Shown: positions 1 through 64,000 of the stretch, piece by piece
How positions within the stretch are numbered: position 1 is the first letter of the stretch
How the letters are laid out: each line of letters begins with the position of its first letter
Origin: Roseimaritima multifibrata
Lineage (GTDB): Bacteria; Planctomycetota; Planctomycetia; Pirellulales; Pirellulaceae
Reading direction: 5' to 3'
NCBI RefSeq assembly: GCF_007741495.1
Contig: NZ_CP036262.1
Coordinates: 6,262,001-6,326,000 of the forward strand
DNA length: 64,000 bases
Position numbers and translations under genes: made by a program
The notes under the pieces: model-generated
Seen by the model: the letters and a program-made list of their open reading frames with translations, nothing else
Databases searched by the model: none
Told to the model about the DNA's origin: nothing

Positions 1-75
1 GACAGATCGAACCGATCTCTCTGCAAGAGAGCCGATGGCGACTACCAACAGAAGAATTTTGGCATAGTGCATCAT
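1..75 (-). CDS. Possible 5' end of a gene leaving the window
   Basis: Reading leftwards, ATG codons at 75 and 72 open a frame that stays open to the window edge, about 25 codons. It begins MMHYAKILLLVVAIGSLA, a basic-then-hydrophobic stretch resembling a signal peptide or a first membrane segment. Nothing beyond the N-terminus is visible, so no function can be given. It could also be a chance frame. Confidence 0.3.
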   Translation of the reverse strand, partial: MMHYAKILLLVVAIGSLAERSVRSV

Positions 76-739
76 AAAAAACTTATTGGTGTCGAGGGTT
101 CCGCTGAATCGGTCAAACGGTAAAAGCAGAGCGAATACAGACGCGAGAACAGGTTCGCAAGGACTGCATGCTACCCGAATTCCAGCAAAAAATACAATTT
201 AACTCGGCTCTTCCCGATAAGCGTGCCAACAAAGGCTATTTCAACGTGCGGCAAAGACGTTCAACAATTTCAACAACGAATCAATTATTCCCTAGGCAAT
301 ACGGAAGCCGCGAAGGACGCGAAATTTACTAGTGACGCATTGCCGGTCTGTCCACGCTCTGACGAGCGTAGCTGCCGTCGCCAGTCGGTGGGTCCCTCTC
401 GGAAACCGTCACTTATAGATTTCGCGTTTCGAGCGACGGCATCCCCCACCGCGCATATGCGGGCAAGTGGTGTGCGGCTGAAGACCATACTCAACACAAT
501 CGAAGCCTTCCCGAAAAAGGTCGGCAACGAATCGTTCGTTCCGACCACAACAACGGCCCATACCTTGCCATTTGCACTTTGGCACCTGAGTTGCTTTACC
601 TGAGTTGCTTTAGATGTTGCTTAAGAATCAAGAAACGCGTCGACAACGCTTATGAAATCCGAAAGTCGCGTGACATTTTCGGAATCCCAATCGACGAAAC
701 GCTCTTCGTCGCTTGCCCCGACAACAGCAGGAGTCAACG
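76..739. other. Intergenic stretch with a dispersed repeat
   Basis: No convincing gene is seen in these 660 bases. The open frames present have no recognisable motif and look like chance frames. The stretch contains a 50-bp dispersed repeat at 319-368, and a short tandem duplication near 586-612 in which the block TGAGTTGCTTTA occurs twice. Confidence 0.5.
319..368. repeat. Dispersed 50-bp repeat A, copy 1
   Basis: This block aligns without gaps to 28703-28752 and matches at 41 of 50 positions by direct comparison. It ends in a small palindrome, CGCTC-TGAC-GAGCG, which the other copy retains as CGCTC-TGGC-GAGCG. The change falls in the loop, so the stem is intact in both copies. Both copies lie between genes. 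Function is unknown. Confidence 0.7.
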
Positions 740-1330
740 ATGGCACTGAAAATTTTTATAATGCGACACGGGGAAACCGAGTGGTCGGTTTCTGGCAAAC
801 ACACCGGACGGGTCGATATTCCGTTGACGGAAAATGGTGAACGCGAGGCACGCCAACTCGGCAAACGTCTTGCCTCCACCACGTTTGACCATGTCTTGGT
901 CAGTCCACTGCAACGTGCTCGCCAAACTTGTGATCTAGCCGACTGCGGGGCGCGAGCCGAAACAGAACCAGATCTGATCGAATGGAACAACGGCGACTAC
1001 GAAGGTCAAACGCACACCGACATCTTCAAGAAACGCCCCGACTGGAATCTATTTCGCGACGGTTGTCCCCATGGCGAATCCCCCGCAGACATCTCCGCAC
1101 GAGCCGATCGGCTGATCAAGCGACTTGTCACGCTTGATGGCAATGTGGCGTTATTTTCACACAGCCATTTCGGCCGCGTGCTGGGTGTCCGCTGGATCGG
1201 CTTGCCCGTTCAAGCCGGCCAACACTTTATCCTGAACACCGCATCGCTAAGTGTGCTGTGTTACCAACACGAAAACGTTGCCGCCCCCGCGATCGAGAGC
1301 TGGAACAACCATGGGTCGTACGGAGAATAA
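740..1330 (+). CDS. Histidine phosphatase family protein
   Basis: A 196-residue protein of the phosphoglycerate-mutase-like histidine phosphatase superfamily, which uses a phospho-histidine intermediate to dephosphorylate small molecules or proteins. The N-terminal RHGETEW motif at residues 9-15 carries the catalytic His10. The second conserved histidine is in the SHSH block at 140-143, followed by GRVLGVRW. The acidic GDYEG segment at 85-89 fits the third active-site element. An in-frame ATG exists at about 713, but the ATG at 740 has a GGAG motif a few bases upstream and puts RHG at the usual distance from the N-terminus. There is no signal peptide, so it is probably cytoplasmic. The substrate cannot be told from sequence; some relatives act on sugar phosphates. 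Confidence 0.9.
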   Translation: MALKIFIMRHGETEWSVSGKHTGRVDIPLTENGEREARQLGKRLASTTFDHVLVSPLQRARQTCDLADCGARAETEPDLIEWNNGDYEGQTHTDIFKKRPDWNLFRDGCPHGESPADISARADRLIKRLVTLDGNVALFSHSHFGRVLGVRWIGLPVQAGQHFILNTASLSVLCYQHENVAAPAIESWNNHGSYGE

Positions 1331-1633
1331 CGGTCCAATCTAAAACGCTACCAAAGTCGCAAGGCTGCATATTCCCAAAAACAACGCTGTCCAGCCTCCC
1401 AAATAGTGGCGATTTCTGCGACAGCGATCAATCGTTTTAGCAACGGCTTGGACATTCAAATCGACCATAAAACGATCGATCCAACACGTACTAAAGACCA
1501 GTGGCGTCCTGCACGGTTCTGCTCCACCCACGATTCTCCTCTTTCAACCTATCATCCCAAGCCCAACGGCCTAGGATAAGATATCTCAACGTGTACTTCA
1601 TCGAAGAAAGCAATTCCCGCTCGGTACCCAATC
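1331..1633. other. Intergenic stretch, nothing recognised
   Basis: About 300 bases between two plus-strand genes. I see no repeat, RNA gene or convincing promoter here. Confidence 0.4.
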
Positions 1634-2539
1634 ATGCTGCGTGAAACCAGAACCGTCATCCTTCGCCTACTTATTATGACCACTTCGGCCTGGTCAATCG
1701 GCGTGACACGTGCGGATGAACCACAGACGAATCGCCCCAAACCGGCCGTCAACGATCGTACGTCAGGCGTCGATTCAGCGGATGCTAGTGGAACCATCAT
1801 TTTCAAAAATGACTTCTCCAACGAAACGGTCGGAGACTACACAGATAACGATTTCAAATCCGACCGCGACTGGGGAAAAGTACGCTGGGCGAATCTCCAT
1901 GACCGATCGGAAATCATCGACGATGATGGCAACAAAAAACTCAGGATGACCTTTCCGAAAGGAAAATTTGGGCATCGCGAAACGGGCGGCAACGCTGCCG
2001 TTTCGCTCGGGACGCACGACGAAATCTACCAGCGCGTGACCATCCGATTCGAACCTGGTTTCTCGTTTGTCAAAACCGGCAAGATCGTGGGTGTGGGAAG
2101 CAATGCTGGCTGGAGTGGTGGAAACGTGCCAGGAGAAGGTCAGGGTTATACGTCACGATTCATTTGGGATCGCAACCACGAAGCGGCAATGTATCTCTAC
2201 CACATGGATCAACGCGGAAAATATGGCGATGTCCTGAATCTGGGTTTCAAATTTGAAACCGGCATCGACTACACGCTCACGCAACACATCAAAGTCAATA
2301 CAGGCAGTGATAAAAACGGAATCCTGCAGGTATGGGCTAGCAAGGATGGCGGCCCACAACGGCTGGTGGTCGACCGAAACAATTTGCGATTTGGAACCGA
2401 GGGGCGAGGAAAAACAGAACTAATGTTTATCGCCCCATTCCACGGTGGTGGGGATTCCAGTTTTGCCGCTCAGCAGACCAGCTATCTAACACTGGATGAC
2501 ATTTCTGTTTCAACGACGAAGTTCAGCGATCTTCCATAG
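1634..2539 (+). CDS. Secreted polysaccharide lyase-like protein (PL14-type)
   Basis: A 301-residue protein. Residues 1-26 look like a signal peptide (basic start, hydrophobic core, TRA before DEP), so it should be exported. The remainder (about 52-296) is one domain rich in beta-strand-like segments: IFKNDFS near its start, the SRFIWDR block in the middle, and a C-terminal APFHGGGDSSF segment followed by YLTLDDISVS. This pattern resembles the PL14-like alginate/glucuronan lyase domain, a beta-jelly-roll fold in which the closing strand reads Y-x-x-x-D-x-x-S. The assignment rests on motif recall rather than a search, and a non-catalytic lectin-like jelly roll is possible. It stands alone, with the exporter operon downstream on the opposite strand. 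Confidence 0.6.
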   Translation: MLRETRTVILRLLIMTTSAWSIGVTRADEPQTNRPKPAVNDRTSGVDSADASGTIIFKNDFSNETVGDYTDNDFKSDRDWGKVRWANLHDRSEIIDDDGNKKLRMTFPKGKFGHRETGGNAAVSLGTHDEIYQRVTIRFEPGFSFVKTGKIVGVGSNAGWSGGNVPGEGQGYTSRFIWDRNHEAAMYLYHMDQRGKYGDVLNLGFKFETGIDYTLTQHIKVNTGSDKNGILQVWASKDGGPQRLVVDRNNLRFGTEGRGKTELMFIAPFHGGGDSSFAAQQTSYLTLDDISVSTTKFSDLP

Positions 2540-2641
2540 ACGGCTGCAATGCGACATCGATTTTCGCATTCCTCGCACCCGCCAACCAGAATCCCCCTTC
2601 AGATCTCTGGCACTTGATTGCGATCCTGTGGGTGTGTTCGA

Positions 2642-3763
2642 TCATCGGGTCGCCATCGACCGACGGAACAACGCCAGCGAAGATAAAAAGAACGCCAACG
2701 CGATCACGGCAACCGTCAGGAACGACGTCCAAACTAAATCGAATCCGGCACCGCGATAGACAACCGCCTGAGCGACGCTAACAAAGTGCCGTGAAGGAAG
2801 GAAGAAGGTGATCGCTTGCAACCATTCTGGCTGGCTTTCCACGGGGGTCATGCCGCCGGAAAGCATCTGCAAAACGACAATCGTCAGGATTACCAACATT
2901 GCGAACTGGGCCATGGTTCGCGAAATCGTTCCTAAAAAGATCCCCAAGGCGGTCGCGAAAAACAAATAGGTGACCGTCGCGGCCAGGAATAGCGAAATCG
3001 AACCCGCGATCGGAACCTCCAACAGTTGCCGAATCACGACTAAGATCGCGACGACTACCGCAATCAGGATCAACAAACTGTTGGCCCAGACCTTCGCCAA
3101 AGCGATATCAAGTGAGGTCAGGGGCATCACCAGTAAGTGTTCGATCGTGCCATGTTCCCGTTCGCGGATCAACGCTGCACCGGTCAGAATGATCGTCAAC
3201 ATTGAAATCTGATTGATCAGGCCCATCAGGCTGCCAAACCAAACGGGGTTACCGTTCGGATTGAACGCGCGTCGTGTGACCAATCGGATGGTCGTGGGGA
3301 AGTCGGCGTCGGTTCGGCTTTGGAACCGGCTAATTTCATCACTGAGAATCGACTGAATATAGCTGGCACCGATCCCGGCTTGGGCGACCGCCGTCGCGTC
3401 GATATTCAACTGCACCTCCGTCGGACGTCCTTGCACGACGTAGCGTTCAAAATTTGGCGGGATGTCCAGCACAAACATGAACCGACTGGCGTCCATCCCG
3501 TCGTCCACTTCACTAGCATCGATCGTCTCGGGCGTTTGAAACTGCGGAGCCAAGAACGCGTTCACGATTCTCGCCGACAGCGCCGACCGATCTTCGTCGA
3601 CGATCCCGATCGATGCGTTATGGACGTCCGCAGATCCCGCCTTGGATTGAACGTACAAAGCCACAGTGAACGAATAGACCAAAAACACCAACAGGACTTT
3701 GTCACGCTGAAGTGAACGAAGCTCTTTGGTTCCCAGCCAGAAGATTTTGACAAGACGATTCAT
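2642..3763 (-). CDS. ABC-2 type permease (YhhJ-like)
   Basis: A 373-residue inner-membrane protein. It has one membrane segment near residues 22-40, then a large extracytoplasmic domain of about 130 residues, then five to six hydrophobic segments from about 180 to the C-terminus. This is the ABC2_membrane_3 layout. The IREREHGTIEHLLVMP block (about 200-215) is typical of the cytoplasmic coupling region of this family. Its ATG at 3761-3763 directly abuts the stop codon of the upstream ATPase gene, so the two are probably translationally coupled. With the gene before it and the HlyD-like gene, it forms the three-gene arrangement known from E. coli yhiI-rbbA-yhhJ. The substrate is unknown. Confidence 0.88.
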   Translation of the reverse strand: MNRLVKIFWLGTKELRSLQRDKVLLVFLVYSFTVALYVQSKAGSADVHNASIGIVDEDRSALSARIVNAFLAPQFQTPETIDASEVDDGMDASRFMFVLDIPPNFERYVVQGRPTEVQLNIDATAVAQAGIGASYIQSILSDEISRFQSRTDADFPTTIRLVTRRAFNPNGNPVWFGSLMGLINQISMLTIILTGAALIREREHGTIEHLLVMPLTSLDIALAKVWANSLLILIAVVVAILVVIRQLLEVPIAGSISLFLAATVTYLFFATALGIFLGTISRTMAQFAMLVILTIVVLQMLSGGMTPVESQPEWLQAITFFLPSRHFVSVAQAVVYRGAGFDLVWTSFLTVAVIALAFFLSSLALFRRSMATR

Positions 3764-6541
3764 CTACGTTTCCTGCTTCTTCAGCGCCATCGCAGTCAAT
3801 ACCGTCAACACGGGAATGAATGCCAACAGCGACAGGAAATCCGGCATCAACTGGCTTGCTGTCAGCCCCTTCGTAAATGCCCCGACGCTGGCGTGCATGT
3901 AGTAGGTGGTGGGCCAAAACGTCCCCATCCAACGAGCCCCCCCTTCCAGCGTGGAAACCGGCTGCATCAATCCCGACAGACTGATCGACGGTAGGATGGT
4001 TACAACGGTCGTTACAAACACGGCCGCGACCTGGCTGCGTGTGAACGAAGATACCAACAATCCAATTCCCGTCGTCGCCGTCACGTATGCCAGCGCACAG
4101 AACGCCAACATCAGCCCACTTCCTTTAAGCGGCACGTTGAACAGGAAGATCGCCAGTAACGTCAGCAAGACAAAGTTTGTCATGCCGATCGCGATGTAAG
4201 GCAATTGCTTGCCGAGCAGAAATTCCAATCGCGACGTCGGCGTGACGTAAAAGTTGGTGATCGATCCGAGCTCCTTTTCCTTCACGACACTGGCAGCCAT
4301 CAGGATCGCCGGAATCAACACCAACAGAATCGCGGGCACGCTAGGAACCATCGCGTTGATGCTCTCGAAGGTTGGGTTGTAGCGAAACCGTTGCTCAATC
4401 GACACGGCAGGAACGGACGAGGCATTCCCGTTTTCGATTGCCAAATCCTGCAGTACCCCCGCGTGAACGCCCTGCATGTATCCTTCGATCGTTGAAGCTC
4501 GGGACGGATTGGCACCGTCGATCCAAGCGGACACTTGCGGCATCGAACCACGTTTTAGTTCACGACCAAACTGAGGCGGAATTTCGATCGCTACGGTGAT
4601 CTCGTTGTTCTCAAGCTTTCGCTGCATGTCGTCAAGGTCGAGGATTTCAGCCTGCTGATCGAAATAGCTGGAACCGATCAAAGCACTTGCGTAATCAAGG
4701 CTTTCGGGCGACCGATCTTGATCCAGCACCGCAAATTCAACCCGATTCACATCGCTCGTAATGCCAAACCCAAACACGAACATCAACAACACCGAACCGC
4801 CAAACGCGAACGCCAGCCGAACCGGATCACGAAGGATTTCAAGTGTCTCGCGATAGCTATAGGCAAGCATCCGCCGGACCCGAAAGAACTGGCGATCCGC
4901 TTTCGTGGCCCCTGATGCCAAAGGCAGGCCAGCCAGTTTTTCGCCAGGGGCGGCAGGGTGGACTTGACCTTCGTTCTTACTGTCGATCCGCTCCGTTTCC
5001 TCCCCGCGATTGTCATCCTGTTCGGCCGCCTGCATGTAATCAATAAACGCTTCCTCCAGCGTCGCAGCACCTTTGGATTCGACCAACGATTTCGGAGCCC
5101 CCGATGCCAACACCTTCCCTGCATTCATCAACGAAATGCGATCGCACCGCATCGCTTCGTTCATGAAATGGGTGGAAACAAAGATCGTCACCCCCGATTC
5201 GCGTGACAGCCGCACCAACAATCGCCAAAAGTTATCTCGGGCGATCGGATCAACGCCCGAAGTCGGTTCATCCAAGATCAACATTTCGGGTCGATGCAAC
5301 ACAGCGACGGCCAACGACAGACGCTGACGAACGCCCAGCGGCAGACTTGCCGCTAAGTCTTTATTGCGGCCCTCCAAACCGAACTCTTCGACAAGCTCTG
5401 CGATCCGGGACGTTCGTTCCCGGACCGGCACATCAAACAAACGCGCGTGCAGCCACAAATTTTGATCGACGGTCAGCTCGCCATAAAGCGAAAACGACTG
5501 CGACATGTACCCTACCCGTCTGCGAATTTCCATACTGCCAGCCTCGACCGACTCGCCAAACAGCTTTGCCGTTCCCTCGCTGGCGGGTAGCAGGCCGGTC
5601 AGCATTTTCATGGTCGTTGTCTTGCCACAGCCGTTGGAACCGAGAAACCCAAAAATCTCCCCTTTCTCGATTCGAAAGCTGACGTCGCTCACGGCCACGA
5701 AATCACCGAATCGCCGAGTCAGACCTTCTGCCTCGATCGCGACCTCGGTTCCGCCGGACGGCCGTTCCGGGATCACCAGCGGCTGGGCGTCGCCGCGAAC
5801 GTCCTCAGGCAACAACTGCACAAACGCTGCTTCGAGTGAATCGGTATGCGTCTGCTGGCGGAGCTCCAGCGGTGTCCCGAACGCCAACACCTTGCCGCCG
5901 TGCATTGCCACCAACGAATCATACTGATCGGCCTCTTCCATGTACGCAGTCGAAACCAGCACACTCATCGAATCGGATTCGCCGCGAAGATCGTCGATCA
6001 ATTTCCAGAACTGCTGCCGTGACAGCGGGTCCACGCCGGTGGTCGGTTCATCCAAGATTAACAAATCGGGCTCATGCAGCAGCGCACAGCACAAACCAAG
6101 CTTCTGCTTCATGCCACCGGATAGCTGCCCGGCTTGGCGATTGGGAAACGGATCCAGCCCCGTTGCCTCCAGCAAACGATCGATTCGGGCCCGTCGTTGG
6201 CGCGCGGGCAACGCGAATAGACGTCCAAAGAAATCAAGGTTTTGCATGACCGTTAGTTCGGCATACAGGTTCTTACCAAGCCCCTGAGGCATGTACGCGA
6301 TTCGCGGGCAGACGGCATCACGATTCTTGCCCAGCCGCATATCCTGACCGAGCGTTTCGACGTGACCCGTTTGAATTTTTTTCGCACCGGCGACCAATCC
6401 CATCAACGTCGACTTGCCCACTCCATCAGGACCAATCAAACCGATCATCTCGCCCGCCGGCAGTTCCAGATGGATATCGTCGAGCGCGATTTTCCTCCCG
6501 TAGCGGTGACTCAGCGATTCGATTCGGATAACGTGGTTCAT
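3764..6541 (-). CDS. Double ABC ATPase fused to ABC-2 permease (RbbA-like)
   Basis: A 925-residue fusion of two nucleotide-binding domains and one membrane domain. NBD1 has Walker A GPDGVGKST (38-46), signature LSGGMKQK (140-147) and Walker B LLILDEPTTGVDP (160-172). NBD2 has Walker A GSNGCGKTT (301-309), Walker B MLILDEPTSGVDP (420-432) and a degenerate signature LPLGVRQR (400-407) in place of LSGGQ. An acidic, low-complexity linker (about 505-550) precedes a permease domain of five to six membrane segments (about 575-925). This order matches E. coli RbbA/YhiH, described as a ribosome-associated ATPase but encoded in an exporter-like operon. The weakened second signature suggests asymmetric ATP sites. 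The gene lies between a HlyD-like adaptor gene and a second permease gene, so I infer a tripartite efflux pump. Confidence 0.9.
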   Translation of the reverse strand: MNHVIRIESLSHRYGRKIALDDIHLELPAGEMIGLIGPDGVGKSTLMGLVAGAKKIQTGHVETLGQDMRLGKNRDAVCPRIAYMPQGLGKNLYAELTVMQNLDFFGRLFALPARQRRARIDRLLEATGLDPFPNRQAGQLSGGMKQKLGLCCALLHEPDLLILDEPTTGVDPLSRQQFWKLIDDLRGESDSMSVLVSTAYMEEADQYDSLVAMHGGKVLAFGTPLELRQQTHTDSLEAAFVQLLPEDVRGDAQPLVIPERPSGGTEVAIEAEGLTRRFGDFVAVSDVSFRIEKGEIFGFLGSNGCGKTTTMKMLTGLLPASEGTAKLFGESVEAGSMEIRRRVGYMSQSFSLYGELTVDQNLWLHARLFDVPVRERTSRIAELVEEFGLEGRNKDLAASLPLGVRQRLSLAVAVLHRPEMLILDEPTSGVDPIARDNFWRLLVRLSRESGVTIFVSTHFMNEAMRCDRISLMNAGKVLASGAPKSLVESKGAATLEEAFIDYMQAAEQDDNRGEETERIDSKNEGQVHPAAPGEKLAGLPLASGATKADRQFFRVRRMLAYSYRETLEILRDPVRLAFAFGGSVLLMFVFGFGITSDVNRVEFAVLDQDRSPESLDYASALIGSSYFDQQAEILDLDDMQRKLENNEITVAIEIPPQFGRELKRGSMPQVSAWIDGANPSRASTIEGYMQGVHAGVLQDLAIENGNASSVPAVSIEQRFRYNPTFESINAMVPSVPAILLVLIPAILMAASVVKEKELGSITNFYVTPTSRLEFLLGKQLPYIAIGMTNFVLLTLLAIFLFNVPLKGSGLMLAFCALAYVTATTGIGLLVSSFTRSQVAAVFVTTVVTILPSISLSGLMQPVSTLEGGARWMGTFWPTTYYMHASVGAFTKGLTASQLMPDFLSLLAFIPVLTVLTAMALKKQET

Positions 6542-6614
6542 AACATGCTTGTGAATCGTCGAATAGAATCAGTGTCGCGGAGGAACGGTTGCAAAAACGT
6601 GTCGACTCATTTCG

Positions 6615-7625
6615 TTAAGGCGTCTCCGGCGGCACTTCGGGGAACGGCCGACCGAGGAAGTCCGGCCATTCGGCTTCGCTATTCACTTTCACATACGCCA
6701 CACCACGAATGCCTGTTTTAATTCGCTCCAAGTAGGGTTTGACCCGTTCAGGCGGCAATTGCACTTTGACGCGAAACATCAACTTATCCCGTTCGTCCAA
6801 CGTTTCGACTTGCTTCGGAGTGAATTGAGCCTCCGGAGAAACAAACGTCACCTTGGCTCTGGCCGCATATTCAGGAGCGACATCAAACACGACACGAGCC
6901 TCCGCACCGATCGGGGTTCGCACGGCCGCATCGGCGGGCAAATAGATTTCCATATAAATATCGGTTAGATCCAATATCGTCAGCACCTTGCCACCAGCGG
7001 AAAGCACTTCGCCAGTTTCCGCCAAGCGATACAACACGCGTCCTTGCACCGGTGAATACAGCACGGCATCATCTAACTGCGTTTCGATCTGTTTGACTTG
7101 AGCCTCCGCCGCCTTGACGGCAAACTGCTGCGTTCGCAAGGCCGCCTTTGTTGCTCCCAAATTTGCTTGAGCGACCGCCAGCGTGTTGACAGTGGTGTCG
7201 TACTCCGCCTCGGACATCGCGTTATTGCTTATCAGTTTTTCGGCTCGGCTGACTTGCTTCTTCGCCAAATCAACGTCACTTTCACTTTTGGCAATATTGG
7301 CCAACGCCTGGTCAACGGACTGCTCAACCTCAGCCAACCGAGCCTGCGACTGTGCGAGCGACGCGTCCAGTTCCGACGTGTCCATCCTTGCAATCACTTG
7401 GCCTGGCTGCACTAAATCCCCTTCGCGGACACTCACCTCCTCGATTCGCCCAGCAAACTTCGTCGAAATGTCCACCTGCACCGCTTCGATGCGTCCGTTG
7501 CCCGAAACAATGCCCTCCGGCAGCGGTTCGGGCTGCTGCGACAAATAAAACTGCCAGCCAAAGTAGCCAGTGACGCTTAAAGCGGCGAGGAAAGCGATCC
7601 AGCGTATTGTTTTTAGCATTTTCAT
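6615..7625 (-). CDS. HlyD-family membrane fusion protein
   Basis: A 336-residue periplasmic adaptor. Residues 5-26 form an N-terminal membrane anchor. A biotinyl-lipoyl-like half (GRIEEVSVREGDLVQPGQ, about 58-75) follows, then a coiled-coil hairpin rich in Ala, Gln and Glu (about 80-200), the second lipoyl half (SPVQGRVLYRLAETGEV, about 208-224) and a beta-barrel segment. The ATG at 7625 starts a protein opening MKMLKTIRWIAFL. The frame is open further upstream, but the extra residues look unlike a protein start. It is the first gene of the minus-strand operon and ends 73 bp before the RbbA-like gene. It probably links the inner-membrane pump to an outer-membrane channel encoded elsewhere. 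Confidence 0.9.
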   Translation of the reverse strand: MKMLKTIRWIAFLAALSVTGYFGWQFYLSQQPEPLPEGIVSGNGRIEAVQVDISTKFAGRIEEVSVREGDLVQPGQVIARMDTSELDASLAQSQARLAEVEQSVDQALANIAKSESDVDLAKKQVSRAEKLISNNAMSEAEYDTTVNTLAVAQANLGATKAALRTQQFAVKAAEAQVKQIETQLDDAVLYSPVQGRVLYRLAETGEVLSAGGKVLTILDLTDIYMEIYLPADAAVRTPIGAEARVVFDVAPEYAARAKVTFVSPEAQFTPKQVETLDERDKLMFRVKVQLPPERVKPYLERIKTGIRGVAYVKVNSEAEWPDFLGRPFPEVPPETP

Positions 7626-8020
7626 TGTTTTGTCGTTGGAGTCCAAACAGCAGAGAGCAACTACTGGACCTTTGATCCGATATCCTCTGGAAGAACCAAT
7701 AAGAATTTGAGTGGACGTTCTTGGAACCGAAATATTTTTCAGAAATACAGCATCCCCAATCCCATAGACCTGTCCAGTGAGGGACGTGCCGCCGGGACGA
7801 GAATGCAGCAGGAACCACCGTCTGGCGACGGCAACGACGTGAGTGCCGCTGCTACGCCGGCCAGAGCATGGACAGCCCCACAATACGGCACAAATAGATT
7901 TCACGTCCCGAGCGAAAGGCTACATTCAGTTCTCAGCAGCCATTGGAACAAGCTTTGCTTATCTTTCTCTTCCTATCGGAGATCCCTTGATACGGGACGC
8001 TTTCCCCATTCCAAAGACGG
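7626..8020. other. Divergent intergenic region
   Basis: This 395-bp gap separates the minus-strand exporter operon from the plus-strand dehydrogenase-like gene, so promoters in both directions should lie here. I do not see a convincing -35/-10 pair, a repeat or an RNA gene. Confidence 0.4.
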
Positions 8021-9073
8021 ATGACGATGAGTGATCGATTAGCGACAAATTATTTGGGACTTGAACTTCGCAGCCCGGTGGTGGTGGGTGCTTGCCCACT
8101 GACGATGCAGCCTGAAACGGTACGGCAATTGGTCGACGCCGGCGCAGGAGCGGTCGTCCTCCCTTCGATGCTGCAGGAACAGATCATTCATCGCGACATG
8201 AAGCGTTCGGATCCGCTGAAGGCGATTTCACAAAGTGGTTACCAGCCTCAGCAGGATCAATACAACGGCGGAGCGGAGGCGTACCTGGAAACGATCCGAA
8301 TGCTGACTTCGACAACCAAAGTTCCAATCGTCGCCAGCATCAACGGTTCGTCCACGGGCTCATGGATGGACTACGCCAAGGAAATTGAATCCTGCGGTGC
8401 GGCAGCGCTGGAAATGAATGTGCAGCCGATGATCGCGGCTCCGAGCGAAACTTCACAGCAAATCGAGGAAAAACTGTGCGAAATGGTGCACAGCGTCGCC
8501 GAACGCGTGACCATTCCGCTCGCAATCAAGTTAACCCAGCGTTACGCCAACCTCGCCTCCATCGCTCAGCAGATCAAAACCGCAGGGGCGAAAGGGATGA
8601 TTCTATTTACGCATCAGCCACAATGGGATGTCAGCATTGATCGGATGCACTGGACGATCCGCTGGGAACTTTCGCCGGTTGATTCGCTGGGAACGATCTT
8701 AGAGGGCATCGTTCGTGCTCGCTTAGGGGCTGACGGCATGTCGATCGCAGCCAGCGGCGGCGTGCGAACGAGCGAAGATGCGATCAAGGCGATGATCGCA
8801 GGAGCGGATGTCGTGATGGTGACGTCTGAAATTTACCGCGAAGGGCCCGCTGCAATCGATAAAATCATCCATGGCATCGAACGGTTTGTGGACAATAGTC
8901 ATTTCGATTCGTTGCGAGCCTTCCAAGCCGCTCGCCCTGAAATTGAACTAGGCCCGGAGCGTTTGATGCGACTGCAATATGTCGATCCGCTGACCCGATC
9001 AACAAACTATTTCGATCCGACGCCTGCGGTCTCAACGTCGACGGGCGATTCGTTTGGACATGAAGCAAGCTAG
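8021..9073 (+). CDS. Dihydroorotate dehydrogenase-like flavoprotein
   Basis: A 350-residue TIM-barrel protein of the DHODH superfamily. The start LGLELRSPVVVGACPLT, the VPIVASINGSS strand, the PLAIKLTQ strand (position of the family's flavin-contacting lysine) and the phosphate-binding AASGGVRTSEDA segment all fit an FMN-binding barrel. The loop that usually reads N-x-x-C-P-N in true class 1 enzymes reads ALEMNVQPMIAAP here, without the catalytic Cys or Ser context. I therefore expect a DHODH-like oxidoreductase of unknown substrate rather than PyrD. ATG codons at 8021 and 8027 are both possible starts. No pyrimidine gene is nearby. Confidence 0.85.
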   Translation: MTMSDRLATNYLGLELRSPVVVGACPLTMQPETVRQLVDAGAGAVVLPSMLQEQIIHRDMKRSDPLKAISQSGYQPQQDQYNGGAEAYLETIRMLTSTTKVPIVASINGSSTGSWMDYAKEIESCGAAALEMNVQPMIAAPSETSQQIEEKLCEMVHSVAERVTIPLAIKLTQRYANLASIAQQIKTAGAKGMILFTHQPQWDVSIDRMHWTIRWELSPVDSLGTILEGIVRARLGADGMSIAASGGVRTSEDAIKAMIAGADVVMVTSEIYREGPAAIDKIIHGIERFVDNSHFDSLRAFQAARPEIELGPERLMRLQYVDPLTRSTNYFDPTPAVSTSTGDSFGHEAS

Positions 9074-9154
9074 ATTCGTCATGACCGCTTACCGCATCGA
9101 TCGTGCCCCCAGGAAAGCGGTAGACGATTTAACAACAACTCGTGACACCAAACC

Positions 9155-9760
9155 GTGAAATCAAAATCAATGTCAAAACCCGAACCCGACTCCAAAGCAT
9201 CCAATCCCGACGTTATCCAGTTTGCAAATTGCCTGAACGATATCGAACACCGGATCGTGAAACGATTGCGACAGGATGCTGAAACAACCGAGGGACGCGA
9301 GCAACTGATTCGCAGCACCGGCGCAGGCGACCCGCAATTGATCGAAGAACTTATCGATCTAAGCATCACCGCAGAAGGTTTGATCTCGCTCCGCTTATTC
9401 CCATTGGTTTTGGTTGCCTGGGCAGAAGACCGCGCAGATGGCCCCGAGCGAAAGACGGTGATGGAAGAAGCCCGCCGCATCGGCATCCGAGACGACTCAG
9501 TGCCATTTGTGTTGCTTGATCAGTGGATGACTCGCCAACCGCCGGGCATCACCGTCGACGCATGGAAACGGTCGCTGCGACTGGACTTCGCGAGGATGTC
9601 GCCACTTGCACAGCAGAAACTGATCCGCATGACCGAGAAACAGATGGTCGCCGTAGCCAAAGCATCCGGCGGCATTTTAGGGTTAGGCAAAGTGTCAAAA
9701 AAAGAACGCATCTTGATTGACCATTTAGTATCCACAATGGAAGAGCAGACCCACTCGTAA
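9155..9760 (+). CDS. Hypothetical protein, possibly TerB-like
   Basis: A 201-residue protein with no signal peptide. The start is either GTG 9155 or ATG 9170; the second would remove five residues. It is mostly helical in character. The stretch LVLVAWAEDRADGPERKTVMEEARRIGI (about 87-114, quoted here as two adjoining pieces: LVLVAWAEDRADG and PERKTVMEEARRIGI) has the spacing of a TerB-like helical repeat, in which an acidic D-x-x-x-D-x-x-E pattern follows a hydrophobic helix. The C-terminus is charged. It lies 81 bp after the DHODH-like gene on the same strand and may share its transcript. I do not recognise a specific function. Confidence 0.7.
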   Translation: MKSKSMSKPEPDSKASNPDVIQFANCLNDIEHRIVKRLRQDAETTEGREQLIRSTGAGDPQLIEELIDLSITAEGLISLRLFPLVLVAWAEDRADGPERKTVMEEARRIGIRDDSVPFVLLDQWMTRQPPGITVDAWKRSLRLDFARMSPLAQQKLIRMTEKQMVAVAKASGGILGLGKVSKKERILIDHLVSTMEEQTHS

Positions 9761-10348
9761 CCACCTTCGCGCTCGCCACAAACCCCGCGGCTACCCGGGC
9801 TGCCGGTTTCGCAGCTGATTAGGGGCTTTGGCGCTGGCAGGTCCCTGTTTGCTTCCGCCGGGCTCATCCCGGTCAGTGCAACAACTGGCAGCTAACTCAA
9901 TGCCCACCCGCACCCTAGCGGGATGTGAAGTTTATTAGTGGCAAATGATGTCCCCAGCGTGAAGACTGCAAAATTTTTGCAATCAATTATCGATGCGACA
10001 ACGAACACCTGGCCCACCCGGACTGCCTCACGAATCCGCGTAGCCTTGTCTCTCCGAGACGAGGATTCCATAAGCACCAAGCCAACGAGTGTTCAACGAT
10101 TTAGTCGCAACCATTTAGGGCACACGAAAGGGGAGCGTTGAACGGTCCCTCCGGAACGGCATTTGCGTTGATATCAAAAAGTTTTGAACCGCAGCTCCAA
10201 AGGGTATACTTGACCAATGTCTTGACATCGAGCGGAAGCGGCGCGCATAAAAGCACGGTTCGTGCAGATGAGCACATGCCGTCGTCTCGAATAGATCTCT
10301 TGATTCAAGTTTGCCTTCTCGTCGCACCGTCACCCAAAGCAATTGCAA
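9761..10348. other. Intergenic stretch with a solitary hairpin
   Basis: About 590 bases with no convincing gene. It holds one hairpin at 10044-10064 that looks like a stray copy of the second hairpin of the 97-bp repeat. Otherwise nothing is recognised. Confidence 0.4.
10044..10064. repeat. Solitary hairpin related to the 97-bp repeat
   Basis: CCTTGTCTC and GAGACGAGG flank the trinucleotide TCC, giving a nine-pair stem with one G-T pair and a three-base loop. The core GTCTC-TCC-GAGAC is the complement of the second hairpin of the 97-bp arrays. It is preceded by CGTAGC, as the arrays are. It may be a degenerate single unit. Confidence 0.45.
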
Positions 10349-11518
10349 ATGCCATCATCGCCAGCTAAGCCATCGTCCAATGGCGAACCGACGAAACGAA
10401 AAAAGAAGTCCAAGGGTACACGAACGACCGCCGGCGGCGACACGCCTCCCGACCTAGCATCCGAAGGTATCGAAAAGTTTGTGGTCGATGAATCGATCGA
10501 TGCGGCTCAACAATCCAAGATTACCGCTGTCCAAGACATCATTGCCAAGACTCCTCCGCATGACATAAGCACTTTGGCAAAAACGCTGGAAGTGATCATT
10601 GGCGGAGCTTCGGCGGAGGATGCAACCGTTCTTCGCAATGCGCTGCTAAAGCAGTCACCGTCGATGGGAAATCGTCGACATAGTGGGGCGGACGAATTGC
10701 TATCCGATAATTGGCGAGACGGCGGATATCCCTATCGCAACTTGATGTCGCGAAAATCCTACGAGAAACAGAAGTACCACCTACAAGTTGAATTGTTAAA
10801 ACTGCAAGCGTGGGTGAGAAGTTCAAAACAGAAATTGGTCGTGCTATTTGAGGGCCGTGATGCGGCCGGAAAAGGGGGGACGATCAAACGGTTCATGGAA
10901 CACCTTAACCCCCGTGGCGCGCGAGTCGTCGCACTGGAAAAGCCGACGGAGGTTGAGAGCGGACAGTGGTACTTCCAACGCTATGTCCAGCACCTACCGA
11001 CCGCAGGTGAAATTACGATGTTCGACAGGTCGTGGTACAACCGTGCGGGCGTTGAAAGAGTGATGGGATTTTGCGAGCAGGATGAATACGCGGAATTCAT
11101 GCGACAGGTGCCTGAGTTCGAACGCAACCTAGTTCGTAGCGGCGTTCACTTAGTCAAGTTTTGGTTCTCGGTCAGCAGCGAGGAACAACGGCGGCGATTC
11201 AAGGAACGAAAAGCTCACCCGCTAAAGCAATGGAAGTTGTCACCGGTTGACCTTGCGTCGCTGGACAAGTGGGACGATTACACGCGAGCCAAAGAAGCGA
11301 TGTTCTTCTATTCGGACACGCATGACGCGCCGTGGACGGTCGTGAAATCGGACTGCAAAAAACGTGCACGACTGAACGCCATGCGATACGTCTTGCACAC
11401 CATTCCATACGAGAACAAGGACCTGGACCAGATCGGTCCTGTCGATCCTCTGTTAGTCGGTCGAGCAAACATCGTTTACGAACAAGGTGAACGGCCAACG
11501 ATTGAATCGTCTCGCTAA
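10349..11518 (+). CDS. ppk2: Polyphosphate kinase 2 (PPK2 class I type)
   Basis: A 389-residue protein that should transfer phosphate between polyphosphate and nucleotides. The PPK2 core spans about residues 130-370. Walker A is FEGRDAAGKGG (167-177), followed by the lid-region segment with EKPTE, and Walker B is ITMFDRSWYNRAGVERV. The single PPK2 core suggests class I, which favours nucleoside diphosphates. The first 105 residues form a charged and low-complexity extension (KRKKKSK, then an acidic helix) beyond the usual core. The ATG at 10349 was chosen over a TTG two codons earlier; neither has a strong ribosome binding site. The 3' end abuts the 97-bp repeat array. Confidence 0.93.
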   Translation: MPSSPAKPSSNGEPTKRKKKSKGTRTTAGGDTPPDLASEGIEKFVVDESIDAAQQSKITAVQDIIAKTPPHDISTLAKTLEVIIGGASAEDATVLRNALLKQSPSMGNRRHSGADELLSDNWRDGGYPYRNLMSRKSYEKQKYHLQVELLKLQAWVRSSKQKLVVLFEGRDAAGKGGTIKRFMEHLNPRGARVVALEKPTEVESGQWYFQRYVQHLPTAGEITMFDRSWYNRAGVERVMGFCEQDEYAEFMRQVPEFERNLVRSGVHLVKFWFSVSSEEQRRRFKERKAHPLKQWKLSPVDLASLDKWDDYTRAKEAMFFYSDTHDAPWTVVKSDCKKRARLNAMRYVLHTIPYENKDLDQIGPVDPLLVGRANIVYEQGERPTIESSR

Positions 11519-11603
11519 CCAAAGGCCGGGTTTCTTTTTGCACCACCAGCGTGTGGCAAAGTGGGTGTAGCCAGTCAATCAGGACGCGACCGGCAAAAGG
11601 TTC

Positions 11604-12173
11604 CGCAGCTCCGCCTAACTCGCAGCTCCGCCTAGCCGTAGCTACGCCTCTCCGAGGCGGAGACCCAGCAAGCACGAGTCTCGGAGAGACTCTACTACGT
11701 GCCAGCGCAGCCATTTCACTCCGCCTAACCCTCGTAGCTCCGCCTCTCCGAGGCGGAGACCCCAGCAAGCACGAGTCTCGGAGAGACTCTACTACGTGCC
11801 AGCGCAGCCATTTCACTCCGCCTCCACCTCGTAGCTACGCCTCTCCGAGGCGGAGACCCCAACAAGCACGAGTCTCGGAGAGACTCTACTACGTGCCAGC
11901 GCAGCCATTTCGCTACGCCTCACCCTCGTAGCTACGCCTCTCCGAGGCGAAGACCCCAGCAAGCACGAGTCTCGGAGAGACTCTACTACGTGCCAGCGCA
12001 GCCATTTCACTCCGCCTCCACCTCGTAGCTACGCCTCTCCGAGGCGAAGACCCCAACAAGCACGAGTCTCGGAGAGACTCTACTACGTGCCAGCGCAGCC
12101 ATTTCACTCCGCCTCACCCTCGTAGCTCCGCCTCTCCGAGGCGGAGACCCCAGCAAGCACTAATCTCGGAATG
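11604..12173. repeat. 97-bp tandem repeat array A (six units)
   Basis: The reference position of the second hairpin recurs at 11675, 11772, 11869, 11966, 12063 and 12160, a period of exactly 97 bp. Each unit holds hairpin 1, CCGCCTC-TCC-GAGGCGG (written CTACGCC or GGCGAAG in some units), and hairpin 2, GAGTCTC-GGA-GAGACTC. CTCTCCGAG of hairpin 1 is also complementary to CTCGGAGAG of hairpin 2, so the two can pair with each other. The last unit is degenerate (CTAATCTCGG) and ends three bases before the stop codon of the next minus-strand gene. The array fills the gap between two convergent genes. Transcription termination or boundary function is inference. Confidence 0.93.
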
Positions 12174-12175
12174 GG

Positions 12176-13735
12176 CTATTTAATGGCCTCTTCCAGTTCC
12201 TCGATGATGCCGCCTTCTCCAATCGGCTGGTTCACCGATTCAATTTCGCCGGGCCGCCACGTCTTTTTGAACCATGGCTCGAGCGGACCGTACATCCTTA
12301 GGATGCAGAACCAGCTTTTATCCGGGTTGGTGGCAAGCCAGTTGCCTTCTTTGCCCTCGGGGGCTTTCGGCCCAAAGTAGACGTCGTAGGAACCGTCCGC
12401 ATTCTTCTTCATGCCTTTGGTCAAGCTGCCGACAGTGGGGAAAAGCTGGCTGGTCTGCAACTGGCAACGGGTCTGAGTGTCATAAATCGTAACGGCCCAG
12501 AAATTGTTCACCGGCACGTTCGGTGGCAGATGCAGCTTGTAGGTCTTCGAACCGTCGAAGGGTTGGTCTTTACTATCCAATACTCCCAAAGCGTAATCGG
12601 AACCTTCTCCCACATGAGGTGTCGCCATCGCAGGAGTCACCCCGCCAGCGTTGTAGTAAAAGAGCACTCTCGCATCGAGGTTCATCGCACCATCCGCTTG
12701 AAAGGAGGTGTTCTTATTTGCATAGGCGGTCACCCAATTACTGTTCGTACCAGGATAGATCTTCACTCCGGAGATACGCGTATCGTAAGTAATCGAACGC
12801 CCAGCGGCATTTCCTAGCAATGCCGCCTCGGTTAACAGCTTCTTCATTCGCGCGTCAGGATTGAAGGGCTGTCCCTTGACGATGCCGATGCTGGCCATGT
12901 ATCCACGCACCTCTGGACCAACCGCATCGATCGGCTCGGCCTGAACGATGTTGTTCAAAATCTCGTAGTATTCCAAAGTGCTCGGGAAAATCGTACTAAA
13001 CGATCGGCCGGACATATTGACCAGTTCTGTCGGTGCTGGATTCGCGGCATCCTTTAACGGATAAACTTTCAGTCCGGCTTTGAAGTTCTCAACGGCCGCC
13101 TCAAGCCCATCCTTGATCGAGCCGCGCAAGAAAAGGAAGTTCCGATTCGTGGGTGGCTTCAGGATGTAATATCCCTCGGGGATTTCGCCGGTGTAGCCAG
13201 GAGGAAGGACCAGGTATTTGCCACCCTTGCCCTTATCCGGACCGGTGACCCCCATGTTGCCGACGAATCGCTGCCAGGCATCATCAAGAAAGCCCAACAT
13301 GCCCGGCGGGATTTCGATCACCGTCGGACCATCCTTTGCCAGATCGGTGGGCGCGTAGGCATACATTGTGGATGTATTGGAGGTGATGACCGGCGTCCGG
13401 GAATCCATCAACTGTTCCCAGATGGCGATCTTATTCGGCGCATCGGCCCCTTGCTCGGCCATCCCAGCAAGGACACTGTAGATGGACACCGCGCCGACGT
13501 TGTCAAGGTAAACCCCAAGGGCGCGCGAACGGGTCAAATAGTCATAGACACGATCGTTGGTATCGCCGATCGGCACACCATCGAAGAATTCCAGTTCGCC
13601 AGCAACCGTCTGGACTTTGTCCGGGATCGATGCCGCTTTCGTTTTTGCAGCTTCCCGGTCAGGGTCGTCCTGCCCGTAGGCGGTCGCCATGGTCAGCGCG
13701 CCGGTGAGTGCGAGGGTAATGATTTTTGTTTTCAT
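12176..13735 (-). CDS. Exported DUF1254/DUF1214 protein (paralogue 1)
   Basis: A 519-residue protein starting MKTKIITLALTG, with a signal peptide to about residue 21. The DUF1254 half includes TSNTSTMYAYAPTDL and VIEIPPGMLGFLDDAW. The DUF1214 half includes LHLPPNVPVNNFWAVTIYDT and the closing WFCILRMYGPLEPW. Both domains are common in exported proteins of unknown biochemical role. The ATG at 13735 was chosen because it places the signal peptide at the N-terminus; an in-frame ATG four codons earlier is possible. It is the last gene of a four-gene minus-strand series and is very similar along its whole length to the first gene of the series (16492-18078). Its stop codon lies next to array A. 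Confidence 0.9.
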   Translation of the reverse strand: MKTKIITLALTGALTMATAYGQDDPDREAAKTKAASIPDKVQTVAGELEFFDGVPIGDTNDRVYDYLTRSRALGVYLDNVGAVSIYSVLAGMAEQGADAPNKIAIWEQLMDSRTPVITSNTSTMYAYAPTDLAKDGPTVIEIPPGMLGFLDDAWQRFVGNMGVTGPDKGKGGKYLVLPPGYTGEIPEGYYILKPPTNRNFLFLRGSIKDGLEAAVENFKAGLKVYPLKDAANPAPTELVNMSGRSFSTIFPSTLEYYEILNNIVQAEPIDAVGPEVRGYMASIGIVKGQPFNPDARMKKLLTEAALLGNAAGRSITYDTRISGVKIYPGTNSNWVTAYANKNTSFQADGAMNLDARVLFYYNAGGVTPAMATPHVGEGSDYALGVLDSKDQPFDGSKTYKLHLPPNVPVNNFWAVTIYDTQTRCQLQTSQLFPTVGSLTKGMKKNADGSYDVYFGPKAPEGKEGNWLATNPDKSWFCILRMYGPLEPWFKKTWRPGEIESVNQPIGEGGIIEELEEAIK

Positions 13736-13807
13736 TGGTCTGATCAAGTTATGGTTCGCGGGGAGTACTTTGTGAAGATGAAGTCGACTTCGTGACTAAG
13801 ACAAAAA

Positions 13808-14851
13808 TCACTCGCTTCTTTTCTTTGGCGGGCCCGGGAACGTCCAGCTGCCATCGATGATCGCCTGACTCGGTTCATACATGCGTACGGCGTAGTTCCA
13901 ACCTTCCATGATCGGCAGACAGTTCTCTGTGGTCGTCGGGTCACCACCGAAGCGGATGGTGTAGGAACCGTCGCGGTTTGGCTTGGCGGTCAGGCTATTA
14001 AGACTGTAGGCGTTGTACTTGTTTTTCTGGAAGTATCCCTTTTCGTTGTAGAGACTGATCGACCAAAAGCCCTTGACCGGAACATCTTTGACCGTGATTT
14101 CATATTTGCCGACCGGTAGGTTCGGTTGCACATTGATATACTGAGCGTCCTTGTCCGGCAGTCCGCCCCAGGCAGATGCGGTGCCAATCATGAAGTGAAC
14201 CGGGTTCACTTCGGCTTTGGAACCGAAGGTCTCCGTATAGCGTTTCAGTCCCTTGGCCAATTCAAGAATCGCATCAAGCGTCGCCTTGTAGCTGGCTTTG
14301 TCGTAGTTCGGCAAAACGAATGGTTCGTCGGATCCCGCGCTAATCTGAATCTGGTCCTGCAGTTTGTGGGCGATCGCCAGATCTGCGGTATCTTCCGGAT
14401 TCGCAAGCGTGCGAATGACCACGCCTACATAAGGGGTTTCGAATTTCTCGATCGTTAACTCATGCGCCCCCGCACCGTAATAGACTTCATTCACATACCC
14501 GTCATTGTTGATCACCATCAACGACATATAGCGTTTGCCGCTATCGGGCATCGTGACCGTCGCACCTTTTGAAATATTAATAACGCCGATGCTGTAAAGC
14601 GTGTCCCGGTTCATCCGGATGACATTTTGCTTATCGATCGGCGTCGGCGTCCGATTGCTGTGGACCTGGTTGATGGCTGAAAGTTTAATGATTCCGGCAA
14701 ATTCGAAATCGGTCTGAGCTTTATTAAAGTTGTCGACGTTGACAACAATGGGTGCCGCCGATTCGCCGGCTGGACCTGATTGTGCGCAAGCACTCGTCGT
14801 AATGAGTGCACCCAAGAATGCCAGTGTTAGAGCGTTAAATTTTGTTTTCAT
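13808..14851 (-). CDS. Exported DUF1254/DUF1214 protein, short form (paralogue 2)
   Basis: A 347-residue protein with an N-terminal signal (MKTKFNALTLAFLGALITTSACA, here quoted as MKTKFNALTLAF then LGALITTSACA). The Cys is not in a good lipobox, so signal peptidase I cleavage is more likely. It has the DUF1254-type segment NRDTLYSIGVINISKGATV and a DUF1214 segment VKGFWSISLYNEKGYF near the C-terminus. It is about 170 residues shorter than paralogues 1 and 4 and lacks their GPDKGKGGKYL block. It lies 72 bp upstream of paralogue 1 and probably shares its transcript. The function is unknown. Confidence 0.88.
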   Translation of the reverse strand: MKTKFNALTLAFLGALITTSACAQSGPAGESAAPIVVNVDNFNKAQTDFEFAGIIKLSAINQVHSNRTPTPIDKQNVIRMNRDTLYSIGVINISKGATVTMPDSGKRYMSLMVINNDGYVNEVYYGAGAHELTIEKFETPYVGVVIRTLANPEDTADLAIAHKLQDQIQISAGSDEPFVLPNYDKASYKATLDAILELAKGLKRYTETFGSKAEVNPVHFMIGTASAWGGLPDKDAQYINVQPNLPVGKYEITVKDVPVKGFWSISLYNEKGYFQKNKYNAYSLNSLTAKPNRDGSYTIRFGGDPTTTENCLPIMEGWNYAVRMYEPSQAIIDGSWTFPGPPKKRSE

Positions 14852-14948
14852 GGTCATTGATTTGAATAGGTTTCTGTTTGACATCAATTGCTGAATAGGC
14901 GGCTCGGACCAAGTGATCCGAGCCGCGTGGTTTCGAATCGAAAGGCGA

Positions 14949-16391
14949 TTATTTGGATTTCACGATCCCCGGTGGCTGCCAACTACCTTTGCCCGGCGGG
15001 AGGACGGACGGGTCTTCGGTCGTCGGCCAGTAGAGCCGCATCACCAGATAGACAGTATCGTTTGGAGCGGGGAGCCAGTTGGCTTCCAAGTCGCCGCCAG
15101 GATTCTCTTTCTGAATGTAAAGGGTGAGAGACCCGTCCTCTCCCTTCTTCATATTGGGAATCATCGGTGAATTGATGAGGTAGCGATTGATCGGATTTTC
15201 GATCAGATACTGGGACTTGCCATCGTACATCGTGACCGACCAGAAGGCGTTCACCGGCGGGTACTGGCCCGCAGGGAAAGTGATGGTGTAGTTATTTTTA
15301 CTGCAGTCGAGTGTTTCACCATTGCCATCCACGCGAGTCAGCGGGTAAACGGCCTCGGCGGCACTGTTTCCGTAAAGGCCCGCTTTGGCGGTACCCGAAC
15401 GCATCAACCAGTCACCGTTGTAGTGAGCTTCGTCGCCAGGAAGAGATCCAATCTGCCAGCCATTGACGTTGGTCATACCGGAAGCCAAGTAAGTGCTAAT
15501 TTTTTCGTCGCCAGACTTCATTCCTTCGACGATGGCTGTCTGGTGCTCGGGCGAAAGATCCTTCATATCGAAAGTCTTGTTCGGGCCGATACCGATGGTC
15601 GCAAGCTTGGCGCGGATGTCCTTGTCCATGTCCGTTTCGGGCACGTACTGAAGCGCCGCGTCAAGGTAGCTCCAAAAGTTCTCCTTAATGCCGGCCGTGG
15701 TCGCCGGACTGAAGTCAATTGCCGGGGCGGCGTCCGGTGCGGGTTGTTTAAGGAAGGCGGAAAGCGGCTCCACTTGGTAACCGTCCTGAACCTTGATCAC
15801 GTTAGGCATGTCTTTCGGGTCAAAAAGCTGCGTGCGGTAAGCAACAAGGGAAAAGGGAGTGGTCGAAGTGAAGACCTTCTTAATGCCCGCGGGCTTTTCG
15901 CCTTTCCAGTCGGGCCCGACGACCATATAGCTGCCGGGATCGTTGCCAGTGGCGCGACTGCCGATGTAGCCGTAGTTATATGTATTGCCATCGCACATCA
16001 TGACGGCGTAATAACGTTCCTTTTCGACCGCAGGAACGGTCAAGACGATCGGCTCGGCACGCAGGTCCAACCAAGCGAAGGAGTACGGCGTATCACTGTT
16101 CGGTGTGATGACCGCAGTATCCTTATAGGTGTAAACGCGAGGCTCGTTCTTGAGCTGATTGAACGGGGCCTTGAACTGGCTTCCCCCCTTGTCGACAGCA
16201 TATTCATACATCACGGCATAGTTCATCACGATCGGCAGACCATAGATAAAACCTTCTTCGGCGAGATCTTTCGTTTCCTCGGGGGAGGGATGCGTCGATG
16301 AATCGGCGGTCTTAGTCTTCGTTTGGTCACACGCTGTAAAGGTCAGTGTGACGACTGCGAGCGCAGCGCAGGCGATAAGGTTTGGTTTCAT
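14949..16391 (-). CDS. DUF1254/DUF1214 lipoprotein (paralogue 3)
   Basis: A 480-residue predicted lipoprotein. The start MKPNLIACAALAVVTLTFTAC ends in a plausible lipobox with Cys21. The DUF1254 region includes TPNSDTPYSFAWLDLRAEP and RYYAVMMCDG. The DUF1214 region includes YPPVNAFWSVTMYDGKSQYL. The C-terminus, WLPAPNDTVYLVMRLYWP, is typical of the family. The frame is open 30 codons further upstream, but the ATG at 16391 begins the lipoprotein signal. It is the longer, VidA-like type of DUF1254 protein and is clearly less similar to paralogues 1 and 4 than they are to each other. The gap to the next gene is 97 bp. Confidence 0.9.
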   Translation of the reverse strand: MKPNLIACAALAVVTLTFTACDQTKTKTADSSTHPSPEETKDLAEEGFIYGLPIVMNYAVMYEYAVDKGGSQFKAPFNQLKNEPRVYTYKDTAVITPNSDTPYSFAWLDLRAEPIVLTVPAVEKERYYAVMMCDGNTYNYGYIGSRATGNDPGSYMVVGPDWKGEKPAGIKKVFTSTTPFSLVAYRTQLFDPKDMPNVIKVQDGYQVEPLSAFLKQPAPDAAPAIDFSPATTAGIKENFWSYLDAALQYVPETDMDKDIRAKLATIGIGPNKTFDMKDLSPEHQTAIVEGMKSGDEKISTYLASGMTNVNGWQIGSLPGDEAHYNGDWLMRSGTAKAGLYGNSAAEAVYPLTRVDGNGETLDCSKNNYTITFPAGQYPPVNAFWSVTMYDGKSQYLIENPINRYLINSPMIPNMKKGEDGSLTLYIQKENPGGDLEANWLPAPNDTVYLVMRLYWPTTEDPSVLPPGKGSWQPPGIVKSK

Positions 16392-16491
16392 GGTCACTAG
16401 GGTTTTTGAGGGAATTCCATTCGGCATTTGCATATTGAAACGCGGGCCAGATCGGTTGCACGGGCCCACGGAGAGCAGCATTTATGTTCCT

Positions 16492-18078
16492 TTACTTCTC
16501 GATTTCCTTTTCAATTTCTTCGATCAGACCACCTTCGCCAATCGGCTTGGCCATCGGTTCGATCTCACCAGGACGCCAGGTTTTCTCGATCCATGGTTCC
16601 AGCGGCCCGTACATCCGCAGGATCGTGAACCAGCTTTTGCCGGGGACAGTTTCCAGCCAATTGCTTTCTTTGCCCTCCGGAGCTCTCGGCCCGAAGTAGA
16701 CATCGTAGGAACCGTCCTCATTTTTCTGGAAGCCTTCACTCTGGCTACCGACGGTCGGAAAAGTCTGACTGGTTTGCAGCAGAGAACGCGTTTGCGTGTC
16801 ATAAATCGTGACCGCCCAAAAGTTATTGACGGGCACATTGGGCGGCAGGTGAAGCGTATAAGTTTTTGATCCGTCGAAGGCTTTCTTGTCCGCATCCAGA
16901 TATGCCAGGGCATAATCGGATCCGGCCCCGGCATGGCTGGTCGCCATCGCAGGAGTGACGCCGGTCGCATTGAAGTAGAACAACGGTCGCGCATCCAGCC
17001 CCATCATCCCTTCGGATTCGAAAGAGGTGTTCTTGTTGGCGTAGGCCGTCGTCCAAGCGCTGTTGGTGTCGGGGTAGATGAAGACGCCGTCGATGCGTGG
17101 CTGATAGGTAATGGCGCGGGCGGTAGCGTTTCCAATGGTCGCCGCTTCGTTTAGCAACTTTTTCATACGGGCGTCGGGCTGGAAGGGTTTCCCCTTGACG
17201 ATTCCGATGGCCGCCAGTTGACCGCGCAGTTCAGGGCCGATGGCATCAATAGGTTCAACCTGGACCAACGTATTAAGATCTTCAAAGAAGCTGAAGTCAC
17301 GGGTGACGATGGTGCTATAGCTAGTGCCGGAAAAGTTAATGAACTCGGTCGCAGGAGGGTTACCAGCCTTCGCGAGCGGATAGATCCGCAGCTTCGATTT
17401 GATATTCTCTACGGCCGGTGCCAGACCGTGTGCGATCGATCCACGCAGAAACATCAAGTTGTTGTAAGTGGGAAGTTTGACGATGAAATAACCGTCCGGT
17501 TCGGGGCCACTGTAGTCCGGCGGGAGCAGCAGATATTTGCCCCCCTTCCCTTTGTCCGGGCCGATCACGCCCAAGTTATCGACAAAGCGAAACCATGCGT
17601 CATCCAGAAAACCCAGCATGCCAGGCGGGAGCTCGACAACCAGCGGTCCGTCCGATTTCAGATCGAGGTACGTGAGGGCATATAGGGTCGAGGTGTTGCC
17701 AGTCAGGTAGAGCGATTCAGGTTTCAAAAGTTGCTCGGTGATCGTGACCTTGTTGGACGCGTTCGCACCAATGCCCGCATTGCCCTTACGCATGGCATTA
17801 AGCGATGCGGCACCCTGATTATTTAGATAAACCTCGACAGCCCGCATCCGGTCCAGATTGTCATACAGTGTGTCGATCGTGGCGTCGTTCGGCACGCCGT
17901 CGAAGAACTCTAGATTTCCGATCGCTGTCTGGACTTTGTCAGGGATGGCGATCGATTCCAAAGTCTCTTTAGTGACTTGGGCGAACGCTGAACCGCTGCC
18001 AGCCAGGACCATCGCGCTGAGAACACCCCATGTCCGGAGCCATTTTTTGGATGCGTATTTTGTTGTGTTTTTTTTCAT
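16492..18078 (-). CDS. Exported DUF1254/DUF1214 protein (paralogue 4)
   Basis: A 528-residue protein starting MKKNTTKYASKKWL with a signal peptide ending near SGSAFA-Q. The domain order is that of paralogue 1, with shared blocks such as PDKVQT, LEFFDGVP, PPGMLGFLDDAW, GPDKGKGGKYL and PLEPW. Paralogues 1 and 4 therefore arose by duplication, with two other family members between them. It is the promoter-proximal gene of the series, so the operon promoter should lie upstream, in 18079-18877. The biochemical role is unknown. Confidence 0.9.
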   Translation of the reverse strand: MKKNTTKYASKKWLRTWGVLSAMVLAGSGSAFAQVTKETLESIAIPDKVQTAIGNLEFFDGVPNDATIDTLYDNLDRMRAVEVYLNNQGAASLNAMRKGNAGIGANASNKVTITEQLLKPESLYLTGNTSTLYALTYLDLKSDGPLVVELPPGMLGFLDDAWFRFVDNLGVIGPDKGKGGKYLLLPPDYSGPEPDGYFIVKLPTYNNLMFLRGSIAHGLAPAVENIKSKLRIYPLAKAGNPPATEFINFSGTSYSTIVTRDFSFFEDLNTLVQVEPIDAIGPELRGQLAAIGIVKGKPFQPDARMKKLLNEAATIGNATARAITYQPRIDGVFIYPDTNSAWTTAYANKNTSFESEGMMGLDARPLFYFNATGVTPAMATSHAGAGSDYALAYLDADKKAFDGSKTYTLHLPPNVPVNNFWAVTIYDTQTRSLLQTSQTFPTVGSQSEGFQKNEDGSYDVYFGPRAPEGKESNWLETVPGKSWFTILRMYGPLEPWIEKTWRPGEIEPMAKPIGEGGLIEEIEKEIEK

Positions 18079-18170
18079 GAGACGACGGCCTGAGGTTTCG
18101 CTACAAATCGTGGCATTTACATTCGTTGACCGCTGATTGCATTGACCAGCTTGGTAAAGTAATAGCATTT

Positions 18171-18176
18171 ATTATA
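18171..18176 (-). promoter_or_regulatory. Possible -10 box for the DUF1254 series
   Basis: Reading leftwards, the hexamer TATAAT lies about 95 bp upstream of the paralogue 4 start. No good -35 hexamer is seen at the right distance, so this is only a candidate. Confidence 0.25.
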
Positions 18177-18712
18177 GCGAGCGGTAATTTCTGCAGCGGA
18201 AAGCAAAGCCTAAAAACACGATTGTTTTCTTAACACAAACCACATTTCTCGAAGCGTTGTGATCCTTCAAAAAGCGCCCCCCCTAGCTGCCTTTAGTCCG
18301 CGACTTCGTTGCTTCAAGAACCGAAAGGGTTTCCAGTGTCCGTTATGTTCGGGGCGGGTACGCTAACGACAGTTATGCTGTTTTTCGCAGGACCGCGTAG
18401 TGGCCAGTGATGGATCTTTAATTTCTGGACCTGTCGGATTTACGCAATGCCTTTCCCCGTTCATTGCATTAATCAGATTGAAGCAATTGTGCCAGACAGT
18501 CCAGTTGGCCGGTTCAATTCCGTATCGATTTGCATTCCGCGGTGCAGGACCACCTGCAACCATTTGCCCCCCGTGCGATATCGCACAGCAAGCGACGCAT
18601 CGCATACTCAATTTATAAAACAGCGCAACTAAAAAACGCACCTCCCTCTGAAACCTGGAGCAATTCGTTGCATCCCCACGTCCTGGTCGATCCCTACCCA
18701 GAAGCGTAAGCT

Positions 18713-18771
18713 CAATGCCATCTACTTCCTTAGCGGAACGGCGCCAGGAAAAACGCCCGCAGATGGCATTG
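18713..18771. repeat. Dispersed hairpin repeat B, copy 1
   Basis: CAATGCCATCT and its exact complement AGATGGCATTG close a 59-bp hairpin. Its inner part contains CTTAGCGGAACGGCG. The same elements recur at 26393-26510 and in part at 29883-29908, always between genes. Confidence 0.6.
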
Positions 18772-18877
18772 CTCCTAAGCTGACGGGCAAATTCCAACCA
18801 ACACCGCTAACACGAATCACTTGTGCAAGACGCTGAACGCCACTCATCAGGGGCGAACCGCATCGAAAGGGTTACCC

Positions 18878-19354
18878 ATGGATCGAGTCGCGATTTTTGT
18901 GGACGTGCAGAACGTCTACTACACGGTCAAACAGAGCCGCGGATGTCACTTCAATTACCGCGTGTTCTGGGACCAAGTGACCGCCGGCCGAGAGGTCGTG
19001 TGCGCCTATGCGTACGCAATCGATCGCAAGGATCCGAAGCAGATTCAATTCCAGCAGATCCTCGAAACCATCGGCTTCACCGTCAAGCTCAAACCCTTCA
19101 TCCAGCGAGCCGATGGATCGGCAAAGGGTGACTGGGACGTTGGCATCACCATCGACATGCTGGAACAGGCAAGCCAAATCGACGTGGCCGTACTCGCGTC
19201 CGGCGATGGCGACTTCGACCTAATCGTCAAGAAACTGCGTGATCCCCACGGCGTGATGGTCGAAGTGTACGGCGAAAAATCGCTCACTGCCGCCTCCTTG
19301 ATCCAGGCCGCCAACCGGTACTTCCCCATCGAAGGGCCGCTATTACTGTCGTGA
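18878..19354 (+). CDS. NYN-domain protein (LabA/DUF88-like)
   Basis: A 158-residue protein of the NYN family, a PIN-like fold found in putative Mg-dependent ribonucleases. The acidic positions are present: D9 with N12 (FVDVQN), D86 and D88 (KGDWDVG), D93, and the SGDGDFD block with D110 and D112. Length and motif spacing match single-domain LabA/DUF88 proteins. The ATG at 18878 has AAAGGG six bases upstream and was preferred over an earlier in-frame ATG at 18821. It is cytoplasmic, with no neighbour of related function. The RNA substrate is unknown. Confidence 0.9.
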   Translation: MDRVAIFVDVQNVYYTVKQSRGCHFNYRVFWDQVTAGREVVCAYAYAIDRKDPKQIQFQQILETIGFTVKLKPFIQRADGSAKGDWDVGITIDMLEQASQIDVAVLASGDGDFDLIVKKLRDPHGVMVEVYGEKSLTAASLIQAANRYFPIEGPLLLS

Positions 19355-19672
19355 TCGACCCGACGATTAACGACGCCCAGCGTGCAGCAGCTAAGGGGGA
19401 CAGACAGTCCACGCGGAATCCTGCCTAGGATTCTCCCGAGACAATCCAGCCAACCACTCGGCGGACGCCACTGCTGACTTATAAGTTTCGCTGTAAAACA
19501 ACGTTCAACCCTATAAGATTGCCCTCCTTGAATATCTGCCGGTGTTGGTCAATCCAGCCAGAAGCCGGTTGCCCAGTTATCCTACAATCGACATGCCAAG
19601 GGCAAACGATTTCCGCACCGCCAGCGATAACGATTGATGGCGGATCGACGCAAAATCAAACAAGGACCGACG
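19355..19672. other. Intergenic stretch, nothing recognised
   Basis: About 320 bases between two plus-strand genes. I see no repeat, terminator or RNA gene that I can support. Confidence 0.4.
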
Positions 19673-20989
19673 ATGGAACGAATATTACGATACGCAGCGG
19701 TGATGGCACTACTGACAACGTGCACGTTTGCAGTCTTTGCCGACGACAACATCTCGCAGGCGGAACATCGCGAGATCAACCAAATCGCGACGGCCCCCGA
19801 ATCTCGCCTGATCGCAATCACGAATGCTCGCTTGATCGACGGCAATGGTGGACCTCCCATCGAGCACGCCTGCGTCATTGTACGAGGCGATAAAATTGTC
19901 TTTGCGGGGCCACAAACGGAGGCTCACATCCCAAAGGAAGCTGTCACGTTTGACGCAGACGGGAAGTCATTGTTACCCGGCCTGTTTGATTCGCACTTTC
20001 ACTCCAGCAACTCGGCGGAGCGTCCGATCGAGTACGAACTAAACAACGGCATCACCTCGTTCCGAGACCCCGGGCACCCGTTCAAATTTTATCGCTGGTT
20101 AGAGGGCAACCAGTTAACGATCCCCCGCATCTTTCTCACCGGCGGTCATCTGGACGCCGCCCCTCCAGCATGGCCAAAGCAAGCCGTTGTCATCGAAACC
20201 TCAAGGCAAGCTGCCGAAGCCGTCGACGCTCATGTCACTCGCGGAGCTTCCGCGATCAAGATCTACATGCGATTGCCAGTGGAGCACATCGCGGCAGCGT
20301 GCGATGCAGCCGACCGGCACGGCGTTCCGGTCACCGCACACCTGGAATTAATCAGAGCCGACGCAGCAATCGAGGCCGGAGTCGACGGCATCGAACACAT
20401 CACCTCATTCGGAACCACATTGGCGGATCCAAAGCAGGCGAGGATGTTTGAGGAAGTCGTCGGAAAGGATTCCAAAGCACGTCACGAGTGGCGGCCCCGG
20501 CTATGGAGCAATATTGAACTGGACAACAATCCAAGACTGCAGCCATTACTGGACCAGATCGTCCAGAGGGGTGTTTTCATCTCGCCAACGCTAGCCATCT
20601 TCGAAGCGCACGCCGGAGAGAAGGAGGCCACCCCCGTCACCATATCTGCCTACGCGAACATGTTTCGCTTCGTCCAGCTTTGCCATCAACAAGGAGCGAA
20701 GATAGTCGTTGGTTCACACACCTACGCGCCGTTTGCCGACAAAGGCAAAGCCTATCTACGAGAAGTAGAGCTTTTGGTCGAAGCAGGCATGACACCACAG
20801 GAAGTCATCACAGCCGCAACCAAAACAAACAGTCAGTTCTTCGGTGCGCAAGATCGCTTAGGCACAATCGAACCCGGCAAACTTGCAGACCTCATCGTGA
20901 TAGACGGTTCCCCCGACAAAACAATTAGCGACCTAGATAATGTCACGCAAGTAATGCTAGGCGGCAATTGGATCGACCCGCAAAAATAA
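19673..20989 (+). CDS. Secreted amidohydrolase with altered metal motif
   Basis: A 438-residue amidohydrolase-superfamily protein (imidazolonepropionase-like). It has a signal peptide to about residue 23. A small beta-sandwich (ITNARLIDGNG) surrounds the barrel, and the C-terminal GTIEPGKLADLIVI motif is typical. Metal ligands seen are H108 and H110 (DSHFH), K196 (AIKIYM), H223 (TAHLEL) and H242 (GIEHITSF). The last conserved position, normally Asp in a G-T-D motif, is occupied by GSHT at 347-350, so His replaces the catalytic Asp. Either a histidine-containing subfamily or altered activity is possible. The ATG at 19673 is preceded by AAGGA. The gene ends next to the large repeat block. Confidence 0.88.
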   Translation: MERILRYAAVMALLTTCTFAVFADDNISQAEHREINQIATAPESRLIAITNARLIDGNGGPPIEHACVIVRGDKIVFAGPQTEAHIPKEAVTFDADGKSLLPGLFDSHFHSSNSAERPIEYELNNGITSFRDPGHPFKFYRWLEGNQLTIPRIFLTGGHLDAAPPAWPKQAVVIETSRQAAEAVDAHVTRGASAIKIYMRLPVEHIAAACDAADRHGVPVTAHLELIRADAAIEAGVDGIEHITSFGTTLADPKQARMFEEVVGKDSKARHEWRPRLWSNIELDNNPRLQPLLDQIVQRGVFISPTLAIFEAHAGEKEATPVTISAYANMFRFVQLCHQQGAKIVVGSHTYAPFADKGKAYLREVELLVEAGMTPQEVITAATKTNSQFFGAQDRLGTIEPGKLADLIVIDGSPDKTISDLDNVTQVMLGGNWIDPQK

Positions 20990-21053
20990 CAAACCCCAAT
21001 CTCAGCAAACGAAGACGTTCATCGACTCAGCACACGCATCGCCCCCAAACGTA

Positions 21054-21233
21054 GTAGCGCCGCCTAATCTGGTAGCGCCGCCTAATCTCGTAGCGCCGCC
21101 TCTCCTCGTAGCGCCGCCTAATCTCGTAGCGCCGCCTCTCCTCGTAGCGCCGCCTCTCCTCGTAGCGCCGCCTCTCCTCGTAGCTCCGCCTCTCCTCGTA
21201 GCTCCGCCTCTCCTCGTAGCTCCGCCTCTCCGA
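21054..21233. repeat. 18-bp tandem repeat, ten copies
   Basis: The block GTAGCGCCGCCT recurs every 18 bp at 21054, 21072, 21090, 21108, 21126, 21144, 21162, 21180, 21198 and 21216. The last three copies read GTAGCTCCGCCT. The unit equals the head of the 97-bp repeat (TCGTAGCTCCGCCTCTCC), and the tenth copy runs directly into a full 97-bp unit. It therefore looks like a local expansion of one sub-unit. Confidence 0.9.
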
Positions 21234-21332
21234 GGCGGAGACCTCAGCAAGCACGAGTCTCGGAGAGACTCTACTACGGGCCAGGGCAGCGATGTCACAT
21301 CGGCTCACCCTCGTAGCTCCGCCTCTCCGAGG

Positions 21333-21728
21333 CGTGCGATATATAAATGAAGAAAGTCTGGCTCCCCTCGCCCTTAAGCGAGCTCTTTGGTGCGGAAGAA
21401 ATCTCTGCTAGTTCATAGCGTGATCTCTGCCTCTTTGCTTGATTTAGTGGAGCTCGCTTGGGGGAGAGGGGCTGGGGGAGAGGGGGAGATTTCCAGGCGG
21501 CGATTTTGCAGCCAAGACGCGGTGAACACCTCGGATTTCAAGCGGTTATGCCACGCCTTGCCCAACGCTGTCGGCCCCTCTCCCCCAGCCCCTCTCCCCC
21601 AAAGCAAGCCTTTGAATCGTACTTAATTGCATTAGCTGGCGAACCGATGATCCGGTATCAAACCTGTTTTAGGCGAGCTTGTTTTGAGGGCGAGGGGAGC
21701 CAGACTTTCTTCACTTATTCTTTTCACG
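21333..21728. repeat. 396-bp palindromic element, copy 1
   Basis: The two ends are inverted repeats of about 40 bp. Both begin CGTG, then differ in about ten bases, then match through TGAAGAAAGTCTGG and the following CTCCCCTCGCCC. Inside, a 28-bp G-rich segment (21458-21485, pattern G5-AGA-G4-CT-G5-AGA-G4/5) has an exact inverted partner at 21575-21602. Each arm is thus also a G-quadruplex motif on one strand. The element sits inside hairpin 1 of a 97-bp unit. The 15-bp palindrome CGCCTCTCCGAGGCG is present on both sides, as expected of a target duplication, in which case the element proper is 21335-21726, beginning TG and ending CA. It has no transposase. It could be a non-autonomous element or a structured RNA. 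Confidence 0.9.
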
Positions 21729-21932
21729 CCTCTCCGAGGCGGAGACCGTAACAAGCACGAGTCTCGGAGAGACTCTACTACGTGCCAGCGCAGCCATCTC
21801 ACATCGGCTCACCCTCGTAGCTCCGCCTCTCCGAGGCGGAGACCTCAACAAGCACGAGTCTCGGAGAGACTCTACTACGTGCAAGCGCAGCCATTTCGCA
21901 TCGGCTCACCCTCGTAGCTCCGCCCCTCCGGA

Positions 21933-22328
21933 CGTGCGATATATAAATGAAGAAAGTCTGGCTCCCCTCGCCCCTAAGCGAGCTCTTTGGTGCGGAAGAA
22001 ATCTCTGCTAGTTCATAGCGTGATCTCTGCCTCTTTGTTTGATTTAGTGGAGCTCGCTTGGGGGAGAGGGGCTGGGGGAGAGGGGGAGATTTCCAGGCGG
22101 CGATTTTGCAACGAAGACGCGGTTAACGCCTCGGATTCCAAGCGGTTATGCCACGCCTTGCCCAACGCTGTCGGCCCCTCTCCCCCAGCCCCTCTCCCCA
22201 AAAACAAGCCTTTGAATCGTACTTAATTGCATTAGCTGGCGAACCGATGATCCGGTATCAAACCTGTTTTAGGCGAGCTTGTTTTGAGGGCGAGGGGAGC
22301 CAGACTTTCTTCACTTATTCTTTTCACG
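21933..22328. repeat. 396-bp palindromic element, copy 2
   Basis: Same length and architecture as copy 1, 600 bp further on (one 503-bp period plus one extra 97-bp unit). The left copy of the flanking 15-bp palindrome is altered here (CGCCCCTCCGGACG), the right copy is intact. Confidence 0.9.
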
Positions 22329-22391
22329 CCTCTCCGAGGCGGAGACCCCAGCAAGCACGAGTCTCGGAGAGACTCTACTACGGGCCAGGGC

Positions 22392-22394
22392 AGC
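22392..22394. repeat. Target duplication AGC, left of the IS3 element
   Basis: AGC at 22392-22394 is repeated at 23668-23670. Joining the flanks restores GGGCAGCGATCTCG, which occurs uninterrupted at 24169-24182. Confidence 0.85.
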
Positions 22395-22438
22395 TGAGGT
22401 GGTGCCGGTTTTGGGGGCCACCGGGAAGCTTGCGCCGC

Positions 22439-23330
22439 TCATGCGGCGGCTTCGTACTGTGTCGGCGTGAGGTAGCCGAGAGATGAATGTCGGCGATCGG
22501 TGTTGTAGTACTGGATGTACTCAGTCAACTCGCGTTTTGCGATCGCCATACTCAGGTATTCGGCCATACCCATTTCAGTCTTGAGAGTTCCGAAGCATGA
22601 TTCCATAAATGCATTGTCGTAGCAGTCGCCCGCACGACTCATGCTCTGTCGCATTGATGCACGAGAGAGAATTCCACGATACCGCTTTCCTGCATATTGG
22701 CCACCACGGTCAGTGTGGTGAATCAATCCTGCCGAAGGCTGCACAGCTCGAATCGATCGCTGAAGAGCTGTCACAGCGAGTTGTTCAGTCATGTCATCGC
22801 GGAAATCCCATCCAACAATCCGGCGTGAATAGCGATCCATCAGCGTGGCAAGATATCCAAAACCAATACCATCGACGGGAATGTACGTAATGTCGCCTAC
22901 CCAAAGTTGACCAAAGGTGGTCGGTTCTAGCAGATCCAGCAAAAGGTTAGGACTGTACCCAAGCCGATGTCGACTTTCGGTGGTTCGCGGCTTAAACGAT
23001 TTCGGCTGAATCGCGCGAAGTCCTGCATCTTCCATGAGTTTTGACACTCTGCGACGGCCGCAATGAATGTCCATTGTCTTCAGTTCCTCAACGATTCGAC
23101 GGCTGCCATAGCGGCGTTTATGCTTTCGGAAGACCGCAGTGACGATCGGCAGTAACGCGGCATCAGACTCATCGCGCTCCGAGCCTCCGGAACGCTGCCA
23201 GGCTTGAAAGGAAGACCGATTGAGCGATAGGAAATCACAGACCTCTCGCTCGGATGCTATCTGCAGCTGGACAATCGACGCGGCAGCGGGATAGATTTCG
23301 GCTACTCGTTGCGGCCGAAAATGATTAACG
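22439..23330 (-). CDS. IS3-family transposase OrfB (frameshift product)
   Basis: This frame encodes the catalytic half of the transposase. It is entered by -1 slippage from orfA at A-AAA-AAG (23337-23331), after which it reads SVNHFRPQRVAEIYPAAAS. It contains the HTH_21-type FRKHKRRYGSRRIVEEL and the DDE core: GDITYIP (first Asp), HTDRGGQY (second Asp) and AFMESCFGTLKTE (Glu). The C-terminus YYNTDRRHSSLGYLTP is the family signature. An internal ATG at 23074 could give a shorter product, but it lacks the helix-turn-helix part. Confidence 0.93.
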
Positions 23331-23586
23331 CTTTTTTTAAGACGTCGCGCTCCCGCTCGACGCGACGCAACTGATTCTCCAGCTCTTTGACCCGATCATC
23401 CATCGCGTCGGCCACCGGGCCTGCGGCTGTCAACTGCTGCTGTTTCCACCGACGGACGATGGTTGGGCAGGTAATGCCCAGACGTTCTGCCACCGACTTT
23501 GCGGAGTGCCCATCGAGGAGCATTTGAACTGCCTCTCGCTTAAAGTCTTCATCGTAAACCCGTCGCGTTTTTGCTTTCTTGGCCAT
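23302..23586 (-). CDS. IS3-family OrfA (HTH_Tnp_1)
   Basis: A 94-residue DNA-binding protein. Residues 8-55 form the HTH_Tnp_1 domain (YDEDFKREAVQML, then AERLGITCPTIVRRWKQQ). A leucine-zipper-like coiled coil (VKELENQLRRVERERDVLKKAL) follows and in this family mediates dimerisation. Translation either ends at the TAG after GRNE or slips back one base at the seven-A run (complement of 23332-23338) to make the OrfAB transposase. Confidence 0.94.
   Translation of the reverse strand: MAKKAKTRRVYDEDFKREAVQMLLDGHSAKSVAERLGITCPTIVRRWKQQQLTAAGPVADAMDDRVKELENQLRRVERERDVLKKALIIFGRNE
23331..23340 (-). promoter_or_regulatory. Programmed -1 frameshift site of the IS3 element
   Basis: On the minus strand the sequence is TTAAAAAAAG. 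The heptamer A-AAA-AAG allows both tRNAs to slip back one base from the orfA to the orfB frame. This is the established mechanism of IS3-family expression; slippage here is inferred. Confidence 0.8.
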
Positions 23587-23712
23587 CCATGATCCCCAGG
23601 AGCTTGTGGTTGATAGTCATACCAAATTTTTAGCTTCCTGGTGGCCCCCAAAACCGGCACCACCTCAAGCGATCTCGCATCGGCTCACCCTCGTAGCTCC
23701 GCCTCTCCGAGA

Positions 23713-24108
23713 CGTGCGATATATAAATGAAGAAAGTCTGGCTCCCCTCGCCCCTAAGCGAGCTCTTTGGTGCGGAAGAAATCTCTGCTAGTTCATAGCG
23801 TGATCTCTGCCTCTTTGCTTGATTTAGTGGAGCTCGCTTGGGGGAGAGGGGCTGGGGGAGAGGGGGAGATTTCCAGGCGGCGATTTTGCAGCCAAGACGC
23901 GGTGAACACCTCGGATTTCAAGCGGTTATGCCACGCCTTGCCCAACGCTGTCGGCCCCTCTCCCCCAGCCCCTCTCCCCAAAAACAAGCCTTTGAATCGT
24001 ACTTAATTGCATTAGCTGGCGAACCGATGATCCGGTATCAAACCTGTTTTAGGCGAGCTTGTTTTGAGGGCGAGGGGAGCCAGACTTTCTTCACTTATTC
24101 TTTTCACG
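23713..24108. repeat. 396-bp palindromic element, copy 3
   Basis: Same length and architecture as copy 1. Its distance from copy 2 is 1780 bp. Subtracting the IS and its 3-bp duplication (1276 bp) leaves 504 bp, the normal period. Confidence 0.9.
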
Positions 24109-24215
24109 CCTCTCCGAGGCGGAGACCTCAGCATGCACGAGTCTCGGAGAGACTCTACTACGGGCCAGGGCAGCGATCTCGCGCCGGCTCACCCCCGTAG
24201 CTCCGCCTCTCCGGA

Positions 24216-24611
24216 CGTGCGATATATAAATGAAGAAAGTCTGGCTCCCCTCGCCCCTAAGCGAGCTCTTTGGTGCGGAAGAAATCTCTGCTAGTTCATA
24301 GCGTGATCGCTGCCTCTTTGCTTGATTTAGTGGAGCTCGCTTGGGGGAGAGGGGCTGGGGGAGAGGGGGAGATTTCCAGGCGGCGATTTTGCAGCCAAAA
24401 CGCGGTGAACGCCTCGAATTTCAAGCGGTTATGCCACGCCTTGCCCAACGCTGTCGGCCCCTCTCCCCCAGCCCCTCTCCCCCAAAACAAGCCTTTGAAT
24501 CGTACTTAATTGCATTAGCTGGCGAACCGATGATCCGGTATCAAACCTGTTTTAGGCGAGCTTGTTTTGAGGGCGAGGGGAACCAGACTTTCTTCACTTA
24601 TTCTTTTCACG
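24216..24611. repeat. 396-bp palindromic element, copy 4
   Basis: Same length and architecture as copy 1, 503 bp after copy 3. It has a few point differences: GAACCAGACT instead of GAGCCAGACT in the right terminal repeat, and GATCGCTGCC instead of GATCTCTGCC. Confidence 0.9.
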
Positions 24612-24718
24612 CCTCTCCGAGGCGGAGACCCCAGCAAGCACGAGTCTCGGAGAGACTCTACTACGGGCCAGGGCAGCCATTTCGCATCGGCTCACCCCCG
24701 TAGCTCCGCCTCTCCGGA

Positions 24719-25114
24719 CGTGCGATATATAAATGAAGAAAGTCTGGCTCCCCTCGCCCCTAAGCGAGCTCTTTGGTGCGGAAGAAATCTCTGCTAGTTC
24801 ATAGCGTGATCTCTGCCTCTTTGCTTGATTTAGTGGAGCTTGCTTGGGGGAGAGGGGCTGGGGGAGAGGGGGAGATTTCCAGGCGGCGATTTTGCAGCCA
24901 AGACGCGGTGAACACTTCGGATTTCAAGCGGTTATGCCACGCCTTGCCCAACGCTGTCGGCCCCCCTCCCCCAGCCCCTCTCCCCCAAAACAAGCCTTTG
25001 AATCGTACTTAATTGCATTAGCTGGCGAACCGATGATCCGGTATCAAACCTGTTTTAGGCGAGCTTGTTTTGAGGGCGAGGGGAGCCAGACTTTCTTCAC
25101 TTATTCTTTTCACG
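24719..25114. repeat. 396-bp palindromic element, copy 5
   Basis: Same length and architecture as copy 1, 503 bp after copy 4. One arm of the inner repeat carries a T-to-C change (CCCCCCTCCCCC), which leaves the fold largely intact. It is followed by six 97-bp units without further elements. Confidence 0.9.
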
Positions 25115-25712
25115 CCTCTCCGAGGCGGAGACCCCAGCATGCACGAGTCTCGGAGAGACTCTACTACGTGCCTGGGCAGCGATCTCGCATCGGCTCACCC
25201 TCGTAGCTCCGCCTCTCCGAGGCGGAGACCCCAGCAAGCACGAGTCTCGGAGAGACTCTACTACGTGCCTGGGCAGCGATCTCGCATCGCTCACCCTCGT
25301 AGCTCCGCCTCTCCGAGGCGGAGACCCCAACAAGCACGAGTCTCGGAGAGACTCTACTACGTGCCAGCGCAGCCATCTCGCATCGGCTCACTCTCGTAGC
25401 TCCGCCTCTCCGAGGCGGAGACCCCAGCAACCACGAGTCTCGGAGAGACTCTACTACGTGCCTGTGCAGCGATTTCACATCGGCTCACCCTCGTAGCTCC
25501 GCCTCTCCGAGGCGGAGACCCCAACAAGCACGAGTCTCGGAGAGACTCTACTACGTGCCTGGGCAGCGATCTCGCATCGCTCACCCCCGTAGCTCCGCCT
25601 CTCCGAGGCGGAGACCCCAGCAAGCACGAGTCTCGGAGAGACTCTACTACGTGCTACTCCACCGACCTGGAGGCCTAGCGATGCCTGAAACCACGGAAGG
25701 ACAGCGTCGATA

Positions 25713-26126
25713 TCAGCGACCGCGGCCTACGGATCTTGGGGCCGGATAATAATGCAGGAACTGCATGAAGCCGGCTTGATTCCCCGTCTCGAGGGCCTCT
25801 TCATTTCTGGCAGCACCACGCGACAGTTGCTGGATCTGCAGCGAACGGATTCGCTCGGTAGCTCGCACCTGAGAATTAAACTGTTGCTGATCCACCCGGG
25901 GACGCACCAAAGAAAAGTAATTCGGAATCGGACCCGAATTCGACTGCAGCAGACCAATATATGGCGACATGGTCGGAGTTGCCGGCTCATAACTCCGCTG
26001 TCTTGATCGCTGCTGAGCCTCCGCCGTCGTTGCCATCGCCACCGTCAATGCAGCGAACGCAAAGATTGCCGTATGCCTACGCAGTTTCGACAACGAGCCA
26101 ACCGCCGACTGAATCACGAGCCACAT
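25713..26126 (-). CDS. Small secreted planctomycete-type protein
   Basis: A 137-residue protein starting MWLVIQSAVGSLSKLRRH. A long signal peptide ends near TAEAQ. The mature part reads TMSPYIGLLQSNSG, then PNYFSLVRPRVDQQQF, then a Gln/Arg-rich helix, and it ends GFMQFLHYYPAP. I recognise this layout (S-P-Y-x-x-L-L, then N-Y-x-x-L-V-R-P, then an aromatic C-terminus) from short exported proteins in planctomycete genomes; no function is known to me. The frame is open 21 codons further upstream, but that part precedes the signal peptide. It is convergent with the amidohydrolase gene, with array B in between. Confidence 0.72.
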   Translation of the reverse strand: MWLVIQSAVGSLSKLRRHTAIFAFAALTVAMATTAEAQQRSRQRSYEPATPTMSPYIGLLQSNSGPIPNYFSLVRPRVDQQQFNSQVRATERIRSLQIQQLSRGAARNEEALETGNQAGFMQFLHYYPAPRSVGRGR

Positions 26127-26846
26127 TGTAAGGTTCCTTGAATTGCCGGGGATGAATTCGCTTCTGTTTATCGTAACACAATCGGCCATTTACCATGCGG
26201 AACTTGAGGTTTGCTTGCCATTCGGCCGAAACAGGTTCAGTTTTTACGACTTAGGTAAAATTTTCCGAATCGAACTGCCGTGCGACGCGTTTAGCGATAA
26301 CGCAAAACGCAAACGCGTTAACCGCGGTCTGCCAACCAGCGTATGGGCGTTTCCAGCAAGCATAGTAAGAACTGGATACTATCCCTCAACGCGATCTACT
26401 TCCTTTCTTAGCGGAACGGCGAAGTCGCCCGGCAAGCGCACTGAAAACACAATGAACTTGCCGATCGGCTTGCCCCGCCCCACCAGGAAAACCGCCACAG
26501 ATGGCATTGGGTTATCCCCCACCTCACCAACCAAAACGCTCGCTGCAAACAGCCATTCGAATCTTAAAATCCCCCCACCCAGACTGGTCACCACGGCGTA
26601 ATCGTCTTAAATCCCCGCCTCTTTCTGAATTGGTTTGAAGCGGTCAGCACTCGATTGTCGATGGTTGGGGTTATTAGGGCCTTGCTGTTTCGTGGGCCGA
26701 CCGAGCGTCTTGCAATTTGACAAGTGGCCAACCTTGCAGACCCCCTCCGACTCCGCCGTGCCAGCCCCGCTTGCACGGTTATCCACGAACGCTCCCATCG
26801 ACGCAGTCGGGCCCAGAAACTTTAAGCTTACGACAGGAAAATCGTG
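26127..26846. other. Intergenic region upstream of the polysaccharide locus
   Basis: About 720 bases between divergent genes. It must hold the promoter for the export gene, but I see no clear hexamer pair. It contains dispersed repeat B, copy 2 (26393-26510). No supported gene is seen. Confidence 0.45.
26393..26510. repeat. Dispersed hairpin repeat B, copy 2
   Basis: GATCTACTTCCTTTCTTAGC followed by GGAACGGCG opens this copy, and CAGATGGCATTGG closes it, matching both ends of copy 1 (18713-18771). The middle is about 60 bp longer. The left arm has diverged (ACGCGATCT rather than ATGCCATCT), so the closing stem is weakened. Confidence 0.55.
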
Positions 26847-27893
26847 ATGATCCGGCACCTCCAGCACTATTTGCTCCTGACGATGATTCTGGGATCCCTA
26901 GGATGCCAGACGTTGCACCAGCACAAAAATACTCCTGTCATCGTTCAGCCGGCCGACGTTCCCAAAGAACTCTGTAAAGCGACCATTCCGGAATACGTGA
27001 TTGAACCTCCGGACATCCTGACGATCGATGCGTTGCGGGTCCTGCCGAAGCAGCCATACGCCCTCCAGCCGCTTGATTCGATCTCCGTCCAAATCAACAA
27101 AAGCAACGGCGAACCGCTCTTCAACGCATCGGCGTCGATCGACCCTGCAGGCGAACTCCCACTGGGCCCCGAATTCGGTTCGGTGAAAGCGTCGGGAAAG
27201 ACGATTGGCCAACTGCGAACTGAAATCAAACGCCTGGTCAACGAAACGTACTCGGAACCACTCGTTGGGGTCGACCTCGTGCAAATCGCCCTGCTCCAAC
27301 AAATCGCTGGCGAACACATCGTAAGCCCCGATGGAAAGGTCAACCTTGGAGTCTACGGCCAAGTTCGCGTCGCTGGCATGTCCATCCCGGAATCAAAACA
27401 AGCCATTGAAGCTCACCTCTCCACCTACCTCGACAAACCGCAAATCGCGGTCGATATCTTCGGGTTCAACAGTAAATTTTATTACGTCATCTCCGAGGGT
27501 GGCGGGCTTGGCGATCAAGTAACCCGAATTCCCTTCACGGGGAACGAAACGGTGCTAGATGCGATCAGTAACGTCGAGGGCTTAAGTGCGGTCTCTTCGA
27601 AACAAATGTGGGTCGCCCGCCCCGGAAGAAATATGGACGGAGGCGAACAGGTTCTTCCGGTCGACTGGCAAGCCGTCTCGATGCGAGGCGACACAAGGAC
27701 GAACTACCAGATCATGCCGGGCGACCGAGTATTCGTCGCCGAAGACAAACTTGTCGCCTTTGACAACCACTTCGCCAAACAGGTGGCACCCATCGAACGG
27801 ATGGCAGGGGTGGTCTTGCTAGTGACGCAAGCCGCACAACGATTGGTTTACTTTGAACAAAGCGGTACCAACGGCGGAAATTCAGGCTTTTAA
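26847..27893 (+). CDS. Polysaccharide export lipoprotein (Wza-like)
   Basis: A 348-residue outer-membrane export protein. The start MIRHLQHYLLLTMILGSLGC ends in a lipobox with Cys20. The Poly_export (PES) domain begins at YVIEPPDILTIDA and includes IDPAGELPLGPEFGSVKASG. A second similar unit (ISPDGKVNLGVYGQVRVAGMS, seen as VSPDGKVNLGVYGQVRVAG) and an SLBB-like stretch follow, with YQIMPGDRVFV near the end. The ATG at 26847 has AGGA at a good distance; a GTG one codon earlier is possible. It opens the polysaccharide locus. The Wzc-type partner expected for Wza is not in the window. Confidence 0.92.
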   Translation: MIRHLQHYLLLTMILGSLGCQTLHQHKNTPVIVQPADVPKELCKATIPEYVIEPPDILTIDALRVLPKQPYALQPLDSISVQINKSNGEPLFNASASIDPAGELPLGPEFGSVKASGKTIGQLRTEIKRLVNETYSEPLVGVDLVQIALLQQIAGEHIVSPDGKVNLGVYGQVRVAGMSIPESKQAIEAHLSTYLDKPQIAVDIFGFNSKFYYVISEGGGLGDQVTRIPFTGNETVLDAISNVEGLSAVSSKQMWVARPGRNMDGGEQVLPVDWQAVSMRGDTRTNYQIMPGDRVFVAEDKLVAFDNHFAKQVAPIERMAGVVLLVTQAAQRLVYFEQSGTNGGNSGF

Positions 27894-27965
27894 CACCGCC
27901 TTCCCGAAGACAATTACACCGCCCAAGTTAAACATGGGTTAATGACCAAATACGGAACGGACGCC

Positions 27966-28430
27966 ATGCGTAATCCAATCACGCCACCGAAACACGCTCG
28001 CCTCGCTTGCCGAATCATCACAAGCTGCTTGGCACTGATCACCGTTGGGATCGCCGGCTGCAACTGCTCCCTAAAGCGTCCGGCGCGATGTGGAATCGGA
28101 GACCAATGCAGTACGCTGGCCGTGGAGGATCCCTTTCCGCTGGATCAATGTGTACCACCAAAGCACGTCGATTCGGGGAACTACGGGTACGTTCGCCCCA
28201 GTTGGCGAGTCTTAGACGAACGCGTCTCCCCTTGCTGTGAATTTCACATGCAAAGCGAAGATTACCCAAGCCCATCAAGGTTGCCCCCAGTCGTGGAAGT
28301 GCTTCCACAACCGGAACCCATTCCAGACGGCGAACCGCGAAGCCTACGGACGCTACCACGAATAAATGATGGAGCCGCCATGTTGGCCGAAGGAATCGTG
28401 CGTCCCGTCAGTTATCTATTAGACCGATAA
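27966..28430 (+). CDS. Hypothetical lipoprotein after the export gene
   Basis: A 154-residue predicted lipoprotein. The signal RLACRIITSCLALITVGIAGC ends in a lipobox (GIAGC; the final 20 residues are LACRIITSCLALITVGIAGC). The mature part is rich in Cys and Pro (NCSLKRPARCGIGDQC, VPPKH, VEVLPQPEPIPDGEP) without a domain I recognise. The ATG at 27966 lies 72 bp after the export gene. A role in export or envelope attachment is inferred from position only. A start eight codons upstream (27942) is possible. Confidence 0.6.
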   Translation: MRNPITPPKHARLACRIITSCLALITVGIAGCNCSLKRPARCGIGDQCSTLAVEDPFPLDQCVPPKHVDSGNYGYVRPSWRVLDERVSPCCEFHMQSEDYPSPSRLPPVVEVLPQPEPIPDGEPRSLRTLPRINDGAAMLAEGIVRPVSYLLDR

Positions 28431-28702
28431 CCACCCGCCACAAGCGGAAAGCCAAACGGACCGCGTCTCACCGCATCGTGACAGAAACGGCCGGCAAAAC
28501 GGTCGCATGTGCGAAAGCGTCGGTTCACCTCGCGATTCGATCGTCCCGAACGTCCGTCTCCAATCCATCCAATGACCTAGCATGGAGACAAGACGTAAAT
28601 GAGCGATCATTTCTAAACGGGCGGCGGTATTGCAATCAGCAAGCCCCAACACACTGCGTAAGCGGCTTGCCGATTTAGGGACTGTCGCCCTTCGCTCAGA
28701 AC

Positions 28703-28752
28703 GTGAAATCTACGGGTGACCTATTGTCGGTCTGCCCACGCTCTGGCGAGCG
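28703..28752. repeat. Dispersed 50-bp repeat A, copy 2
   Basis: Partner of 319-368 with 41 of 50 matching positions and the same terminal palindrome CGCTC-TGGC-GAGCG. It lies between genes. Confidence 0.7.
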
Positions 28753-28984
28753 CACCTACGTGACTGCCGCACCACTCCACGCAACCGCCCCCTCCCAAAC
28801 CATTGCCCAAACCTTAGGCGTGCCTCTCATCCCAGTCCCCTTAGTGACCGATTCCCCCACTTTTCGCTTAAAAACTAAGGACGGGAACATGGCACCGCAA
28901 TGCCTTGAAGGGCGTCCAATCCCCCCTCTCGGGCAACTTGGAAGTGTCATTTTATTAATTGCTTGTCAACCGATATGTAGGTGA

Positions 28985-29087
28985 GTAGACTCCAGTCCAC
29001 CGCCGGGGGGCATTTCGGACCGACGGACGGATCTGACTTTTAAATAAAATCGCAGCGCAACTCGCTGTTGACATGGACGGAGTCTAC
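28985..29087 (+). promoter_or_regulatory. Inverted repeat before the NusG-like gene
   Basis: GTAGACTCCAGTCCA at 28985-28999 pairs with TGGACGGAGTCTAC at 29074-29087, with one bulged base, around a 74-base loop. It ends about 115 bp before the antiterminator start. It may be a structured leader, but a transposon scar is also possible. Confidence 0.35.
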
Positions 29088-29203
29088 CTAGGCAGGTGAC
29101 GTTCAAGCGAACATTTCAGACTTAATAGTGGTTTAGACATTGGTGCAGCAGGGATCGTTTGTGCTTGGGGGCCAGCAAAATCGAACTTAGAGGAGCAGAC
29201 CAC

Positions 29204-29818
29204 TTGATCAGCCAAACAGACAACACGCCCTTCGACCCCACCGCCGACGGCTTTACCCCTGTCGTGGCGACGGGGAATCACGACTGGCCCCCCCCCAATC
29301 CCGAAGCCGATCTCGAGTGGTGGGTAATCCGAACGCGCAGCCGACAGGAAAAAGCGGTAGCCACGGCCCTTAAATCCCTTGGCCTGACCCATTTCCTGCC
29401 TCTGGTCAGCACGGAACGGCAATGGGGAAAACGCAAGGCGAAGATCGATGCTCCGTTGTTCCCCGGGTATCTTTTTCTGCAAGGCAGTCGAGACGACACA
29501 TTTGCGGCCGACCGGACGCGACGGATCGCCAGCACCCTGAAGGTAGAGGACCAACTGGGGCTTCACGCCGAACTGGTTTGTCTACGAGAAGCGATCGGAC
29601 GGGGAGCGGACTTCGACCCCTATCCGTACCTCAAACACGGCTACTACGCCGAGGTCAAAAGCGGCCCCTACAAAGGTCTTCGAGGTTGCATCGATCGCAA
29701 ATCCCAACAGGGCCAACTGATCATCCAAGTCAACGTCCTCCAATCCGCCATGGCCCTAAACCTGGGCGGAGCTCTCCTAACCCCGCTAGGCGAATTCCCC
29801 GAAAAAGAATCGCTTTAA
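29204..29818 (+). CDS. NusG-like transcription antiterminator (RfaH/UpxY type)
   Basis: A 204-residue specialised NusG paralogue. The NGN domain starts at WWVIRTRSRQEKAVATAL and includes HFLPLVSTERQWGKRK and the FPGYLFLQG strand. A KOW-like segment (YYAEVKSGPYKGLRG) follows near the C-terminus. Such proteins let RNA polymerase read through long polysaccharide operons. The frame is open to a TTG at 29159, but TTG 29204 has AGGAG eight bases upstream (29191-29195), which decides the start. The N-terminal 45 residues before the NGN domain are acidic and Pro-rich. Its place ahead of the biosynthetic genes fits an operon-specific role. Confidence 0.87.
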   Translation: MISQTDNTPFDPTADGFTPVVATGNHDWPPPNPEADLEWWVIRTRSRQEKAVATALKSLGLTHFLPLVSTERQWGKRKAKIDAPLFPGYLFLQGSRDDTFAADRTRRIASTLKVEDQLGLHAELVCLREAIGRGADFDPYPYLKHGYYAEVKSGPYKGLRGCIDRKSQQGQLIIQVNVLQSAMALNLGGALLTPLGEFPEKESL

Positions 29819-29882
29819 TGTCGCCTTTCGCTCCGCAAAAATATCGCCCGCAAACAGCACCAGCCCAAAGCCACCGCCCCTC

Positions 29883-29908
29883 CTAGCGGAACGGCGCAAG
29901 CCGTCCGG
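29883..29908. repeat. Partial dispersed repeat B
   Basis: CTAGCGGAACGGCG, the core of repeat B, occurs here followed by CAAGCCGTCCGG, which forms a short imperfect stem with the core. It lies in the gap between the antiterminator and WecG-like genes. Confidence 0.4.
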
Positions 29909-29979
29909 CCCCGCGCAACGATTAACCTCGCGTACCACCACAACACCTCGCCTCCTTTCCCATCTCGCACACCAAACCC

Positions 29980-30792
29980 TTGACCGCAGAAACGAAATCG
30001 CCGTCCTGTTCGTCTGAATCCGATTCGGCAACGCTGCGTCATCGTTTATGGTCGATCGACATTGACGCGGTAACGATGAGCCAAGCCGTTCAGCGGATCG
30101 GAGACTGGATCAGCGAGGGGCAACCGACATGCCGTTTTGTTGTCACCCCCAACGTGGACCACATCGTACAGCTCTACCGGCAAAAAGAGCTCATCCCGCT
30201 TTACCGCCAAGCCAGCATGACACTCGCCGACGGTTGGCCGTTGGTCTCCATGTCGCGACTTTATGGCAAACCGCTACCCGAACGCGTCGCCGGCTCGGAC
30301 TTACTCCCCGCCATCTGCGAAAAATCTCAATCAGACAACCGGCCAGTCAAGCTGTTTTTACTGGGTGGCAAACCGGGAGTCCCACAGCGAGCGGCCCAAG
30401 CGATCGCAAACCGTTGGCCGGTGGCGGAAGTGATCGGCAGCAGCAGCCCACCACTGGGCTTCGAGAACGATCCCGTTTTCAATCAAGAATTATGCAGCCA
30501 GATCAACCAAGCCGAGCCCGACATCCTGGTCGTAGGCCTGGGGTTCCCCAAGCAAGAATCGTGGATCCTCAATCACCGCGAACGACTGCGAACCCCAGTT
30601 GCGCTAGCCGTAGGCGGCACCATCGATTTCCTAGCCGGCGAACAAACCCGAGCTCCTAAGTGGACCCAAGCCATAAAAATGGAATGGCTGCATCGCCTGG
30701 CCACCAACCCCAGACGACTAGCCAAACGCTACGCTCTCGACGCGATCTACTTCCCCTGGATCTGCATCCGACAAGGCTGGCATGACGCATGA
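29980..30792 (+). CDS. WecG/TagA/CpsF-family glycosyltransferase
   Basis: A 270-residue GT26-type enzyme that usually adds the second sugar to an undecaprenyl-linked first sugar at the inner face of the membrane. Seen are the TPNVDHIV motif (56-63), LADGWPLVSMSRLYG (82-96), ERVAGSDL (101-108), LFLLGGKPGV (125-134) and ILVVGLGFPKQESWI (182-196), all characteristic. The start is TTG 29980 with no clear ribosome binding site. The length is normal for the family. The enzyme that provides the first sugar-phosphate is not in the window. Confidence 0.92.
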   Translation: MTAETKSPSCSSESDSATLRHRLWSIDIDAVTMSQAVQRIGDWISEGQPTCRFVVTPNVDHIVQLYRQKELIPLYRQASMTLADGWPLVSMSRLYGKPLPERVAGSDLLPAICEKSQSDNRPVKLFLLGGKPGVPQRAAQAIANRWPVAEVIGSSSPPLGFENDPVFNQELCSQINQAEPDILVVGLGFPKQESWILNHRERLRTPVALAVGGTIDFLAGEQTRAPKWTQAIKMEWLHRLATNPRRLAKRYALDAIYFPWICIRQGWHDA

Positions 30793-31472
30793 GCAAAAAG
30801 AGTAAAGCTATGGCGAAAACAGCCTCCCGCCGCCCCGGGGCTTGCCAATGACCAAACTACAAATTGCGTCTACAAACTACCGCAGCGCGGCGAAGGCAGC
30901 AGACAGCCTGCGATCGACTGAGAAGAAAACGATTAGCATCAACGAATGTGAAGTCACAGAACAGGAAAACGTGCCTAGCCCCCCCTTCAAACGGCGACCG
31001 AAAGCAATCAGTGACCGAAAGAAACAAAGGTGCATGCTCCTAGCCCAACTCCCACACAAGGCCTTTGGCACTACCGCGCCCATCACACGGACCGAGATCA
31101 GCGTACAGCTTTACCGAACAAATGCTGTTACTCCGGCAAATCACGGTAACGCTACAAGAATCTACGATTTAATGATTAAGTTTATGTAGAGAAGACTTCA
31201 TTGTAGCCAGTTGCCTTGCGCACTCGGACGGCATGTCTCAACGACCAGCGCCTGACAACCTGACCGTATACAGTCAAGTGAAAAATTCGGAGCATTTCTG
31301 TCACAAGCAGATTCCAGACACATGCGGCTCCAGACAATAACAAATGCACAGCACGAGTTCCCCCAAGGCACGCCCTCAGGCGAGACCACCCCCAGCCCTG
31401 AAGAAACTCGATGCACGAATCTCCCAGCGTGACTTTCAGCACCCAGCTAAGAAAATAAGGAGCACATTGGAC
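30793..31472. other. Intergenic stretch inside the polysaccharide locus
   Basis: About 680 bases between the WecG-like and oxygenase genes. One open frame of about 115 codons (30842-31189) is Lys/Thr-rich, has no motif and lacks a ribosome binding site, so I do not call it. Base composition becomes visibly richer in A+T from here on. Confidence 0.4.
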
Positions 31473-32276
31473 ATGTCAAATTTTTTTGGTGAATACATTT
31501 CCGAAATTGATTTACAGAAACTTGCTACGCAGGCTAAATCTGCTCAACCCTTTCCACATTTCATGATTGACAATTTCCTTGTTGAAGAATTTGCAAATGA
31601 AATTGAAAATTCTTTCCCGCGTGCCGATGAGATCGCAAAGCGAGGGAAAAGCTTCAAAGCAGTCAATGAGCGAGGGAAGACCCAAGTAACTAATACAAAT
31701 TTTTTTCCAGCCCCCCTAAAACGCCTGAATGAAATCTTAGCATCGAGTGAATGGCTCTGCCATCTTGAAGAAATAATGGGAATCGAAAATTTACTGGCGG
31801 ACCCAGGGCTACTCGGTGGAGGGATCCACCAAACCGGCCCCAGGGGACACCTGGACGTTCACGTCGACTTCAATTTCCATCAGCAGCTCAAACTTCACCG
31901 CCGCCTTAACATCCTGATTTACTTCAACCGTGACTGGCAGGAGCCCTGGGGTGGCAATGTCGAACTATGGGACAAAGAAGTTAAAAACTGCATCCGTTCA
32001 TTCTCTCCAATACTAAACCGCTGTGTCGTCTTTGCCACGAATGACATTAGTTTTCACGGCGTGACGCGAGTTGACTGCCCACCTGATGCAACCCGAAACT
32101 CGTACGCGGCATACTACTACACGAAGGAGCCCCCCCCGGAATGGACTGGCGTACCGCACTCAACCATATTCCGGGCAAGACCCAACGAACAGGTAAAGAG
32201 CAAGCTCCTAATGCCGCTAGAAAAAATGAAGCGAAAACTTGGCCGGCTAACTTCGCGATTGTTCCGACACGCCTAA
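31473..32276 (+). CDS. 2OG-Fe(II) oxygenase (prolyl-4-hydroxylase-like)
   Basis: A 267-residue non-haem iron, 2-oxoglutarate-dependent oxygenase. The start PFPHFMIDNFLVEEFANEI is typical of the P4Hc/2OG-FeII_Oxy_3 group. The HxD motif lies in HLDVHVDFN (126-134; H126/D128 or H130/D132). The distal iron ligand is H195 (SFHGVTRV), and R208 (ATRNSYAAYYYT) should hold 2-oxoglutarate. The ATG at 31473 lies ten bases after TAAGGAG; an in-frame TTG two codons earlier sits too close to that site. It is probably cytoplasmic. In this context it may hydroxylate a sugar or lipid-linked intermediate, but its substrate cannot be told. Confidence 0.86.
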   Translation: MSNFFGEYISEIDLQKLATQAKSAQPFPHFMIDNFLVEEFANEIENSFPRADEIAKRGKSFKAVNERGKTQVTNTNFFPAPLKRLNEILASSEWLCHLEEIMGIENLLADPGLLGGGIHQTGPRGHLDVHVDFNFHQQLKLHRRLNILIYFNRDWQEPWGGNVELWDKEVKNCIRSFSPILNRCVVFATNDISFHGVTRVDCPPDATRNSYAAYYYTKEPPPEWTGVPHSTIFRARPNEQVKSKLLMPLEKMKRKLGRLTSRLFRHA

Positions 32277-32325
32277 GATCACACCTGCGAGCCCAACTGT
32301 CTGACTGCAACTACTACGGAAGCAA

Positions 32326-33786
32326 ATGAACAGTACAAAAGACGGGAATGTTAGACATGGCGCCAGCATGCTGGCCCTGTCCAAAGGAATGATCGCGGCA
32401 CTCCGCTTTGGCCGAAACCTGATTGCAGCCAGAATTCTCTTGCCTGAGGACTTTGGGATTGGGGCAACCTTCGCCATGCTGACTGCATTCATGGAGATGA
32501 CGTCCAACCTAGGGCAGTCCCGCCAAATCGTTCAAAATCAACGCGGCGACTCTCCGGAATGGCAGGAAATGACTCACGCAGTGTCCGCCTACCGCGGCGT
32601 GATCCTTGCGGCCGGCACCTTTCTACTCGCCCCTATCTTCGCCCGCATATTTGGATTACCTGAAGCGACCTGGGCTTTTCGCTCTCTCTCTCTACTACCA
32701 TTGCTTAACGGCCTTTTCCACTCAGACTGCTATCGCTTTCAAAGGAAAATGCGGTTTGGGCGACAAGTCTCTGTCGACCTAATCCCAGCTTTCGTGCTTA
32801 CAATCTTGGTATACCCCATTTGCATCTGGAGAAAAGACTACTCTGCCTTGCTCGTGCTATCGCTGCTACATGAGTTGATTCGCGTTGCAATGTCTCATGT
32901 CGTCAGCGAGCGCCCCTACAGAATTAGGTGGCACCGCGATTACTTTTCGGTATTTTGCAAATTTGGTTGGCCACTACTCCTAAACGGGATCCTCCTGTTC
33001 GGCGTACTACAGGGGGACCGATTCGTGATCGGAGTACACTATGGGATGGAGTCACTGGGAGTTTACTCCGTCGCTCTGCTGCTCGCCATGTCACCAATCA
33101 TGATGCTAGCAAGCGTTCACGGCCAACTGGTCCTTCCGAAGCTTTCCCGAGCACAAGACGACCCAAAGCAGTACCACCGCATCTACCGACTATCCGAAAA
33201 AGGCACCGCCGTAATCGCGATTTGCTTTGCCGTTTCTTTGACAATCTGCGGTCCTTGGCTTATCGCTGCCCTTTACGGACCAAAATATGCGTCGGGGGGG
33301 ACTTTATTGATGGTGCTCGCACCAATGCTCGCAATCCGCCTAATGCGTGCATCACAATCGATTGCAACTCTCGCTGTCGGAGACACAAAACATCAGTTAA
33401 TATGCAACATGGTGCGTAGCACAGAACTCATTCTTGCAATAGTGGTGGTGGTCGCCGACTGGGGAATCGTGTGGATAGCACTCGGAAGCTTGATCGGTGA
33501 GCTAGCAGCCTATTTACTCGGAGTCTGTCGGATGGATTCGAAATCGCTTGCCACAGCAAAACCATCATTGAAGTTGATAGGAATATTTGCAACAACCATT
33601 GCGATCAGCTGGATTCCGTTCTTTTCCGGCATCCAGCTTGACGCATATTCGATTCCCGTGTCGGTCATGACACTCGCCGTGCTCTTTCTCATCCTAGGTA
33701 AAATCAACTCAGACTTTAGGAACTTCAGTCGCGACCTAAGTACAATCCTGGGCCTCCGAGAAGCACCGCTCTTAGGTAACAACTGA
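32326..33786 (+). CDS. Wzx-like polysaccharide flippase
   Basis: A 486-residue membrane protein of the MOP/polysaccharide-synthesis superfamily. It shows about 12-14 hydrophobic segments. The N-terminus has GMIAALRFGRNLIAARILLPEDFGI, of which the piece RNLIAARILLPEDFGI resembles the usual V-x-R-x-L-x-P-x-D-F/Y-G signature of type 2 flippases. It should flip undecaprenyl-linked repeat units across the inner membrane. It is 50 bp downstream of the oxygenase gene and 72 bp upstream of the first sulfotransferase gene, in one plus-strand run. Confidence 0.9.
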   Translation: MNSTKDGNVRHGASMLALSKGMIAALRFGRNLIAARILLPEDFGIGATFAMLTAFMEMTSNLGQSRQIVQNQRGDSPEWQEMTHAVSAYRGVILAAGTFLLAPIFARIFGLPEATWAFRSLSLLPLLNGLFHSDCYRFQRKMRFGRQVSVDLIPAFVLTILVYPICIWRKDYSALLVLSLLHELIRVAMSHVVSERPYRIRWHRDYFSVFCKFGWPLLLNGILLFGVLQGDRFVIGVHYGMESLGVYSVALLLAMSPIMMLASVHGQLVLPKLSRAQDDPKQYHRIYRLSEKGTAVIAICFAVSLTICGPWLIAALYGPKYASGGTLLMVLAPMLAIRLMRASQSIATLAVGDTKHQLICNMVRSTELILAIVVVVADWGIVWIALGSLIGELAAYLLGVCRMDSKSLATAKPSLKLIGIFATTIAISWIPFFSGIQLDAYSIPVSVMTLAVLFLILGKINSDFRNFSRDLSTILGLREAPLLGNN

Positions 33787-33858
33787 TACGCCGAATACGC
33801 TTCTCACTCGACAAAGGACCGCCCGAACGATCGTCCTCCAAAAGCTCGGAAACTAACT

Positions 33859-34767
33859 TTGAAAACTGATCAATTGACCACTGGCCTGCCTCACCCATGC
33901 CCCCGCACGTTCTTTGTACTAGGCGCCGCAAAGTGCGGAACTACATCACTCTGCGGCAGCCTTGCACAGCATCCTAACGTCTGTTTCTCCATCCCAAAGG
34001 AATTATCTTTTTTTGCGAGGGAAGACTGCTTCTGCAAAGGATTCGACTGGTACCACAGCCGCTTCACACCAACCCCGGACACCAAAATTTTGGGCGAGGG
34101 CTCAACTCAGTACACGCGATACCCAACTTATGCCAAGTCCATAAGTCGGATTCACGACTATCGTCCCGACGCCAAATTAATCTACATAGTGCGAAATCCA
34201 TCGGAGGCACTTTACTCCTTTTATCTCCACAGAATGCGAGATGGGAACAGAATGCCCATTCGAGAGTTCATGAATGAATTGCCGGAGGCATTACATTCAT
34301 GCAACTTTGCCGATCAAATCGAGAACGTCTGGCGCCACTTTCCGAGGAACCAGTTACTTGTACTTCGTTTTCAAGAAATGGTCGATGCCCCGAACGAAAC
34401 GATTAGAAGGTGTTTTGAATTCTTAGAACTACCCATTCTCACATCCACGTCGCATCGCCTTAAAAACAACCGGACCGACTACCAGGCGAACAGGCAAGTT
34501 ATGAAAATACTTAAAACAGTGAAGAACGTTCCCCTTGTTGGTCGCTCGCTTTCCTTAATGCCAAACGAGCTTCGAGCGGAAATCTACCAAAAGGTAGTGA
34601 CGTCATGCATCGGAAAACGACTGGCAGCCGGTCACTTTAAACAATTAGACCCTTACGACAACTCACTGAAGACTGAATTGCAGTCACTTTTCAGGCCGAG
34701 CATCGATCGCCTCGAGCAAATACTTGGCTGGGACCTTACCGACTGGAAGGCGACTACACATGCGTAG
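33859..34767 (+). CDS. Sulfotransferase 1 of the polysaccharide locus
   Basis: A 302-residue PAPS-dependent sulfotransferase. The 5'-phosphosulfate loop is GAAKCGTTSL (22-31). The 3'-phosphate site is in LIYIVRNPSEALYSFY (about 108-123), with the R and following S in the usual places. KELSFFAR after the first strand is typical of the heparan N-sulfotransferase-like group. The start is TTG 33859. Its 3' end overlaps the next gene by 8 bp. It probably sulfates the sugar polymer or its repeat unit. Confidence 0.9.
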   Translation: MKTDQLTTGLPHPCPRTFFVLGAAKCGTTSLCGSLAQHPNVCFSIPKELSFFAREDCFCKGFDWYHSRFTPTPDTKILGEGSTQYTRYPTYAKSISRIHDYRPDAKLIYIVRNPSEALYSFYLHRMRDGNRMPIREFMNELPEALHSCNFADQIENVWRHFPRNQLLVLRFQEMVDAPNETIRRCFEFLELPILTSTSHRLKNNRTDYQANRQVMKILKTVKNVPLVGRSLSLMPNELRAEIYQKVVTSCIGKRLAAGHFKQLDPYDNSLKTELQSLFRPSIDRLEQILGWDLTDWKATTHA

Positions 34768-35521
34768 CTCTCTATTTAACCTTTTCCGAAGAGGCAGGAA
34801 ACCTGACTTTATCGTTGTCGGGGCCGCGAAGGCAGGCACAACAACTTTATTTGATTACCTGCGCCGAGACTCACGGGTTTTCCTTCCCGATCGCAAGGAA
34901 CTGTTTTTCTTCAGCAAAGACTCAGTGTACGAGAAGGGAATCGGTTGGTACTGCGATCAATTTGCGACGGCGAGAGCGAGTCAACTCTGTGGCGAGATTA
35001 CCCCCAGCTATACTGTTTGGCCAAGATATAGCGAAGCACTCCCTCGAATAAAGCGCCACTTGCCACGAGCACGACTCATCTACATCATGCGAAACCCGGT
35101 TGACCGAGCGTGGTCTCACTACCGCATGGTAAATGGCACAAGTTGGCCGCTAGGTGATCGCCCGCCCGACGACGAAGGCTTTGCGCAACCCAGCGAGTAC
35201 ATGACCCAAATTCGGCGGATCTTGGAGTTTTTCGATCGTGCGCAACTATTGCCACTACTGTTCGACGACTTAGTCCGCGATCCACAGTCGTGCTGCTCGG
35301 AAATCCAACGGTTCATTGGACTTGAGGAACGCAACCTTGTCAAAGGGAAAACCGTTCACGCAAACGCTGCTTCCGACCTCCTGGACAGCGGAAATGGCCA
35401 CCATCGGACGGGTCGCATGCCATCGACTGAACTCCGGTTGCAGCTAAATCGCCGCTTTGAGCCAACCCTGCAAGACCTGGAATCTTTCTTAAATCGCGAT
35501 CTGACGATGTGGCGATCCTAG
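34760..35521 (+). CDS. Sulfotransferase 2 of the polysaccharide locus
   Basis: A 253-residue PAPS-dependent sulfotransferase. The phosphosulfate loop is GAAKAGTTTL (21-30). KELFFFSKD and the 3'-phosphate region LIYIMRNPVDRAWSHY follow. The ATG at 34760 lies inside the last codons of sulfotransferase 1 (8-bp overlap) and gives a protein beginning MRSSLFNLFRRG. An in-frame ATG 12 codons upstream would extend it further into the preceding gene. The overlap suggests translational coupling. The two proteins are related but clearly distinct, so they probably sulfate different positions. Confidence 0.9.
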   Translation: MRSSLFNLFRRGRKPDFIVVGAAKAGTTTLFDYLRRDSRVFLPDRKELFFFSKDSVYEKGIGWYCDQFATARASQLCGEITPSYTVWPRYSEALPRIKRHLPRARLIYIMRNPVDRAWSHYRMVNGTSWPLGDRPPDDEGFAQPSEYMTQIRRILEFFDRAQLLPLLFDDLVRDPQSCCSEIQRFIGLEERNLVKGKTVHANAASDLLDSGNGHHRTGRMPSTELRLQLNRRFEPTLQDLESFLNRDLTMWRS

Positions 35522-35602
35522 ATAAATAGCTCATTGAATTGCAAAGCCTGAATTACCTACCATGTCCATACCGATAACTCGACCACGCTTGACGGACACC
35601 CA

Positions 35603-36937
35603 ATGCAACAACTGATACCAGTTGCGCTGATTGGCTGGGTACCAATAACGGCAATGCTCTTCGCAATTCTTCGCCCACACCAAGCAACTGCCGTTTCGAT
35701 GGTTGCCGGTTGGTTACTATTGCCAGTTTGGGGCTATCCATTACCGGGACTTCCAGACTACTCGAAAACGACAGCCTCTGCTTTTGCCATCGCGATAGGC
35801 GTAATCATAAAGGCTCCTGGGCATATTTCCCGCATTCGACTAAGCGTTTACGATGCCCCAATAATACTTTGGACCCTATCTCCTATCGTCACGTCATCGC
35901 TAAACGGACTTGGGATATACGACGGAATTTCTTCATCAATCAGGGAATTGATTGTTTGGGGTCTCCCCTACTTTGCTGGAAAAATTTTTTTCCAAAACCA
36001 ATTAGAGATACGATTCCTCAGCCAAACGATCATCATCAGTGGAGTCATATACAGTTTTTTTTGCCTGCTTGAGGTGCGATTAAGCCCGCAGCTAAACAAC
36101 TGGGTGTACGGGTTTCATGTCAACGACTTCGTCCGCAACATCCGATATGAGGGGTATCGGCCAACTGTATTTATGGCTAACGGCTTGATGGTCGGAATGT
36201 GGATGATGGCGAGCACGATATTGGCGGCGGACATGGCTAACCTCCCTGCAGGTGAAAAAAGATCGTGGCGTCCCCATTGGTTAATTGTTAGCTACCTTTT
36301 TCTCGCGACTATCGCATGCAAAGCAACGGGTGCGTCACTGCTATTGATTGGGGGCATGCTAGTTCTCCTGCTGGTACGATGGACCGGTTTGCGTTTTTTC
36401 TTTATCGCCTTGGCCATGGTCCCTCCTATCTACATTAGTGCCCGACTATCAGGCACCGTTCCCCGCGAAGGAATAATCACATTAGCAGCTGCGATGACCA
36501 ACGACGATCGCGCCCAGTCTCTTGAAGCTCGACTGATTCAAGAGGATTTATTTGGGAAAAAGGCCCTACAAAGACCCTTATTTGGGTGGGGAGGCTGGAA
36601 AAGGAGTTGGCCCGTCAGTGCTGACACAGGCAAAGAAATGACTCGTGGGGTCGATGGCTTTTGGACTATCGTTTTCGGTCAACGTGGACTGATCGGACTT
36701 GCGGCGTTTACGTCCCTGCACCTCTGGCCAACCATTGCGATTTGCTTTGGCGCACTTGGGAGACGGCTCCGAGAGCCAGAGCTTATTCCTCTCTCCTCAT
36801 TCATGTTAATCCTCTCACTCGCGATGATTGACAACCTACTTAACGGGCTTTACAACCCGGTATTCCCACTTATTTCTGGCATGCTAATTGGCATCGCTCA
36901 ACGACCAAAAATCGAGTTGTTCGCAGCGAGTAAATGA
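35603..36937 (+). CDS. O-antigen polymerase/ligase-like membrane protein (Wzy)
   Basis: A 444-residue protein with 10-12 hydrophobic segments. A large loop in the C-terminal half contains the stretch RLIQEDLFGKKALQRPLFGWGGW (the piece ALQRPLFGWGGW is the most typical). This R-x-x-x-x-x-x-x-x-P-x-x-G-x-G pattern is characteristic of the Wzy_C family. It should polymerise flipped repeat units at the outer face of the inner membrane. Ligase and polymerase cannot be separated by sequence alone; next to a Wzx-like gene and a Wza-like gene, polymerase is more likely. Confidence 0.82.
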   Translation: MQQLIPVALIGWVPITAMLFAILRPHQATAVSMVAGWLLLPVWGYPLPGLPDYSKTTASAFAIAIGVIIKAPGHISRIRLSVYDAPIILWTLSPIVTSSLNGLGIYDGISSSIRELIVWGLPYFAGKIFFQNQLEIRFLSQTIIISGVIYSFFCLLEVRLSPQLNNWVYGFHVNDFVRNIRYEGYRPTVFMANGLMVGMWMMASTILAADMANLPAGEKRSWRPHWLIVSYLFLATIACKATGASLLLIGGMLVLLLVRWTGLRFFFIALAMVPPIYISARLSGTVPREGIITLAAAMTNDDRAQSLEARLIQEDLFGKKALQRPLFGWGGWKRSWPVSADTGKEMTRGVDGFWTIVFGQRGLIGLAAFTSLHLWPTIAICFGALGRRLREPELIPLSSFMLILSLAMIDNLLNGLYNPVFPLISGMLIGIAQRPKIELFAASK

Positions 36938-37053
36938 CTGATTGTAAGTGCGTGGCAATTCAACGCGATTCCGCGATCACAGCATATCTCCGGCCAGGGA
37001 GTGCGTCCTTGACGTTTCACTAGTGAGCTTTCATCAATCCTAAGAGAACCAAC

Positions 37054-38388
37054 TTGAAGTCTCAAATCGCAGCCAATCGTAAAACTATCGCATTGCTTGG
37101 CGGGAGCCAACATACATCGAACCTAGGTGTTAGTGCACTTGGACTGGCAGCTATCCAGGGCATTGAAGGCGCGTTTCCCGGCTGTCGTATTTTACTGCAC
37201 GATTGGTCGATGCTTCACGACCAAACCCCAGGAGATCAAGAAAACACATCCCACGTGGAGTTACTCAGACTACACTCCAACGGTCCGGTCTGGGATCGCC
37301 GAAGCATTCTTAACTACAAGTGGTTATCGCGGGCCAGCAACAAGCTACCCAACCCGATTGGGGGTCAACTAACTAGGCTTAACAGAGCGATCTGCGACTT
37401 GAGAGAGAGCCACGCCGTTATTGACATTTCAGCGGGCGATTCGTTTTCAGACATCTATGGGACTCGGATTTTTGACACACAGATGAAACTCAAGGAACTT
37501 GTTCTAACACTAGGGATTCCCTTGGTGCTCGCGCCTCAGACCTACGGCCCCTTCAACGACAACGACTGTATCGAGCGAGCCAAGAACGTACTTCTGGGAG
37601 CGTCGCTAATCGTCACACGGGAAGCGGAAGGCCAAACGGAGCTCCGACGAACGTTTGGTGACGAAGTCGCCGACAAAGCTTCGATCCGTCCAGACATGGC
37701 ATTGCTATTGCGCCCGAGGCACGTCCCCCCGAATCGGGAACCCGCGATCAGCACTGCTCGAAAAATTGTCGGAATCAATATATCGGGAATGCTGTTTTTT
37801 TCTACGCGAAATTTCGGGATATCGCTTGATTACAAAAAATTGATGAGTGACCTGATTCAATGGATCATCGAATCTTTTGACCATCGAGTAGTACTGTTTC
37901 CACACGTGCTCTCCGAAGAACCTGACCCTGGAGCGCTGCAGGCAGCCGGAACAACAGGCGAGGTCAACGACAGCGTCGCGTGTGCCACCCTAATGGACAC
38001 ACTTGGCCCAAAGTATGGCGACCGTTTGACGTGCATTGGCCATGGATACAATGCACCGGAAACGAAATTTCTTATCGGGCATAGTGATTTTTTTATCGGT
38101 GCAAGAATGCATGCCTGCGTTGCAGCCATCTCGCAGCGGATCCCGACCGTTACCTTGGCATATAGCAAAAAGGCGAAGGGCCTACTGAGTCTCATTGGCA
38201 TTTCCGACACGGTTGTCGACCTCCGTGAAGCTGAGCAGCAAGCTGTTTTTTTGAAAATTCAACATCTATTCCATTCTCAGGCTTCCATTAAAGAAACCTT
38301 CAATTCGGCGATTCCCGACGCGACGGCGAGAGCTAATCATTTCTTCACTCAGGATCTTCACGCGTTGTTGCATGACCAATCAAACTAA
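37054..38388 (+). CDS. Polysaccharide pyruvyl transferase family protein
   Basis: A 444-residue protein of the PS_pyruv_trans family. It begins with a GGSQHTSNLGVSAL nucleotide-binding-like loop. The central SAGDSFSDIYG and LAPQTYGPFND motifs and the C-terminal GARMHACVAAISQRIPTV block are the hallmarks. Members put a ketal pyruvate on a sugar, using phosphoenolpyruvate, which makes the polymer acidic. The start is TTG 37054, and an ATG start is not available nearby. Some members of this broad family may not be pyruvyltransferases. Confidence 0.85.
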   Translation: MKSQIAANRKTIALLGGSQHTSNLGVSALGLAAIQGIEGAFPGCRILLHDWSMLHDQTPGDQENTSHVELLRLHSNGPVWDRRSILNYKWLSRASNKLPNPIGGQLTRLNRAICDLRESHAVIDISAGDSFSDIYGTRIFDTQMKLKELVLTLGIPLVLAPQTYGPFNDNDCIERAKNVLLGASLIVTREAEGQTELRRTFGDEVADKASIRPDMALLLRPRHVPPNREPAISTARKIVGINISGMLFFSTRNFGISLDYKKLMSDLIQWIIESFDHRVVLFPHVLSEEPDPGALQAAGTTGEVNDSVACATLMDTLGPKYGDRLTCIGHGYNAPETKFLIGHSDFFIGARMHACVAAISQRIPTVTLAYSKKAKGLLSLIGISDTVVDLREAEQQAVFLKIQHLFHSQASIKETFNSAIPDATARANHFFTQDLHALLHDQSN

Positions 38389-38447
38389 AGTCTGTCTCGT
38401 TCAAATCTTTTCAATGTTAGATACCATCGTAATGAAGCGAAGTAGGC

Positions 38448-39497
38448 ATGAGTACCGATTTCACCGGTGTTTATTTACCACCCAAAGTTGATTTTAAAAA
38501 ACAAGTTCCTGAGAAAATCCGATCCGTCGGTGTTTCGATCGTGAACTACCGCACCGCTCCGCTATGCATTGACGCGATAAACTCACTCTTCCAAGTTGAA
38601 AACGAAGCTCCCCGCTTAAACATTGTGGTCGTGGATAGCGATTCAAATGATGGTTCGGCGGAACAACTGTACGAGGAAACGAAAAAACTCGCACACGATC
38701 AGCCAGTTACCCTCATCGCTCTCAAAGAAAATGTTGGGTTTGCTGCATCCAATAATATTGCAATCAAGAAACTGCTAGAGATTGACCCCACCATAGACGC
38801 ACTCTGGCTACTTAACCCAGATACTGTCGTTCACACCGGGGCGCTACGGGCGCTAATTGAGGCAATGGGAGATTCGGATAAAATCGGGATCGTCGGAAGT
38901 CGACTCGAGCATCGGAATGGTGATCCGCAGCGGTCCGCATTTCGGTTTCCAGGGATACTAAGCGAATTCGAGCGAGGAGCGGCTCTTGCATTTTTCAGTC
39001 GGCTATTAAAACACTGGCAGGTTGCTCCCGAAATATGTAACACCGCATTCGAGACAGACTGGGTTGCAGGCGCGAGCATGCTAGTTCGACGCGACGTATT
39101 TGAAAAAATCGGGCAGTTCGACGAAGGATATTTCCTATATTACGAAGAAACCGATCTATGCCTCACCGCGGCCAGGGCAGGCTTCCAAAGCGTCTACCAG
39201 CCGAAAAGCCGAGTCATCCATCTTGTTGGAAGTTCCTCCGGAGTGACCTCCCAAAATCGTGACGAAAGGCGACTTCCTAAATATTGGTTCGACTCAAGGC
39301 AGCGATATTTTACGAAAAACTACGGCCACATCTACTCACTGCTTGTTGACATTTCTTGGGTTACCAGCCTTACCATCAGCCACCTACGTTCCTGGGCCTT
39401 GCTTAGGAAACCGAAAGGTCCAAAGATGGTGATTCGGTCCGTCATTACACACCGGATGCAGCCTCTCTTTCGGAAATGGCGCATAACCAAATGGTAA
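38448..39497 (+). CDS. GT2 glycosyltransferase (rhamnosyltransferase-like)
   Basis: A 349-residue family 2 glycosyltransferase with a GT-A fold. SVGVSIVNYRTAPLC starts the nucleotide-binding half. The WLLNPDTVVH segment carries the acidic metal-site Asp. GASMLVRRDVFEKIGQFDEG and YYEETDLCLTAARAGF form the acceptor-side and catalytic part. The C-terminal 60 residues are basic and may touch the membrane. This combination is typical of WbbL-like rhamnosyltransferases, but sugar specificity cannot be read from the sequence. Confidence 0.9.
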   Translation: MSTDFTGVYLPPKVDFKKQVPEKIRSVGVSIVNYRTAPLCIDAINSLFQVENEAPRLNIVVVDSDSNDGSAEQLYEETKKLAHDQPVTLIALKENVGFAASNNIAIKKLLEIDPTIDALWLLNPDTVVHTGALRALIEAMGDSDKIGIVGSRLEHRNGDPQRSAFRFPGILSEFERGAALAFFSRLLKHWQVAPEICNTAFETDWVAGASMLVRRDVFEKIGQFDEGYFLYYEETDLCLTAARAGFQSVYQPKSRVIHLVGSSSGVTSQNRDERRLPKYWFDSRQRYFTKNYGHIYSLLVDISWVTSLTISHLRSWALLRKPKGPKMVIRSVITHRMQPLFRKWRITKW

Positions 39498-39525
39498 TCC
39501 GGCGAAACAACAGAAAGGAAAAGCG

Positions 39526-40425
39526 ATGCCTCTTCCCAACCTCCTAATCATTGGGGCGATGAAGGCCGCAACAACCTCGTTGTATCAGCTTCTTGAAACA
39601 CATGAGGAGATTTGGTTTCCAAGCGAAAAGGAGCCCCACTACTTCACCAGCAAGGAGTACGGCCAGAATTCTGCGTTCAATAAGTACAAGATGCTGTTTG
39701 ACGACGCTCCCATCCAGGTAAAGTACATCGGCGAAGCATCGACGGGTTATTCGAAGATGCCTGCCTTGGGGCCAACCGCTTCTCGAATAGCGAACGATTT
39801 AGGAAATCCCAAAATCATCTATTCGCTCCGCGATCCTATATCAAGAATCATAAGCAATTTCAGACATTCTAAGCTCTGTGGTGCCTATATGCCAACTTTA
39901 CCGTTTTCCAAAGCGCTCGACGAGGACCCAATTCTGCTACAAGCGAGCTGTTATGCTCGGCAGATCATGGAGTATGAAAACATCTTCGGACCTGACGCAA
40001 TGTTTTTAATCACAACTGACAAAATCCAGACAGATATATCAAGCGTATTAGCTGGCCTTGGGGCCTACCTGGACATTGACCTTAACGAGGCCAAGCTGCA
40101 AAAAATCAACCAGAAAAACTCTCACGAGCAGTTGGCAAAATCTCTTTGGATTGAACGAGTTTTTTCACGCGACATAGCAGGCTATGCCCGAAGAGCAATT
40201 CCGCAGGGCCTTAAGAGCACGCTTAAGTCACTGGCTCCTGTACACCGCGTTGAATTCGCTATTACTCCGAACGATATAGAACGATGTATGGCGATACTTG
40301 GCCCAGATCTCCAGCAATTACTCGATATAGCTGGCGAAGAGATTCGGGGATGGCCATGTGTTCGCTACCTTCTCAAAGACCCTGGATTCGATGCTGAGTC
40401 GCTCTCGCAAATATTTTCAACCTAA
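39526..40425 (+). CDS. Sulfotransferase 3 of the polysaccharide locus
   Basis: A 299-residue sulfotransferase. The phosphosulfate loop GAMKAATTSL (10-19) starts almost at the N-terminus. EKEPHYFTS and IIYSLRDPISRIISNF (3'-phosphate site) follow. The loop reads K-A-A-T-T instead of the more common K-x-G-T-T, so Ala replaces Gly. The ATG at 39526 has AGGAAAAG upstream. It is followed after three bases by another sulfotransferase gene of a different subfamily. Confidence 0.88.
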   Translation: MPLPNLLIIGAMKAATTSLYQLLETHEEIWFPSEKEPHYFTSKEYGQNSAFNKYKMLFDDAPIQVKYIGEASTGYSKMPALGPTASRIANDLGNPKIIYSLRDPISRIISNFRHSKLCGAYMPTLPFSKALDEDPILLQASCYARQIMEYENIFGPDAMFLITTDKIQTDISSVLAGLGAYLDIDLNEAKLQKINQKNSHEQLAKSLWIERVFSRDIAGYARRAIPQGLKSTLKSLAPVHRVEFAITPNDIERCMAILGPDLQQLLDIAGEEIRGWPCVRYLLKDPGFDAESLSQIFST

Positions 40426-40428
40426 AAC

Positions 40429-41424
40429 GTGATCGAATTGAGACCAATGTCAGAAACGGAACAACCACTTGCCTTTATTGCCGAATCGTCGCGGATTGAG
40501 CGTCCGATTATTTTAGTAGGCTGCGTCAGATCGGGCACAACGTTGCTCCGGCTGATGCTGGATAGTCACCCGGAGATCGCGTTTCATTTCGAATTCGAGT
40601 TTGCGGTAGAACGAATTAGCCCCGACGGAATCTTTCCGCCGCTCGACCTTTATCGCGACCATCTTAATTCAAATCGAATTTTTCAGCTTTGCAATTACGA
40701 TATCGATAAGAACCTATCTTACAAAGATTTAATAAATTCGTTTCTCCTGCAAAAGAAGCAAAACAAGCGATTTGTCGGGGCAACGATTCATAAATACTTA
40801 GACCGCATTCCTTACTTGTTCGAGGATGCTAGGTACATTCACCTTGTCCGCGATCCGCGGGACGTTGCTAGATCGATCGTCGCAATGGGCTGGGCGGGCA
40901 CCAGCTTTACTGCGACTAAAATGTGGTTAGAAACGGAAAGACATTGGGACCTGCTTCGAAAACACATTCCGGATCATGACGTTATCGATGTTCGCTATGA
41001 AGATTTGCTAGAAGCCCCAAAGGCACACCTGGCAAAAATCTGTCACTGGGCAGGGGTCGAGTATAGCCCACGAATGCTCGACTACCCGACGAACAGCAGC
41101 TATGGAAAACCCGATTCGCGATTGGCGCACCAGTGGAAATCAAAGGCGAGATCAGTAGAGATTCGCCAAAGTGAGGCAGCTGCCGGCGATGCGTTGATCC
41201 AAAGGTCTTATGAACCCAGCGGCGAAGATGCCCTGTCCGTAGGGGCATGGCGACGCTGCATGTACGCTGCGACCGACTGGCAATGGCGGTTGCGATTTCG
41301 TATTCGACGCTATGGAATTGGCCTTTACGCTGCGGATCTGCTTGCCCGTAAACTACGAATTCATTCGATACGACAGATGACCCGCATTAGGATTGATGAC
41401 CTGGACAACGCTGCGATGAGATAA
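40429..41424 (+). CDS. Sulfotransferase 4 of the polysaccharide locus
   Basis: A 331-residue protein of the Sulfotransfer_3 type. The loop is GCVRSGTTLL (31-40) and the 3'-phosphate site IHLVRDPRDVARSI (about 137-150). IDVRYEDLLEAP is a further family block. The start is GTG 40429, three bases after the previous stop; an ATG at 40438 is possible. The C-terminal 60 residues are Arg-rich. Members of this type act on diverse acceptors, from carbohydrates to peptides. Position suggests the polymer. Confidence 0.87.
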   Translation: MIELRPMSETEQPLAFIAESSRIERPIILVGCVRSGTTLLRLMLDSHPEIAFHFEFEFAVERISPDGIFPPLDLYRDHLNSNRIFQLCNYDIDKNLSYKDLINSFLLQKKQNKRFVGATIHKYLDRIPYLFEDARYIHLVRDPRDVARSIVAMGWAGTSFTATKMWLETERHWDLLRKHIPDHDVIDVRYEDLLEAPKAHLAKICHWAGVEYSPRMLDYPTNSSYGKPDSRLAHQWKSKARSVEIRQSEAAAGDALIQRSYEPSGEDALSVGAWRRCMYAATDWQWRLRFRIRRYGIGLYAADLLARKLRIHSIRQMTRIRIDDLDNAAMR

Positions 41425-41460
41425 CATACGTCACCCGAACTTTAAATCCCCTCAGCTTTC

Positions 41461-42060
41461 ATGCCCCCTCCCCTACCCGCCGGCGACAAGAACAAGAATC
41501 CGCCAGACATTGGTTTCCTTGCGTTACTTCGCGAAGACAAAAGAACCCACTATGACTCAATCTGGGAACAAGGATTCTGGGCGATTGCGGTACACCGGTT
41601 CGGTAATTGGAGAATGGATTTCAAATATCGCATTGCTAGATTCCCCCTATCCATCGCATATAAAGTCCTCAACAAAGCTGTCGAATGGTTCTGCGGCATC
41701 AGCCTTCCCTACACGGTACTTGTGGGTCGCCGTGTACGAATATGGCATCATGGCGGAATGATTTTGCATGGGCGAGAGATTGGTGACGACTGCCAAATAC
41801 GACAGTGCACCACCCTAGGTGTTGCACGGGCGCACGACAACCTTGCATTGCCATCCATAGGGACTGCAGTTGATATTGGCTGCAACGTTTGCATCCTTGG
41901 CAACGTAAGAATTGGTGATCGCGCCGTGATCGGCGCTGGCGCAGTCGTACTTAACGATGTCCCTGCTGACCATATAGCAGTGGGGGTCCCAGCTCGCAAC
42001 TTCCCGAACCGGGACCAATACGACACTGCTCCTACCGGGACTGAGACGCAAAACAAATGA
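41461..42060 (+). CDS. CysE-like hexapeptide acetyltransferase
   Basis: A 199-residue left-handed beta-helix acyltransferase of the serine acetyltransferase type. The N-terminus EQGFWAIAVHRFGNWR and the segment VLVGRRVRIWHHGGMILHG lead into hexapeptide repeats ending IGDRAVIGAGAVVLNDVPADHIAVGVPARNF (pieces: IGDRAVIGAGAVVLNDVP and ADHIAVGVPARNF). H151-like and D-x-H active positions cannot be verified by eye. Within polysaccharide loci such proteins acetylate sugars. A decayed relative lies at 56550-56919. Confidence 0.87.
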   Translation: MPPPLPAGDKNKNPPDIGFLALLREDKRTHYDSIWEQGFWAIAVHRFGNWRMDFKYRIARFPLSIAYKVLNKAVEWFCGISLPYTVLVGRRVRIWHHGGMILHGREIGDDCQIRQCTTLGVARAHDNLALPSIGTAVDIGCNVCILGNVRIGDRAVIGAGAVVLNDVPADHIAVGVPARNFPNRDQYDTAPTGTETQNK

Positions 42061-42094
42061 ATCTGTTCACTTTCGCCAACGGCTATTACACCTC

Positions 42095-43153
42095 ATGACG
42101 AAAACGTCATCCGCCCCCATCAAGATCGCTGCAGTTGCAATCGGTCGCAACGAAGGGAATCGTCTACGTCAATGCCTTGCAAGTCTATATGGCCGATGTG
42201 AATGCATTGTGTACGTCGACTCAGGATCAACGGACGAAAGCGTCGAGGTTGCCAAATCGCTAGGGGCAGTCCTCGTATTACTAGAATCTGAAAGTCGATT
42301 CACCGCTGCGCGCGCTAGAAACGCCGGCTGGAAAAAACTCATCACTTTACATCCCGATCTCGACTACATTCAATTTGTGGACGGCGACTGCGTGGTCGCC
42401 GCCGATTGGCTTACAATTGGTGCTTCTGCCCTGAGTGCGGATTCCAAAATCGCGGTGGTCTGCGGAAGACGCCGCGAAAAACATCCTGAAGCCTCGCTTT
42501 ACAATCGCTTGATGGATTTGGAATGGAACGCGCCTGCAGGGTACGTTAAGTCGTGCGGCGGGGATTCCTTAGTTCGCCTTAGTGCGTTGACTGATGTCGA
42601 TGGATTTAACGACACGGTCCTGGCAGGTGAAGAGCCCGAACTATGTCAGCGTCTGCGGAACCGGGGCTGGTCGATTCTCCAGCTTGATGCCGAGATGACG
42701 TCTCACGATGCGGCCATGCTTCAGCTTTCCTCCTGGTTTCGAAGATGCATTCGAAGCGGATACGGATCCCTAGATGTGTATCACAGGCTCGGTGTAGTGG
42801 GATTCCGAAACGAAATCCGCAGTGCCATATTTTGGAGTGTAGGCTGGATCGCTCTATCGATGTGCTTAATGCTCATAGGATTCCGAATCTCCTCATGGAC
42901 TGGACTCGGCTGGGGTGGGCTTGCGGCGTTTTGCATTTGGTCTTCTCAGACGCTGAAAATCGCATTCAACGGGCACACTCGCGGCCTCAACTGGAAAGAC
43001 AGTTTGGGATACGGAATAATTACAATGCTCGGAAAACCAGCTTCAGCCTGGGGCCAAGCGACATTGATCGTCGACAAAGTTCGGGGCGTTCAAAAGCGAC
43101 AAATTTTCTATAAAGCTTCTCCCAGCCAACGAAACGAAAAAGATGCTAAATGA
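42095..43153 (+). CDS. GT2 glycosyltransferase with C-terminal membrane part
   Basis: A 352-residue family 2 enzyme. AVAIGRNEGNRLRQCLASL and YVDSGSTDES form the nucleotide site, FVDGDCVVAADW gives the D-x-D metal motif, and AGEEPELCQRLRNRGW the catalytic region. Two hydrophobic segments near residues 245-290 should anchor it in the membrane. Its last 11 bp overlap the next gene, so the two are probably co-translated. Confidence 0.9.
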   Translation: MTKTSSAPIKIAAVAIGRNEGNRLRQCLASLYGRCECIVYVDSGSTDESVEVAKSLGAVLVLLESESRFTAARARNAGWKKLITLHPDLDYIQFVDGDCVVAADWLTIGASALSADSKIAVVCGRRREKHPEASLYNRLMDLEWNAPAGYVKSCGGDSLVRLSALTDVDGFNDTVLAGEEPELCQRLRNRGWSILQLDAEMTSHDAAMLQLSSWFRRCIRSGYGSLDVYHRLGVVGFRNEIRSAIFWSVGWIALSMCLMLIGFRISSWTGLGWGGLAAFCIWSSQTLKIAFNGHTRGLNWKDSLGYGIITMLGKPASAWGQATLIVDKVRGVQKRQIFYKASPSQRNEKDAK

Positions 43154-44231
43154 TATTGCGTCCCCGCGGCTTAAATCCGCAATCGTTGGAGCGGGAAACA
43201 TTTCAGTCCAACATATAAATGCCCTCCAGTCACAGGGCTTATCAAAAATAGTTGGGGTCTGCGATCTCTCCAAATCGTTGGCAATGTCGTCTGCGGAGAA
43301 GTTTTCGATCCCGAAGTCGTATACTAATTTCGAGAAGATGCTTGTCGACACGAAGCCAGATGTCGTTCACATTACCACTCCACCCGCGTCGCACTTTACT
43401 CTTGCCAAGATGGCACTGGAAAATGGAGCACATATTATTGTTGAAAAACCAATTACTTTAGCGATGGCTAAAACACAGGAATTGCTTGGGATTGCAGATC
43501 AAAAATCGCGATTTATTGTTGAAGACTATAATTATCTATTTAGCGAGACAATTCAAAAACTTCAGAAGCTAGTGCGAGAAGATCAAATGGGTCGTATCGT
43601 CCATATTGAAATTAAGATTTGCCTGCCAGTCGCCGACGCGGGAAGCCCATTTGTGGACCAGAACATTGGGCACTGGGTACAGCGTACTAAAGGCGGGGTG
43701 GTCGCCGATTTTGCAACACACATGTGCTACTTGACCCACTCTTTCATCGGACCGGTACAAGGCGTCAAAACCAGCTTTCGCAAGACATTGGAAAACACTC
43801 CACTCCCGTCGGACGAATTTCGGGCTTCGATCGATACTGCTGAAGGCACCGCAAACCTTTTTTTTAGTTCCTCGACCAAACCAGACACGTTTCTGGTTAA
43901 GTTATGGGGTACCCGCGGTGTCGCCGAAGCACATCTGTTTGAGCCGCGATTTATATCTGAGTTGACTCATGGTCGATCCGGTCCGTTAGTTCCGCTCCGT
44001 AATGGGATAAGGATGGGAATTCAGTCGATCGGGGGAGCTTTTTCAGGTTTAGGCAGAAAGTTAAACGGGGGACCAGGGAGCTACGACGGGCTCTGGGAGT
44101 TACTGCGGCGGACGTATGCGTGCCTTCAGGAATCGAAACCAATGCCGGTCACACACCAGGAAATTCTCGAAGTCAATCAAATGGTGCACGCTGTCCTTGA
44201 GCAAGCGAATGACGAGGCAAAGTTAATTTGA
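43143..44231 (+). CDS. Gfo/Idh/MocA-family oxidoreductase
   Basis: A 362-residue NAD(P)-dependent sugar oxidoreductase. The Rossmann start AIVGAGNISVQHINAL, THITTPPASHF-type segment (VVHITTPPASHF), and the catalytic EKPIT (about 100-104) are all present, followed by the C-terminal beta-sheet domain with FATHMCYLTHSF. Such enzymes often oxidise the 3-position of nucleotide sugars. The ATG overlaps the preceding glycosyltransferase gene, and the stop overlaps the next start (TTGA). This places it in a tightly coupled block with the SDR and GT4 genes. Confidence 0.9.
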   Translation: MLNDIASPRLKSAIVGAGNISVQHINALQSQGLSKIVGVCDLSKSLAMSSAEKFSIPKSYTNFEKMLVDTKPDVVHITTPPASHFTLAKMALENGAHIIVEKPITLAMAKTQELLGIADQKSRFIVEDYNYLFSETIQKLQKLVREDQMGRIVHIEIKICLPVADAGSPFVDQNIGHWVQRTKGGVVADFATHMCYLTHSFIGPVQGVKTSFRKTLENTPLPSDEFRASIDTAEGTANLFFSSSTKPDTFLVKLWGTRGVAEAHLFEPRFISELTHGRSGPLVPLRNGIRMGIQSIGGAFSGLGRKLNGGPGSYDGLWELLRRTYACLQESKPMPVTHQEILEVNQMVHAVLEQANDEAKLI

Positions 44232-45235
44232 GACTTCTAATAACTGGCGCCAATGGGTTCCTCGGTCGAAAAACTGTCGAAGCCGCGCTTCATGCGGGGC
44301 ATCGGGTGCGGGCTTTGGTTCGACCTGCTTCGAGTACAGACTCGCTTCCTGCCAATAGCAACCTGGAAGTAGTGCGTGTCGACCTACGTACCGCACACGA
44401 ACTCCCAGCAATTTTATCAGAAATCGATGCCGTTATTCATCTGGCAGCTGGAGTTGTCGGCGCGGACATGGATCGGTTTGTCGCAACAGTTGTAACAACG
44501 GAAAATCTACTGAAAGCGGTAAAGCTTTCGAAAATCCAAAAGTTTGTGCACATAAGCAGTTTTTCCGTATACAACTTCGGAGAAGCCCGCAAAGTTTTGA
44601 CTGAAGACTCACCAGTGCTTGACCAATCATCGGGACTATATTCTCGCGACGGATACGCGATCGCAAAGGTATGGCAGGAACGAATCATACGAGAGGCCCA
44701 CGCAGTAGGGGACTGGGACCTTTGCGTGATTCGTCCCGGATTCATTTGGGGCAAAGGGAATTTAGACTTGGCGGGGTTGGGCTTCGCAGTGGGGCCCATT
44801 TTCTTCCGTGTTAGCGGCGGCAAACACCTGCCGCTGACCTATGTCGAAAACGCCGCGACGGCGATTATAAAGGCGGCGGAACGCAAAGAGTCCGGCGGGA
44901 CGACCCTCAATCTGATCGATAGTCCTGGAGAGAGCGGGCGAGCCTACCTGACTGCGCAACGAAGGGCAGCCAGCGCCCCGCAGTTCATCATCCCGCTACC
45001 TTACTTCATCGGCATCTCGGCTGCTCGCCTAGCCAAATTTGGTAGCTGGCTATTTTTCGGAAAGGATGGCAAACTGCCCGGCATCCTTATTGCTTCAAGG
45101 TTCGAGGCTAGATTCAAACCACTCCGATTTCCAAATGACAGAATTCGACAGACCCTGAACTGGGCGCCCGCAGTTACCTTCGAGGCGGCCCTCAGGAAAG
45201 CATTCCGCGAAGAGACGAACGATGGACTCAGCTGA
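44228..45235 (+). CDS. NAD-dependent sugar epimerase/dehydratase (SDR)
   Basis: A 335-residue extended SDR. GANGFLGRK is the NAD loop. HISSFSVY supplies the Ser, and GYAIAKVWQE the Tyr-x-x-x-Lys pair. The substrate half is typical of nucleotide-sugar epimerases. The start is TTG 44228, overlapping the previous stop codon by four bases; this TTGA overlap argues for translational coupling. The C-terminus overlaps the next gene by 14 bp. Confidence 0.9.
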   Translation: MRLLITGANGFLGRKTVEAALHAGHRVRALVRPASSTDSLPANSNLEVVRVDLRTAHELPAILSEIDAVIHLAAGVVGADMDRFVATVVTTENLLKAVKLSKIQKFVHISSFSVYNFGEARKVLTEDSPVLDQSSGLYSRDGYAIAKVWQERIIREAHAVGDWDLCVIRPGFIWGKGNLDLAGLGFAVGPIFFRVSGGKHLPLTYVENAATAIIKAAERKESGGTTLNLIDSPGESGRAYLTAQRRAASAPQFIIPLPYFIGISAARLAKFGSWLFFGKDGKLPGILIASRFEARFKPLRFPNDRIRQTLNWAPAVTFEAALRKAFREETNDGLS

Positions 45236-46469
45236 CACGAAACTGATGAAGGAGGCCGTGACAGAAGGCCGCAAATCAGTCGCGTACCTTACAAGTGAGT
45301 ACGGTCGCGCTGGAGATACGTTTATTCGCCGGGAAGTCAATGAGCTCCGACGAATTGGAATTCGTGTCGACACATACAGTATCCGAAGGAGCAAAGACCA
45401 AGCCATTTCGGAGGACATTTCGCAAGCGCAAGATTCTACGACCTATATCTTGGAACAACCGTCGTGGGTGCTCTTTGCCGCATTCTTGGCAGCAGCGGTA
45501 GTGATGCCACTTCGTGTCGTCTCGGCTTTCCGAACCGCAATGCGTACTCGATCTGCCGGAATGCGGAGCCTTGTGTGGCACCTCTTCTATATCGTGGAGG
45601 CGTCTTTTCTCGCACGAAGCCTCCAAAGCAAGGGGATTACGCATATCCACAATCACATCGCGGAGAACTCAGCAACAGTCGCGATGCTGGCTTGTGAGAT
45701 CGGCGGGCTGACGTACAGCATGACCGTACACGGTCCGCATGAGTTTTACGTCGCCAGCCAAATTGCCTTCCCAGAGAAATTGGCACGAGCAAAATTTGTC
45801 GCATGCATCTCCCACTTTTGCAAGAGCCAGTGCATGGCCTGGAGTTCACCAGCAGACTGGGATCACTTTCACCTTGTTCGCTGTGCCCTCGACGACGCCT
45901 ATTTCGCGAGCAGCACCCCCGTCCCCCGCAGCCACATTCGATTCCTGTCCGTGGGACGACTATGCCCAGAGAAAGGTTTCGTGCTAATGGTAAGAGCTGT
46001 CGCAGAATTGAAAAAAATGGGCGTATCAGTTTCACTCACTATTGTTGGAGATGGCCCCTCGCGCCGCGACATCGAAGAGGAAATCAATCGCCACCAACTC
46101 TCCAAGAGTGTCCAATTAGTCGGATGGAAAAGCAACGACGAAGTGAGATCGATGCTATGTAAATCGGCTGTTTTCGTCCTTCCGAGCTTTGCTGAAGGGC
46201 TTCCAGTCGTAATCATGGAAGCCTTCGCGTCAGGCTGTGCTGTTATTGCAACGCGGATTGCAGGTATTCCCGAACTTGTCTTCGACGGCAAGAACGGATG
46301 GATCGTAGAGCCAGGAGATGTCCGATCGCTTACAAAAGCCATGCAGGAAGCAAGCACAACGTCTTCGAGTGAACTCCTTGCCATGGGCATGGCAGGCCGT
46401 CGCAAGGTGCAGGAATCGCACAATATCACTCACGAGGTGGCCGTACTTGCAAGTCTTTTAAGGCAATAA
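45222..46469 (+). CDS. GT4 glycosyltransferase
   Basis: A 415-residue family 4 enzyme with a GT-B fold. The N-terminal half has SEYGRAGDTFIRREVNEL and HIHNHIAENSATVAML, as in colanic-acid-type glycosyltransferases. The C-terminal half has LSVGRLCPEKGF, the E-x7-E motif in PSFAEGLPVVIMEAFASG, and GIPELVFDGKNGWIVEPGD. It is the last gene of the contiguous part of the locus. The IS-rich, eroded segment begins right after it. A fragment of a similar gene lies at 50967-51116. Confidence 0.92.
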   Translation: MDSADTKLMKEAVTEGRKSVAYLTSEYGRAGDTFIRREVNELRRIGIRVDTYSIRRSKDQAISEDISQAQDSTTYILEQPSWVLFAAFLAAAVVMPLRVVSAFRTAMRTRSAGMRSLVWHLFYIVEASFLARSLQSKGITHIHNHIAENSATVAMLACEIGGLTYSMTVHGPHEFYVASQIAFPEKLARAKFVACISHFCKSQCMAWSSPADWDHFHLVRCALDDAYFASSTPVPRSHIRFLSVGRLCPEKGFVLMVRAVAELKKMGVSVSLTIVGDGPSRRDIEEEINRHQLSKSVQLVGWKSNDEVRSMLCKSAVFVLPSFAEGLPVVIMEAFASGCAVIATRIAGIPELVFDGKNGWIVEPGDVRSLTKAMQEASTTSSSELLAMGMAGRRKVQESHNITHEVAVLASLLRQ

Positions 46470-46835
46470 CAGCGACTACAGCACGCAACCTTAACAGCAC
46501 CGGACGTTCACGAGTAAAGACAGGCGGCCGGTCTACTGTAGGGACGTGCAGTTAGTCTTTTGCGCATAGGAGTGGCCGACGTGGCAAGGCACTTGAGTGA
46601 TTTCCGCGATGCGTTTTTCACCATACATAGCTTTCTACGTTACTAGCAATCACACGAAGAAGCAACGAGAAGTTCCATTTGCTCGCGATCAACTTTCTTC
46701 ATTCCCCACTTCGCTAGATGACAGGAAGCGTCCCCATAATTGCTGAAAGTTGAAAGACGGTCTCCCTAAGAGCAGACTCTGCTCCCAGGGATGGGATGCC
46801 CCCATTTTCTATACCAGGCGTTATGAAAGATTAGG
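46470..46835. other. Intergenic stretch at the edge of the IS-rich segment
   Basis: About 370 bases without a gene. It contains TTGAAAGACGGTCTCCC at 46750-46766, the inverted partner of 48481-48497, probably a transposon end. Confidence 0.45.
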
Positions 46836-47000
46836 TTAGGAAACAGGGACAGGTGATTCGCAGTGCTCCGATGGAACCAGATAGCCGAGCGAACAGTGCG
46901 GGCGTAATATGTTGAAGTCGCCCCGCCAAGCTCGCGATTTTATTCGTGCGTCGTCTTCATCGATTAAGTACGCTTGGTGCAGATACTCGTCTTGCAGACG
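46836..47000 (-). pseudogene. IS3-family OrfB C-terminal fragment
   Basis: The minus-strand frame ends with LQDEYLHQAYLIDEDDARIK, then AWRGDFNILRPHCSLGYLVP. This is the C-terminal signature of IS3-type transposases (D-E-C-L, D-A-R, W-x-x-D-Y-N-x-x-R-P-H-S-S-L-G-Y). The upstream catalytic domain is missing, so this is a fragment. Confidence 0.75.
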
Positions 47001-47156
47001 CCGTTCTGTCAAGGAGAGCCAGGGTCGATGCAAAGGATTTCGACGCCGATCGTTGCCAGCCATTGCTTGATTGCCGGGGATATCCGATTTCTTGTTGAAA
47101 CTCTTGATGGTCTCTCTTGTAAAACGTAGGTGGATGTGCCTGAGCTTGCAAGAAGA

Positions 47157-47201
47157 TTCCCCCATCCCAGCTTCGCCGCAGGCGAAGCTGGGATGGGGGA
47201 A
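47157..47201. repeat. Perfect 45-bp palindrome
   Basis: Two 21-base arms, starting TTCCCCCATCCC and ending GGGATGGGGGAA, surround the loop GCA with no mismatch. It lies six bases beyond the 3' end of the IS256-type transposase remnant. It could act as a terminator for that gene or block read-through. Confidence 0.85.
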
Positions 47202-47206
47202 AGACG

Positions 47207-48414
47207 TTAGGTAGGCGATACCTCCGGTCGCCCTAAGGCCACGACAAGCAACGGAAGTGAAGCATGGCCGGTGATTCTACGGAACCCTTTCTCGGCCTCC
47301 AATAACGCATGCGAAAGCCACCGACTTGCTTGATCGGTTTCGACCCGAAAACACGTCACACGCCCCAGTCTGCGACGCGTGTTCAAGAACGAGTTCTGAA
47401 TCGCGTTAGTGCTCAAAAGTGAACGGTGAAGCGTGTTGAGGACGTTCAAGCGATGCAAAGCCAGCAGGTCATCACCGGCTTCGTGCAGGCACCGGTACGC
47501 CTCGGCGCTTATCGGTTCCAAGAACTTTTTGAGCTCGCCGAAGATTTCCTCGGCAGCTTCGGTTCCCTGAACGCGGCGAAGGCGAGTGAATAGACGCGAA
47601 AGTTCGCCCCAATGACGCTTGGAAAGTTTTCCTTTGATATTGCGTTCTTTGTGAACCAAACAACGCTGGATGACAGCGTCAGAAAAGAACTCAACGACCG
47701 CACCGCGAAGGGCATCGCTGCCATCAAGAACCACGTACAAGCGGTGGTCGCAAGGGAAGCCGCGATTGACGATTCGGGCCATCAGTTCACGCGAAACTTC
47801 AAGGCTTTCACTACTGCCCAACGCAAAATCCAAGACGTGCTTGCGGCCTTCGCTGTCGATTCCCAGTGCCACTACAGCGGCCTGATCTCTGCTCAAATGG
47901 ATGCCGTCAAGCATCAACGCACACCATGTGATCGAGTTCAGGTCCTTCCCTCGCATCTGCTCAATGAACCTGTTGCCAGCGTCCTGCCAAAGTCGCGAAA
48001 CGTTAGACTTTTTACACCAGCAGAATTCGGCTTGAACTTTTCAACGCCACGGGAACTGACACCCGAGACGATCGCTTGTACGATCTGTGCCTGTAACTGC
48101 CGGGGATCTTTGGCAACACGGTAGATGCTTAGTTCAACCAAGCGACTGGAGCCCTCACCGGACTTCTGTCGCACTCGCGACCGGACAACTTCTTCGCGTT
48201 CGCCCTCTTACAACACACGCCCTGAGCTTGAGCCGGCACGACAGACATCGCTGGACGTGGGGTCGTGCTCGGAACCGCACAACTCCGTGACTTCTGCGGC
48301 CACGACTTCACAGACCATTTCCCGCACGTGACCTCTTCGGAAATCGCGAAAGATCTGCCCGCTTTCTGAAGCTGAAACTTGCCCGAGTGATTCTAAAAGA
48401 TTAACTTCATTCAT
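47207..48414 (-). pseudogene. IS256-family transposase, inactivated
   Basis: The N-terminal part starts at ATG 48414 (MNEVNLLESLGQVS). An in-frame TAA at 48208-48210 interrupts it, where SGRVL is followed directly by EGEREEVVR. The same frame continues as VRQKSGEGSSRLVEL until about 47940, where a frameshift leads into GKDLNSITWCALMLDGIHL (catalytic Asp region), VVLDGSDALRG, AVIQRCLVHKERNIKGKL and the closing STNAIQNSFLNTRRRLGRV. The MULE-type IS256 order is clear. One nonsense change and one frameshift mean it is probably dead. Confidence 0.85.
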
Positions 48415-48573
48415 GATGGCCTCCCCGTCGGTTGCAGCCGACGAAAATTGGAAAGTTGCGGAGAGCAGAGACTGCTCTCCGGGAGACCATCTTTCAACAA
48501 TTATTTGGACGCTTCCGATTTTGCAATATGGAAACAAAGGGGCGACAAGTGTCACGAGACTCCACCTAATGCA

Positions 48574-49222
48574 AAGTCTTTCGTTCGCAGGTGGACATAC
48601 TTAACCACTTTTTCATTACCGGCTCTTGTCATCCCGAACATTTTTCATACTCAAGACCCAATGGCCACGTGGACTCATATATTCGTTGGGGAGCGAGGCA
48701 TTGCGGAAAATCTAACGTGGATTTTTCTACTGCTGTCGTCTGTTGTGCTGATCACAGGAGTGATCAGAAGAAAACAATACACATTGGAAAGCATTCCACT
48801 ACTTTTTGCACTCATGTATTTCGTGGCAGCAGGCGAAGAAGCCAGTTGGGGACAACATTGGCTGAAGTTTTCGACACCCGAAATTCTGATGGATATCAAT
48901 AGCCAAAAAGAACTAAACCTTCACAACATATACTCCTTGCTTGGGTTTATCTGTATGAGCATTACTGTTTCTTGCACCTTTTAATTTATCCTACACTCTT
49001 GCGTTATTTCCAAGACGTGCGGTACCTTTCCGACCGAATCCAAGCCCCCTGAACTCCAATCGTTTTTCAGTATTTCTACCGATTTCAGCTGTAATCACCG
49101 TGGCATGGACTCCGCGAATAGGGGTCGGCCACGTACTGGAAGCCGCCGAAGCGATTGTGGCACTCACTTTTTTAGGGACTGCCATTTATGCGAATTTCAT
49201 GCTAGCTGCAACGAGGATTTAG
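48574..49222 (+). pseudogene. Frameshifted membrane protein with EEASWGQ motif
   Basis: The frame runs from about 48574 to a stop near 48983. It has a first hydrophobic segment (YLTTFSLPALVIPNIF), a second (IFLLLSSVVLITGVI) and the block EEASWGQHWLKF followed by NSQKELNLHN. After the stop, the +1 frame continues sensibly (NLSYTLALFPRRAV... to ISAVITVAWTPRIGVG and EAIVALTFLGTAIYANFML) to TAG at 49220-49222. A one-base change near the TTTT at 48979-48982 therefore broke the gene. The E-E-x-S-W-G-Q ... N-L-H-N pattern occurs in uncharacterised bacterial membrane proteins. Its 5' end may be lost at the IS256 border. There is an alternative ATG at 48661. Confidence 0.6.
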
Positions 49223-49318
49223 CCCGCTAGTTGAGTGAACATGCTTGAGCTCACGTGCGTTTTTGGAACGTCAATTGAACATAAGATCGATGTTTAATCT
49301 CGAAATGAAACCATGCGC

Positions 49319-50906
49319 GAATGGCACGGGCATAAGCGACGAGCCACTACCGGTAGTGACTGAGGTCATTTGCTATCCCTGCTGGCAGTGCCAGCAAATA
49401 GTGGCAGCATTTAATGTGCCAGATATTAGCTGAAACGCACGACGAGACTCCGCTTAAATGGCGTTGTTAACTCAGCCCTTTAATGGAGACCTCGCCGTGC
49501 AAGACCAATGTAACGACTCCGCTGCCGAAGTTCAAAGCAAACTCCGCTGTGCCTCGTCTTTGGTGCTGGACCTACTGCTGCCGCAGGCTGAAGTCAGCCG
49601 CATCTGTCGTGAGCTTGGATATTCATTTCGAGACCGTCTCTTCAACCCGATGGTTGTTGTGTGGATGTTTGTCTCGCAAGTTCTTTCAGCCGATCACAGT
49701 TGCCAGCAGGCCGTCACTCGCTTCAACGCATGGCGTGTCGCTAGAGGGCTTGCTCGAGTCAGTAGTGAGACCACTTCATATCGCAAAGCACGTGGCAAGC
49801 TTCCCGAACAACTCTTTGAACGATTGTTGGCCTGGACTTCAAAACGATGTGACGAAGCGACGAACGGAGCGTGGCTTTTCAAGGGCCGGCTTGTGGAGAT
49901 GGTTGACGGTTGGACCGTGACGATGGCGGACACTAAAGAGAATCAGCAGCAGTATCCGCAGATGAAGAGTCAGAAGCCGGGATGCGGTTTCCCGATCGCA
50001 AGAATGATTGGGGTGTTCTCTTTAGCAACGGGCTCCATTCAATTCAATGTGTTGGCTCCCTATCGAAGGAAAGCAAACTGGTGAGACATCCTTGTCTGCG
50101 AACGATTATCGACCGCATTTTACCGGGCCGAATCCTGCTGGCCGACCGCTACTACGCGACCTTCTGGTTGTTGGCACTAGGAGAAACTCGTGGTATTGAT
50201 TTAGTCGCTCGCGCCCATCATCTAAGGAGGATTGATTTTCGCAAAGGGCTGAAGCTTGGCTACTTGGATCAACTGGTTATCTATCGAAAACCGGCTCGCC
50301 CAAAATGGATGAAACAAGAAGAGTACGACAGCATTTCGACCATGATCTTTGTTCGACATTTGAAGTACAAAGTCCAGCAGAAGGGATTCCGGACCCGAGA
50401 GATCACGTTGGCGACGACGTTGCTGGATGCTGAAATCTACACTGCTGAAGAACTTGCTGAACTGTATCGCAGGAGGTGGCAAGTGGAACTGCACATCCGC
50501 AGCTTGAAGACGCAAATGCAGATGGAACACCTCCGCTGCAAAAGCCCTCAAATGGTTCGCAAAGAAATCCACTGCCATATGATTGGGTTCAACCTAGTTC
50601 GCGCGGCGATGCTCGCATCCGCATTGAAGTTCCAATTGTGTCCAACGCGACTGAGCTTTACCGGCGCGATGCAGGCGTTGGAGGAATTCGCGGCTTGCTT
50701 GCGTCTGCATTCCACGAACCGCACACAGCAGTGGGACAACTTGCTTGAGACGATCTCTGAGTTAGCGGTAGGGGACCGGCCAGGGCGTCAAGAAAAACGC
50801 GAACTCAAACGCAGACAAAAAAATTATAGACTCATGACTGCCCCGCGAAACCCAAACCGAAACCGTTATGCTACAGCAGCTTAGGAACTATGCCCGTGCC
50901 ATTCGG
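49319..50906 (+). mobile_element. IS4-family element with 9-bp target duplication
   Basis: The ends are inverted: GAATGGCACGGGCATA from 49319 and TATGCCCGTGCCATTC ending at 50904. Direct repeats ACCATGCGC lie outside at 49310-49318 and 50907-50915. The exact border is uncertain by one or two bases. The length of about 1.59 kb fits the family. The transposase is frameshifted. Confidence 0.85.
49458..50884 (+). pseudogene. IS4-family transposase, frameshifted
   Basis: The first frame (49458-50084) begins MALLTQPFNGDLAVQD and contains NPMVVVWMFVSQVLSADHSC and the first DDE Asp in EMVDGWTVTMADT. The second frame carries RILLADRYYATFW (second Asp), LYRRRWQVELHIRSLKT (the Y-x2-R-x3-E-x6-K signature with Glu) and a basic C-terminus. 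The two overlap around 50040-50080, where one shift is needed. The shift site shows no typical slippery run, so I take it as a mutation. Confidence 0.87.
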
Positions 50907-50966
50907 ACCATGCGCCTTTTACCGTGGCGAAGCAGCAACACAATTTTTCATTTGCGTATTTCGTTT

Positions 50967-51116
50967 AAGATTTTTGTTCTACCAAGCTTCGCCGAAGGGC
51001 TGCCGGTGGTTGTCATAGAAAACTTGGCCGTCGGCACGCCAGTAGCTACAACTCATACTGCAGGAATTCTAGAATCAGGGCTCCCGATCCAAAACGGCTG
51101 GCTGAGATCGGATTGA
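50967..51116 (+). pseudogene. C-terminal fragment of a GT4 glycosyltransferase
   Basis: The frame reads KIFVLPSFAEGLPVVVIENL, then GTPVATTHTAGILESG and NGWLRSD before the stop. It aligns with the E-x7-E region of GT4 enzymes, for example FVLPSFAEGLPVVIMEAFAS in the gene at 45222-46469. The differences are too many for a recent copy of that gene. Everything upstream is missing, and the IS4 element ends 60 bp before it. Confidence 0.75.
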
Positions 51117-51261
51117 TCGGACGAACTGGTGTAAACGGGCAGCACAACATTTTAAAAAGGAGACTTCGAAATTTGCAGACTTGTTCCGAAAGAGCTTTAC
51201 TGAGGATAGTGAGCGGCAAGAAAGACATGGATCGCCCTTATGCATTTGGATTCGTTCGACG

Positions 51262-52428
51262 ATGATTATATTTTATTTTTTATTAGTGATCGCTTTGATA
51301 GATGGGTTACTCCTGGGCGTGCTTGCTATTGAATTATGGACCGCGTTTTTGCCTACGCGGCGATTGAGACGTGGGGAGAGATTGGATGTCGCCGTTATCG
51401 TCCCGGCTCATAACGAAAGTGACGGCATCACTCGCACGCTGGAATCCCTAAAGCAGCAATCTCTGCCTACCGATCGCCTTCTTGTTGTCGCCGACAATTG
51501 CACCGATGATACTGCCGATTGCGCTAGAGCGACCGGGGTCGAGGTTATCGAAAGATTTAAGGATACAGCGCGAGGCAAGGGATACGCCATCGATTTTGGG
51601 ATCCAACACTTGCGAGTACGTCCACCGGCGGTGGTCGTCATTTGTGACGCTGACTGCACTTTAGAACCGGGCAGTCTTGACAGTCTTGCGAGCCAGGTAA
51701 GCTGGACTGGCAGTCCGGCGCAAGCGCTCTACCTCATGCGGCAACCAAAGATTCCCGGCCCCGAATCCTCCGTATCTGCGTTTGCGTTTTTAATTAAAAA
51801 TTGGGTGCGACCACGAGCGTTAGATCGAGCGGGTCTTCCGGTCATGCTGACCGGTTCGGGCATGGCATTTCCGTGGTCAGCGATTGCCACCATCGATGTT
51901 GCCTCCGGCGAAATTGTGGAAGATCTCGCGATTGGCCTGAAATTGACCCGTCGTCGATTGGGACCGAAATTCTGTGAATCAGCCGTTGTGTGGAGTGAAC
52001 TGCCGGCCAATCCAGAAGCCGTCGTCGCGCAGCGTACGCGATGGGAGCACGGTTACCTAGCGACGATTTTTCGAGACGTCCCGAAGTTGGTTCGCGATTT
52101 TTTTAAGTCTGGCCGGATAACATTGCTGGCGGTTGCCCTCGATTTATCCGTTCCTCCGCTCGCACTGCTCGTGCTTGTGTCAGCACTCGTAGCATCGCTT
52201 ACCCTCATTTATGGACTAGCGACCAATTTATGGCAACCATTTTTGCTTGTCGTTCTTCCGGGCTTGTCAGCCGCACTGGGGTTAATGGCTGCGTGGTACG
52301 GTTTCGCCCGCACACAGCTTCCCGCAAAACTCGTACTTTCTATTCCGTTGTATGTTTTAAAAAAGCTTAATATTTACCGGCGTTTTGTTACAAAACGTCA
52401 ACAAGACTGGGTACGCACTCAGCGCTGA
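51262..52428 (+). CDS. Membrane GT2 glycosyltransferase
   Basis: A 388-residue family 2 enzyme with an N-terminal membrane segment (IIFYFLLVIALIDGLLLGVL, 2-21). DVAVIVPAHNESDGI, VVADNCTDDT, VICDADCTLEPG (D-x-D) and the C-terminal TRWEHGY (Q/R-x-x-R-W type) motif are all present. Three or four more hydrophobic segments end the protein. This is the processive-like GT2 layout, but single-transfer enzymes share it. The frame is open 27 codons upstream; ATG 51262 begins the membrane segment. It seems intact despite its damaged neighbourhood. Confidence 0.87.
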   Translation: MIIFYFLLVIALIDGLLLGVLAIELWTAFLPTRRLRRGERLDVAVIVPAHNESDGITRTLESLKQQSLPTDRLLVVADNCTDDTADCARATGVEVIERFKDTARGKGYAIDFGIQHLRVRPPAVVVICDADCTLEPGSLDSLASQVSWTGSPAQALYLMRQPKIPGPESSVSAFAFLIKNWVRPRALDRAGLPVMLTGSGMAFPWSAIATIDVASGEIVEDLAIGLKLTRRRLGPKFCESAVVWSELPANPEAVVAQRTRWEHGYLATIFRDVPKLVRDFFKSGRITLLAVALDLSVPPLALLVLVSALVASLTLIYGLATNLWQPFLLVVLPGLSAALGLMAAWYGFARTQLPAKLVLSIPLYVLKKLNIYRRFVTKRQQDWVRTQR

Positions 52429-52512
52429 CGCGCCATGCGCATGATCTCACACAAGAAAAGAACGAGATAATGCCACCCTGCTAATTCTCGTTTTATTAAG
52501 GAATTTTCATAG

Positions 52513-53400
52513 ATGCGAATCGTTTTATTAGGTAGCAGCGGCTACGTAGGTTCTGAATTTCGAACGCAAATTGCAGCTCGCAATGGAGAACTTGTTTCGA
52601 TAGGGCGAAGCGACTGCAACGTCTATGACGCAAAACAACTGTCGAAACACCTACATAGACTATCAGCAGATGCGCTGATCAATTGTGCCGGCTACACCGG
52701 CAAACCGAATGTCGATGCGTGTGAACTTGACAAGACAAATTGCTTGGCGGGCAATGCCGTACTGCCGGGCGTGATCGCAGAAGTTTGCGCGAACCTAGAC
52801 ATCCCCTGGGGGCATGTTTCCTCGGGCTGCATTTACACCGGCAGACGCGAGGATGGCGACGGATTTTCCGAAGCAGATCCTCCGAATTTTTCATTCCGGC
52901 AAGACAACTGCAGTTTCTACTCCGGCACAAAGGCACTTGGTGAAGAAATGCTGGTCGATGCTCCCAAGTGTTTTGTATGGCGGTTGCGTATACCCTTTTC
53001 CAACGTGGACGGACCACGAAATTATCTCACAAAGGTTATGCGATACAACAGGCTACTTCAGGCTGAAAACAGCCTATCAAATCTCTCCGATTTCGTTTCG
53101 GCGGCCCTGGATTGCTTTGAGAATAAAGTACCCTACGGCATCTATAATTTGACCAACCCGGGGAGCGTGACCACACGACAAGTGGTGCAGTGGATTCAAG
53201 AAAGCGGCGTCTGTGACAAGGAATTTGAATTCTTTGAGAACGAAGAGGACTTCATGGCAAAGGCCGCTTCAACACCGCGCTCAAACTGTGTGCTCGATAG
53301 CAGCAAGGCAGTGGCAGCCGGACTGAGCCTGCCGCCAGTCGATGAATCAGTAAAAGCGGCGCTGCAGGCGTGGATCTCAGAGTCGACCGCAAATGCTTAA
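52513..53400 (+). CDS. RmlD-like sugar-nucleotide reductase/epimerase
   Basis: A 295-residue SDR of the RmlD_sub_bind type. The NAD loop is GSSGYVGSEF (7-16). INCAGYTGKPNVDACE replaces the usual I-N-x-A-A-Y-T motif of dTDP-4-dehydrorhamnose reductases. HVSSGCIYTG gives the Ser, and YSGTKALGEE the Tyr-x-x-x-Lys pair. The ATG at 52513 has AAGGA ten bases upstream. With RmlA at 57018 it hints at a deoxysugar pathway, but RmlB and RmlC are not seen, and the sequence is closer to plant-type epimerase/reductases in style. Confidence 0.83.
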   Translation: MRIVLLGSSGYVGSEFRTQIAARNGELVSIGRSDCNVYDAKQLSKHLHRLSADALINCAGYTGKPNVDACELDKTNCLAGNAVLPGVIAEVCANLDIPWGHVSSGCIYTGRREDGDGFSEADPPNFSFRQDNCSFYSGTKALGEEMLVDAPKCFVWRLRIPFSNVDGPRNYLTKVMRYNRLLQAENSLSNLSDFVSAALDCFENKVPYGIYNLTNPGSVTTRQVVQWIQESGVCDKEFEFFENEEDFMAKAASTPRSNCVLDSSKAVAAGLSLPPVDESVKAALQAWISESTANA

Positions 53401-53782
53401 TCACCTTTCTTGACACTGAACAAGACAACTCTTAGCCGGGCGTTACTCGCTTTAGTGGTCGATGCTTTCGCCGATGACGTCGATAATGTGTCGCGACTAT
53501 AATCGAAATCAGCCAGATATTACGGGAATGAAACAGGAAGCTCAACCGCACCTCCAAAGCAGCCATCCGTGAGAGGGTTAAATGGTTTCATCGAGAAGAA
53601 CTTGCACGGATAAACGCCTTGTGACGCGAAGGCGGCACAAGGTGGAGATGCACTCGCGTCGTTTCGCGATAAAACATTTATGGCCAAGGAAACCAAATGC
53701 AGCATGACGGTGACAGCGTTAAGGCATGGCACGGCCATCGCATCAAAATTCAGGTTAAGTATTCGCAGGTGGGTTGTCTGGG
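53401..53782. other. Intergenic stretch before an ISAs1 element
   Basis: No gene is supported here. The ten bases GTTGTCTGGG at 53773-53782 are the left target duplication of the next element. Confidence 0.4.
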
Positions 53783-53797
53783 CAGGGCCGACGCACA

Positions 53798-55132
53798 CTA
53801 AGTCGTTGGTATTCCAAGGACTTTGGCAAGGAAGTTGGGATTCCAGCCGGCCATTCGGCGACGCATGGCGATGCTTTCTTTGTCGTCGACCTGCTTTAGT
53901 AGGCTGATTGCGAAACGTTTTAGCCAAGCGAGGTTGTTCGCTAGGGTGCGATTTCGAACGCTACTGTCATCGTCTCGGAAGGTTATGTCCAAGCACCAAT
54001 GAAGCGTGTTCTCGATTCTCCAGTGGCCGCGGACGCTTGCAGCGAATCGCTTCACTCCAAGCTTTAATGAACTGATGTAGTAACGAACGTCCGATGTCCA
54101 TTTTTCGCCGCACTCACTCATCCGAATAACCACGCCAATTGTTCACATCCCCTACCACTGGTCCTTGCCCGCCAAGCCTTCGGGAACAGGCAGGTGATAG
54201 TAGACAAGCTCATCTTCACGGCCATGCCCTTTGAGCCGTTCGACATGCTTGCGAGCAGTGACCTCTGCGAAGTCATTTTCCATGTGCTTGACGATGTACT
54301 CTATTACCGCGTTGTGCAAATTTCCTTGATTGCCCTTCAACGCCAATACGTAGTCGCCTTTCCCGTCGATGATCTTAGCGGCGATATTCTTTTGACAGTC
54401 CGCAGCGTCAATGGTGACTACCGATTTCTCAATGTCGATTTGGTCGAGGAGCTCAGGAATCGCAGTGATTTTATTCGATTTCTCTTTGGTCACCAACTGC
54501 CCCAAACTGATCCCTCGTTTGACTGCCCAAGCGCTGACAAGGAACAGCAGCCCCAGTCCACCAGAGCGGTCATGGCTGCGGCGAAGGGCTTTTCCATCAA
54601 TCGCAACGATGTCCAGCTCATCATCGGTTCGCTGGCCAGAGAGACGTTTAATCCAGCGTTCAAAACAAGCTTGAAATGCAGATGGCTTGAGCGTCATCAA
54701 GACACGGCCGATCGTATCGTGGGACGGAACGCCCGATGGCAATTCCAGTCGCTCCTTCAGCCAAGCCTCGTTACTCTTGGCCCAAACACCAAACACCAAA
54801 CACCAAACACCAAACACCAAACACCAAACACCAAACACCAAACACCAAACACCAAACACCAAACACCAAACACCAAACACCAATCGCCAATCGCCAATCG
54901 CCAATCGCCAATCGCCAATCGCCATAGGCTCTTCGGCGCCGGCGATAACTGCCATAATGCTAATTACGATAATGTCGCCGAGCAGGTGACGCTGGTTAAT
55001 ATACGAACGCGGATCAAGCAGTTCGGCAAAGTCTTTGAGGATTTCTTCAACATAGATATCAGTCGCTTTCTTCTTGGCCAAGTCACCGCATCCGATCGTC
55101 GTTTGGAAAACAAAGTTAACGACACGAATCAT
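53798..55132 (-). pseudogene. ISAs1-family transposase with stops and repeat expansion
   Basis: The frame encodes KKKATDIYVEEILKDFAELL, HLLGDIIVISIMAVIAGAEE, a repeat insert, then WAKSNEAWLKERLELP, VAIDGKALRRS, VVTIDAADCQKNIA and HWRIENTLHWCLDITFRDDD (pieces of the DDE_Tnp_ISAs1 domain). Two nonsense codons in the same frame, TAG at 54152-54154 and TGA at 54143-54145, separate the catalytic part from the C-terminus, where relatives would read K or a similar residue. The insert keeps the frame open. The transposase is probably inactive. Confidence 0.88.
54783..54922. repeat. 7-bp tandem repeat, twenty units, inside a transposase gene
   Basis: Fourteen copies of CAAACAC (54783-54880) are followed by six of CAATCGC (54881-54922). 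On the minus strand, three units make 21 bp, so the protein repeats in sevens: AIGDWRL twice, then VFGVWCL four times and VFGVW. Relatives of this transposase have a single short A-I-x-x-W segment here, so the tract appears to have grown by 18 units (126 bp) without breaking the frame. Confidence 0.93.
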
Positions 55133-55258
55133 TGCGGATCCAACTCGACCGCGCTACCCCCAGATTGCCTAAAATGCGTGTCGGCCCTGGTTGTCTGGGG
55201 GAAGGACGTCAGCGAAAGATTTGTCTAGACGGATTGAACCATTTTTTCCAGAACGGAT

Positions 55259-56395
55259 TTGCCGATGTCCAGCAAGCAGGTGCTAGCGTTTCAGGAATGT
55301 TTCGAGGTTGTTGACGCCCCACATGTCGAGAAACGCTGCGACCATCCTCTTGATTCGATTTTGTTTTTAGTTGTGTCTGCGGTGATTTCCGGTGCCGATG
55401 GTCTGTCGACATCGAAGACTTTGGAAATGAAAAAAGGAGTGGTTGGAGAAGTTTATCAAACTTCCGCACGGCATACCCTCGCATGACACCATCGGGCGGA
55501 TCCTGTCGCTACTCAAGCCCGCTCAATTTCAACAAGCGTTGATGGACTGGATCGGTCGGCTCCGAAGTGAGCACAGCACTGACGGCCCGATCGTCGTTCC
55601 CATCGACGGAAAGACCGCACGAGGCTCCTACACCGATGCTGAAAAGTCGAATGCGTTGCACATTGACAGTGCATGGGCAACGGACCACGGCATTACGCTT
55701 GGGCAGGTCACCGTGGATTCGAAGTCCAATGAAATTACAGCGATTCCTCAGTTGCGCGACATGATGGACCTTCGCAATACTATAATTACGCTCGACGCGT
55801 TTGGCTGCCAAAAATCCATTGCAAAGAAGATTACCGATGGGGCGGGGACTACACCTTCGTCCTGAAAGTTAAACACCCGACTTTCATGAAGGCGGGTGAA
55901 AAGGTGTTTTTGGATACCTACGAAGAGGGCTTGGTTGAGCAAGGTTTTCGTTCCAAAGTCGTAAACGAGAAAGGAGACGGCCGCGTCGAAGAACGAAGTT
56001 ATATCGTCGCTCCAATCCCGGTGGATCTGCGGGACTTAGTGAAAGACTGGCCTGGTATCAAAAGCATCGGTCAGGCCATTACCATGGTCACGAAGGGCGA
56101 TAAGCAGACTGCGGAAGTGCGTTATTACATCAGCAGTCGACGCGCGAAAGTTTCCGAATTTGCCAATTCGGTTCGCAAGCACTGGGGCATCGAGAGCATG
56201 CACTGGATATTGGATGTGGTGTTCAATGAAGACGGCAGCCTTATTCGAACGGGCAACGCGACGTAGAACATGAGCTTCGTTCGACGTTTCGTCACGAGCC
56301 TACTCAAACAGGACACTTCGCGTTCCAACTTGAAGGGCAAACGGAAACGCGTTGGCTGGAACACTGAGTTCCTTGAAAAACTAATGTCTGGCTGA
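55259..56395 (+). pseudogene. Second ISAs1-family transposase, degraded
   Basis: Three pieces in order match an ISAs1 transposase. The first (from 55259) has QVLAFQECFEVVDAPHVEKR and HPLDSILFLVVSAVISGADG. The second (55443-55865) has LPHGIPSHDTIGRILSLLKP and VPIDGKTARGSYTD. The third (from 55886) has VRYYISSRRAKVSEFANSVR and HWGIESMHWILDVVFNEDG; a TAG at 56264-56266 is followed in the same frame by NMSFVRRFVTSLLKQ to TGA at 56393-56395. Two frameshifts and one stop separate them. The sequence differs clearly from the neighbouring ISAs1 copy, so it is an independent arrival. I could not define its ends. Confidence 0.85.
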
Positions 56396-56549
56396 TATTT
56401 TGATGCGATGACCGTGCAAGGAATGGGCAGGTGAAAGCCAATGGAGATGTTGGAGAGCTGACCTTGCTCGGTTTAAGAAGCACGGTTACTCAGGCTGGAG
56501 CTCCGAAGGTTTTCGGGCACTCTCCATTTACCGTTTGCAGTGAGGACTA

Positions 56550-56919
56550 ATGAAACGTCAACCTAAAATCATTTGGTTGCCGCTTCGTTTAATAGTGGCT
56601 TTCACGACGAAGTTACTAACCAGTGTCACACACATCAGTTTACCCAAAGAAGCCTCTATCGGAGGCGGACTTCTGATTCCGCACCTTGGTCCCATCCAAG
56701 TGAACCCTGACGCCAAAATCGGATTTGACTGTGCGATCCATCATGTGGTGACGATCGGCGATCGAAAGCCCGGTAATTGGGGACCATGTCATGATCGGCT
56801 GTCACGCCTGCATCCTAGGGGGAATCCAGATCGGAAACAACGCAAAGATCGGTGCAGGCGCTGTTGTGATTAGAGACGTTCGGCCTGGAGGCACCGTCGT
56901 GGGGCCAGCGGCGAACTAG
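56550..56919 (+). pseudogene. CysE-like acetyltransferase, frameshifted
   Basis: The first frame (from 56550) reads ITHISLPKEASIGGGLLIPHL-like segments (THISLPKEASIGGG, LLIPHLGPIQVNPDAKIG) and [14 protein letters not shown]. After about 56775 the homologous sequence continues in another frame as [37 protein letters not shown] and GPAAN to TAG at 56917-56919. These are hexapeptide repeats of a serine-acetyltransferase-type enzyme, as in the intact gene at 41461-42060. The N-terminal helical part is short. Confidence 0.8.
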
Positions 56920-57017
56920 ACTTTAGCCACGTGTTCAAGATTGCACTCTGCCGCATCAGCGAGCAAAGTGCTCTCCAACCCATTATCTTTATTTCGTCAG
57001 ACCGAAAGATCTCTAAT

Positions 57018-57890
57018 ATGACTCGCAAAGGCATCATCCTAGCAGGAGGCACCGGCAGTCGACTGCATCCGGTTACGCTGGCGGTCAGCAAGCAATTGCT
57101 GCCGATCTACGACAAGCCGATGATTTACTATCCACTATCTACGCTCATGTTGTCGGGAATACGTGAGATTCTGGTCATATCGACGCCGCATGATTTGCCC
57201 GGATTCCAACGATTATTAGGGGACGGTTCCCAGTGGGGCCTGTCCCTAACTTACGCCGAACAACCCAGCCCAGACGGTTTGGCACAGGCCTTCATTATCG
57301 GGCGCGACTTTATTGGCAGCGATTCGGTAACCTTAGTCCTGGGCGATAATATTTTCTACGGGCAGGGCTTTCGAAATATATTGGCCGCAGCCGGGCAAAA
57401 AAAGGATGGGGCGACGATATTTGGCTATCGAGTTACCGATCCGGAGAGGTACGGGATCGTCGAGTTTGACCAAGCAGGCAAAGCCATCTCCCTTGAGGAG
57501 AAGCCCGCCAAACCAAAATCGCGATACGCAGTCCCTGGGCTTTATTTCTACGACAATCAAGTGGTCGACATTGCTGCAAACCTGCAGCCATCGTCCCGAG
57601 GTGAACTGGAAATTACCGACGTCAACAAAGAATACTTGCAAACGGGAACACTTAATGTCAAAGTCTTTTCGCGAGGGTTTGCCTGGCTAGACACGGGGAC
57701 ACGCGATTCCCTCCTGGACGCCTGCAATTTCGTGGCTGCGATTGAAAAGCGGCAGGGCCTGAAGATCGCTTGCCCCGAAGAGATTGCTCAAGCAATGGGA
57801 TTCATTGACCGCTCCCAGCTTGCAACGCTGGGCAAAGGCATGCAAAACGAATACGGGGATTATCTCCGGGGGATCGCAAGTGGCGATTAG
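57018..57890 (+). CDS. rfbA: Glucose-1-phosphate thymidylyltransferase
   Basis: A 290-residue nucleotidyltransferase making dTDP-glucose, the entry to dTDP-sugars such as rhamnose. The signature [11 protein letters not shown] with [18 protein letters not shown] (residues about 9-40) is diagnostic. LGDNIFYG carries the metal-binding Asp, and [10 protein letters not shown] and [12 protein letters not shown] complete the family pattern. Length is normal. The ATG at 57018 was chosen; the frame is open 29 codons upstream without homology. It appears intact between two damaged regions. Confidence 0.95.
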
Positions 57891-58019
57891 CGCCGGCAAG
57901 TCATACGCTCGCAATCTCCAGTAGATTTACGCCAGAGCGCTTGAGTAACTTCAATTAGCGTACTGCAAAGATGAGATATCCTCTTACTTTCCGCCGTCGG
58001 AAGCTAAATGCCCATAATT

Positions 58020-59756
58020 GAGCCCGCATTACTGACCAGCAGCGGGAGCGGTGTCGGATTTGGTCGTTTCGTGCTGACTGTCTCGTCGCATCTTCGTTTG
58101 TCCATCAATTTGATCATCGGCGTACATCAGCCCCCTCCCCAAAATTGTTTTTCGCTGCGACGGGCGCTGCTAGCCGCGAAAGACTTCGCGGCAGAAGGCG
58201 TGGCCCGGCGGCGGCCAGAAGCCGTCCTGCTGACACGCGACTGGCGGTGGCACTTGCCTTTCAAGCGATCGGTCAGATGAGACCACAGGGGCACCGCCGA
58301 ATCGGCGATCCACACGACAAGTCGACGAGAATGCTTGATCATCTCCCCACCAACCTTCAGAACGAATGGCACGAACCGGCGCATGTCCCAACACCCGCCC
58401 ACACTGTCTTCGAGTTCATTGCGACAGATCGTGTTGAGGTTAAATGCTAGTAATGCCAGAAGCATCGTCGCTTCATTGGCCTTAAACGCTTGCGAAGACA
58501 AGTGAACGCCTATCGATTCACTAAACTTGCCCAAACGATCCTCGAACGCCCCTCGCTTGCGGTAAAAGCAAAGCAGTTCTTCGCCGCTGCGCGAGGAGTA
58601 CGGCCAGTTCGTATCCAAGAAGAACCAACAAGGCATCGGGTTCAACTGGCCGGTCGTCGCGCCCGGCTTGTCGACCACCACGAGGATTAATCGCTGTGCC
58701 TGTTCCCATATGTCAACTTGGTAAGACCCCAGTTCGACGGTGTACTCATAACCGCCCCCTGGCGGACGCACTGCTGGACGAGACAGATGCAACGCAGCCA
58801 ACTTATCAAGCTTCGAGTTCCCCTTTAAACGCCCTACAAAAAGCCTGCCGTTGGGAGCCAATGCGTCCATCACACTGCCAATCGTGTACCCCGCATCGCG
58901 TCGGTAATCGACGTACTGTGCGACGGTGTGAGCCTTCGCATCGGTCTTGTCGACGAAGCGTTTTATGCCGTTGGCGGTGTGGACCTGCCCTTGCGGAAGA
59001 GTTGCGTGAATGAATCCGCTACCCAGCCGATTTCCCTCCCGTGCGCTGCTGTAGTCACCGCCCACGCTCAGTGAAGCGACCAGCGAATGATAGACTGCTT
59101 TTCGGTAGTAGCCGTTGCATTGAGCTCCGTGTTGCTTGGAGTGAACCTCAGTGGGAAAGCTATCGATGTCGACGGTCGTGATGCGAACACGGCGTCCCCC
59201 GGAGGCGACGACATGACGCTCGACGCTTTGGGCCAAACCGTCTCGAAGGGCTTCGAGGTTGCCGGCATGTTCGGTCAAGATGCTGATCAAGCGAAACTGC
59301 GTGAGTTGGCAGGCGAGTCGTTGGTGGACGACGCCGTCGCCGATGCGATTCCAGACCGCCTTGCGAAACGCTGGGGCATGGGTAAGTCGGTCCACGTCGT
59401 CTTGGGGGAGCACCCGATGGCCATCGCAAAGACCTGTCCACGGATCAATTCATCGATTTGGTATTGGATGCGGTCCGGCCAACGAGAATCGCGGATGTCC
59501 TTGGCGATTGTGTCAAAAAGCCCGAGTCGATCCTCGGCCTCTCACAGCAAAATCACGCGGGCACTGGAAGTGATCCGGTAGTCAGTTGCTTGAAATTTGA
59601 CGGAGCGATTGAACTGGGGCTCGAAAAGGTTATCTTGGTGTTCACCCATCGCGTGTTTCTGCCTTGCGTTTAAGTTGGTTGTGGTTAACCGTTAAAAGTA
59701 GCGGATCACCCGATGGTTTCTACCGCAAGGAAGCTCTTAGTGAATAATGCGGGTTA
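58020..59756 (-). mobile_element. IS1380-like element A, degraded
   Basis: CCCGCATTACTGAC at 58023-58036 and GTGAATAATGCGGG at 59740-59753 are imperfect inverted partners that bracket the transposase remnant. The borders are approximate and no target duplication was found. The transposase carries a stop and a frameshift. Confidence 0.55.
58127..59649 (-). pseudogene. IS1380-family transposase A, inactivated
   Basis: The frame starts at ATG 59649 (MGEHQDNLFEPQFNRSVKFQ). It has an in-frame TGA where relatives read R in LL-R-EAEDRLGLFD, and continues to MAIG. A frameshift near 59413 then leads to LPQDDVDRLTHAPAFRKAVW and onward through TTVDIDSFPTEVHSKQHGAQ, DYRRDAGYTIGSVMDAL and YRKRGAFEDRLGKFSESIGV to 58127. 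The central D-x-D-x-x-P/T region and the RGAFEDR block are typical of the family. It differs strongly from copy B at 60144. Confidence 0.82.
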
Positions 59757-60072
59757 ATCACTTACCACAGTTTCGGATATGACCTAAAACCTAATAACTT
59801 CGAAACCACTATTATTCCGCGAAAAAACAAATCGACCTAGACGCAACACGCCGTCGGATGCATACAAAACTGGCGGTATATTTACGAACACTGGTTCGCC
59901 CTTAGCGCCGGTGGCATTGCCCCAGGCAAGACGCCAGCTGCCGCGCTCCCCGCCTCTCCGACCGCTGAACACTCAGCTGGCAATGACACAGCGATCAATT
60001 TAGCAAACCCTTTCCCAAAAGCCTCATTCCTGGCAATAGCCGATCTGTATCGGCGAGGCGACAAAGCACTAG

Positions 60073-61925
60073 TCCTTAATCAAGCGAAGTTTAACTCGAA
60101 AAAGGTGTAAAAAACTCGAACCCCTCGGCGATTTACGTGTAAATTGGCGGTTACCAAGACATCAAGTCACGCACGCAAACAAGAGTTTCGAGTGAACGTC
60201 AAATTACGCCGAAAAGCTAGAACACGCAAGCGAAAAATGTTACGAAGGATCGCCAAAGAAAATTGGTCCGTTTCATCGCCGATGATTCAGCCTCAGAGTA
60301 TTAAGTACGAACTGGCTGACAAGCAGCAAGCCATCACCGCCGGAGGTTTCGGAACGATGCTTCAGTTGACTAAGCAGCTCGAGCTTCGCAGAAAGATCAA
60401 CCAAGCGATACCGTTGTTCAAGTTTCATCTGCCCTACGACGAAGCCGATCATGTCCTGAACATCTCGATGAACCTGTTGCCGGTGGCAGTTGCCTTGAAC
60501 ATCTTGAAGACCGACGTTGCGACGAAGCCTATCTGAATGCCATTGGTGCCGAGAGGATTCCTGACCCGACTACCGCTGGTGACTCCTGTCGCAGATTCAG
60601 CGATGTCAACATCCTGCAGCTAATGAACGCCTTCAATCGAATTCGACAGCGTGTATGGAAACAGCAACCCGACAAGTTCTTCGACTGTGCGATCATCGAA
60701 GCAGACGGTATGCAAGTGGAAACGTCTGCAGAAAAGAAACATGGCATCGGCATCAACTACAAAGGCCAGTGGGGTTACCATCCGCTGGTCGTAACTTTGG
60801 CCAATACGCGAGAACCATTGTTCATTGTCAACCGCAGCGGCAATCGGCCCAGCCATGAACACTCAGGGTTCTTCTTCGACCTAGCGGTCGAGAGATGTCG
60901 CGAGGCGGGCTATCGCAAAGTGGTTCTGCGTGGCGATACCGACTTCTCACTAACGGAAAACTTCGATCGTTGGGATAACGATGGCGTGGAGTTCGTATTC
61001 GGTGTCGACGCCATGCCCAACCTCGTGAAGATCGCCGAAAGCGCTGAGAAATCAGCGTGGAAGCCGATGCAGCGTCGGCGTGAGCAGAAACGGCCTGCGG
61101 CAAAGCCGCGAGCGAAACGGCCTCGCTACAATGAGAAAATCGTTGTCGAGAATGGCTATCTCAACAAGAAACTCGTGAGCGAACAAATCGCGGAGTTCGA
61201 GTACCAACTGGACAAATGTGATCGCTGCTATCGTGTTGTTGTACTGAAGAAAGAGGTCCATCAAACGCGAGGACAATTGCGTTTATTTGACCACGAAGAG
61301 CCGGTGTACTTCTTTTACATTACGAACGCGTCCAAGCAGAGCAAGCCGACTCGTCAAGTTGTGACCGATGCCAACGCCCGATGCAATCAAGAGAACAACA
61401 TCTCACAACTGAAGCAATGTGCGTTGACGGCTCCGCTCGACAACCTGACGAGCAACTGGGCTTACATGGTGATCGCTTCATTAGCTTGGAACCTCAAGGT
61501 GTGGTTAGCCTTGATGATCGATCCGAGTGGGCGTAAAGATCAGAAGATCGAACAAGCCAAGACGAAGGCAAAGTTGATCTCGATGGACTTCTCAACGTTC
61601 CGGGATCGAATCTTGATGGCTCCCGCACAGATAATCCGGCGCAGTCGCAGCGTGGTGTTCCGCCTGCTCACCTATCGACAATCGATCGACACGCTACTGT
61701 TGATTGAATCGGCCGCTCGCCGTCCGATTCAATGTTGACGTCGACATCATACGAAGTCAGTGTCTGAATGCACCGGTACCGCCGCAACGTCTAACCATAA
61801 AAACAAACCGATGAACACAACCATTAACACCAGACACCGCCAGCATCGCTGGACGGCTCTCGCCTGCGCCCGCATCAGGTGCCAATACGACCCCGAAAAT
61901 CAACCGATCTTCGCTTGATTAAGGA
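60073..61925 (+). mobile_element. IS1380-like element B with CTAG target duplication
   Basis: TCCTTAATCAAGCGAAG at 60073-60089 and its exact complement at 61909-61925 are the ends. CTAG stands immediately outside on both sides (60069-60072 and 61926-61929). Because CTAG is itself a palindrome, the outer border could be shifted by this length; the restored reading frame of the host gene supports the version given. Confidence 0.85.
60144..61738 (+). pseudogene. IS1380-family transposase B, frameshifted
   Basis: The first frame (from about 60144) has KYELADKQQAITAGGFGTML and FKFHLPYDEADHVLNISMNL. The homology then continues in another frame as GGSCLEHLEDRRCDEAYLNA and IPDPTTAGDSCRRF, joining the second open frame at 60623, which has IIEADGMQVETSAEKKHGIG (catalytic Asp), VVLRGDTDFSLTENFDRW and ARCNQENNISQLKQ (Glu region). 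The shift lies near 60470-60490. The C-terminus is complete. The true start may be later than 60144. Confidence 0.86.
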
Positions 61926-62191
61926 CTAGTTTTCGACCAAAAGAACATAGCCTATTGGGACGACGACCACCTCACCGCGTACAGGGAATCCCTTGCCTTA
62001 GATCGCCTATCCAAGGCAATCAACAACATTCTCCTGGATCATTCATCCACTACTCAGTAGTATCTTTCTGAAGTTACCTATAAAGACTTGCTCGGGTTGC
62101 CCACCCTATGTCATAGTGCACAGATCGGCTTCGTCCCCATCACCCACCAAGCCCGCCTGCATCGAACTCCCACACAGAACACGGTCACCCT

Positions 62192-63286
62192 ATGAACTCA
62201 ATGCATATTCCTCGCCGCTTCTTGTTTGTCGATGGCTTACGCGGCGTGGCAGCGACATGGGTTGTACTATTCCACGCCTATAAAGGCGGGCACCTACCGA
62301 ACCTGGCGGCAACATTGCCCGACTGGTTGTTAATCTTCTTATTCCAGTGGGGAAAATTCGGAGTTGCAATTTTTTTCGTACTTAGTGGATTCGTAATTGC
62401 GCACTCGCTACGCGACGCGGCGGTGACGCCTGGGTACCTCGTCCGATTTATGGCACGCCGATCTATTCGTTTGGACCCACCATATTTCGCATCAATCATC
62501 TTGGTACTTGCGTTGGCATTTGTATCGGCGAAAGTGAAGCATGAAGAAATAATCCTGCCGAAACCACAGGTCGTTGCTGCACATTTGGTTTATCTTCAGG
62601 ACTTGCTCGGAATGGAGCAGATTAGTGATGTGTTCTGGACTCTATGCTATGAAATTCAATTCTATTTAGTTCTCTGCATTTTACTGGGATTAAGTCAATT
62701 TTTTGGAAGGAAGGGACGTGCGATCGTTTTCATACCTGCCGCGATTGTCTCATTAATCTGGGGATTGGGGATCATCACACAGAATCCAATCCAAGGCCTA
62801 TTTGTCAACCTTTGGTACGGATTTCTTCTCGGCGTGTTCAGCTACTGGGCCTGGGCGAAAAAAATACCCAAAGCTTGGTTTACTACATACGCGGCAGTGA
62901 TTCTCGCAAGTGCCGTTTATCGCGTTGATAAATTCGCGATTGTTTGCGTTAGTACGGCGACATTACTGTTCATCTGCGGTGAAACGAATCGCATGGAACA
63001 TTGGTTGAAATGGCGTTGGATTCAATTTTTTGGATTGGTTTCGTACAGTCTGTATCTCATTCACAATCCTATCACTGGCGCTAGTTTCTTTTTATTAAAG
63101 AAGAAGATTCCGGCGACAACGGCAAACGAATACTTGATGCTTTGTATTGCAGTTGGCATCTGCTTGGCAACTGCGTTTGTGATGTGGTTTGTTGTCGAAC
63201 GCCCATTTATTAAACTTTCGCGCCATGTGAAATTACAGCCAAGAAATCGGGCTTGCCAAGACGAAATCATCGCTTCGAAATCGTAA
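62192..63286 (+). CDS. Acyltransferase 3 family membrane protein (OafA-like)
   Basis: A 364-residue integral membrane O-acyltransferase with about ten hydrophobic segments. The N-terminus has FVDGLRGVAATWVVLFHAYK, containing the R-G and H residues conserved in the family (Acyl_transf_3). FFVLSGFVIAHSLR and YLVRFMARRSIRLDPPYFAS are the next blocks. SLYLIHNPI and FVVERPFIKL near the end are typical. It moves acyl groups across the membrane onto sugars. It follows the disrupted SGNH-like remnant, and both may have acetylated the polymer. It looks intact. Confidence 0.92.
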   Translation: MNSMHIPRRFLFVDGLRGVAATWVVLFHAYKGGHLPNLAATLPDWLLIFLFQWGKFGVAIFFVLSGFVIAHSLRDAAVTPGYLVRFMARRSIRLDPPYFASIILVLALAFVSAKVKHEEIILPKPQVVAAHLVYLQDLLGMEQISDVFWTLCYEIQFYLVLCILLGLSQFFGRKGRAIVFIPAAIVSLIWGLGIITQNPIQGLFVNLWYGFLLGVFSYWAWAKKIPKAWFTTYAAVILASAVYRVDKFAIVCVSTATLLFICGETNRMEHWLKWRWIQFFGLVSYSLYLIHNPITGASFFLLKKKIPATTANEYLMLCIAVGICLATAFVMWFVVERPFIKLSRHVKLQPRNRACQDEIIASKS

Positions 63287-63341
63287 CTGTTCACGGGTGA
63301 CGCGCACGCCGAGCCCGTCAGTTTGAGAACGTGGGTTGATT

Positions 63342-64000
63342 CTATCCGGTGGGCAGCAGTGGTGGAGGCCGTTCGCCACGAAAGAAACATTCAAGCGATG
63401 TCCGCAGTACATCCAACAGCGATTTGCCCTGATGCGAGCAAGTCGCCAACACCGTCCCAATGCGTTCGAGCCAACGTTGCCCGCCTTCGCTCTTGCTGCC
63501 CTGAGTCACTTTGCGATCAATTACCACAAACCGAATCGCCTGTTCGGCAACGTTGTTTGTCGGTTCCAGCCCAGGTGTCGTTAGAAATTTCAAATAGCTG
63601 TCGCCGTCATTGGCGAATCGGGCCGAGAGGTTGCGAGCTTTTTTGTCTTCCGGAACGCGGAACCGAGCTCGCGTGAGCACCTCCATCGCCGCATCCTCCA
63701 GTTCGCCGTCGAAGCGATTCCCCAAATCCTCACGCCGATGGATGACTCCGAACATGTCCCGGATCGCATCGAGCAGCCGACTCGCCCAACCGTGGGTACG
63801 GTCTATCAAATGTTCTTTAAGAAAACGCAATTCCCGAATCAGGTGGGCGAAGCAGAATTGAATACTGCAATCGGTCAGTCCGCGGTACTTGTGGTACGCA
63901 CTGAAGTAATCGCAACCGATGATCCCGTTGAACTCTTCTCCGAGAACATCCAGCAATACACCGCTGCCGCGAGACGGATCGATCTTGAAAACGGTGAAGT
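63342..64000 (-). CDS. IS66-family transposase, C-terminal part
   Basis: The frame is open from the right window edge to a stop at 63342, so the N-terminal part lies outside. It reads TVFKIDPSRGSGVLLDVL, then IGCDYFSAYHKYRG (catalytic Asp), CFAHLIRELRFLKE, and TPGLEPTNNVAEQAIRFVVI with the catalytic Glu, then RKVTQGSKSEGGQRWLERI. These are the DDE_Tnp_IS66 and C-terminal blocks. No interruption is visible in this portion. Confidence 0.92.
   Translation of the reverse strand, partial: FTVFKIDPSRGSGVLLDVLGEEFNGIIGCDYFSAYHKYRGLTDCSIQFCFAHLIRELRFLKEHLIDRTHGWASRLLDAIRDMFGVIHRREDLGNRFDGELEDAAMEVLTRARFRVPEDKKARNLSARFANDGDSYLKFLTTPGLEPTNNVAEQAIRFVVIDRKVTQGSKSEGGQRWLERIGTVLATCSHQGKSLLDVLRTSLECFFRGERPPPLLPTG

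Follow-up and report, generated by a model that had tools for sequence, protein, structure and literature searches.

The 64,000-nt stretch of Roseimaritima multifibrata DNA analyzed here (the window) contains an array of REP units of a type known from Planctomycetes (Di Nocera et al., 2013; PMC3733652), an IS3-family element and five copies of a longer repeat (Table 1). The copies align without gaps over 396 bases each, as an earlier note on this DNA had described, are 97-100% identical to copy 4 and differ pairwise by 3-10 mismatches. They are spaced 503, 503, 600 (503 + 97) and 1780 (503 + a 1273-bp IS + 4) bp apart and look like one insertion co-amplified with the 97-bp GTAG-type REP unit: a single insertion into the unit would have been followed by tandem amplification with a 503-bp period and then by the IS3 insertion.

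Table 1. Features of the repeat array, in window coordinates.
Feature	Position	Strand	Remarks
Array of ~97-bp units, GTAG + CTCCGCCTCTCCGAGGCGGAG hairpin	21213..25660	+	GTAG-type REP by sequence; elements lie within the hairpin of five units
Element copy 1	21330..21730	+	396-base alignment 21336-21731; 5' end degenerate, GAGGCGTGCG replacing GGACGTGCG
Element copy 2	21930..22330	+	396-base alignment 21936-22331; GGACGTGCG...CACGCC
IS3-family element	22395..23667	-	In array between copies 2 and 3; AGC flanks on either side
Element copy 3	23710..24110	+	396-base alignment 23716-24111; 5' end is GAGACGTGCG
Element copy 4	24213..24613	+	396-base alignment 24219-24614; reference copy in searches
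5' pyrimidine strand, copy 4	24245..24256	+	CTCCCCTCGCCC; modelled pairing with 3' GGGCGAGGGGAA in the outer stem
G arm, copy 4	24343..24368	+	Purine strand and third strand of left triplex motif (by sequence)
C arm, copy 4	24458..24483	+	Right triplex motif, minus strand (by sequence)
Element copy 5	24716..25116	+	396-base alignment 24722-25117

The inverted ends, previously put at about 40 bp, measure 31 nt at 97% in the window copies (94% for copy 4 against its own right end), and in some of them a weaker match continues to 57-61 nt (81-84%). No ORF of at least 150 aa lies inside any window copy; terminal inverted repeats, many copies and the lack of a transposase of its own are all traits of a MITE. 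The G arm (G5-AGA-G4-CT-G5-AGA-G4) is 26 nt long, not 28, and exact in all five window copies (at 21460, 22060, 23840 and 24846 in the other four). Its inverted partner starts 88 nt past the arm in copy 4, close to the 90 bp reported before, and is exact over 25 nt in four of the five copies (elsewhere at 21575, 22175 and 23955), whereas copy 5 has one T-to-C change.

Although the earlier note knew of no named family with this design, the core consists of two mirrored copies of a known intrastrand-triplex motif, Box C/PIT/TM, whose hairpin loops are enlarged here. The succession of pyrimidine, purine and purine third strand that defines the motif (Holder et al., 2015; PMC4666352) is found in the element as CCCC TCGCCCC ... 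GGGGGAGAGGGG CT GGGGGAGAGGGGG, and the element even shares the E. coli "mm"-type mismatch, C(T/G)CCC; both form mirrored pairs, five of them in E. coli K-12. The loops differ: the published search used 1-6 nt, whereas the first hairpin loop of copy 4 has 64 nt between the paired blocks, the second (CT) being short. The element also differs in its 88-nt spacer and long outer inverted repeats (cf. PMC4666352). Published occurrences of the motif span more than 260 bacterial genomes.

Folding gives copy 4 a much greater stability than its shuffles, both as single-stranded DNA (z -10.6) and as RNA (z -8.8), with none of 100 shuffles as stable in either case. The proposed competition between hairpin and quadruplex is plausible. 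The G arm has a G4Hunter score of 2.85, and of the 11 clusters that score at least 2 across the 64 kb of the window, 10 are arms of element copies. The structure published for the Box C/PIT/TM core, however, is an intrastrand triplex, formed in vitro by the E. coli motif (PMC4666352), and a quadruplex would be a possible competitor. In copies elsewhere, where the earlier note had looked to loss of pairing as evidence against its proposal, pairing is kept: compensatory changes affect 12 pairs, with 65 cells altered on both sides, and maintain the outer stem, hairpin 1 and part of the arm hairpin. Covariation of the structure drawn from copy 4 is 0.085, against 0.058 (sd 0.003) in shuffles (0/500) and at most 0.035 when the structure is slid along the alignment. 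Unaided, RNAalifold recovered hairpins 1 and 3 together with the inner portion of the outer stem, and put the G arm into a different pairing register; the G/C arms gain and lose 14 nt among copies.

Across the genome, 62 near-complete copies form 43 groups of neighbors; the copies are the five window copies and 57 distinct others that match at least 330 of 396 positions (63 own-genome loci examined); outside the window, matches covering most of the query are as short as 355 bases. Relatives in a genome of the same genus (G003) share 68-76% identity with the window copy, and the third-strand unit GGGGGTGAGGGGG is present in 13 rows from it. A distant-mode search of a plasmid collection with the element gave no match. 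At the one locus tried, no orthologous empty site was found in a sister species, the flanks matching G001 and G003 at separate places.

The outer end of the element, GGACGTGMRATTTATA, recurs exactly at 52 places in the genome, TM copies included (reversed-pattern control, 0), and is also carried by three or more other inner-sequence families. Grouped with the two TM ends, 24 such ends taken at 19 of 20 additional loci form nine clusters of inner sequence, four of which, the TM cluster among them, have more than one member. Both ends lie within one mismatch of this shell in only 31 of the 62 copies. Many shell-like ends are paired 0.6-4.5 kb apart in the loci, and the good pairs inspected connect neighboring copies.

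Many copies sit within the loops of REP hairpins of two types, GTAG-type CCGCCTC-TC^CGAGGCGG and CTTTCGC-TC^CGCGAAAG. Uninterrupted forms of the former occur in the window array and those of the latter are common genome-wide; the uninterrupted target GTCGCCTTTCGCTCCGCGAAAG is found exactly at 38 places and with up to two mismatches at 161 (control, 0). With loose REP classes, defined after the flanks had been viewed, both flanks could be assigned in 25 of the 62 copies, to the same class in 21 (about 10.3 expected, computed by hand); after arrays were collapsed to 43 loci, the classes agreed in 14 of 16 (6.6 expected). Neither flank belongs to a named class in 15 of the 62 copies. Raw complementarity between flanks was matched or exceeded by 3 of 5000 permutation draws for the 62 copies and by 230 of 5000 for the collapsed loci, which makes this a weak test. 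Any target-site duplication, read by eye, would span 0-3 bp; the palindromic flanks and runs of C confound the reading.

The element is likely a non-autonomous, MITE-like mobile repeat that targets REP hairpins and carries the TM pair. Mobility, which the earlier note had suggested for a non-autonomous element, gains support from dispersed copies with recurrent ends, the sharing of these ends with other inner sequences, and the existence of uninterrupted REP hairpins into which the copies would fit. A transposase recognizing the shared ends would have moved the element in trans into palindromes, in hairpin or cruciform form, chosen mainly between convergent genes. The triplex- or quadruplex-forming core is probably either a passenger or an aid to mobility that exposes single strands.

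A transposase with the same ends, which the earlier note proposed to look for, was sought at 23 matches (8 Y1_Tnp and 15 DDE_Tnp_1), and no gene between shell ends was found among them. Only one match (L223) has a shell end on both sides, and it was rejected because the 1530 bp that it shares with a second IS copy (L224) lie wholly inside those ends. A further candidate with ends 2 kb apart (L094) proved to be an IS inside an element copy. Good shell ends on one side only occur at L225, L226 and the Y1_Tnp locus L190 (GGGACGTGCGATAAATAAGTTGAC), while L183 has a weaker end and L185 a bare 8-mer. The last three would suit a REP/BIME-like element mobilized by a RAYT (Y1 transposase), in which the TM pair would travel as a REPIN-type doublet of single-stranded hairpin DNA. 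Such an origin would also account for inverted hairpin doublets, REP hairpins as targets and the lack of a clear target duplication in a genome with eight Y1_Tnp matches, and REP dimers in palindromes have already been published. It is nevertheless unlikely: within 1.5 kb on each side, none of the eight Y1_Tnp loci has any of the motifs sought, TIR-proximal and TM ones among them (CTGGCTCCC, CCCCTC[TG]CCCC, GCCTTTCGC and GTAGC[TA]CCGCCTC), and several are flanked by very different repeats.

Gene context bears on another possibility, that the element is useful to the host, acting for instance as an insulator or two-way transcription terminator where genes converge, and that recombination copies it while selection on pairing retains it. 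At 15 loci the neighboring frames are convergent in 11, co-directional in four and divergent in none (P = 1.2e-4 against 25%); one locus (L013) was left out since the frame to its left encodes the transposase of the L094 IS. This bias and the conserved pairing fit a host function, but avoidance of promoters would also produce the bias, and placement inside other repeats, tandem arrays and the 14-nt arm gains and losses look selfish. Earlier work cited by Holder et al. (PMC4666352) saw neither promoter nor terminator activity in the PIT motif of E. coli, and a host role here seems quite improbable. A structured non-coding RNA is very improbable indeed, as its stable fold and compensatory changes are offset by the fact that pairing is identical in DNA and RNA, so that such changes cannot separate the two, by several copies lying within tandem arrays, and by the window having no Rfam match that reaches the gathering score.

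Read as a mobile repeat, the element has partial precedents. REPs are known targets of IS that likewise enter at one fixed REP point, but those described by Tobes and Pareja (2006; PMC1525189) are full IS with genes, whereas the present element is gene-less and uses several REP families, at least two. REPs of the GTAG/CGTC kind likewise form hairpin doublets inserted inside other palindromes, with empty palindrome targets present in T. roseum; as outlined in Di Nocera et al. (2013; PMC3733652), their units are 20-40 bp long with a tag at one end, whereas the element is roughly tenfold longer, and no such tag was seen at its ends. Its ends are shared with other elements, while Holder et al. (2015; PMC4666352) found no link between Box C/PIT/TM and mobility genes. 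No description of the whole composite was found among titles on planctomycete miniature inverted repeats, intrastrand triplexes and mobile elements, nor anything in the literature on Rhodopirellula MITEs; of 641 hits on Box C/PIT and MITEs, the ten viewed dealt with arachnid mites or unrelated subjects. The element represents a known kind of repeat in a new and larger form rather than something entirely new.

Here the same Box C/TM core lies within an element that has recurrent ends and identifiable uninterrupted targets, which makes the spread of the motif, including any part played by triplex or quadruplex structure, testable in one genome. More tentatively, and with considerable doubt, a genus-level system may recognize hairpins or cruciforms, insert at the symmetry center of a palindrome and build Russian-doll repeats that exchange shells and cores. 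If such structure-guided insertion were true, it would fill a gap by providing a route for the spread of Box C/TM triplex motifs.

Five 396-bp copies of the inverted-repeat element lie in the window, numbered 1-5 along the forward strand; their ungapped alignment and an inverted-repeat search bear out the earlier note on equal lengths and inverted ends. The G arm spans 26 nt rather than the 28 bp given there, with the inverted C arm 88 nt further along; the exact inverted partner claimed for it exists, over 25 nt, in four of the five copies, exactness failing in the remaining one. Copy 4, the search reference, folds with z scores of -10.6 (DNA) and -8.8 (RNA) vs shuffles. All five occupy one identical position in a tandem unit of ~97 bp that carries GTAG, then the hairpin CTCCGCCTCTCCGAGGCGGAG, and is, by its sequence, a GTAG-type REP (small palindromic repeat). 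The right junctions are identical (5/5); at the left, CTCCGGACGTGCG is common to copies 2, 4 and 5, and copies 1 and 3 deviate at the extreme end. Successive copies are spaced at 503 bp, a distance increased in places by one 97-bp unit or by the 1273-bp IS3 element plus 4. Given these shared junctions and spacings, the window copies are most simply read as one insertion into a REP unit, which would have been followed by tandem amplification of element and unit and a later split by IS3. Their equal length is a mark of common origin, not of constraint. The window also holds a second such REP array, where the 396-bp element is not among the listed matches, and an 18-bp repeat apparently related to the GTAGCTCCGCCTC part of the 97-bp array (see table).

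Coordinates of features in the window and in individual loci
Feature	Sequence	Positions	Observation
Second 97-bp GTAG REP array	Window	11676-12122	Five matches to the unit's second palindrome
18-bp tandem repeat GTAGCGCCGCCTCTCCTC	Window	21053-21230	Adjoins 97-bp array
Cluster of four DDE_Tnp_1 matches	Window	50033-59179	Two contain internal stop codons
Very short element derivative	L192	130-310	Outer stem and one hairpin retained; neither triplex arm
IS with 538-aa transposase	L094	626-2327 (own genome ~3186878-3188579)	Also in L232
Different short element	L086 (G003)	330-558	Ends TGGCCTGGTAAAAA

The element core runs CCCCTCGCCCC, purine GGGGGAGAGGGG, loop CT and GGGGGAGAGGGGG. This is the order of blocks in a class II intrastrand triplex, as excerpts of PMC4666352 describe it for the Box C / PIT / TM motif. 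According to these excerpts, E. coli TM copies include CCCTCGCCCCTTTGGGGAGAGGGTTAGGGTGAGGGG, whose mismatch is identical to that of the element core, five E. coli TM pairs are mirrored, and the triplex is stable in vitro, with a quadruplex named as a possible competitor (PMC4666352). The hairpin of the window copies has ten additional base pairs and a 64-nt loop. In planctomycete contig L104/L181, a compact mirrored TM pair with short loops is nested within yet another inverted repeat, and short-loop motifs, single or paired, occur in contigs named Thermosynechococcus, Pseudanabaena, Ktedonobacterales and Cupriavidus, found by searching with part of the motif itself. Arm units of 14 nt were lost or gained in several aligned copies (e.g., L064, L069, L070, L071), which fits the published instability of TM.

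Near-complete copies are numerous. The 7.2-Mb, one-contig genome holds 241 matches of any length; 57 distinct copies (58 rows, one locus counted twice) reach 330 or more matching positions out of 396 among 63 own-genome loci compared with the full query, giving, with the window's five, 62 copies in 43 groups (neighbors merged by hand). In the same-genus genome G003, identity to the window copy is 68-76% for the longer matches, and 17 of 24 loci examined match a G003 reference over at least 200 nt. The related genome G001 has short matches among those listed (best 31 and 36 nt), and G002 has no match to the element. A 19-nt TIR-proximal pattern is present in 13 of 199 family genomes (reversed control 0) and abundant in just two of them, the own genome with 133 places and G003 with 23. 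Its G001 match (L109) has, by eye, the same context as L157 from Roseimaritima sediminicola, which makes Roseimaritima the most likely genus of the window.

Pairing was assessed in 48 of 79 copies (35/62 own, 13/17 G003), tandem duplicates and some others being excluded by hand, against a drawn fold made up of the outer stem, hairpins 1 and 3, and the hairpin of the G/C arms. With cells of arm columns absent in 5 to 9 rows set aside, 95.2% of cells are paired; double changes affect 12 pairs and 65 cells. Covariation is 0.085 vs 0.058 in shuffles, which ignore relatedness (sd 0.003; 0/500 reach it), and at most 0.035 when the structure is slid along the alignment. Among the clear cases, columns 40/386 change mostly from G-C to T-A (double change in 12 sequences), 149/261 from A-T to T-A (13 sequences), and 50/125 show A-T, G-T and G-C. 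The count of further pair types does not exceed shuffles (170/500 reach it). No double change falls in hairpin 3 or the longer portion of the arm hairpin, both of which are nearly invariant. Most double changes distinguish one species from the other and therefore represent few independent events; the outermost part of the stem is weakly conserved (columns 16, 20, 23). RNAalifold by itself draws 47 pairs, 6 with double changes. Conserved pairing does not distinguish DNA from RNA.

The shell, the outer end common to other families of inner sequence, includes GGACGTGMRATTTATA, found at 52 exact places in the own genome, TM copies included (control 0). Across 20 further loci, 24 shell ends (in 19 of the 20) and two TM ends fall into nine inner-sequence clusters, four with several members, one of these being TM with its shortened form L192. 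In G003 the same core occurs in two shells; CCACCGCCGG lies on both sides in 8/17 copies, GGGACGTGAA in 4/17 (L081 also having the other motif on one side), and a shell motif on one side or none in 5/17.

Outside the shell, flanks were assigned to REP-stem classes, named after inspecting them, in 44/62 (left) and 28/62 (right) copies; of 25 with both flanks classed, 21 agree, and with arrays collapsed to 43 loci, 14/16 agree (6.6 expected). In some copies the joined flanks give, by eye, a REP hairpin cut after CTC (e.g., L020, L053, L007, L016, L069), and the uninterrupted CTTTCGC hairpin occurs at 161 places within two mismatches (control 0). Permutation of raw flanks without classes gives 3/5000 for all 62 copies and 230/5000 with arrays collapsed; complementarity between the two sides is suggestive only. 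Gene orientation, judged roughly from the largest open frame each side, was read at 15 loci of the L006-L030 series after manual merging of arrays; L013, which has an IS transposase as its left frame, was excluded, as was array L014/L026/L057. The flanking genes are convergent in 11, co-directional in 4 (one, array L017/L018/L023, ambiguous) and divergent in none.

Among eight Y1_Tnp and fifteen DDE_Tnp_1 matches, no gene is enclosed by a pair of shell ends of its own; L190, L225 and L226 have one end nearby. The transposase of the L094/L232 IS, present as two identical copies and a fragment, has no Pfam or NCBIfam match at E 0.001; the IS has ends TGGACTGTCAAAAA / TTTTTGACGGTCCA and a 9-bp target duplication (GGCTGGGGG in L094, GCGTGGGAC in L232). 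In L073 and L088, derivatives of 181 bp are found at one and the same base of the triplex motif; the L232 copy lies outside it. A different short element, whose ends in L077 resemble by eye those in L086, adjoins the arm sequence GGCTGGGGG in these two G003 loci. Its two flanks in L086 stand in inverted rather than direct orientation, which means that the motif was rearranged there.

We rate the element as an expanded TM pair embedded in a MITE-like, REP-targeting element. A literature search at the level of titles and listings, and the excerpts of PMC4666352, PMC1525189 and PMC3733652, yielded no published description of this composite. Excerpts of the latter two report that IS elements insert into REPs at a single point (PMC1525189), and describe REP dimers within palindromes and empty targets in T. 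roseum (PMC3733652); given these precedents for REPs as targets, the element would count as a variation on a known theme rather than as wholly new.
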